From positions 1 through 37,351 of the forward strand of contig CALCGG010000118.1 of assembly GCA_937900945.1 (NCBI GenBank): a DNA stretch of 37,351 nt, read 5' to 3'. Positions within the stretch are counted from its first letter, which is position 1. Each line of letters starts with the position of its first letter. The notes under the pieces were generated by a model, which saw nothing but the letters and a program-made list of their open reading frames with translations, ran no database searches and was not told where the DNA came from. Shown in pieces: positions 1 through 37,351 of this stretch. Origin of the DNA: an uncultured Sulfurimonas sp. (GTDB taxonomy: Bacteria; Campylobacterota; Campylobacteria; Campylobacterales; Sulfurimonadaceae). A program made the position numbers and the translations under genes.

Positions 1-20
1 ATTCAAGAGCTATTATGTCC

Positions 21-81
21 ACTCTAAAGTTTACTCTTTAGAGTTACACTTGTTTCACAAGTAAGCTAAGATAGCTTACTT
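21..81. repeat. Cluster of three short inverted repeats, the second and third overlapping
   Basis: ACTCTAAAG-N6-CTTTAGAGT (21-44); ACTTGT-TTC-ACAAGT (48-62); AAGTAAGCTA-AGA-TAGCTTACTT (59-81). No clear T-tract. Confidence 0.7.
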
Positions 82-89
82 GACTTCTT

Positions 90-461
90 CTAGTCTAAAA
101 CTTTTCTAGCGCCTATATCTTGGATAGGTCTATTGTTTGGATGATGCATTACATGTAAGAATTGTTCAACCTGCTCTTTTGAAACTGTATCGTAAGATTT
201 AAGAACAAACCATCTAACACCCTCACTACATGGTGGAGTTGTAAGTGAACCAGTAAATCTATAGTATGATTTATCCTCCGGTAAAAATGCATTTATCTCT
301 TGTGAAGCTATAGAAATAGAAACTTCTTGTCCCGCTTCAAGCGGCATTTTTTTTCAAACTTTTTTAAGAAGCGGATTTTCATTGCCCTCTTCAAATAAGA
401 TTGCTACAACAGCTAAAGAACCATCTTTTGCCACATGTACTAAATGTGCTTCTAATTGATA
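90..461 (-). pseudogene. Alpha-carbonic anhydrase remnant, 5'-truncated with an in-frame TGA
   Basis: Same-frame translation YQLEAHLVHVAKDGSLAVVAILFEEGNENPLLKKV*KKMPLEAGQEVSI...YRFTGSLTTPPCSEGVRWFVLK...HHPNNRPIQDIGARKVLD. It has the alpha-CA C-terminal motifs (LHLVH-like, GSLTTPPCSEGV.W, N.RP.Q). The stop is at 354-356, and no N-terminal half is found upstream. Confidence 0.8.
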
Positions 462-512
462 TTTTATAACTATCTTTACTTCATGTACCAGTTTGAAACA
501 TAATCTATTTTA

Positions 513-541
513 TTGACATAAATCAATTTATGTACTATTAT
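513..541 (+). promoter_or_regulatory. Putative sigma70 promoter overlapping an FNR/CRP-type box
   Basis: TTGACA (513-518), 17-nt spacer, TATTAT (536-541). TTGAC-ATAA-ATCAA (513-526) resembles the TTGAN6TCAA family. Confidence 0.5.
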
Positions 542-593
542 TTCAGTACACAATTTAAACTTTAAATTATGATTAACATAAATAATATGTATC

Positions 594-609
594 TTTATGT
601 TAACATAAA
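594..609. promoter_or_regulatory. Perfect 16-bp palindrome upstream of the 633 CDS
   Basis: TTTATGTTAACATAAA; the half-site TTAACATAAA recurs at 573-582. Confidence 0.45.
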
Positions 610-632
610 CGTAATAACATGTGAGGGAAAAA

Positions 633-1022
633 ATGACAAAATCTATACTTATGAACAAATATCCAATCTTCTCTTTAGAGATTCAGAAGAACGAAACAAC
701 TTACTCAAATGTAAGTGAAATTGTAAACTACTTAAAAGGTTTAGTAGAAGCCCATCCGATTGCAAAATACATAGCTACTTTTGATCATTATGACCATACA
801 TCATCTTTATCTGCTGAAATAAGTCCAGATATTAAAGACGCTAAAAATATTATATTTTGTTTTGGAAAACAAATTCCAAATAGTAAGATATTGGCTGTAA
901 GACCAAGAAGTATTGGTATTTGTGAGCTTGAAAACTCATTTATGATAGACTTTTTAGAAGTTCCAAATGGACAGCTTCATACTGTTGTGGAAAATTGGAC
1001 TAAATCAATAGCGAACAAATAG
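633..1022 (+). CDS. Conserved hypothetical protein (DUF6858-like by recollection)
   Basis: Track ORF 621-1022; ATG at 633 preceded by GAGGG is the more likely start. Confidence 0.6.
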   Translation: MTKSILMNKYPIFSLEIQKNETTYSNVSEIVNYLKGLVEAHPIAKYIATFDHYDHTSSLSAEISPDIKDAKNIIFCFGKQIPNSKILAVRPRSIGICELENSFMIDFLEVPNGQLHTVVENWTKSIANK

Positions 1023-1032
1023 TAAAAAAAGA

Positions 1033-1695
1033 TTATAGAGTCAGCAATCTTTTCTTAAACCTTATTGTATTGCTAGAAGAGTTGGCAATACAATCTAGTT
1101 GATACTCTACCATCTTGTGAAAGGGATTTAGAAATTTATCCAGATCATCTTGTTTTACATTTTCAACATCCCATTTATCCAAAAGTTCTATTACTTCCAA
1201 TGTTGATTCAATGGTTGATAAACAATATTCTGCAGGCTGCTCTTTTATCTTAAACTGTGAAAGTTTAGAACTTGTAAAACTTAAAGTTTTAAGCCCTTGA
1301 AGGTTTTTACTTTCTCTGATCATCTTCAGTGAACATGCCCATGTAGAATCAATGATAAATATGGCCATCTTTTTCTTAACATGCTTGGTAGGATATGATT
1401 CACTGAGATTTATGGCATCTTTTGAAGGATAAAGTACAAAGCTTTCATGCGTGGAAATAATCTCGTTTATCTTTTTATGATTTGTAAAATCAATTCCTTG
1501 AAATAATTCTGAATTTTCCAATGCTAAATGTGTTAAATGTCCGGTTCCGTTTTTTACTTTTTTAAATTCTTTTGGGTGCATAAGTATGATAAATTTTGTA
1601 TTCGTGTTAAAACTATGAACATGTTCACACATGCAAGAACTTTTTGGTCTATAACAGTTGTAACACTTTTCTCTATCGCCATAATATGTATTCAT
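1033..1695 (-). CDS. DTW-domain protein (tRNA-uridine aminocarboxypropyltransferase family)
   Basis: CYNCYRPKSSCMCEHV Cys cluster, ILMHPKEFKKVKNGTGHLTHLAL, and the IDSTWACSLKM DTW motif. Confidence 0.85.
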   Translation of the reverse strand: MNTYYGDREKCYNCYRPKSSCMCEHVHSFNTNTKFIILMHPKEFKKVKNGTGHLTHLALENSELFQGIDFTNHKKINEIISTHESFVLYPSKDAINLSESYPTKHVKKKMAIFIIDSTWACSLKMIRESKNLQGLKTLSFTSSKLSQFKIKEQPAEYCLSTIESTLEVIELLDKWDVENVKQDDLDKFLNPFHKMVEYQLDCIANSSSNTIRFKKRLLTL

Positions 1696-1700
1696 AAAGC

Positions 1701-1717
1701 GAATTGTACTACAATTC
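1701..1717. promoter_or_regulatory. Symmetric dyad in a 26-bp divergent spacer; back-to-back TACAAT boxes
   Basis: GAATTGT-ACT-ACAATTC. TACAAT on + at 1710-1715 and on - at 1708-1703. Confidence 0.5.
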
Positions 1718-1721
1718 CATC

Positions 1722-2963
1722 ATGAAAAACAGATACGACTTAATAGTTATTGGCACTGGTGCGGCTGGCATGATGGCTGCAATCGTTTCCGCACGCAAAG
1801 GAAATAAAGTTCTTCTTTTGGAAAAGCTTTCTAAAATCGCCTCTAAACTAAAAGCAACCGGCGGTGGCCGTTGTAATCTTACAAATACGCTTTCAAATGA
1901 AGATTTTATGAGCCGCTTCGGTCGTGACGGCCGTTTCATGCAAGATGCACTTGGAGCGTTTGACCACAAAGCACTTGTAAACTTTTTTGCCGAAATTGGA
2001 GTAGAGACACATGCCCCTGACGGATACAGAATATTTCCAACTTCGCACAGTTCAGCCACAATAATTTCAGCTCTTGAAGAGGAACTTCAAGGATTGGGTG
2101 TAGACCTTCTTTGTTCCCAAAAAGTGGAACAGCTGCTTTATGAGGACAATCAGATCACCGGAGTTCAAACACAAAACCAAACTTTTAATGCGCTACATGT
2201 AGTGGTTGCAACGGGAGGTCTCGGATATCCTGTACTTGGAGCAGAGGGGGACGGCTATACCCTTGCAAGTAAGCTTGGACATAAAGTAACTGAACTTCAT
2301 CCTGCTATGATGCCTTTGAAAGTTAAAGAGGAATGGGTTAAAGATTGCCGCGCAGATACAATCGCAAAAGTTGAACTTAGAGTTGATTTAAAAAAGCATA
2401 AAAAACTTCGGGCAACAGGAGATCTGATATTTACAAACAGCGGAATAAGAGGTCCTGTAGTTTTGGACTTTGCGAGAGAGGTAACACCGCTTTTAGAAAA
2501 ATATGGGGAAGTGCCTCTCCTTTTAAATCTTACAAAAGGGATGAACGAAGAGCAGATTACTCAGCATCTCAAAGAAAAAGTTTTAGCAAATCCGCTTGAT
2601 CAAACGATACAGCATGTAAGCACCCTGCTCCCTTTTGCCTTGTCACATGAGTTGTGTTTATTAGCCGGTATAAATCCTGATGAAACTTACAATAAAACAA
2701 CTGGCGCACAAAAAGCAAAATTAATCCAACTCTTAGCGTGGACACCACTCACTGTAACAGGGCATGACGGTTTTAAAATGGCAATGATAACCCGCGGTGG
2801 AATCAATCTAAAAGAGATAAACCCTAAAACTATGCAGAGTAAAATAATAAACGGCTTATATTTTTGCGGTGAAGTTATGAATCTTGATGGTCCATGTGGA
2901 GGCTATAACCTCCAATGGAGTTTTTCTAGCGGTGCTTTAGCAGGAGAGCTGAAAACTAATTAA
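1722..2963 (+). CDS. NAD(P)/FAD-dependent oxidoreductase (HI0933/YhiN, BaiN family)
   Basis: DLIVIGTGAAGMMAAIVSARKGNKVLLLEK Rossmann motif; ATGGGRCNLTN; C-terminal GLYFCGEVMNLDGPCGGYNLQWSFSSGALAG. Confidence 0.9.
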   Translation: MKNRYDLIVIGTGAAGMMAAIVSARKGNKVLLLEKLSKIASKLKATGGGRCNLTNTLSNEDFMSRFGRDGRFMQDALGAFDHKALVNFFAEIGVETHAPDGYRIFPTSHSSATIISALEEELQGLGVDLLCSQKVEQLLYEDNQITGVQTQNQTFNALHVVVATGGLGYPVLGAEGDGYTLASKLGHKVTELHPAMMPLKVKEEWVKDCRADTIAKVELRVDLKKHKKLRATGDLIFTNSGIRGPVVLDFAREVTPLLEKYGEVPLLLNLTKGMNEEQITQHLKEKVLANPLDQTIQHVSTLLPFALSHELCLLAGINPDETYNKTTGAQKAKLIQLLAWTPLTVTGHDGFKMAMITRGGINLKEINPKTMQSKIINGLYFCGEVMNLDGPCGGYNLQWSFSSGALAGELKTN

Positions 2964-3136
2964 GAAGCTTTCTTAACTGCTTTTTTCGCTGCTTTCTTCG
3001 CTACTTTCTTCGTTGCTGGTTTTTTACTTACAACAACTTTAGCTACTTTTTTAGCTACTTTTTTAGAAACATCTGCTTTTTTTGTTACTTTTGCTACAAC
3101 TTTCTTAGTTGCTTTTTTACTTAATTCTTTTGCCAT
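2960..3136 (-). CDS. 58-aa Lys/Ala/Val-rich histone H1-like basic protein (not in ORF track)
   Basis: MAKELSKKATKKVVAKVTKKADVSKKVAKKVAKVVVSKKPATKKVAKKAAKKAVKKAS*; strong SD AAGGAG just upstream of the ATG; convergent stop overlap with the 1722-2963 CDS. Confidence 0.75.
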   Translation of the reverse strand: MAKELSKKATKKVVAKVTKKADVSKKVAKKVAKVVVSKKPATKKVAKKAAKKAVKKAS

Positions 3137-3318
3137 TGGTGGCTCCTTAATGTTTTTTTAACATATTACTTACTAAATAGTAATAAATTATAGTGAAAGT
3201 GTATAGTTTTTTATTCATAATGTCAATGTTTTATGGTTATTAGTAATATTTTATAGTTATTTTATCATTTATAGCATCATATAGGATATAATTCTGAGTA
3301 TTTAAAAGAAGGAGTATC

Positions 3319-3609
3319 ATGACTTTCATAGAGTTTAAAAAGCTATTGCTTGATGCAGAAATCAGCTTACCAAAATTTAGTAATCTGATAAAAGTAAGTG
3401 AAAAGAATATTCAGTCTTACAAAAAAAAAGGTGAAGTACCCAACACGGTAGCGGTGATTGCCACTTGTTTTTCAGTTATGAATAAAAATAATATTCCATA
3501 CCGTCTGATGATAGAAGAGTTAAAACTTGAAGCAAAAACAAAAGTTGGTGCCGGTTTTAAAAAGAAAAATAAAAGTCCTGATGTTATAGAAGAACCTAAT
3601 ATAAAATAA
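3319..3609 (+). CDS. Hypothetical small protein with possible HTH (XRE-like) fold
   Basis: 96-aa ORF with SD GAAGGAG; FSNLIKVSEKNIQSYKKKGEVPNTVAVIA resembles an XRE-like HTH segment; basic C-terminus. Confidence 0.55.
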   Translation: MTFIEFKKLLLDAEISLPKFSNLIKVSEKNIQSYKKKGEVPNTVAVIATCFSVMNKNNIPYRLMIEELKLEAKTKVGAGFKKKNKSPDVIEEPNIK

Positions 3610-3668
3610 TAAACAGAATGCTTCATACTGGAGTTACAACAGCCAGCGAAGCTTTAGCTAATAAATAA

Positions 3669-5000
3669 CTACCTTGAAATCTTCACTCCAAATATTGTTA
3701 AGCTTTTTTCAGCATTGTAGTAAGGCTTCCACCATTTAATAGCCATAGGAACAGTTAAATTTAGTAAAAATAGAGTAAATATTAAAATATAAAATTGCTC
3801 AATATTTATAATCTTATTATCCACAAAAGCAATATTTATAACTATAAACGCAAGTTCTGCACGACCTAGCATTCCCAGCCCTATCATCACACTTTCATGC
3901 CATTTATACTTTCCTGTGTATCTGGCAGATAAGGATGCTGAGAGAACCTGGAAAATTAAAACAGCTACAAACAAAACTATGACTGCAGGTAAAACATTTA
4001 TAAAAATCTCATAATCAAAAATCAACTTTGTTCCAAGCATTACAAAAAATATCGGTCCAAAAATAGTGTATGCAAGATGATTTATAACAAACTCCCCATC
4101 TTTTTTATGTGACTTTATCTGATTATCAACTTGAATAATAAAATATTCTTCTTTTAAAAATAGGCCTGCAAAATATGCACCTATAGCCGGATGAAATCCC
4201 AAATGATTTGCTATTGCACCAAAAGTAAATGCTGTAAAAATCATGACAAGCGGTGTAAATCTGCCACTGTACGCAGTCAAAAGTTTTCTTATACCAAGAT
4301 ATTTTCGAATTTGCACAACTATCTTAAAAATAGGTCCATGATTGATATTTTTCTCTTTCTGCAGAGAGTCTGGAAATAAGACCATGCCAATAAAAATAAT
4401 AATAGCAAAAAATATTATCACTTTTAAAAATATTAAAAATATACTATAAATATCAATACCGTTTGATATATCACTCGAAGTGCTAAGTGCGATGGGAACC
4501 ATAATAGCTAAGCCGATAAGAGATAAAACATCGTCCACTACTGCTGCACTCATAATGGCGGTTGAAGCCGTAGTCTTATGAAGATTTTGCTCTCTTAAGC
4601 TGACCATAGTTAAACTGACAGCTGTCGCTGTCATTGTTAATCCCCATATTATTTGAGAGTTAAAATCATAACCAAAAAGACCTGCAGTAAAAAACCCTGC
4701 TAAAAATGGAAAAATTGCACCAAGTGTGGCTATGCCGAAACTTCTTTTGATACCTTTTACAAAATTGCTCAAATCTTCATCAAAGCCAAGAGCAAACATG
4801 ATAAACACAATACCCCATTCGCCAATCATATGAAGAACTTCGCTATGTTCAGGCAGTATCGAAAGGTTTACACCGACAGAACCAAATAAAATCAGCCAAA
4901 GAACATCCACTGTTGATGTTTTTGCAGATAAAATTTTAGATAAAACTACTAAAAAGATTATTATTGCAGAATAAGTCCAAAGATCATGTTCCAAATGCAA
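3669..5000 (-). CDS. Cation:proton antiporter (CPA2/Kef-type membrane domain)
   Basis: ~12 TM segments; ALGFDEDLSNF, SAAVVDDVLSLIGLAI, GFHPAIGAYFAGLFL and GMLGRAELAFIV are CPA2 hallmarks. Confidence 0.88.
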   Translation of the reverse strand: MHLEHDLWTYSAIIIFLVVLSKILSAKTSTVDVLWLILFGSVGVNLSILPEHSEVLHMIGEWGIVFIMFALGFDEDLSNFVKGIKRSFGIATLGAIFPFLAGFFTAGLFGYDFNSQIIWGLTMTATAVSLTMVSLREQNLHKTTASTAIMSAAVVDDVLSLIGLAIMVPIALSTSSDISNGIDIYSIFLIFLKVIIFFAIIIFIGMVLFPDSLQKEKNINHGPIFKIVVQIRKYLGIRKLLTAYSGRFTPLVMIFTAFTFGAIANHLGFHPAIGAYFAGLFLKEEYFIIQVDNQIKSHKKDGEFVINHLAYTIFGPIFFVMLGTKLIFDYEIFINVLPAVIVLFVAVLIFQVLSASLSARYTGKYKWHESVMIGLGMLGRAELAFIVINIAFVDNKIINIEQFYILIFTLFLLNLTVPMAIKWWKPYYNAEKSLTIFGVKISR

Positions 5001-5119
5001 TCCTTTTTATAAAAGTATATAGGATTAATTATAGTGTAAAAAAAGTTATATGAATATATTCTAAAAAATTCCTATCTCATAGATTAAAAGAGCGATTCTA
5101 TCCAATGAAAGATAGATTT

Positions 5120-5671
5120 CTAGTAAAAGTAGCGAATAGAAGCGAAACCATAAGCTTCAGCTTTTTTTACCATATCAACCTGCCATTCTTCAACTATACC
5201 GCCCAAAGCAAATACTTTTACATTGCATTTTTTCAAAAGTTCTTTCAAATCTTCTATTCCTTTTGGTTCACCTTTTCCAGGTGAGGTGAAAATAGGACTG
5301 TACGTAACAGCGTCAGCGCCAAGCATCTCTGCTTTTAAAACTTCTGCATGTGTATGTGTGCTTATGATAACTTCCAGACCTAAACTCTTTGCATGTGTAA
5401 TTTCAGAGAATTGGGCTGAAGTCAAATGCACACCGGTTGCATGCAACTTGTGCGCCAGTTCCACATCCATATGTATAAAACTTTTGATTCCTTCAAATTG
5501 TCTGCATACTTCCATAAAACGTAAAGCTTGAAGCTTATAATTTGGATTTGTTTTGTCACGATAGAGTGCATAAGTCGGCTTGTGCACTTTAAACTGTTCA
5601 TAAAGTTTACTCTCAAAAACATCAAGTATATCTGTGTAAAACTCTTTTGAAGTAATTAGATATCTATGCAT
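5120..5671 (-). CDS. Thiamine phosphate synthase / TenI-like protein
   Basis: ATGVHLTSAQ, SLGLEVIISTHTHAEVLKAEMLGADAVTYSPIFTSPGKG and VFALGGI match ThiE/TenI phosphate-binding motifs. Confidence 0.85.
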   Translation of the reverse strand: MHRYLITSKEFYTDILDVFESKLYEQFKVHKPTYALYRDKTNPNYKLQALRFMEVCRQFEGIKSFIHMDVELAHKLHATGVHLTSAQFSEITHAKSLGLEVIISTHTHAEVLKAEMLGADAVTYSPIFTSPGKGEPKGIEDLKELLKKCNVKVFALGGIVEEWQVDMVKKAEAYGFASIRYFY

Positions 5672-5677
5672 TAAAAT

Positions 5678-6103
5678 TTATCTATAAAGTGGATTTTGAA
5701 AATCAATTCTATGAGCATCTACGCCTTGAGCATATCGCTGTGCCATACCATTTACATGATACTCAAGTCTATCAAGCAGATAAAGCTCACTTTTTGTATA
5801 TTTTGATTTTGCCTCACTTATATAACTTTGTAAAAATTTCAATTTTTCTTGTTCATCATCAAAGTTAATACTTTCTATGATAGCTTGAATATCGTCGTAT
5901 TCACTTCCACATGCAGACAAAAAATCATACGATAAATCCATAGTTTTCATAGTATCAAGTGCTTTTGAAAAAGCAAAATGATTGTAAAGCATACACCCTA
6001 CAAAATATTCTATGTCTGAGCTTTCAAACTCTGAGTACTGTTTATCTTCATCACTGAATTTTTCATGCCATATTTTTAAAATTTGTTCTATTTTATTATC
6101 CAT
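5678..6103 (-). CDS. Conserved hypothetical protein (141 aa)
   Basis: Clean ORF 6 nt upstream of the thiE-like gene on the same strand. Confidence 0.6.
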   Translation of the reverse strand: MDNKIEQILKIWHEKFSDEDKQYSEFESSDIEYFVGCMLYNHFAFSKALDTMKTMDLSYDFLSACGSEYDDIQAIIESINFDDEQEKLKFLQSYISEAKSKYTKSELYLLDRLEYHVNGMAQRYAQGVDAHRIDFQNPLYR

Positions 6104-6224
6104 ACCTTACTCTTGTTATTAATTTTTATCATTATACATTAAAGCATTAAAATCTCACATTATTTTAATTTGTGACTTAGATGATTTGAGATAATATGCT
6201 CCATCATGAAAAGAAGAGGTGTTA

Positions 6225-8384
6225 ATGCAAAGAGGCGATGTTAAGCATGAGGTATCAAAGGATGCAATTCTTGAAGAAGTAGCAATTACACTAACAGAAT
6301 ATAGCAACATCTTAGATATGCAAAGCGAAATACTGGAAATGCTCGCATCAAGTGGCAATGTTACAGATATGTTAGCTCGTTTATGTACTTTAGCGGAAAG
6401 CTTACTTCCTAATGCCGTTGCTTCTATTATGCTGATTGATCAAGCAACTGGTTTGATGAGTGTATTGTCCGCGCCAACAATACCGCAGGTTGGACATGAC
6501 GCACTAAAAAATCTAAAACCTGGCAATCGTGGCGGCTCATGTGGAAATGCTGTTTTTCACAATGAACCGCAATTTGTGCAAGATACATTTGCAGATGACA
6601 GGTGGTTAGATCTTCGTCAAATCGCGTATGATTTCAATTTATGTTCATGCTGGTCAATGCCGGTAAGAGATGAAAACAAAAAAGCGATAGGAACTTTTGC
6701 TTTGTCTTCATTTGAACATCGTTCACCTGCTCCATTCCACAAAAAATTACTTGAAACTGCCGCTTCTATTGTAAGCATAGTACTTAAAAATCAAAATAAC
6801 GAAAAAAGAATAAAGTTGTTTTCAACTGCCATGCAAAATGCGGCAAACGGTATGATACTTACTAATGATAAAAATGAAATTATAGAAGTTAATCAAGCTT
6901 TTGAAAATATATATGGATATGCAGGAAAAGACGTTTTAGGTAAAAATCCAAAAATTTTCGCTTCCAAACAATATAATAGAAAATTTTATAACCAAATGTG
7001 GAAAGCTATAACCACCGAACATAAATGGAGTGGAGAGATAGTTGATAAATGCTCAGATGGAACGCACATTAACCAATGGCTAAGCATTAGTGCTCTGTAT
7101 GATGAAGAGAAAAAAAATGTACATAACTATCTCGCAATTTTCACTGATTTAACAGAACTTAAAAATGCACAGACAAAGATAGAGCAAATGGCATACAAAG
7201 ATTCACTCACAGGTCTTTGCAATAAAACACACTTGGAACAACTCATCAGTTCAAATACAGAACAAACCTTAATCTTACTGAATATAAATAATTTTAGTTA
7301 TATAAATACTGCTTATGGTTTTGAGATTGGGGACAAACTATTAATTACGGTTGCCAACATGCTAAAAGAAAAGAGTGATGCTACACATATTTGTAGAATC
7401 AATGCTGATGAATTTGCACTCCTCTATCATGGAAAAATAAATATTAAAAATAAAGTTTTAACAATTCAAAATTTATTTTATAGAGAAATTCAGCTTGATA
7501 ACATAACATTAAATATATCCTTTTCCTATGGCTGTGTTTATGGGGTTCACAATTTACTTAGAAACAGTGCATTAGCACTAAAACAAGCTAAAGAAAATGG
7601 AAAAAACAACTTATATATTTTTAATCAGGATGAAGACAATATAGGCCATACGCAAAGAAAATCATTTATATCATACAATAATCTGCTTCATCATGCTCTC
7701 AAAGAAGATAAAATTGTTCCATATTTTCAAGGCATAAGAAACAATATAACAAAAGAGATTACAAAATATGAAGCACTGGCTAGAATACAAAACAATGCAA
7801 AGATAATCTTCCCTAATGAGTTCTTGGAACCTGCCCGTCTTGCAGGTTTGTTGCCAGAGATTACAAAAGTCATGATTGACAAAAGTTTTAAAGCTATGTC
7901 ATCAAATAATTATACTTTTTCTATAAATATTACGGAAGAGGATTTAAACAAAAACTATTTGACAAATTATCTTGAGGAAAAAGCATTAGAATACAGTATT
8001 AAAAGTTCTCGTGTAATTTTAGAGGTACTAGAGGGCATTAGCTCGCATGGCAAAAAGAACCATATAAAACAGCTGATTATACTCAAAAGTAAAGGTTATT
8101 CTATTGCTATTGATGATTTTGGTTCTGAATACTCAAACTTTGAGAGAGTTTTGGATTTAGAAATCGATTTTTTAAAAATAGATGCAAAGTACATCAAAAA
8201 TATTGATGTAAGTCCAAAAAGTTATGAGATTACAAGAGCTATAGTATTTTTTGCAAAAAATGCAGGTATTCCCTGCATTGCAGAGTTTGTTCATAATGAA
8301 TCAATTCAAAAAATTATAGAAGAGTTGGAAATCGACTATTCACAAGGCTATCTGTTTTCGGAGCCAAGTCCTTTATTAACATGA
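6225..8384 (+). CDS. GAF-PAS-GGDEF(degenerate)-EAL signalling protein
   Basis: GAF (PGNRGGSCGNAVFHNEPQFVQD), PAS (AANGMILTNDKNEIIEVNQAFENIYGY), degenerate GGDEF (CRINADEF), EAL (KYEALARIQ, IAIDDFGSEYSNF, FLKIDAKYI, SQGYLFSEP). GTG at 6219 is an alternative start. Confidence 0.92.
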   Translation: MQRGDVKHEVSKDAILEEVAITLTEYSNILDMQSEILEMLASSGNVTDMLARLCTLAESLLPNAVASIMLIDQATGLMSVLSAPTIPQVGHDALKNLKPGNRGGSCGNAVFHNEPQFVQDTFADDRWLDLRQIAYDFNLCSCWSMPVRDENKKAIGTFALSSFEHRSPAPFHKKLLETAASIVSIVLKNQNNEKRIKLFSTAMQNAANGMILTNDKNEIIEVNQAFENIYGYAGKDVLGKNPKIFASKQYNRKFYNQMWKAITTEHKWSGEIVDKCSDGTHINQWLSISALYDEEKKNVHNYLAIFTDLTELKNAQTKIEQMAYKDSLTGLCNKTHLEQLISSNTEQTLILLNINNFSYINTAYGFEIGDKLLITVANMLKEKSDATHICRINADEFALLYHGKINIKNKVLTIQNLFYREIQLDNITLNISFSYGCVYGVHNLLRNSALALKQAKENGKNNLYIFNQDEDNIGHTQRKSFISYNNLLHHALKEDKIVPYFQGIRNNITKEITKYEALARIQNNAKIIFPNEFLEPARLAGLLPEITKVMIDKSFKAMSSNNYTFSINITEEDLNKNYLTNYLEEKALEYSIKSSRVILEVLEGISSHGKKNHIKQLIILKSKGYSIAIDDFGSEYSNFERVLDLEIDFLKIDAKYIKNIDVSPKSYEITRAIVFFAKNAGIPCIAEFVHNESIQKIIEELEIDYSQGYLFSEPSPLLT

Positions 8385-8415
8385 GTTGAAGTGATTTTTT
8401 AAATCACTTCAACTC
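8383..8415. terminator. Perfect 15-bp hairpin between convergent genes
   Basis: GAGTTGAAGTGATTT-TTT-AAATCACTTCAACTC; overlaps the stop of the EAL gene and the last codons of polA. Confidence 0.6.
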
Positions 8416-11124
8416 ACCCCAATTATCCCCAATATTCAAACTAGCTTTGAGTGGAATATTAAGTTGTATTATGTTTTGCATTATATCTCTAAACTTATTA
8501 CCGAGAGCCTCTGCTTCATCTGCATCAACTTCAAATATAAGTTCATCATGGATTTGAAGAAGCATTTTTGCATTGAGCTTTTCTTCTTTTATAAGCTTAT
8601 GGATTTTATTCATAGAAAGTTTTATCAAATCAGAGGCACTTCCCTGAAAGACACTGTTTACTGATTCTCTCTCAAATGCAGCCCTAAACATTGGTGTAGC
8701 ATTTTCATAATCAAAATATCTTCTTCTTTTTAAAAGTGTCTCCACATAGCCGTATTCTTTTGAAGCATCAACAATGGATCGAAAGTAGCTTCTAACAGTT
8801 GGAAAGCTATAAAAGTACTTTTCTATTATTTCCTTAGCCTCTTTTGTTGTTATCCCTAAAGTATCTGAGAGTTTCTTTTGCCCCATCCCGTAAAGAAGCC
8901 CGAAATTTACTGTTTTTGCCACTCCTCTTTTAGCGCTCGCGTCCTCTTCGCCAAAAAGTGCTATAGCAGTCTGCATGTGGATATCTTTGTCATGATTGAA
9001 GGCATCCACCAAAACTTTATCCTGTGTAAAATGTGCAAGCAGGCGAAGTTCGATCTGCGAGTAGTCAATCCCTATAAGTTTTTTACCCTCAGGTGCCACA
9101 AAAGCTCTTCTGATTGTAGCACCAAGCGGTGTTCTGGTCGGGATATTTTGCAGGTTTGGATTTTTTGAACTGAGTCTTCCAGTTGCTGTTCCTGTCTGCA
9201 CAAAAGAGGTATGTATTCTGCCATCTTTGTCTTCTTTGCTTAGTTTTAAAAGCGGTTCTATATAGGTCGAGAAAAGCTTATAAACCTCACGATAATCCAA
9301 AAGCATTGGTATGATTTCATGCTCATCTTTGAGAGAACTTAAAACTTTTTCATCCGTTGAATAACCGGTCTTTGTCTTTTTGCCTGATTTAAGTCCAAGA
9401 TACTCAAAAAGTACAACACCAAGCTGCTGCGTTGAGTTGATATTAAACTCACGTCCAGCTTTTTCATATATGCTTTTTGTCAGACCTGACAATGTTTCTT
9501 TAACCTCAACCAAAAACTCTTCTAAAAACTTACTGTCAACTTTTATACCCGCTTTTTCCATAGTTAAAAGAGTAGTTATGAAAGGTATCTCGACATTAAA
9601 AGCTTCTTCTATAAGATGAGTCGCATCTTGAAGGGAAAGCTTATGATTAAACAGATGAAATAGTCTTAATGTTATGAAAGCATCTTCTGCTGCATATTTA
9701 CAGGCATCTTCAAGCTCTACACTTGCAAAAGTATCCCCTTTTTTTACTGTATCTTTGAAGGCTACCATGGTGTGGTTTAACAGTTTATCTGCAAGTTTAT
9801 CAAGACTCAAAGCACTCTCTGGATTAATCAACCAAGCCAGAATCATACTGTCTGCATACACTTCCAAGTTATCATCTTCTAAAAATCTGGTCACAAAATG
9901 CAAATCAAACTTGATGTTATGCCCGACAACACGAGATTTGAAAATCTTTCTTATAGCTTTTTTAATCTCATCTTCATGTATTTGCTGGGGAACTCCCAAA
10001 TAAAAATGGGCTATTGGCACATAATAAGCTTCTGCTTCATTCATACAAAAACTAAAACCAACCAGCCTGTCATTGTAATAATCAAGTCCGGTTGTCTCTG
10101 TATCAAATGCGACTATCGTGTTTTCATCAAGCGTATTTAAAATCTTGTTTAACTCTTTAACATCGGTTATAAGAGTTGGTTTAAACTCTATTTTTCTTGT
10201 CTCTTGAGAAATTTCTTCTTGTTTGACAACTGCATTTTGCTTTGTTTCTTCGCTCACCATATTCTTCGCATGCAGAACTCTTAAAATCGCATTTTGCTCA
10301 TACTTTACAAGTTCATCATATATGTTTAAAAAAGGGTGTTCAACGTCCATCTTATAATCTTCAAAATCAAACTCTTCAAGTACATCATCTTTTAATGTGA
10401 CAAGCTCTTTTGACATGTAAGCATTTTCTTTTGATTCTATTAGTTTTTTCTGAATGCCGGGAGGTTTAATCTCCTCGATGTTTGCATAAATGTTATCCAG
10501 TGTCCCGTACTGGACTAGAAGTTTTTCAGCTCCAACCTTTCCTATTCCCCTAACACCTGGGACATTGTCGGCACTGTCTCCCAAGATAGACTGATAATCT
10601 ATAAACTGTTTAGGTGTGACTCCGTACTTCTCGAAACAGGCGTCTTCATCCACCGTTTTTCTTTTGATTGCATCAACTAAAACTATTTTACCATCGTCTA
10701 TAAGCTGATAAAGATCTTTATCATGTGAGACAACCCGTACATTATAGTTCTTTTCTTTTGCAAACTTTGTCACAGTCGCGATGATATCATCGGCTTCAAA
10801 ACCAACTTTACCTAAGGTTTTATAGCCCATTTTATCTATCCACTCTATCGCAATCGGCAACTGCAATGTAAGCTCTTCCGGCGGAGCTGTACGTTGTGCT
10901 TTATAATTAGAGTCTATTTCATTCCTGAATGTTGGACCTTTAGAATCTATAGCAAAAACTATATAATCACTGTCATGTTGCTTTTGAAGGGTTGAGATAA
11001 AGTTTGTAAAACCTGTTAAAAGTCCTGTAGGAAAGCCATCTTTGTTTTTTAGATGTTGAGGAAGTGCGTAAAAACTACGAAAGAAAAAACCAAATGTATC
11101 TATTATTGTAACTGTTTTACTCAT
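8404..11124 (-). CDS. polA: DNA polymerase I
   Basis: 5'-3' exonuclease domain (IDTFGFFFRSFYALP, GDSADNVPGVRGIGKVGAEKLL), 3'-5' exonuclease FDTETTGLD, polymerase motifs (IGIDYSQIELRLLAH, AKTVNFGLLYGMG, LLQIHDELIFEV). Confidence 0.98.
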   Translation of the reverse strand: MSKTVTIIDTFGFFFRSFYALPQHLKNKDGFPTGLLTGFTNFISTLQKQHDSDYIVFAIDSKGPTFRNEIDSNYKAQRTAPPEELTLQLPIAIEWIDKMGYKTLGKVGFEADDIIATVTKFAKEKNYNVRVVSHDKDLYQLIDDGKIVLVDAIKRKTVDEDACFEKYGVTPKQFIDYQSILGDSADNVPGVRGIGKVGAEKLLVQYGTLDNIYANIEEIKPPGIQKKLIESKENAYMSKELVTLKDDVLEEFDFEDYKMDVEHPFLNIYDELVKYEQNAILRVLHAKNMVSEETKQNAVVKQEEISQETRKIEFKPTLITDVKELNKILNTLDENTIVAFDTETTGLDYYNDRLVGFSFCMNEAEAYYVPIAHFYLGVPQQIHEDEIKKAIRKIFKSRVVGHNIKFDLHFVTRFLEDDNLEVYADSMILAWLINPESALSLDKLADKLLNHTMVAFKDTVKKGDTFASVELEDACKYAAEDAFITLRLFHLFNHKLSLQDATHLIEEAFNVEIPFITTLLTMEKAGIKVDSKFLEEFLVEVKETLSGLTKSIYEKAGREFNINSTQQLGVVLFEYLGLKSGKKTKTGYSTDEKVLSSLKDEHEIIPMLLDYREVYKLFSTYIEPLLKLSKEDKDGRIHTSFVQTGTATGRLSSKNPNLQNIPTRTPLGATIRRAFVAPEGKKLIGIDYSQIELRLLAHFTQDKVLVDAFNHDKDIHMQTAIALFGEEDASAKRGVAKTVNFGLLYGMGQKKLSDTLGITTKEAKEIIEKYFYSFPTVRSYFRSIVDASKEYGYVETLLKRRRYFDYENATPMFRAAFERESVNSVFQGSASDLIKLSMNKIHKLIKEEKLNAKMLLQIHDELIFEVDADEAEALGNKFRDIMQNIIQLNIPLKASLNIGDNWGELK

Positions 11125-11133
11125 TCATGGTCT

Positions 11134-11943
11134 TTATAACGTAGCCATTAAATCGTTCACAGAATTTTCCAGAATTTTATGATTATATCCTGCTTTAGCA
11201 GCTTGTGTAACACCGATATTGATGGATACCTCAGAAAAAGGTTTATTCACAGGGATAATTGCTTTGACAATATGAAGAGCCATACTGTACTCTTGTACCT
11301 CTTTTGGTGCGGCAGATGGATTATCAGCATATTTTATCATTTCGATAAATTCTTGATCAAACCCCCAATGCTCAAATACAGCAGCTGTTACTTCTGATGT
11401 TGTGACATCAACATAAGATTTTTCAACCATCGCCAAATTATTTGACGTTTCAATTTCTGAAAAGAAACTTGTTGTTTCTCCCTCTTGAATTATGTCACTT
11501 GATATTAAAATCTTACCTGTCTCTTGTAAAAATGCAGCAAGATATAATTTATCAGCTTTTTCTCTATCAACTTGTTTATACCAACTAAGGATCAAAGTTG
11601 CTTGGAGATGTGAAATCTCAGCAAACCTGTCAGGAGTGATACCATAAGGCTGCATATCTACATTTAATAACTTTCTGACAGAGTTGCCAAGTGCAATAGA
11701 ACGCGTCATTCCCATGCCAAACAGACTAACTGCATGCGCTACACTTCTTATCTCCTTACCAAAGAAATAGAGTGGAGAGTTTGCAGCTTTTAAAAGATTT
11801 GCAACTATCATAGGGTCACCCTCAATAGCCTTGACCAAATCATGTATGGAAGAATTTTCATTCGCATAAACTTTATTGATGTCTAAAATTGTCTTAGAAA
11901 GCGGCGGAAGTGACTTTATACTATTTATAATTGAGCTCTTCAA
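11134..11943 (-). CDS. HDOD domain-containing protein
   Basis: LPPLSKTILDINKVYANENSSIHDLVKAIEGDPMIVANLLKAANSPLYFFGKEIRSVAHAVSLFGMGMTRSIAL is the HDOD signature. Confidence 0.88.
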   Translation of the reverse strand: MKSSIINSIKSLPPLSKTILDINKVYANENSSIHDLVKAIEGDPMIVANLLKAANSPLYFFGKEIRSVAHAVSLFGMGMTRSIALGNSVRKLLNVDMQPYGITPDRFAEISHLQATLILSWYKQVDREKADKLYLAAFLQETGKILISSDIIQEGETTSFFSEIETSNNLAMVEKSYVDVTTSEVTAAVFEHWGFDQEFIEMIKYADNPSAAPKEVQEYSMALHIVKAIIPVNKPFSEVSINIGVTQAAKAGYNHKILENSVNDLMATL

Positions 11944-11978
11944 GATTAAGCCTTTTATTTTTTGATTATTATAGCAAG

Positions 11979-12689
11979 TTAATTATGACAGTTAGTTAAA
12001 GTTTTTTGCGGATTTGATATATACGTATATCCATGGTAAATTGTATATGCCCCATACAGTATAACAGCGATAGATGATAAGCTCATCATCATATTTCTAA
12101 AACTGGTTGCAGATGCTAAAGATGTCAAAAAACCAAGTCCGAACATTGCGGGAATAGTGCTCATTCCAAAAATGGCCATCACTAAAGCCCCATATAACGG
12201 GTCAGCAGTACTTGCGGCAGTAATAGCAAAAAAGTATACAAAGCCGCATGGAAGAAGACCGTTCAACATTCCAAGGATGAAAAAACTCAGATTTGATTTT
12301 GAATTCAGCACCTTTTTAAAAGCTTCTTTATAGATGGAAGAAGAGGAAAAAGAGTGTTCTATGAGAGTTAAAAACTTGATTTTTCCCATCAAAGACAAGC
12401 CTGCTAAAACCATTACTATGCCTGCAAAAATAAGTAAAATTCCACTGCCGTTGTTACTAAAAGTAGCTACTCCGCCTAAAGCACCAAATATAGCACCCAA
12501 TACACTATAAGTCAGAACTCTGCCGAAAGAGTAAAGCAGATGAGCAGCACTTTGAGAAATTTTAGAGCTTTTTGGGTCTATTTTAATCGTTGAATATGCC
12601 ACGACTATACCGCCGCACATCCCGATGCAGTGACCAAAAGATCCTAAAAAAGCGATGCTGATAATAGTTATAATATTTACCGTTTCCAT
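11979..12689 (-). CDS. Sulfite exporter TauE/SafE-type family membrane protein (DsbD/CcdA-like)
   Basis: AFLGSFGHCIGMCGGIVVAYS and GMLNGLLPCGFVYFFAITAAST motifs; ~6 TM. Confidence 0.82.
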   Translation of the reverse strand: METVNIITIISIAFLGSFGHCIGMCGGIVVAYSTIKIDPKSSKISQSAAHLLYSFGRVLTYSVLGAIFGALGGVATFSNNGSGILLIFAGIVMVLAGLSLMGKIKFLTLIEHSFSSSSIYKEAFKKVLNSKSNLSFFILGMLNGLLPCGFVYFFAITAASTADPLYGALVMAIFGMSTIPAMFGLGFLTSLASATSFRNMMMSLSSIAVILYGAYTIYHGYTYISNPQKTLTNCHN

Positions 12690-13192
12690 TATTGACCTAG
12701 CAGTTGTTTTTTTATAAGCGGATTTCTCATAGTTTCACCATGTAAAACTTTAAGTTTCATAGTTTCAAAATCTATAAAACCATCCATTTTTTTATCATAT
12801 GCACCAAATCCAAAACTCATAGGTGTTTTTTCCGTAAGAGAATAAAAAGCTTTCCTTGCCTCTATCCACTTTTTGGTATCTCTAGACATAACCCATATGA
12901 CAACATCTTCTTTGAACTCTTTGTCTTTTAACCAATTTACAAAACCGCCATGATCATGAAAAAACCAGGTTTTGCCATCAGGTGCAACAACCTGTGAAGC
13001 ATAATCCAGACCTGTAATTACCATGCCACAGTCACTATCTTGATATCTATTCACCTGCATGATAAGAGGCAATCTTTTAAAATTACCCTCTTGCACAACA
13101 ATCATTTGCTGCTTTTTAGCCAAAGATAAAAATATAGCAACAATTATTGTGACGATGACTAAAACACTTAAAAAAGGAATCATTCTTTTCAT
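12689..13192 (-). CDS. NosL-like protein with N-terminal TM anchor
   Basis: MKRMIPFLSVLVIVTIIVAIF anchor; DCGMVITGLDYASQVVAPDGKTWFFHDHGGFVNWLKD resembles NosL. Start moved in from the track's 13336 to the internal Met. Confidence 0.65.
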   Translation of the reverse strand: MKRMIPFLSVLVIVTIIVAIFLSLAKKQQMIVVQEGNFKRLPLIMQVNRYQDSDCGMVITGLDYASQVVAPDGKTWFFHDHGGFVNWLKDKEFKEDVVIWVMSRDTKKWIEARKAFYSLTEKTPMSFGFGAYDKKMDGFIDFETMKLKVLHGETMRNPLIKKQLLGQ

Positions 13193-13229
13193 GCTAAACA
13201 AAACTCCGTTATAAATTCTATAAAATAAG

Positions 13230-13703
13230 CTATCTTCTTTTTTTACCCTTACCCAGATCGTCATAATGCAAAAAAACTGCCAAATCTTCTTGCATATTTT
13301 TGTCAAGAGTATCCCATATTTTCTTCTTTGTATCATACCTAGATATATCTTCTGTTTTACTTTTTTTAATGTCCCGTATAAGATAGTGATAGCGAACTAT
13401 CTGCTTTGTGTAGTCACTTATAAAGGTCCAATTTTTAATAATCTGATAACTTCTTTCTTCATGGTCTGTAAAACTGTATTCTCCAAACTTTATATCTTCA
13501 TCATCTTTTTTCCACGCAGTTGAGGGCTTACCAATGTCATGGAGTAAGGCGGCTGTAAAAAACTTAAAATCATTTGCCTTTATGACATAATATACAACTC
13601 TAAAAGTATGTATCAAAACACCATGCTGATGCCATTTGTTCTGAACAAAAAAAAGTGACATCAAGTTTGCTTTTGAAAAAAAAGAATTATTTACTTCAAG
13701 CAT
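13230..13703 (-). CDS. HD domain phosphohydrolase-like protein
   Basis: HGVLIHTFRVVYYV...AALLHDIGKPSTAWKKD...FTDHEERS is an HD-domain pattern; start taken at MLEVNN, overlapping the xer-type gene by 8 nt. Confidence 0.8.
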   Translation of the reverse strand: MLEVNNSFFSKANLMSLFFVQNKWHQHGVLIHTFRVVYYVIKANDFKFFTAALLHDIGKPSTAWKKDDEDIKFGEYSFTDHEERSYQIIKNWTFISDYTKQIVRYHYLIRDIKKSKTEDISRYDTKKKIWDTLDKNMQEDLAVFLHYDDLGKGKKRR

Positions 13704-14544
13704 GGTATCTCTTTTGCGCCATCGGATGGCAAATTTCAACTGTCTCTTTTAAATCTTGTTTTTGTATATGCGTATAAATCTGCGTTGTCAAAAGTGATGC
13801 ATGACCCAGTAACTCCTGAACAACCCGTAAATCTGCTCCTCCAGTTATAAGCGCTGTAGCATAAGAATGCCTTATCACATGTGGAGAAACTCCTAAATAT
13901 TTTTGTGTAATTTTATAAGCAGATATTCTGCTCAATTTATCACCTTTATAATTACACCAAACAAAATCTTTTTCATATTTAAATTCATTTAGATAATCTT
14001 CTATGGCTTTTTTTGCGACATTTGCGATTGGTACAATTCTCTCTTTTTCACCTTTTGCATGCCGAACATGAAGCCATTCACCCTCTATATCACTTCTGCT
14101 CAGTGATAAACATTCACTTATTCTTGTTCCTGTTGCATATAAAAACAGTATCAAAGCATAATCACGAAGACCTATCCAGCTACTTGTATCTATAAGTTTA
14201 AGAGAATTTTGTATTATCTCATAAGATAAAAATTTTGGCAGAAGTTTTGGGATTTTGGAAAATTTCAGTTTTGAATGCTCATCTGAAAATTGACTTTTAT
14301 AACAAAAATCAAAAAAGGCATTCGCTGAGGATAGTTTTCTATTAAGTGTCCGTTTATTTTTATACTTGGAAAGAAAAGTTAAAAGAGTATTTGAGTCAAG
14401 CCCTATCAAAGGTTTTTTGAGTTCATTTTCAATCTGACTCAAATCACTTTTGTAGGCTTCTACACTCTTTTTGCTGAGTGCCCGCGTAACACTTATGTAT
14501 TCTATAAAAGCCTCTAACTCACGGCTCAACGGAGATAAATTCAT
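13696..14544 (-). CDS. Tyrosine recombinase (XerC/XerD/XerH-like)
   Basis: SAM-like N-terminal domain; catalytic motifs ATGTRISECLSL, HVIRHSYATALI, LLGHASLLTTQIYTH. Confidence 0.9.
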   Translation of the reverse strand: MNLSPLSRELEAFIEYISVTRALSKKSVEAYKSDLSQIENELKKPLIGLDSNTLLTFLSKYKNKRTLNRKLSSANAFFDFCYKSQFSDEHSKLKFSKIPKLLPKFLSYEIIQNSLKLIDTSSWIGLRDYALILFLYATGTRISECLSLSRSDIEGEWLHVRHAKGEKERIVPIANVAKKAIEDYLNEFKYEKDFVWCNYKGDKLSRISAYKITQKYLGVSPHVIRHSYATALITGGADLRVVQELLGHASLLTTQIYTHIQKQDLKETVEICHPMAQKRYHA

Positions 14545-15517
14545 CGTCTACAAAAAACTTTTTATCTGCAGTAAACACATAACCATCTTCTACATCCACA
14601 CTAAACACATCATTTGTTGACAAGTCTTTACTCATCTCTATCAGATATCCCTCTTTTTCCAAAACATACAATTTATTATCCTTAGCAATGATTCCTAAAA
14701 AATGGGCAAAAGGAAATTTAACTTTCGCATTGACTTGCAAATCGGGTGTCAAAGAGATAACTTCACCCTGTTTTGTTGTAATAAAAATATTTTTACCATC
14801 ATCAATGGCATTACGAATTTCATAATTTGCTCTTATCTCTTTTTGGGACATTGATAATATTTTATTGCCTGTTGCAGCAATAAGCTTGTTGTCTATAACA
14901 TTAAAGTAGATAATGTTATTAAAGTTTTCTTCACTAGATACGATTACGCTTCTTAATTTCTTTTTGAGTTTTGAATTTACTATGACTAACTTTCCATCAA
15001 GAGTCAAAAACATGACCAAATCGTTCATAAAGTATGGGTTCACAATCCTCGCATCAACAACAACAGGCGCATTGCCCTGCTCTTTTAACAGTAAAGATTT
15101 TGTTGATATAGAATAAAGTGCCATCTCATTATCTGCAAATAAAACAGCTAACATATCATCTTTTACACTAGCCGCAGCTATTGTTTTTTCTAACGAAAAG
15201 GTCTTATTTTTCAACTGATTGTCTTTATACTCAAGAGACATGTTACCATCAAAGTTTGCACTGATTACCCAGCCATCACTTGCCCCGATGAGTCTATAAC
15301 CCTCTTTTACTTTAACATCAATAACAGCATCTTTTGTGCGAACCTTTCTATCTTCTAAAAGTGCGACATCTGAGGAAATATCAATTATACCCTCATCGGC
15401 ATTTCCGTAATAATCCCAACTATCTTTAACATCGTTTGGTTCATAAACTTTTTTGTTGCTGCATCCGCTAAAGAATAAAGCTAAAAGAGCTATGAAAAGT
15501 ATAAATATCTTTTTCAA
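14519..15517 (-). CDS. Lipoprotein with beta-propeller-like (BamB/PQQ-like) repeats
   Basis: Lipobox LALFFSGCSN; repeated VxGxVISL/KLYVLEKEGYLIEM-type strands. Confidence 0.7.
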   Translation of the reverse strand: MKKIFILFIALLALFFSGCSNKKVYEPNDVKDSWDYYGNADEGIIDISSDVALLEDRKVRTKDAVIDVKVKEGYRLIGASDGWVISANFDGNMSLEYKDNQLKNKTFSLEKTIAAASVKDDMLAVLFADNEMALYSISTKSLLLKEQGNAPVVVDARIVNPYFMNDLVMFLTLDGKLVIVNSKLKKKLRSVIVSSEENFNNIIYFNVIDNKLIAATGNKILSMSQKEIRANYEIRNAIDDGKNIFITTKQGEVISLTPDLQVNAKVKFPFAHFLGIIAKDNKLYVLEKEGYLIEMSKDLSTNDVFSVDVEDGYVFTADKKFFVDDEFISVEP

Positions 15518-15521
15518 AATT

Positions 15522-16109
15522 TTACTTTACGCCATAATGAAGCAGTGCTTGAGCTATCTTATAAAGAGAAGAGTCTTCAGATATTTTCAAAAGTTTCTCA
15601 TGTGCGCCATCTATTTTTGATTCATTCATTAACATTATTGCACTTTGAACTGATGCCAAATCTCTGTAAATAGAATTTTGTTTTAGTGCATAATCATTCA
15701 ATGATTTTGCATCATTTGCCAACTCATAAGCAGCCAAATCCGCAACCAATAAAGCTTTTGAACTTGAAAGCTCTTTTAATTTTGCTACATCTTTGTTTGC
15801 TATCGTTTGAGAGAAAGTCCATACATCATATAGATTTGGGCTTGATTCTTTTAAGTCAGATAAAGCTTTTGGGTTTGCAGCATTTAAATTTAACTCACTT
15901 AATGCCTCATTTGCAGCAGTAATTTTACTATGCTCATTTGCATCGTAGGCTATATTTGCTACAACTGCCACAACAATGGCAATCAAAGAACCTATCATTA
16001 CATTTTTATATTTTTTAACAAATCTCTCTGTCATGACAGCTTTTTCAAAAAACTTCTCTTCAGAGTTTAATTCTTCTCTTACCATGTCAATATTATTTTT
16101 TAAGCTCAA
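15522..16109 (-). CDS. Membrane-anchored TPR-like protein (YfgM-like)
   Basis: N-terminal cytoplasmic stretch, one TM (VMIGSLIAIVVAVVANIAY), Ala-rich helical repeats; directly upstream of the BamB-like gene. Confidence 0.6.
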   Translation of the reverse strand: MSLKNNIDMVREELNSEEKFFEKAVMTERFVKKYKNVMIGSLIAIVVAVVANIAYDANEHSKITAANEALSELNLNAANPKALSDLKESSPNLYDVWTFSQTIANKDVAKLKELSSSKALLVADLAAYELANDAKSLNDYALKQNSIYRDLASVQSAIMLMNESKIDGAHEKLLKISEDSSLYKIAQALLHYGVK

Positions 16110-16224
16110 AAATTTTCCTTAATTCAAAAAGTTCAAAATAATATCGCATACTTTGTTAAAGTTTCATCAAACAATATAGTTTTTTTCGTTACAATCATAT
16201 AAATTAAAACTTTTAGGACTCTGT

Positions 16225-16515
16225 ATGCAAGTAGATGATGCACTATTAACAAAATTGGAAAAATTGTCTTTTTTAAAAGTATCTGATGATAAAAGAGGGG
16301 AGATATTGAATCAATTATCAGAAATCGTTAGTTTTGTTGATAACTTAAGTGAATTAAACACTGATGGAGTGGATGACAAGTTTGCCATGAACAATGCCTC
16401 AACATTTCTCAGAGAGGATGTTGCCTCATGCAATACAAGCATTAATGAAAGCATTCTAAAGCATGCACCGCTCAGTGGTGACAACTTTTTCATAGTTCCA
16501 AAAATCATAGAGTAA
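16225..16515 (+). CDS. gatC: Asp-tRNA(Asn)/Glu-tRNA(Gln) amidotransferase subunit C
   Basis: LLTKLEKLSFLKVSDDKRGEILNQLSEIVSFVDNLSELNTDGV...LREDV. Confidence 0.92.
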   Translation: MQVDDALLTKLEKLSFLKVSDDKRGEILNQLSEIVSFVDNLSELNTDGVDDKFAMNNASTFLREDVASCNTSINESILKHAPLSGDNFFIVPKIIE

Positions 16516-16518
16516 CAA

Positions 16519-16860
16519 ATGATTCAAATTTATGGAATTAAAAACTGTGACAGTGTTAAAAAGGCACTCTCATTTTTTAAAAAACATAATTTAGAATATG
16601 CGTTGCAAGACTTTAAAACTCAAAAAGTTTCATGTAATGATGTTTCATCATGGTTAAAGCAAGTAGATATGAAAACACTTTTTAATTCTAGAAGCACAAC
16701 ATACAAAACGCTAAAATTAAAAGAGTTAAATCTTGATGAAAAGACTCAAAAAGAGTGGCTTTGCAAAGAAAATCTACTTGTTAAGAGACCTGTCATTGAG
16801 TTTAACGGCAAGGTTATTGTTGGATTTAATGAAAATATTTATAAAGGATTGTTCTTATGA
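16519..16860 (+). CDS. ArsC/Spx-family reductase-like protein
   Basis: IYGIKNCDSVKKALSFFKKHNLEYALQDFK...LFNSRSTTYK...LLVKRPVIEFNGKVIVGFNE. Confidence 0.88.
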   Translation: MIQIYGIKNCDSVKKALSFFKKHNLEYALQDFKTQKVSCNDVSSWLKQVDMKTLFNSRSTTYKTLKLKELNLDEKTQKEWLCKENLLVKRPVIEFNGKVIVGFNENIYKGLFL

Positions 16861-17945
16861 GTGAAGAAATAAAAGATAAAAAGTCGGTAGATGTAAGAAA
16901 ACTACTAAAAAGTGTTTTAGCGTATGGCTCATCTGATTTACACCTTGTTGTTGGCAGTGAACCGCAAATCCGTATCGACAAAGAGCTTAGACCTCTTAAT
17001 TTGCCGGTATTAGATGCAAAAGATGTCGAGGAGATGGCTTATTCTCTTATAGAAGATAAACAGAAAAAAGTATTTGAAGAAAACAATGAGCTTGACTTCT
17101 CGTTTGAGTTGGAAAATATAGGTCGTTTTAGAGCTAACTACTACCGTACTATTCACGGTATTGCATGTGCATTTCGTATGATTCCTATTGATGTTCCAAC
17201 ACTGGACGAGTATGGCAATCCCCCAGTTTTTAAAGAACTCATAAAAAGAGAAAAAGGACTTATCCTTGTAACCGGACCTACAGGTAGCGGTAAATCAACA
17301 ACTCTGGCTTCAATGCTCCATGAAATAAACTTAAACGAGAGAAGACATATCATAACAGTTGAGGATCCGGTTGAGTTTGTGCATAAAAATATAAAATCAC
17401 TTTTTTCTCAAAGAGATGTAGGAAGTAACACAAGGTCATTTGCTGCGGCACTAAAATATGCATTAAGACAAGATCCTGACATTATACTCATCGGTGAGAT
17501 GAGGGATGCTGAGACTATCGGGGCAGCCTTGACTGCTGCTGAAACCGGCCACTTGGTTTTTGGAACACTCCATACAAATTCTGCACCTGGAACTATTAAC
17601 CGTATTATTGATGTATTTTCAGGAGAGGAACAGGGACAAGTTCGCGCACAACTATCATCTTCACTTGTAGCAGTAATAGCGCAATCACTTATACCTAAAA
17701 TTGGAGGAGGAAAGGTAGCTGTGCAAGAGATACTTATCTCAAATCCAGCTGTTGCAAACCTCATTAGAGAAGATAAAGTTCATCAAATATATTCTCAAAT
17801 GCAGTTAAACCAAAAAGAGACTAAGATGACCACTCAAACTCAGGAAATCATAACTCTTTTACAGAAGAAAAAAATAACAAAAGAGAATGCTCTAAAAAAT
17901 TCCAACCGTCCTGAAGAACTTATCAAGATGATAGACGTACTCTAG
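16857..17945 (+). CDS. pilT: Type IV pilus retraction ATPase PilT
   Basis: LVTGPTGSGKSTTLASMLHEIN Walker A; HIITVEDPVEFVHKN; RQDPDIILIGEMRDAETI; ATGA overlap with the upstream CDS. Confidence 0.95.
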   Translation: MSEEIKDKKSVDVRKLLKSVLAYGSSDLHLVVGSEPQIRIDKELRPLNLPVLDAKDVEEMAYSLIEDKQKKVFEENNELDFSFELENIGRFRANYYRTIHGIACAFRMIPIDVPTLDEYGNPPVFKELIKREKGLILVTGPTGSGKSTTLASMLHEINLNERRHIITVEDPVEFVHKNIKSLFSQRDVGSNTRSFAAALKYALRQDPDIILIGEMRDAETIGAALTAAETGHLVFGTLHTNSAPGTINRIIDVFSGEEQGQVRAQLSSSLVAVIAQSLIPKIGGGKVAVQEILISNPAVANLIREDKVHQIYSQMQLNQKETKMTTQTQEIITLLQKKKITKENALKNSNRPEELIKMIDVL

Positions 17946-17949
17946 TTAC

Positions 17950-19281
17950 ATGAACATAGTCATTGCTGGTGCTGGACAAGTAGGATACTCTCTAGCAAAA
18001 GCTCTTATGGAAGAAAATGAAGTTACAATAATAGACAGTAGAGAAGCGGCAATAGAAGAGATAGATGCTTCTTTGGATGTTTTAAGTATTTACGGTAATG
18101 TTGAAGATTCCTTTACCTACAGAAATATTCAAAAAGATATCGATTTATTTATTGCCGTTACCAATTCAGATGAAGTAAACCTCTTATCCTGCTTGATAAT
18201 AGACAATATCGTAAATGTAAAAGAAAAGATTGTCAGATTAAGAAATGATCTTTTTTTTAATGAAAATATAAAAAATAAACTGGGCATCTCTACCATGATA
18301 GCCCCTGCTCAAGATGTTGCCGAACATTTTAATTATCTTGCTGATTTTCCACATATAAACAATGTTAAAACTTTTGATTTCACAAAAGCTTTTTTACTCT
18401 CAGTTAGAGCATATAAAGAATTTGAATCTGCACTCATTGCGACCTTCATCAACAAGTTTGATAACAAAATAATAGTTGCAGGAATTGAAAGAGATGAAAA
18501 ATTTTTCATACCTGGTGAATCTGATATATTTATGCCAAATGATCTCATATATTTCCTAGCATTTCCAAGTGCTATAAATTCATTAAAAGAGATATTTTCT
18601 GATATATCAGATAAGCAGGATGTAAAAAACTGTATTGTATATGGGGCCAATCAAGTTGGAATAGAAGTATCTCGTGTTTTAGCAAATAAAAATTTAAACG
18701 TTAAGTTGATTGATAAAAATTTAAAAAATTGTCAAAATGCAAATAGTATTTTAAAGAATAGTGTTGAAGTTATAAAAAGCAGTTTTGATATGGATTCTGC
18801 TATTGAGAATTCATTTGCGTCTATCAATGTATTTATTGCATCAACAATGGATGATGAATTTAATATTATAAAATGTATAGAAGCAAAACAAAAAGGTATA
18901 AAAAAGGTTATCGGGATTAATAACAGTGCCAAATATTCTACATTAATGAGAAAATTAGGTATCGAGGTGATTCGCGGAGAAAAAATGAGTGCATACTACT
19001 CAATACTGGAGAATATGAATGCCTTCAAAATTATCACTCAAAAAACATTTTGCGGTGAAGAGGGTACTATCTATTTAAGAGAGATAAAACAAGATTCAAA
19101 ACTTCTAAACGCCAAACTCTCAATAAATAATAAAATAATCGATAAAGGGAACTTTTATGTCCAAAGAGACAAGAAATTTATTTTATACAAAAATATAGAG
19201 ACACTTCTGCAAGATGACATCCTTATAGTATTTGCACAAAAGAAAGATTCAAAGTTGATTTCAAATTGGCTGAAACAATAA
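17950..19281 (+). CDS. trkA: Trk/Ktr potassium uptake regulatory NAD-binding subunit
   Basis: MNIVIAGAGQVGYSLAKALMEENEVTIID; two RCK-type halves (CIVYGANQVGIEVSRVL). Confidence 0.92.
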   Translation: MNIVIAGAGQVGYSLAKALMEENEVTIIDSREAAIEEIDASLDVLSIYGNVEDSFTYRNIQKDIDLFIAVTNSDEVNLLSCLIIDNIVNVKEKIVRLRNDLFFNENIKNKLGISTMIAPAQDVAEHFNYLADFPHINNVKTFDFTKAFLLSVRAYKEFESALIATFINKFDNKIIVAGIERDEKFFIPGESDIFMPNDLIYFLAFPSAINSLKEIFSDISDKQDVKNCIVYGANQVGIEVSRVLANKNLNVKLIDKNLKNCQNANSILKNSVEVIKSSFDMDSAIENSFASINVFIASTMDDEFNIIKCIEAKQKGIKKVIGINNSAKYSTLMRKLGIEVIRGEKMSAYYSILENMNAFKIITQKTFCGEEGTIYLREIKQDSKLLNAKLSINNKIIDKGNFYVQRDKKFILYKNIETLLQDDILIVFAQKKDSKLISNWLKQ

Positions 19282-19307
19282 GTCTTTATGGCTAATGTCT
19301 TAAATAA

Positions 19308-20750
19308 ATGAATACAAAAAATATATTAAAATTTATTTCAATAGTTGGAGTCGTAGTATTTATTGCTCTTCTTATTCCTCCTATTATTGGATTTTTTTAC
19401 GGTGAGGATGTAACTGTATATTTGCTTGTCATGTTGTCATTATTAGCCGTAAATGCAGGAATATCTTACACTCTAAAAGACCACCATCTTTCTCTTGATA
19501 TAAAAGAAAGCATCATTTCCGTAAATTTAGTTTGGTTACTTTTAGGAATCGCCGGTGCACTTCCTTTCATGCTGATGTCCAACAGCGGATTTGCAGATGC
19601 ATTTTTTGAATCCATAAGTGGATTTACGACAACTGGGGCAACAGTTTTTACAGATATCGAAGCTTTGCCTCACAGCATACTTATTCATAGAAGTTTAACG
19701 CATTGGCTTGGCGGCATGGGTATTATTGTTCTTGGAATTGGTCTTTTACCTCTACTTAATCCCAATGGCTCATTAACACTTTTTAAAGCAGAATCTACTG
19801 GAATTTCTTTAGATAAATTTTCTCCAAAAATTAAAGATACTGCAATTAAACTATGGGGGATTTATTTTCTTTTTACATTTGCAGACTTTGTATTACTCAT
19901 GATTTTTGGTATGGATTGGTTTGATGCAATCAACCATGCTTTTTCCACAATTTCTACCGGTGGTTTTTCTACAAAAAACAATTCTATGGGATATTTTACA
20001 AATGACCTTATAATTTGGACAACTACTTTTTTTATGCTTATCTCGAGTATAAATTTTTTATCTCATATAAGATTTTTTTACGGTGATAGAAAAGCTTATT
20101 TTCATGAAGAGTTTAAGTGGCTGCTTTCTGCTGCTTTACTCCTTTCATTTCTTCTATCTTTAGTTCATTATTTTAACAGTCATGACAGTTTTTATGCAGC
20201 CCTTATGCACTCCTCTTTCTCTATAGTATCTGTAATTACAACAACAGGATTTGCAACAATAGATTATGGAACATGGGGTAATTTAGCAGTTATGCTCATA
20301 TTATTCTCTATGCTTTTAGGTGGAAACACAGGCTCAACTGCAGGCGGTATAAAAACTATAAGATTTATTATATTTTTTAAAAATATAGCTTTTGAAATTA
20401 AAAAAACACTTAACCCAAATACAATCGCCACCATGTTTGTAGATGACAAGAAAGTAAAAAGCACTACGATACGCTCTATATTTGGATTTTTATCTTTATT
20501 CTTTTTAACAATCTTTATGACTATGGTTTATCTATATGCGAGAGGCTACGATGAGATGAGTTCACTCTCAACAGCTATTGCTGTAGTTGGAAATATAGGA
20601 CCTGGATTTGGACTCACCGGACCTAGCAATAATTACGGATTTTTTACTTGGTATGACAAACTTGTATTATCATTTTCTATGATTGTCGGAAGGCTCGAGT
20701 GTTATACTGTTTTTATAATTTTTAGCAGTAGTTTTTGGAAAAAATTCTAA
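19308..20750 (+). CDS. trkH: Trk-type potassium transporter membrane subunit
   Basis: SGFTTTGATVF, HWLGGMGIIVLGIGLLPLL, STGGFSTKN, VITTTGFATIDYG, GGNTGSTAGGIKTIR. Confidence 0.95.
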   Translation: MNTKNILKFISIVGVVVFIALLIPPIIGFFYGEDVTVYLLVMLSLLAVNAGISYTLKDHHLSLDIKESIISVNLVWLLLGIAGALPFMLMSNSGFADAFFESISGFTTTGATVFTDIEALPHSILIHRSLTHWLGGMGIIVLGIGLLPLLNPNGSLTLFKAESTGISLDKFSPKIKDTAIKLWGIYFLFTFADFVLLMIFGMDWFDAINHAFSTISTGGFSTKNNSMGYFTNDLIIWTTTFFMLISSINFLSHIRFFYGDRKAYFHEEFKWLLSAALLLSFLLSLVHYFNSHDSFYAALMHSSFSIVSVITTTGFATIDYGTWGNLAVMLILFSMLLGGNTGSTAGGIKTIRFIIFFKNIAFEIKKTLNPNTIATMFVDDKKVKSTTIRSIFGFLSLFFLTIFMTMVYLYARGYDEMSSLSTAIAVVGNIGPGFGLTGPSNNYGFFTWYDKLVLSFSMIVGRLECYTVFIIFSSSFWKKF

Positions 20751-20773
20751 AAAAACAATTCAAATTGTTTTTT
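20750..20773. terminator. Bidirectional rho-independent terminator
   Basis: AAAAAACAATT-CA-AATTGTTTTTT between convergent trkH and the methyltransferase gene. Confidence 0.75.
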
Positions 20774-20776
20774 GAC

Positions 20777-21775
20777 TTATTTTTTTCTAAATCTTATCAT
20801 TTTAAATCGCTCGCCTAAAAAATTTGGCATGATAAGCATTTTTGCCTTTTCAAGTTCTTGTTTATATATTTTCTCTTCTACATTGTCTTTGAGTATCTCT
20901 AAAAGCTCTAATATACCCATATCGATGAGTGCTACCATTTGAGCTTTTAACTCAATAAACTTTACCCCTGCTTCTTCATAGGCATCTTTTACATGTGCAA
21001 ATGTCACATCATAAGTTATGTCTGATTTTGCAAACAGCTCTTCTCTTTTTATCTCTTCATCAAAAAATGGGATAACTTTATGTTTTTCATAAACTCTTAT
21101 AGAAAAGTCTGGTCTGGCTTGCATCTCTCCATAATCAAAACTCATGAACTCAAACTTCTTACATGCAGAGGTCATCTCTTTTGCAAACTCTTCATAACCG
21201 ATAGCTATCTCGCCTCTGTCTTTGTGGTATTTTTTTGCTTTTTCATCTACCCAAGAATTCTCGACATCAAAAGAAACTTCATGTCCCTCAACTCTTGCAG
21301 TTTTTCCTTTGTAATAAAGCTCACATGGGAAGGCATCAAATATTTCATTTGCTATGAAAAAACCGTTTTCGCATTTTAACTCACTTAATGATTTGTAGTG
21401 GGTCAGTGAAACGGCATCACCGAAAGAATCTTTAAAATAGTTTGCTTGAAATTGTTGCAAATCATCAAATCTTTCTATGATTACAAACTGTAATGTGTCC
21501 AGCAGTTTTGGTCTTAGTGTGTAGATAAATTCTATTACATCCGCTAAAAAGTAGCCATGATGAGCGCCAATTTCACAAACAGTTCCATTTTTTTGCAAAA
21601 AGCCTTCATCAACCAAAGAGATTATATGCTTGGCAATTGTACCGCCAAAAAACTTGCTTGTACTTACGGCAGTGTAAAAATCGCCGCTTTTACCTATGTT
21701 TTTATAAGTTGCATAGTAGCCGTCTTCACCATACAACCACGCACCCATGTACTCACTAAATTTACGAGTCGGCAT
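20777..21775 (-). CDS. SAM-dependent methyltransferase, MidA/NDUFAF7 (COG1565/DUF185) family
   Basis: KFSEYMGAWLYGEDGYYATYKNIGKSGDFYTAVSTSKFFGGTIAKHI; CEIGAHHGYFLADV; FFIANEIFDAFPCELY. Confidence 0.9.
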   Translation of the reverse strand: MPTRKFSEYMGAWLYGEDGYYATYKNIGKSGDFYTAVSTSKFFGGTIAKHIISLVDEGFLQKNGTVCEIGAHHGYFLADVIEFIYTLRPKLLDTLQFVIIERFDDLQQFQANYFKDSFGDAVSLTHYKSLSELKCENGFFIANEIFDAFPCELYYKGKTARVEGHEVSFDVENSWVDEKAKKYHKDRGEIAIGYEEFAKEMTSACKKFEFMSFDYGEMQARPDFSIRVYEKHKVIPFFDEEIKREELFAKSDITYDVTFAHVKDAYEEAGVKFIELKAQMVALIDMGILELLEILKDNVEEKIYKQELEKAKMLIMPNFLGERFKMIRFRKK

Positions 21776-21798
21776 TTAGTGCCTCCCTGCATTGAACT

Positions 21799-23022
21799 TT
21801 AGTTCTGATCATTCTTATACATCTCATAAAGCGTTAAAAGTTCAAGCTGTTTATCTATCTCAAATATGTTTGAATCTATCTTTTGAATTTCAACAGAGTT
21901 TGCTAACAAATCAACATCATATTCTGTCTTATATCCGGCATGAAACAAATCTTTCGTATCTGTAAGCAGTTTTTCATAAATCTCTATATTTGTCATACTT
22001 AGGAGTTTCTTTTTATCAAGATTGCCTATATTTTGCATCACTTGTTCAAAAAGTGCTTTGAGTTCTCTTTTTTTATCTTCTACAACTATTTTTGATTTCA
22101 GATAGGAAATTTTTGATGATTCAATATCTCTAAATGTATTTATATCAAGAGGTATACTGGCTTTTACACCATAATCGTAATAATCTCTTTCAGTTGTACC
22201 ACTTGAGTTAAATTGAAAAGGGCTGTCACTTTTCGACCAATTGTATCCGGCTGTTATACTGACTTTTGGAAGATATTTTGCAACTGTTATATCTTTATTG
22301 TATTTACTTTTTTCTGTTTCACTTTCAGACATATTCAGAACTATATTTTCGCCTAAAAATTTATCTTCATCCAACAGTTCTAAGTGCGGTATCTGTGCAT
22401 TCTCATAAGAGATATCACTGATAGCCTGAAATTTTGAGACAAGCTTTTCTTTACTTGTTTGTATATCATAAAGTGCCTGTATCACTACGTTTCTCTCGAT
22501 AATTGCATTGTCCAAAAATCCAGAATCAAGCTGTCCGTTTAAATACTGCTCTTTTTTAAGCTCCAAGTTTATCTCAGAATTTTTTATTAAATAATTTTGT
22601 TTATCTATCTTCAAACTTGTCTGTTTTATCTGCATTAAAAGCGTGATAGCATCTTTTATTAATTTTCTTTTTGCAACATCAACTGAATAGTTTGAGTAGA
22701 CTCTCGAAGCTTCTGCAAATTTAATACCGTAGTAAATCCCGCCACTTTGAAAAATAGGCTGATCCATTTTTATAGCGGCATTCTCTGCAGTTTGTTCATC
22801 TACGTAAGGGTTACTTTTTGAATAGCTATACTGCAAATTAAGCGGTGCTATCCATGAATCACGAAGTTTAGAACTATCTGCTTCTATTTTCTTATAATCA
22901 TATGAAAACTGCTCTTTTTTGTTTTCTGATATATATGCCTCTAAATTTTCACTATTCTGTCCTGCAAGTAGTAAATTGCTACAAAGTAGAGACAGCGCGA
23001 TTAAGAGAGTTGAAACCTTCAT
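21799..23022 (-). CDS. TolC-family outer membrane efflux protein
   Basis: Signal peptide MKVSTLLIALSLLCSNLLLAG; duplicated coiled-coil/beta layout with LPKVSITAGYNWSKS and VKASIPLDINTFRDIESSKISYL. Confidence 0.85.
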   Translation of the reverse strand: MKVSTLLIALSLLCSNLLLAGQNSENLEAYISENKKEQFSYDYKKIEADSSKLRDSWIAPLNLQYSYSKSNPYVDEQTAENAAIKMDQPIFQSGGIYYGIKFAEASRVYSNYSVDVAKRKLIKDAITLLMQIKQTSLKIDKQNYLIKNSEINLELKKEQYLNGQLDSGFLDNAIIERNVVIQALYDIQTSKEKLVSKFQAISDISYENAQIPHLELLDEDKFLGENIVLNMSESETEKSKYNKDITVAKYLPKVSITAGYNWSKSDSPFQFNSSGTTERDYYDYGVKASIPLDINTFRDIESSKISYLKSKIVVEDKKRELKALFEQVMQNIGNLDKKKLLSMTNIEIYEKLLTDTKDLFHAGYKTEYDVDLLANSVEIQKIDSNIFEIDKQLELLTLYEMYKNDQN

Positions 23023-24160
23023 CTATTTCCTCTTTTGTAATTGTAAGTGGCGGCAAAAATCTTAAAGTATTTCTGCCGGCTTTTAAAACCATAACACCTT
23101 CATCTCTTGCATTATTTATAATTTTTGCTAAAGTTTCAGCATCGTTTACTCTAAGCCCAGCCATCATACCGATACCTACTTTTTGAGTAAATAAAGTTTT
23201 ATGTGCGTTGTAAAACTTTTCTAAAGCTTTGTCAAACATAAGCATGTTTATCTCTAACTCACCACTCTTATCATACTCAGTTAAAATATCCATTACTTCA
23301 CATATTGCAGTTGAGCTTAAATAATTTCCGCCAAAAGTTGAACCATGGTCACCTGCATTGAAAATATCTTTTTTAGTAGTCATGACAACACCGACAGGAA
23401 CTCCGCCGCCGACACCTTTTGCTAAAGTTACTACATCAGGTTCTATCTCATAAAGATTTGAAGCCAAGAACTTGCCAGTTCTGTAAACTCCGGTTTGGAC
23501 TTCGTCAACCATCAGTAAAATATCTTTTTTCTTTAACATTTTTGCCAAATCTTGAACTTTTTGCTTATCCTGAGGCTGAACTCCGCCCTCACCTTGAACA
23601 AGCTCAATCATAACTGCAACAGTATGTCCATCTATCAAAGATTCTATCTCATCAATATCTTTAGCATAAACAAAGCCATCAGGAAAAGGGCCAAAATAAT
23701 TATGCATAGAAGCTTGTCCCGTAGCCTTGACCGTTGTTATTGTTCTTCCATGAAATGAGTGGTCTAAAGTGATAATTTTATATCTTTTTACTTCGCCGTC
23801 TTTTTCACCATATTTTCTTGCAATTTTAATAGCACCTTCATTCGCTTCCGCACCACTGTTTCCAAAAAAACATTTCATGTCATAACCGCTGGCTTCAACC
23901 AATTTTTGGGCAGCTTTTGCCTGAGGTGCGATGTAGTAAAGATTTGACATGTGAATCAAATTTTTTGTTTGTTCGCACAATGCATTTGTCAGTCTTTCAT
24001 TGCCATGACCAACACTGCAAACAGCTATTCCAGATGTAAAATCAATATATTCTTTACCATTAGCATCCACTAATCTTGCATTTTTACCACTGACAAACTC
24101 TACATCTGCTCTCGCATATGTAGGTAAAACATACCTTTTATCTAATTCTTGTGTATTCAT
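22979..24160 (-). CDS. argD: Acetylornithine aminotransferase (class III PLP aminotransferase)
   Basis: GKEYIDFTSGIAVCSVGHGN, FFGNSGAEANEGAIKIARKYG, DEVQTGVYRTGKF, LAKGVGGGVPVG, STFGGNYLSST. Confidence 0.95.
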   Translation of the reverse strand: MNTQELDKRYVLPTYARADVEFVSGKNARLVDANGKEYIDFTSGIAVCSVGHGNERLTNALCEQTKNLIHMSNLYYIAPQAKAAQKLVEASGYDMKCFFGNSGAEANEGAIKIARKYGEKDGEVKRYKIITLDHSFHGRTITTVKATGQASMHNYFGPFPDGFVYAKDIDEIESLIDGHTVAVMIELVQGEGGVQPQDKQKVQDLAKMLKKKDILLMVDEVQTGVYRTGKFLASNLYEIEPDVVTLAKGVGGGVPVGVVMTTKKDIFNAGDHGSTFGGNYLSSTAICEVMDILTEYDKSGELEINMLMFDKALEKFYNAHKTLFTQKVGIGMMAGLRVNDAETLAKIINNARDEGVMVLKAGRNTLRFLPPLTITKEEIDEGFNSLNRAVSTL

Positions 24161-24246
24161 AATTTACCTGATATTTTTTATTAAGATTATATCTAAAAAT
24201 GATAATAAATTCTCACATGTAACACTCCATAATACCAAATGCAGCA

Positions 24247-24396
24247 CTACTTGAAATTTAAAATATTTTTTAATCTAGCAAAAAAGCTCTCCTTTTTGGC
24301 TAAATTCAATTTTTCTTGTAGTCGAACTTTCTCATCAAGCTGTTTTCGCAAGGACTCAAGTTTGCGTGGTTTCATTAAATAGTTATTGTTTTGCAT
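24247..24396 (-). CDS. 49-aa basic/helical small ORF overlapping the MotB-like gene (not in ORF track)
   Basis: MQNNNYLMKPRKLESLRKQLDEKVRLQEKLNLAKKESFFARLKNILNFK*; start overlaps the 24383 stop by 14 nt. Confidence 0.45.
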   Translation of the reverse strand: MQNNNYLMKPRKLESLRKQLDEKVRLQEKLNLAKKESFFARLKNILNFK

Positions 24397-25576
24397 TATT
24401 TAATTCTTCTTTGTTTAAATAATTCATCAGTTCTTTTACAGCTTCTTCATTTTTGATACGAAATTTTATCTCTATCCGTCTTGAGGCATCTTTATCTTCT
24501 ATGCTATCTTTTAGTATAGGCTCAGAAAAAGAGCGTCCGCTTGCATTGAGATATTTTTCAAAAAGTTTTCTGTTTTTTGGATATTCTTCATACAAGAAAC
24601 TCATAACAGCCAATGCTCTTTGTTGAGACAAATTTAGATTATAGAGATAAGAACCATCAGAGTTTGTATGCCCTTCTATCGTTATGGTATCTACATATTG
24701 GCGCATTTCTTCATCACTAAGCAAAGTGTCTATATATGTACCCAAAATGCGGCTAAGCTCTTTTTTTGCTTCTGCCTTTAAAATAGCTTCTCCCTGATTA
24801 AAAAGGATGTTCGAAGAAAATCTTAAAGCTCCACTTTTTGGGTCAATATTTATAGAATCACCCATTTTCTCTTTCAATCTTTGAACAACTTTGATTTTAA
24901 TTCCGGTTAAATTTTTTATCTTTGTGCGGGTGATATTCAAATCTTCCACTACTTGTTGATAAGCTCTTTTTTTGATTAAAAGCGCTTTTTCAAGTTGAAC
25001 AATCTCATCATCTCTTAGCTGAATCATATTACTGTCTAGCGTGTGACGTCTGTTGTAATCAGTGACAAATGACTGGAGTTGCTGTATCTCTGCCTTTGAG
25101 TTATTTAAGTCGCTCATTAATGATTGATTTGAATATGTTAATGTTTCAATGTTGTTTTCATTCTCTAAAAGTAAGGCTTTTAAAGATTGCATCTCTGTTT
25201 CACTTAATGCTAAAGATTCTGCTTTTTGCGATATATCTGCACTTAACAATACAATAGTGTCATTTAATTTTGCAGTCTGACTCTCCAAAAGAGAGATTTG
25301 TAAACTAAGATGCGTATTTTCTGCCCGTGCTGACAAAAGTTCCTCTTGTATCTTTGAGAGTTTTTTCTTTTTTTGTGACAAACTCTCTTCGCTCATATGT
25401 AAGGCTTCTTTTTCTTTTTCTAAATCTGCACGAATTGTCTGTAAATCACTCTGAATTAATTCACTCTTAACAACTATCGCTCCAACAACTAAGATAAAAA
25501 CGAATAATAAACCTGCCATCAAATCTGCATAAGATATCCAAAAATTTTGGTCCTCAGTATGATTTCTTTTTAACAT
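24383..25576 (-). CDS. MotB/ZorB-like protein: N-terminal TM, long coiled coil, C-terminal OmpA-like peptidoglycan-binding domain
   Basis: NFWISYADLMAGLLFVFILVVGAIVV (MotB-type TM with Asp); coiled coil ~residues 35-215; OmpA-like ITIEGHTNSDGSYLYNLNLSQQRALAVMSFL. Confidence 0.88.
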   Translation of the reverse strand: MLKRNHTEDQNFWISYADLMAGLLFVFILVVGAIVVKSELIQSDLQTIRADLEKEKEALHMSEESLSQKKKKLSKIQEELLSARAENTHLSLQISLLESQTAKLNDTIVLLSADISQKAESLALSETEMQSLKALLLENENNIETLTYSNQSLMSDLNNSKAEIQQLQSFVTDYNRRHTLDSNMIQLRDDEIVQLEKALLIKKRAYQQVVEDLNITRTKIKNLTGIKIKVVQRLKEKMGDSINIDPKSGALRFSSNILFNQGEAILKAEAKKELSRILGTYIDTLLSDEEMRQYVDTITIEGHTNSDGSYLYNLNLSQQRALAVMSFLYEEYPKNRKLFEKYLNASGRSFSEPILKDSIEDKDASRRIEIKFRIKNEEAVKELMNYLNKEELNNAKQ

Positions 25577-25579
25577 AAC

Positions 25580-26878
25580 TTAGTCGTTTCCATTCTCTTT
25601 AAGTTTTGATAGCTGAGTTACTATCTGTGCCGTTTCGGAATCTATCATCTCAAGTGTAGTCTGCAGTTTATCTAAAAACTTGGCATCAAAAGAATCCATC
25701 TTCGTTTCAAAAGACAAACCGATCATGTCAATATCTTTTTTTAAAGAATTTACATTTTGGATAACACCGCTATATAAATTTTTTATATTATCTGCACTGA
25801 TATTTGATAATGATTCGCTAAGCTTTTTAGTGCTTTGGCTTAAAACTTCAGCAACCATACTCGCATGTGAGAATTCAGATTTTAAAGCGTTATTCGCTTT
25901 GCTGAAATGAATATTTTGCTCTTCCAAATTATTTGCAAACAGTTCAAATTTTTGTATGATATTTTCAAGCGTATAGGTTAATCTTTTTTGTCCTTCAAAT
26001 ATATCATCTTGTTGATTTGTAGCATTTTCAAACATCTTTGCCACTTTCGTTGCAGCTTCTTGTTCGTGTTTTATGATTTGCTCAAATACATTGACTCTTT
26101 GTGCTAAAGTTTTATTGAGTGAATTTATAAAATCTTCCGATGAGATAGTATCAAACACTGTATTAAGCTTTTCAAAATTTTCCATACTTTTTCTAAAGTA
26201 AGTCTGTTCTATCTCCTCTTTACCCCAAAAGAAATCTCTTGTATACTCTTTTATCTCATTTGCATCATTCTGAAAACGGCTCATCCCTGTTTTTTCAAAG
26301 AAAATCCACCATAAAGATAAAAAGATACCATAGATAGAAACATAAAATGCAGTCCCTACTCCACCTAAGAGTTTTGATATTTCCTGCTCCAAGAGTTGTG
26401 TAGTCTGCACTGAAAAATCAGGCATAGAAACAGCGATACTAATAAACGTTCCCAAAATACCAAGAGTTGGAAATACACCTGCCGCAACGGATGAAAAATT
26501 TTCATTTCTTAATGTTTTTGATATTTCGCTCAAAAAGTCATCAAGCGATGCATTTGCTTTTTCTATCCCGGCAATGGAGAGCAAGTTTTTATTCATGTAG
26601 AGAATGAGCTTGTTTTTTACTAAAATAAAGTTTTCTCTTAAGGTACAAGATGCAAAATAAGCATTATGTTTCATAAAGAAAATATATATTAAGAAAATAC
26701 CGCCTAACATCATGACACTATGTATCTTGATATTGAAATTTATAATACCGATATATCCGGCGATTGAAAACAGAAATAACAATAAAGGAACTGATATCAG
26801 CCAAAAAAGCCGAATACTACAATTTTTTCCTCTTCCTAAAATAAATGAAAGTTCATCAAATACTTGTTCTGTTACCAT
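25580..26878 (-). CDS. MotA/TolQ/ExbB-family proton channel with long cytoplasmic coiled-coil tail (ZorA-like architecture)
   Basis: Two N-terminal TMs; FSSVAAGVFPTLGILGTFISIAVSM and KLLGGVGTAFYVSIYGIFLSLWWIFFEK; ~220-aa helical tail. Confidence 0.85.
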   Translation of the reverse strand: MVTEQVFDELSFILGRGKNCSIRLFWLISVPLLLFLFSIAGYIGIINFNIKIHSVMMLGGIFLIYIFFMKHNAYFASCTLRENFILVKNKLILYMNKNLLSIAGIEKANASLDDFLSEISKTLRNENFSSVAAGVFPTLGILGTFISIAVSMPDFSVQTTQLLEQEISKLLGGVGTAFYVSIYGIFLSLWWIFFEKTGMSRFQNDANEIKEYTRDFFWGKEEIEQTYFRKSMENFEKLNTVFDTISSEDFINSLNKTLAQRVNVFEQIIKHEQEAATKVAKMFENATNQQDDIFEGQKRLTYTLENIIQKFELFANNLEEQNIHFSKANNALKSEFSHASMVAEVLSQSTKKLSESLSNISADNIKNLYSGVIQNVNSLKKDIDMIGLSFETKMDSFDAKFLDKLQTTLEMIDSETAQIVTQLSKLKENGND

Positions 26879-26969
26879 ATTTTTTCCTATACTGATTTTT
26901 CACAAAGATTATATCAAAATCTATCAAATGAAAAAGTATTTATGCATATTATGCTAGGAAAACAACCTT

Positions 26970-28706
26970 TTATACACTTAAAATTTCCACTTTCTCTTCT
27001 TGAAATATTGCATTTTTTCCATCTAAGGAATGCTTTGAGCTTGTAAGATTATTTACGCCTTTTGTACCGCTATATATCAAAACACAATCGTCCCTAACAT
27101 CATTGTCTATTTTTACTTTTAATTTCACACTTCCCTTCGCCGAAGTAATGGTAACAATTTCATCTTCATGCAAACCATGTGAGCTGTGAAGATAGACACT
27201 ATTATCGCGCTTAAACTGCGAGTTTAAACTTGTTGCACTTTTTGGAGTGATTAAAAATAATTTTTCTTTCAAGTTGATATTTTGATCAAACTCTTCTAAA
27301 AAATGAAATTCACCGTCATCTGTATCCAAGCCCTCTTTATATGGAGTTTCTTCCCTCATTTTGACCTGCCAACTGCCGTCTTCATTTTGAAGTGCAAAAT
27401 TTTTAAAATATTGTAAATAGAATTCTTCTGTTTGCAGTTCTATATTGAACTCTTTACACATGTAAGCACTCAAATCATATTCACTGATACCAAATTCACT
27501 TTCGCTGACTTTTGGCATAAACATTATCCCATGATGAGAATAAGATGTTCTGATATCCTCTTTATTTAAGAAATTTTTTGCAGGAATCACCAAATCTGCC
27601 GCTTCGCTTGTTTCATTTTCATAAAGACCGAAATATACTAGATTTTCAACTTCTTTTATAGACTTTTTTACCCTCAAAGAATCCGGCATTTGAGAAAGAG
27701 GGTTTGAGCCCTGAATAAAAACAGTTTTGTAGTTTTTAAACTCTGTATTAATCTTAGATACTCTCTTTGCTTTTGTATTAAAAGGTGAAGTTATTTTATC
27801 TCTAGAATTTCCAAGATAAGCAACTCCGCATCCTTCTTTTCCAAATAAACCAAGAAAAGCCGCAAAAGCATCTATAGCTCTCATGACGTCTGCGCCATCA
27901 GAATATTTTTGTATACCAACACCACATACAATAGCTACTTTTTTATTTTTTATCAGCTCAAGTAAGTGCCCTATTTGACCAAGAGTTACATCTATTTCAT
28001 TCAGAGTAGCTTTAATTCTTATATTTTGTGTAAGCTCATAATATTCTTCATATTCACTGGCATATTTTTCTAAAAACTCTTCATCACAACTATTTTCTAT
28101 ATGCAAAAAACGACTCAACAGCATGGCAAGAAATAAATCCCCATGTGGCTTTATTTGAATATGCAGGGAAGCCATTTTTGCTATTTTAGTTTTTACAGGG
28201 TCTATAACTATGATTGTTTTATCTTTTATGATTGGTAAAAGATGGCTCGAAGTAGTATGCGGATTTCTTCCCCATATTATTACCACTTCAGATTTTTGTA
28301 TCTCCGATAATGGCATATTAAGGTTGCTTCCTCTTCCCTCAATGATTCCAGCTTCTCCAGCTCCATCACAAAGTGAACCATCAATAAGCGTAGCGCCAAA
28401 TGATGCAAAAAAATGATCCGTCACTTCTTGCATAAGTGCAAAGTTTCCATGTCCACGATAATGCAAAACTTCACTGCTTTTAGAAGAATTTAATATCTCT
28501 TTTAATTTTAAAAGAGCTTCATCCAGACTAATCTCTTTACCCTTATATCTTGGCATGTGAATTTGCTCGTATTTATCATAATGGTTTAAATGTGGACACA
28601 AAAAACCTTGAGTTTGTCCTTCTTTAATCCCTTTTAACCTACCGTTATCATAAATAACCGTACATGCATCATAACAATCTAGAGGGCACGCTGTAACACT
28701 ATTCAC
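26970..28706 (-). CDS. Molybdopterin-dependent oxidoreductase (4Fe-4S, DMSO-reductase superfamily)
   Basis: N-terminal CPLDCYDACTV...GFLCPH cluster; VVIIWGRNPHTTSSHLLPII; VFIQGSNPLSQMPD; C-terminal molydop-binding region LHEDEIVTITSAKGSVKLKVKID. No Tat signal seen. Confidence 0.9.
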   Translation of the reverse strand: MNSVTACPLDCYDACTVIYDNGRLKGIKEGQTQGFLCPHLNHYDKYEQIHMPRYKGKEISLDEALLKLKEILNSSKSSEVLHYRGHGNFALMQEVTDHFFASFGATLIDGSLCDGAGEAGIIEGRGSNLNMPLSEIQKSEVVIIWGRNPHTTSSHLLPIIKDKTIIVIDPVKTKIAKMASLHIQIKPHGDLFLAMLLSRFLHIENSCDEEFLEKYASEYEEYYELTQNIRIKATLNEIDVTLGQIGHLLELIKNKKVAIVCGVGIQKYSDGADVMRAIDAFAAFLGLFGKEGCGVAYLGNSRDKITSPFNTKAKRVSKINTEFKNYKTVFIQGSNPLSQMPDSLRVKKSIKEVENLVYFGLYENETSEAADLVIPAKNFLNKEDIRTSYSHHGIMFMPKVSESEFGISEYDLSAYMCKEFNIELQTEEFYLQYFKNFALQNEDGSWQVKMREETPYKEGLDTDDGEFHFLEEFDQNINLKEKLFLITPKSATSLNSQFKRDNSVYLHSSHGLHEDEIVTITSAKGSVKLKVKIDNDVRDDCVLIYSGTKGVNNLTSSKHSLDGKNAIFQEEKVEILSV

Positions 28707-29496
28707 TTTTAAGTTCTATCTTTACAAGTTTTGAAAATAGTTTTGGAGATTCTATAATAATTTGCGCCATATATTTTGATATATTCTTACTATCTGCAAT
28801 ATTTAAAAGTCTTGAAATTTTATATGCAGTTTTTTCACCATCTATGTATACTGTTTGTTTATCTGCATGGAGAGCATCTTCTTCATCAAGGTAGATTGTC
28901 AGCTTTGCTTTTGACGTATCAGCCACTTGAGCAAGAGGTGTTGACATGCCGACCACCTGCCCCGGTTTGACTAAAATATTATAAAGTACAAAACCATTAG
29001 CTGTGACATATTTATCACTTACACTTCTTCTTAATTGAGCCGCTCTGAGCTTTAAATCTGTAATTTGCACCTTGAGATTTTGAATATCTTTTTGAGTATT
29101 TAACAGTTGATTTTCGCTAGCAACCAAGTCATAAAATGAGTTGTCTTTTTCAACCACTGATTTAATTTTTAAAGACTTTATTTTGTCATAGTTTTCTTGC
29201 TTTTTAACTAATGATTTTTCTAAATTTACCAATACCTTTTCATTTGTAATGACCATCTCGCCTAAGTAACTAAGCTTATCTTCTATAAATTTCAACTCTT
29301 TTTCATCAAGTTCGGAATCAATTTTGATATAGGCTTTGTCTGTCAGCTTTTTTCCTATCATCTCTTCTTGCGTATATAATATAAGCCCTGATATATTCGA
29401 AGATATATCGCGTATCTCGTACGGCTCAACTTTTGAATAATAAGTCTTAGAAAATGCAATACTAAACATAAAAAACAATATAATTAAAATCTTCAA
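28699..29496 (-). CDS. HlyD/RND-type periplasmic adaptor-like protein
   Basis: Signal peptide; SGLILYTQEEMIGKKLTDKAYI lipoyl half, coiled coil, VTANGFVLYNILVKPGQVVGMSTPLAQVAD second half. Confidence 0.8.
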   Translation of the reverse strand: MKILIILFFMFSIAFSKTYYSKVEPYEIRDISSNISGLILYTQEEMIGKKLTDKAYIKIDSELDEKELKFIEDKLSYLGEMVITNEKVLVNLEKSLVKKQENYDKIKSLKIKSVVEKDNSFYDLVASENQLLNTQKDIQNLKVQITDLKLRAAQLRRSVSDKYVTANGFVLYNILVKPGQVVGMSTPLAQVADTSKAKLTIYLDEEDALHADKQTVYIDGEKTAYKISRLLNIADSKNISKYMAQIIIESPKLFSKLVKIELKSE

Positions 29497-29599
29497 TTTT
29501 GTGTACCTCTTTTAAAAAATATAGCTATTTTACCCATACATCACTTATATTTCATTGTATTTTGGATATTATTGTAGAAGTTTTAATTAAAGGATGGTC

Positions 29600-30550
29600 A
29601 TGTCCGTTTTAGATAATGTTGATGCTTCCACAAACCTCGCTAAGAACAATGAACTTCAACTCTTAGTTTTCAGGGTTAGCGAGAATCATGAATCTGCTTT
29701 TTATGCTATAAATGTTTTCAAAACAAGAGAGGTTGTTGAATCAAGAAATCATTTCTTAACGCAAATACCTTCAGCACATCCTCTGCTTGAGGGAACAATA
29801 ATTCTTCGTGGAATACAGATTCCTATTTTAAACCTTCCAGCCTGGCTAGGAATAAAATTAAAAAAAGAGGATATTGCAAAGTCGAATATTCTTATTTGTG
29901 ATTTTAATGGAATTATAATAGGTCTTAGAATTATGTCAGCATACAGAGTTATCAAGAAAAACTGGAATGATATGCATGCACCAGATGGTTATAGACTCAA
30001 AGAAGATGGTTTAGTCATGAATGATACAAGACTAGAAGATGGCAGCTTATGTCTTATCTTGGACTATGAAAAACTTTTATCTGATGTTATCCCTCAAGCT
30101 TTGGTTAATGTACTTGACGATGTAGAGGATATTAAACATCTTACTATTCCAGATAAACTAAAAAATGGAACCGTTCTTATAGCTGAAGATTCTAGGACTG
30201 CACAAAAAGCATTAACTCAAATTTTCGCTCATGCAGACATAGATATGCAACTCTTTAACAATGGAAAAAAACTTGTAGATTATGTTATCTCTTTGGGCGA
30301 TAAAGCTTCAGATATTCCCGCTATCATTACGGATATAGAGATGCCTGAAATGTCTGGGTTTACTGTTATTCAAATACTAAAGGCAAATCCAAATACTAAA
30401 AACATACCTATAATTGTAAATAGTTCTATGACAGGTGAAAACAACAAAAGAGAAGCGCAAGATTTAGGTGCAAATGGATTTATAGATAAAACAAAAAGTC
30501 ATAATATCATTCCTCTTATCGTTGAAACTATGCAGGCTGTTAATAAATAA
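29600..30550 (+). CDS. cheV: Chemotaxis protein CheV (CheW + receiver)
   Basis: CheW-like N-terminus (ELQLLVFRVSENHESAFYAINVFKTREVVE; ILNLPAWLGIK) and receiver domain (VLIAEDSRTAQKAL, IITDIEMPEMSGF, IVNSSMTGENNKREAQDLGANGFIDK). Confidence 0.93.
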   Translation: MSVLDNVDASTNLAKNNELQLLVFRVSENHESAFYAINVFKTREVVESRNHFLTQIPSAHPLLEGTIILRGIQIPILNLPAWLGIKLKKEDIAKSNILICDFNGIIIGLRIMSAYRVIKKNWNDMHAPDGYRLKEDGLVMNDTRLEDGSLCLILDYEKLLSDVIPQALVNVLDDVEDIKHLTIPDKLKNGTVLIAEDSRTAQKALTQIFAHADIDMQLFNNGKKLVDYVISLGDKASDIPAIITDIEMPEMSGFTVIQILKANPNTKNIPIIVNSSMTGENNKREAQDLGANGFIDKTKSHNIIPLIVETMQAVNK

Positions 30551-30571
30551 GAAAATTTTTTGATTCTTTAT

Positions 30572-30604
30572 AAAAAAAGAGGTGGAAAATAATTTCCGAC
30601 CTCT
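30572..30604 (-). terminator. Rho-independent terminator of the oadGAB operon
   Basis: Minus strand: AGAGGTcGGAAATTATTTTCCACCTCT followed by TTTTTTT. Confidence 0.8.
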
Positions 30605-30624
30605 CAATAGATGTAGTTAATAGA

Positions 30625-31950
30625 CTACTTAAAAAATGAAATAAGCATACCGGCAGCAACCGCTGAACCGATAACACCTGCGACATTTGGACCCATCGCA
30701 TGCATTAGAAGCATGTTGGTTCTATCATACTCCATACCAACTTTATTTGATACACGAGCAGCCATTGGAACAGCAGATACGCCAGCTGAACCTATTAAAG
30801 GGTTTATTTTATGACCTGGGAACATGTTCATAATCTTAGCCATTATTACACCAGAAGCAGTACCAACTGAAAAAGCAATAATACCAAGAGCTAAAATAGC
30901 TAAAGTATCAGGTACTAAAAATTGATCAGCAGAAAGTTTAGAACCGACTGCTAAGCCTAAGAAAATAGTAACGATGTTAATAAGAGCATTTTGCATTGTA
31001 TCAGACAATCTCTCAACAACACCACTCTCTTTTAAGAAATTACCAAACATAAATGCGCCGATTAGCGGTGTAGATTCCGGTAAGACTAAAATAGCCAAAA
31101 CTAAAACCATCACTGGAAAAACCAACTTTTCTAAACGAGAGACATGACGAAGAGTAGTCATTCTTATTCTTCGCTCAGCATCAGTTGTTAAAGCTTTCAT
31201 AATCGGAGGTTGAATAATAGGAACCATCGCCATATATGAATAAGAAGCAACTGCAATAGCGCCTAAAAGTTCAGGGGCAAGTTTAGTTGCAATAAATATT
31301 GAGGTAGGTCCATCAGCTCCACCGATTATAGAGATAGCTGAAGACTGCTGAAGAGTAAAATCGAAAATATTTGTATACTGAGAAAGTGCTACTGCCCCAA
31401 CCAATGTTCCAAATATTCCAAACTGTGCAGCACCGCCCAAGAGTGCAGTTTTTGGATTTGAGAGTAGTGGACCAAAATCCGTCATAGCACCAACACCCAT
31501 AAATATAAGAATTGGAAAAAGCTGATTGGACAATCCCATATGATAAATTATTCCCAAAAAGCCATCAGGACCTGCCATGTTCGCAACCGGTATATTTGCC
31601 AATAATCCGCCAAAAGCTATTGGAAGAAGTAATAACGGTTCAAATCCTTTTTTAATTGCTAAATAAAAAAGCAAAAAAGTTATAAGAATCATAATTACAC
31701 GACCACCGGTTTTATGAAAATCACTCATAGTTTTACCATGTGAGTTTAACTCATTTGGGTCTGGATTAATTAAAGCACTTATCCCCGTTGACTGTAAAAA
31801 ACCCATAACCATTGTAGACATAGGCTGAGTTTTATAACTTTCTTCTTTATGGGCAGATAACTCCACAGTGGAAGCATTCTCATTTGCCACTAGTCCAGTA
31901 AAGCCTAAAAATACAAAAAGCACTAAAAATTTAAGGATAATATTTTTCAT
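30625..31950 (-). CDS. oadB: Sodium ion-translocating (oxaloacetate) decarboxylase subunit beta
   Basis: [69 protein letters not shown]-terminal [15 protein letters not shown]. Confidence 0.96.
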
Positions 31951-31954
31951 ATTA

Positions 31955-33736
31955 TTAACCTAATACTGCTACGATTTGACCTTCTACTACAGTGTCGTTT
32001 GTTGCAACATTTATAGATTTTATAACACCGCCTCGAGGAGCCACTACATCAATTTCCATTTTCATAGATTCCAAGATTAATATTACATCACCCTCAGCAA
32101 CACTCTGACCTGGATTAGCAACTAATTTCCAAACACTACCTGGTAAAAGCGCTTTAATAGAAACATCTGTTCCAGATTTTGGAGCCGATGTTTGAGCACT
32201 TTCTCCATTAACTGCGGTTACTTGAATATCTGCATCACCTTCTGCAACTTGAACACTAAACTTTTGACCATCAACAACTACTGTATAATTTCCGCTACCC
32301 ATATTTGTACTTCCTTCTTGTTTCATATTTGATAATTTTCTAACATTTACTTCTGCTTCACCTTTAAGGAAAGTAATCCCTTTTTCTCCACATGCTGCAG
32401 CTATGAAAATATTTTCATCAGTTGTTTCTATGCCTTCTTCGTCTAACTTCTTGCTCCAGTGAGCCAAAGATTTAGTCTCATCTGCTTCAGTTAAATCTAA
32501 AACTTTCTCTGTTGTTGGCTGTAGATTTAATTTTTCTGAAGCGATTCTTACAACTTCTGCATCTGGTGCAACCGGAGTTTTACCAAAATAGCCGAGTACC
32601 ATTTTTCCATAACCTGGAGCAATCGCTTTCCATGGGCCTTGCATAACATTGTTAAGAGCTTGTTGGAAGTAAAATTGAGAAACTGGAGTAACACTTGTGC
32701 CATAACCACCTTTTTCAACAACCTCACGCATCGCATCTATAACTTCTGGAAATCTCTCCAGTATGTTATTATCGCGCATCATTTGAGTGTTTGCAGTCAA
32801 TGCACCACCAGGCATTGGTGAGAATGGAATCAAAGGAGAAACCATTGTTGCTTCCGGTGGAATAAAGTAATCTTCGAGACAGCTATGAACAACTTTTTCA
32901 TATGCTAGTATTTTATCTATCTCTAATCCGCCAAGGTCATAATTCATACCCTTAGTTGCATGAAGCATAGTCAGGATATCTGGTTGAGAAGTTCCACCGG
33001 AGACTGGTGCAGCGGCCATATCTATACCATCTATACCAGCATCAAGCGCTGCCATGTAAGCTGCAACTGAAACACCGGCAGTCTCATGCGTATGTAAACG
33101 TAAATGTGTACCTTCAGGAACTAATTCACGAGCCATTTTAATAGTTTCATAAACTTTTTTAGGGCTTGAAGTACCACTGGCATCTTTAAAACAAATACTG
33201 CTATATGGAATTCCACTATCTAAAATATCACGAAGAGTTTTTTCGTAAAATGCTACGTCATGGGCACCGTAACATCCAGGAGGCAAGTCCATCATTGTTA
33301 CAACTACTTCATGTTTTAGTCCATGATGAACAATCCTTTCACCTGAATATTTTAAATTTTCAACATCATTAAGTGCATCAAAGTTTCTAATTGTAGTTGT
33401 TCCATGTTTTTTAAACATTTTCGCATGTAAGTCAATCAAATCTTTACTGCCGGTATCGAGCATAACAGTGTTAACACCGCGAGCAAGCGTTTGAAGGTTT
33501 GCATCAGGTCCAACTATAGCACGAAATCTATCCATCATGGTAAAAGCATCTTCATTTAAGTAAAAATAAAGTGATTGGAATCTTGCTCCACCGCCAAATT
33601 CAAAGTGAGTTATTCCAGCATGTTTTGCTGCCTCTACTGCCGGAAAGAAATCATCCATAAGCACACGACCGCCAAAAACTGACTGAAAACCGTCTCTAAA
33701 AGTTGTATCCATTATATCTATAAATTTTTTAGCCAT
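31955..33736 (-). CDS. oadA: Oxaloacetate decarboxylase alpha / pyruvate carboxylase subunit B with biotinyl domain
   Basis: [47 protein letters not shown]-terminal biotinyl motif [10 protein letters not shown]. Confidence 0.93.
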
Positions 33737-33744
33737 ATTAATCC

Positions 33745-33981
33745 TTAACCTTGTCTGTGATGAGTGATTGCCGCCGTAATCGCTGCAATAATCTTTTTAT
33801 TATCTTTTGCTTGATTTCCCGTACTAGATATAGCAGATTTTGGTTCAGGAAAAAACTTATGTATGATAGTTGACATTATATTCATAGAAACTATCATTAC
33901 AATTAAGAACAGAAAGACGGTTCCCATTCCTAAAAGCATAAACTTAAGACCTTCTACTACGAGGTTTGCATCCATAAACAC
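33745..33981 (-). CDS. oadG: OadG-family sodium pump decarboxylase gamma subunit
   Basis: 78 aa, single TM (LLGMGTVFLFLIVMIVSMNIMS), first in the oad operon. Confidence 0.85.
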   Translation of the reverse strand: MFMDANLVVEGLKFMLLGMGTVFLFLIVMIVSMNIMSTIIHKFFPEPKSAISSTGNQAKDNKKIIAAITAAITHHRQG

Positions 33982-34134
33982 ACCTTTAACTATATATTTG
34001 AAAGACAGTATAGTATAAAGATGTTTAAAAGATTTTTTAACTCTTTTTTATATTTTTTAAAATAAGCTAATTGTTACTTTTTAGGTATATAATTTCATGA
34101 ATTTTATAATAAATATTACAATAAAGAAGAAAAA

Positions 34135-34425
34135 ATGATTAAAAATAGTGTAAAAAACTTTAGACTTATGGGCTTGATAGAGGGATATTCCTACCTAATA
34201 CTTCTTTTTATTGCAATGCCGTTAAAATATTTGGCCGGTTATCCGATATATGTCAAAGTAGCGGGTATGACGCATGGGGTTTTGTTTATATTATTTTGCC
34301 TACTATTACTCAAAGCTTTAGATGATGCAAAATGGTCGCACAAAGAGAGTATTCTATTTTTTGCAGCATCACTTATACCTTTTGGAACTTTTTTTACAGA
34401 CAAAAAAGTTAAGGCTTATGAATAA
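34135..34425 (+). CDS. DUF3817-type small integral membrane protein
   Basis: FRLMGLIEGYSYLILLFIAMPLKYLAGYP...VKVAGMTHGVLFILF...ASLIPFGTFFTDKKVK. Confidence 0.85.
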   Translation: MIKNSVKNFRLMGLIEGYSYLILLFIAMPLKYLAGYPIYVKVAGMTHGVLFILFCLLLLKALDDAKWSHKESILFFAASLIPFGTFFTDKKVKAYE

Positions 34426-34486
34426 ATTGTTATGAAGAATTTTTTAGATAAAATTCTGACTCAATAACTTTAAGGAACAACAACAA

Positions 34487-34783
34487 ATGATAGCTGGAAT
34501 GTACGAACAAGACTTTATAGCATATATAATTTTTGGACTTTTACTTAACTTTGTCTTTTCTATACTATTTGGAATATATCTAAGTAAAAATATAGGTATG
34601 CAGGAGATGATGAATTCTAAAGGGGACAAAGAACAATCTATACTGATTAGTTTAAGTTTATTTATTCCTTTTGCAAAAATGTTAATAACGCTTTATAGAG
34701 TTACAATTCTTCAACTTTATTTTTTAAATAAAGGTCATTCGCATAAAGAGTTTTGGATTTACATGACTCACTCTAAAAACTAA
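34487..34783 (+). CDS. Hypothetical small membrane protein
   Basis: 98-aa ORF with predicted TM near the N-terminus; SD AAGGA upstream. Confidence 0.6.
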   Translation: MIAGMYEQDFIAYIIFGLLLNFVFSILFGIYLSKNIGMQEMMNSKGDKEQSILISLSLFIPFAKMLITLYRVTILQLYFLNKGHSHKEFWIYMTHSKN

Positions 34784-34798
34784 AGAAGACACGAAAAG

Positions 34799-35482
34799 CT
34801 ACTTTTTCTTAAATATGAGAAGGGTCTTATCTTCAGTGTCATAAAGTGAAAAGTTTTGTTTTTCAATAAGCTTTAAATTATCTAGTTTTTGAAAAATCTT
34901 TATTTTATGAAAATACTGAATGATTGTATCCTGATATTTGGTATAACTGCCATCATCATTTTTTTCAAACAAAGTAAACTTAGTCGCAAGTTCATCATTT
35001 TCAAATGTTGCATCTACACTTAAAAACTCTTTTTCATTCTCACTGCTCATAGTGCCCTCAGCAACATCGCTAAAACCATAACGAGTGTTGATATCGGCTA
35101 TAAAAATTCCATCATCATTGAGTTTTTCAGATATAGAATTTAAAAAAATCAGAAGTTCTTCTTCATTTAAAAAGTTAAGAACATCAAAAATAGATACAAC
35201 TGCATCATATTTTCCACCTACATGTGCGACATCTATACACTCAGCATCAAGACCTTGCGCTTTACACTCAGCAATCATCACAGAACTTAAGTCAACTCCT
35301 TTACATGTAACTCCATCACTAATCATCCGCCGCATAAATCCGCCACGGCCACAGCCAACATCTAAAAGAGTTTTAACTTCTTTATCATCAAGCTCTGAAC
35401 GATATAGGTCATAAAGTGCTTCTGTTGCTTCTTCAATACCTAATAAATGTTCAGCTTTCGCATAAAGATCTAAATTTGTCAT
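34799..35482 (-). CDS. Class I SAM-dependent methyltransferase
   Basis: LLDVGCGRGGFMRRMISDGVTCKGVDLS; YDAVVSIFDVLNFL. Confidence 0.9.
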   Translation of the reverse strand: MTNLDLYAKAEHLLGIEEATEALYDLYRSELDDKEVKTLLDVGCGRGGFMRRMISDGVTCKGVDLSSVMIAECKAQGLDAECIDVAHVGGKYDAVVSIFDVLNFLNEEELLIFLNSISEKLNDDGIFIADINTRYGFSDVAEGTMSSENEKEFLSVDATFENDELATKFTLFEKNDDGSYTKYQDTIIQYFHKIKIFQKLDNLKLIEKQNFSLYDTEDKTLLIFKKK

Positions 35483-36105
35483 TAATTCTGTTCTGCTTTA
35501 ATTACTTTGTTTATCTTTTCATAAATATCCAAAACTTCATCTTTTTTAGCAATATAACTATTTTTATTGGCAATCAGATAAGTTGATGAAGTCATAATAT
35601 CTTCTACAACCTCTAAGCCATTTTGTTTCATGGTAGCTCCCGTTTCGACAACATCCACTATCATATCAGCTAAACCGATAAGCGGTGCTAGTTCTATGGA
35701 GCCATAAAGCTTTATAATTTCAACAGATACTGCTCGTTGCTCAAAGTAGCGTTTAGTAATATTTACCATCTTTGACGCCACTTTGATTTCCGGTTTATCA
35801 AGGTCCAGTTTTTCGCCCTTACGCATGCCGATAGAAACTTTACAGATACCTCTTTTTAAATCAAGCAAACGGATAACATCCAAGCCCTGCTCTTCCAAAG
35901 TATCTAGTCCGACTACACCTATATCAGCAGCTTGATGAAAAACATAAGTTGCTACATCCTGATTTCTTACTAATAAAAAACGAAATTTTGGAGTATCTAA
36001 TATAAGTTTTCTATCATCAAATGCAAAACTATCACCGAAGATAGTTTCAAAAATCTCTAAAGTCTCTTTTGCAATACGACCTTTTGGAAGTGCAACTGTT
36101 AACAT
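35482..36105 (-). CDS. hisG: ATP phosphoribosyltransferase, short form (HisG-S)
   Basis: MLTVALPKGRIAKETLEIF; QAADIGVVGLDTLEE; GLADMIVDVVETGATMKQNGL; ends without the long-form regulatory domain. Confidence 0.95.
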   Translation of the reverse strand: MLTVALPKGRIAKETLEIFETIFGDSFAFDDRKLILDTPKFRFLLVRNQDVATYVFHQAADIGVVGLDTLEEQGLDVIRLLDLKRGICKVSIGMRKGEKLDLDKPEIKVASKMVNITKRYFEQRAVSVEIIKLYGSIELAPLIGLADMIVDVVETGATMKQNGLEVVEDIMTSSTYLIANKNSYIAKKDEVLDIYEKINKVIKAEQN

Positions 36106-36761
36106 AAGTCAGCCTTTTTCATAATCTTTATCATTCCCTTAAATATGAGTATCTCATCTATCTCTGCATGTGGAAATATACTAGCAAATTTCTTTGCATC
36201 TCCACCCGTCAAATATAGCTTCATATCTTGTGCCATAACTTCTCTATAAAGTGTTTTTAAGTACCCATAGCTTATGGCATCTCTGGAATTTTTCGGCATT
36301 TTATCTAAATCTAGCTCAAAGTTAAATGAGTAATCCAATGCACTTGAAATATTTTTATAAGTTTTGCTCATTGCATTCAAACCTGGATAAATAAATCCAC
36401 CTTCAAAAAGACCATTCTTTACAATATCAACAGTTATCGCACTTCCTGCATCTAAGATAATTCCATCTTCTATAGCTTCACATGCAAAGATTCTGTCTAC
36501 ACCCATAGTTTCATAATAATTGAACATTTCTACATGCGAAGATAAATCAATCCAATTATCCAATTTACTTAAAATTAATTTGACATGTGGATTCACGCAA
36601 ATATAAAAAATTTTTTCTTGAATACTTGATGGATTAAATGAACTTACTTCTGTTTTATACTCTTTTATGATTGAAGTATTAGAATTCTTCTTGTTTTTAC
36701 AATAAGCTGAGTTCACTTCAAGAAAATGATAAGAAGTATTTCCTATGTCACAGAGCAGCAT
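36099..36761 (-). CDS. coaX: Type III pantothenate kinase
   Basis: MLLCDIGNTSYHFL; MGVDRIFACEAIEDGIILDAGSAITVDIVKNGLFEGGFIYPGLNAM; LTGGDA. Confidence 0.93.
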   Translation of the reverse strand: MLLCDIGNTSYHFLEVNSAYCKNKKNSNTSIIKEYKTEVSSFNPSSIQEKIFYICVNPHVKLILSKLDNWIDLSSHVEMFNYYETMGVDRIFACEAIEDGIILDAGSAITVDIVKNGLFEGGFIYPGLNAMSKTYKNISSALDYSFNFELDLDKMPKNSRDAISYGYLKTLYREVMAQDMKLYLTGGDAKKFASIFPHAEIDEILIFKGMIKIMKKADLC

Positions 36762-37081
36762 TAAATTATTTTCCAGCCTTGACTTTCAAAAGCTTTTTTA
36801 GCCTTTGAACAAAGCGGTGCATCAATAAAAATTATCTTATGCTTAAAATTATGGTCAAAATAGATAACTAATTTAGCATATATCTCTTCAAATTTATGCA
36901 CATCTTTCATAAGCAACCTGCTCTTTTGACTTACTGCGAAAATTGCCCAGAAATACCCGGTTGTATCAGTAGCTTTATAAATCTTGATTTTATTTCTAAT
37001 GCCCAGCTCTTTTGGAGCAACTTCTTGCATTTTTTTATAAATTTTCCCTTTTTTTCTTAGAGAATCTACTATCATCTGCAT
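36761..37081 (-). CDS. Conserved hypothetical protein
   Basis: Track ORF 36761-37111. The internal ATG at 37081 has SD AAGGA (37093-37089, 7-nt spacing); upstream ATGs at 37099 and 37111 are less well supported. Confidence 0.6.
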   Translation of the reverse strand: MQMIVDSLRKKGKIYKKMQEVAPKELGIRNKIKIYKATDTTGYFWAIFAVSQKSRLLMKDVHKFEEIYAKLVIYFDHNFKHKIIFIDAPLCSKAKKAFESQGWKII

Positions 37082-37085
37082 ATTT

Positions 37086-37351
37086 AAGTCCTTAGCCATA
37101 AATAACCCCAACTTCAGCGATAAGTAAATAGCTCTAGTGCTAGGCAGATTTTCGCAGGGCTAGTTTACCTAGTTCAAGAGAATCTAACGACGCAATAGGG
37201 CTATTTACTTATCGCCCGAAGGGAAGTTTAAAAAGAGGGCTACTGCTTCGTTGAAAGCACTTGAAGCTACTAGTAGCTCCTGCGCACTTTCGCCTCACAT
37301 TAGCCCTCTTTTTAAGCTTCTGAAGCTGGGATTATCTATGGCTAAGGACTT
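37086..37351. repeat. Structured non-coding element: outer 32-bp inverted repeat enclosing two ~99-bp hairpins
   Basis: Outer arms 37086-37117 / 37320-37351 match 29 of 32; hairpin B arms 37117-37136 / 37196-37215; hairpin C arms 37223-37242 / 37301-37320. Confidence 0.85.

Follow-up and report, generated by a model that had tools for sequence, protein, structure and literature searches.

A putative IS630-type MITE with a conserved double-hairpin module at a contig end in Sulfurimonas

A nested inverted repeat at the end of a contig

The right edge of the stretch of DNA analyzed here (the window), which is the complete 37,351-nucleotide contig C118 of the ~2.35-Mb draft genome of an uncultured Sulfurimonas sp. 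(G000), raises the question of what kind of element is represented by a block of nested inverted repeats that ends exactly where the contig does. The initial annotation described an outer repeat enclosing two hairpins, and all three repeats were located at the same positions when rechecked: the outer repeat at 37086-37117 and 37320-37351 (32 nt, 91% identity), the repeat of hairpin B at 37117-37140 and 37192-37215 (24 nt, 92%) and that of hairpin C at 37223-37245 and 37298-37320 (23 nt, 91%), with ~99 nt in each of the two hairpins. The minimum free energy of the block folded as RNA is -128.3 kcal/mol, compared with the mean of -68.9 kcal/mol for shuffled sequences (z = -12.9), and none of the 200 shuffles folds as well; all three repeats are genuine, and their nesting lies well outside what chance would produce. 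Of the three-way junction proposed originally, the nested stems stand, but the CCCGAAGGG linker between the hairpins is itself a conserved mini-hairpin, so that complete folding of the strand would give a four-way junction.

The last 55 nt of the window exactly overlap the end of contig C122, and contig C12 of a related genome (G063) aligns to the left flank of the window and the C122 flank together; hence C122 continues the window and provides the sequence beyond position 37351 that the initial annotation had lacked. The right edge is a repeat-induced assembly break rather than a fold-back artifact, and the element may account for many contig breaks across Sulfurimonas assemblies.

Comparison of dispersed copies, together with the analysis of TIRs and target duplications, delimits a mobile unit of 264 bp, AGTCC...GGACT (37087..37350), that, judged from these alignments, appears to be an IS630-type MITE bearing a double-hairpin module. 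The outermost A and T of the 32-nt outer repeat lie outside this unit and belong to a TA target duplication, the left copy of which (37085..37086) is identified from the sequence, the class-wide TA statistics and the joined flanks in G063, and the right copy of which consists of T37351 and the next A, on contig C122; in context, the window copy, a member of the TA class, reads ...TTTA/AGTCC...GGACT/TAACG.... The left outer arm (AGTCCTTAGCCATAAATAACCCCAACTTCAG, 37087..37117) is a TIR that matches the ends of IS630-family insertion sequences (AGTCCCCATCCACAAAAAACCCCAA in G072 and AGTACCTATCCAAAAATAAAACCAA in G073), and the right outer arm (37320..37350) is assigned as the other TIR from the inverted-repeat and target-duplication analysis and the overlap with C122. 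Between the arms lie hairpin B (37118..37214, plus strand), which is here of the beta type, with a lower stem, an upper wobble stem and an AGGC...AACGA core, the linker mini-hairpin (37215..37223), which is delimited by comparison of copies and reads CCCTTCGGG, CCCGTAGGG or CCCTACGGG in others, and hairpin C (37224..37319, minus strand), which is of the alpha type, with the core AGGC...GCAGGAGCTACTAGTAGCTTCAAG...AACGAAG. The covariance model R1, with the window copy among the sequences used to build it, matches hairpin B at 37113-37219 on the plus strand (87.6 bits, E = 3e-21) and hairpin C at 37219-37324 on the minus strand (99.9 bits, E = 1.6e-24).

A dispersed family in Sulfurimonas and its order

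Copies were sought across Sulfurimonas and in a collection of 84,980 species genomes. Within G000, full copies are present on contigs C234, C110 and C198, the covariance model adds paired matches on C99 and one match on C22, and contigs C69, C122 and C107 terminate in an outer arm of the window type. Relatives of the window's element show 85-96% identity, with unrelated flanks even around the most similar elements. The shared plan consists of an outer arm of ~32 nt, a hairpin, a CCCGAAGGG-like linker, a second hairpin and another outer arm, mostly within 264-275 bp; the hairpins have the common core AAGGC...AACGMAG and, when both are found, abut head to head. The copy-number search suggested in the initial annotation thus yields many dispersed copies in related genomes, and the lack of homologs and covariation that was named there as grounds for refutation is the opposite of the outcome, with both found.

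The tip pattern of hairpin C detects 91 stretches in species-representative genomes, and the loci listed from the scan of the 84,980 species genomes are all from Campylobacterota. R1 matches a hairpin in 88 of the 299 genomes of the order, representing 30 of the 81 genera sampled, with at least 13 matches per genome in several of these; among 121 sampled genomes of the phylum, R1 has 10 matches, all of them within the same order. Three equal matches in G207 (L273-L275) lie inside a long segment that is near-identical at several places and were discarded as evidence of mobility. Four copies have no match in Rfam 15 up to E = 1, in line with the original failure to recognize an RNA family. The full element has no match in phages and plasmids, further plasmid queries and E. 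coli gave no match, and a scan of IMG/VR with the tip pattern returned 0 matches; nothing in these comparisons points to an origin from a phage or plasmid. No account of the double-hairpin family was found in open-license PMC papers, and this ~265-bp non-coding mobile family of Sulfurimonas and its order is, apparently, both large and undescribed.

Transposon ends, target duplications and empty sites

The flank statistics sort by the type of the outer arm into classes. A 3-bp TWA duplication accompanies 19 of the 22 copies of the TACC..GGTA-ended class, a 2-bp TA duplication is found in 19 of the 26 copies with AGTNCC..GGNACT ends (class B) and in all six with AGTAAG ends (class F), and the GGGC..GCCC-ended class has a 4-bp TTAA-like duplication in 5 of 9. 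Orthologous sites without the full element are present in many species, which are too diverged for a base-exact TA footprint; in the related species G063, the flanks of the window are joined on contig C12, with no full element between them. The MITE suggested as one of the candidates at the outset is borne out: the copies are short, non-coding and dispersed between unrelated flanks, with transposon-type TIRs, target duplications and sites that are empty in related species, and there are autonomous insertion sequences with the same ends. The origin by inverted duplication of a gene leader, which was another candidate, is not supported, the two ends being the same transposon end and the arm ATGs belonging to the repeat.

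The complete genome G073 carries three identical 1,122-bp IS630 copies, TA/AGTACCTAATCAAAAATAAAACCA...TGGTTTTATTTTTGGATAGGTACT/TA (AGTACC..GGTACT ends), with a transposase that matches NF033545 at 152 bits (cutoff 100) and PF13358 at 1e-30, and the MITEs in this genome share ~25-29 nt with the right end of the IS630. A related insertion sequence in G072 ends in AGTCCCCATCCACAAAAAACCCCAA, close to AGTCCTTAGCCATAAATAACCCCAA of the window. The second IS630, in G074, is also 1,122 bp long, has TACCAATCCCC and TACCAATCCCCATTAA ends with TTA duplications and is the match for the class with the TWA duplication, and G089 contains an IS5-family insertion sequence of 1,260 bp (NF033581, 257 bits; cutoff 140), the AGGGCACCTCTAAAAACCC ends of which are the class-C arms and the flanks of which fit a 4-bp duplication only partly. 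The hairpin module is missing from the ends of all these IS630 and IS5 partners. A DDE_3 gene was looked for in the draft genome G000 and not found; the window's own TIR matches insertion sequences of other species, and the TIR match within the same genome is that in G073. The outer arms gathered over the order include further TIR types, and one and the same interior module is, by these end comparisons, flanked in different copies by the ends of two or more IS630 subgroups and of an IS5 element. No partner was found in the genomes searched for the TAGACTTCTTGC ends. In a tree of the interiors, to which the TIR classes were assigned roughly, class mostly tracks interior subfamily, so that TIR switches appear to be few and old; frequent TIR swapping was rejected on the same grounds.

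Several loci depart from this plan. Copies in G039 and G071 (L279-L284) have TAGACTTCTTGC and AGACTTCTTTC ends, with no autonomous insertion sequence with these ends among the genomes searched. Bare TIR-TIR palindromes of 32-55 bp, with no hairpin module, occur in G117 (L165, contig C76), G068 (L164, C5) and G014 (L270, C226) and are, possibly, deletion products or the empty target of the module. A lone outer arm of the window type on contig C50 of G000 (L010:1500-1521) encodes the last codons of a gene (NYLWLRT-stop) and may be the trace of an excision that has come to serve as a C-terminus. An internally deleted IS630 of 649 bp in G145 (L266, C1:2249026-2249674), with class-A ends and no hairpins, is an ordinary deletion MITE, in contrast to the double-hairpin elements. 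Locus L264 in G073 (C1:1480145-1481723) consists of a DDE_Tnp_1 gene (with a DDE_Tnp_1_assoc domain) between class-A ends that are separated by 1.6 kb; it was rejected as a partner insertion sequence, being probably one inserted in a class-A copy, one end of which retains a hairpin. Locus L050, considered as an insertion sequence with class-D ends, turned out to be a full copy and a truncated copy around ordinary genes.

Strand-specific constraint on the hairpins

In a set of 81 diverse hairpins, in which four helices were analyzed, 96.3% of the helix cells are paired, compared with 60.8% after shuffling, and the covariation score is 0.964, compared with at most 0.167 for slid-register controls. 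The covariation check proposed initially comes out positive, with double changes in 32 of the 33 pairs of the hairpin helices; the invariant unpaired positions fall in the AGGC and AAC core.

The non-Watson-Crick pairs in the stems are asymmetric with respect to strand. On the AAGGC strand, in hairpins selected under a rule that accepts G.T as a pair, the main stem has 108 G.T and 1 A.C in its five upper pairs, with G.T:A.C ratios of 78:6 in the inner stem and 16:14 in the lower stem. The bias was unchanged in a recount on hairpins picked out by their position or the sequence of the tip, in registers set by Watson-Crick pairs only, where the alpha hairpin has 97:1 in the upper stem, 82:4 in P3 and 12:10 in the lower stem, and the beta hairpin, on the opposite strand, has 102:1 in the upper stem and 14:1 in the lower stem, all these mismatches being drawn from related sequences rather than representing independent events. 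An independent set from other genera gives 74:2, 27:1 and 11:8, and the outer arms show no wobble bias (39:33). These counts provide comparative evidence that both hairpins are under constraint in the form of a folded single strand, hairpin B in the plus strand and hairpin C in the minus strand, and the outer arms behave as duplex transposase sites.

A single spanning RNA predicts G.U tolerance in the outer stem and both hairpins constrained on one strand, neither of which is seen. Therefore, the structured leader RNA considered in the initial annotation is disfavored as one three-way-junction RNA, the outer stem being unbiased and the hairpins constrained on opposite strands; single hairpins acting as RNA are compatible with the data.

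In four copies (L167-L170), the tip of one hairpin is deleted and the stem is kept, which resembles replication slippage at a hairpin, and L165 is a perfect 54-bp TIR palindrome without the module. Such tip-deleted copies and the bare palindrome would fit the formation of the hairpins in DNA.

Gene context

All 49 copies with enough flank are intergenic, none being inside a long ORF, and the approximate, ORF-based classification of 46 of these gives 21 divergent, 21 tandem and 4 convergent arrangements; the alpha hairpin is in the sense orientation in 13 cases versus 5. In the window, the adjacent gene (36764..37081, minus strand) is an ORF for a small protein with no Pfam match, and its start is likely to be the ATG at 37081-37079, 5 nt outside the element; a second in-frame ATG (37099-37097) lies inside the outer arm, and the counterpart of this start in G063 also reads ATG CAA ATG. 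The AAGGA in the TIR (37089..37093, minus strand), located 7 nt before ATG 37081, may be a portable ribosome-binding site that the element brings along. In 11 of 101 cases, a class-B end is found 0-5 nt away from an ORF that begins with ATG, with GGATAGG or GGAGAGG just upstream. More generally, outer arms of the TA class resemble ribosome-binding sites (AAGGA, GGATAGG, GGAGGGG), often 0-5 nt before a start codon (L121, L096, L034, L067 and L074), and the element may reshape the 5' regions of adjoining genes.

Proposed mechanism and alternative explanations

Taken together, the ends, target duplications and empty sites make it highly probable that the block is a non-autonomous MITE with IS630 (Tc1/mariner-type) TIRs that carries a conserved hairpin module. 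An IS630 transposase acting in trans would cut at both arms and reinsert the unit at a TA; with no IS630 gene found in the draft genome G000, the window copy may be stranded. With regard to the hairpins, we lean slightly towards their formation in single-stranded or cruciform DNA during replication or transposition, where they would present a strand-specific recognition feature, namely, the AAGGC/AACGMAG loops and the wobble pairs, that assists the element in trans, for instance, by keeping the TIRs a set distance apart or by attracting a host factor. Since a hairpin of this kind reads inward from either end, the unit would function whichever way round it is inserted and with any transposase that matches its ends. 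Two observations weigh against this role in DNA: G.T tolerance fits RNA as well, and the lower stem of the beta hairpin is slightly biased. A broader reading, which we consider plausible but hold only tentatively, is that an ancient hairpin-pair module is a general passenger that has come to be flanked by the TIRs of several transposases that are unrelated to one another (IS5, two or more IS630 subgroups and, probably, others), with the hairpins active in DNA or RNA whatever the transposase.

Among the alternatives, the one that survives best, although it is unlikely on balance, accepts the TIRs as those of a MITE but has the hairpins act as RNA: in the transcript of any gene that extends into the element, the first hairpin would be the properly oriented one and would control mRNA stability, RNase III-like cleavage or readthrough, as for NEMIS, and the two opposite copies would make the effect independent of the direction of insertion. 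The G.U tolerance on one strand of each hairpin, the purine-purine mismatch loops, which are typical for RNA, the placement of the elements in promoters or 5'-UTRs, their proximity to start codons and the excess of sense alpha hairpins all agree with such a role. Conversely, the G.U tolerance expected throughout a transcribed hairpin is missing from the lower stem of the alpha hairpin and from the outer stem, and there is no match in Rfam. The second alternative, that these are ordinary MITEs with long palindromic interiors in which template-switch (quasi-palindrome) correction maintains the pairing of functionless stems, is improbable and already disfavored: such correction would yield paired, drifting, unbiased stems, as in the alpha lower stem and the outer arms, but leaves unexplained the near-absolute strand bias of the upper stem and P3, the invariance of the AGGC/AAC core across genera, the constant length of ~264-275 bp and the presence of one module with the TIRs of different transposases. 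Less probable still is a REPIN-like element whose single-stranded hairpins would be the substrate of a Y1 (RAYT/HUH) transposase, the outer arms being incidental; the two head-to-head asymmetric hairpins under strand-specific constraint are as in REPINs (PMC3116915), but the clear TIRs in common with DDE insertion sequences, the target duplications of class-specific length and the ~32-nt outer arms on all 32 order-wide pairs examined are not, and membership among the REPINs was rejected on account of the DDE-type TIRs and target duplications. The shape of the hairpins also brought to mind an integron attC site, which would have RYYYAAC/GTTRRRY boxes, a cassette array and an integrase, but the TIRs and target duplications point away from it. 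Finally, an assembly artifact, to which only the coincidence of the contig end with the end of the element points, has a negligible probability and is refuted by complete relatives within long contigs, in closed genomes (G073, G060 and G011) and in many independent assemblies.

The preferred reading is that of a MITE of an unusual, modular kind that is mobilized in trans and the hairpins of which would act in DNA. Bacterial MITEs are usually viewed as what deletion has left of a single insertion sequence, and their interiors as lacking a conserved function. Here, the interior is the part that is conserved across the order, and the ends belong to different transposase families, so that the element lets one test whether non-autonomous elements can come to carry a structured helper that is portable and change from one transposase to another. 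The clear covariation and strand-asymmetry signal offers a handle on whether the hairpins function in RNA or in single-stranded DNA.

Comparison with known systems

Among the known systems, RUP (repeat unit of pneumococcus), a 107-bp MITE of IS630-Spn1 that has TIRs of 9 bp and for which no functional motif is reported (PMC2229807), resembles the element in being intergenic, with IS630-type TIRs, a TA target, many copies and movement in trans (inferred in both cases), but the element differs in its size of 264-275 bp, ~30-nt TIRs, two conserved hairpins and several unrelated TIR types. Correia/NEMIS elements of Neisseria (PMC2229807) have in common with it the TA termini, a long hairpin, the location near genes and a possible effect on mRNA; however, theirs is a single long stem-loop formed from the TIRs, in contrast to head-to-head internal hairpins with strand-specific cores. 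The CIR elements of Caulobacter and Brucella (PMC2229807) similarly consist of two long hairpin arms and a linker but have no clear TIRs or target duplications and contain a GANTC motif, whereas the TIRs of the present element enclose both arms. REPINs (PMC3116915) also have two asymmetric palindromes in inverted orientation with predicted hairpins but, unlike the element, are thought to be mobilized by RAYT (Y1) and have no DDE-type TIR or target duplication. The IS630 and IS5 insertion sequences of Sulfurimonas (L230, L265 and L289) share its TIRs and, in the case of the IS630 types, its target duplications, but encode a transposase and lack the hairpin module. Each of RUP, NEMIS, CIR and REPIN has one feature in common with the element. 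As a MITE, the element is of a known kind, and its modular build, that is, one conserved, strand-symmetric double hairpin between the ends of different transposase families, was not found described in open-license PMC papers.
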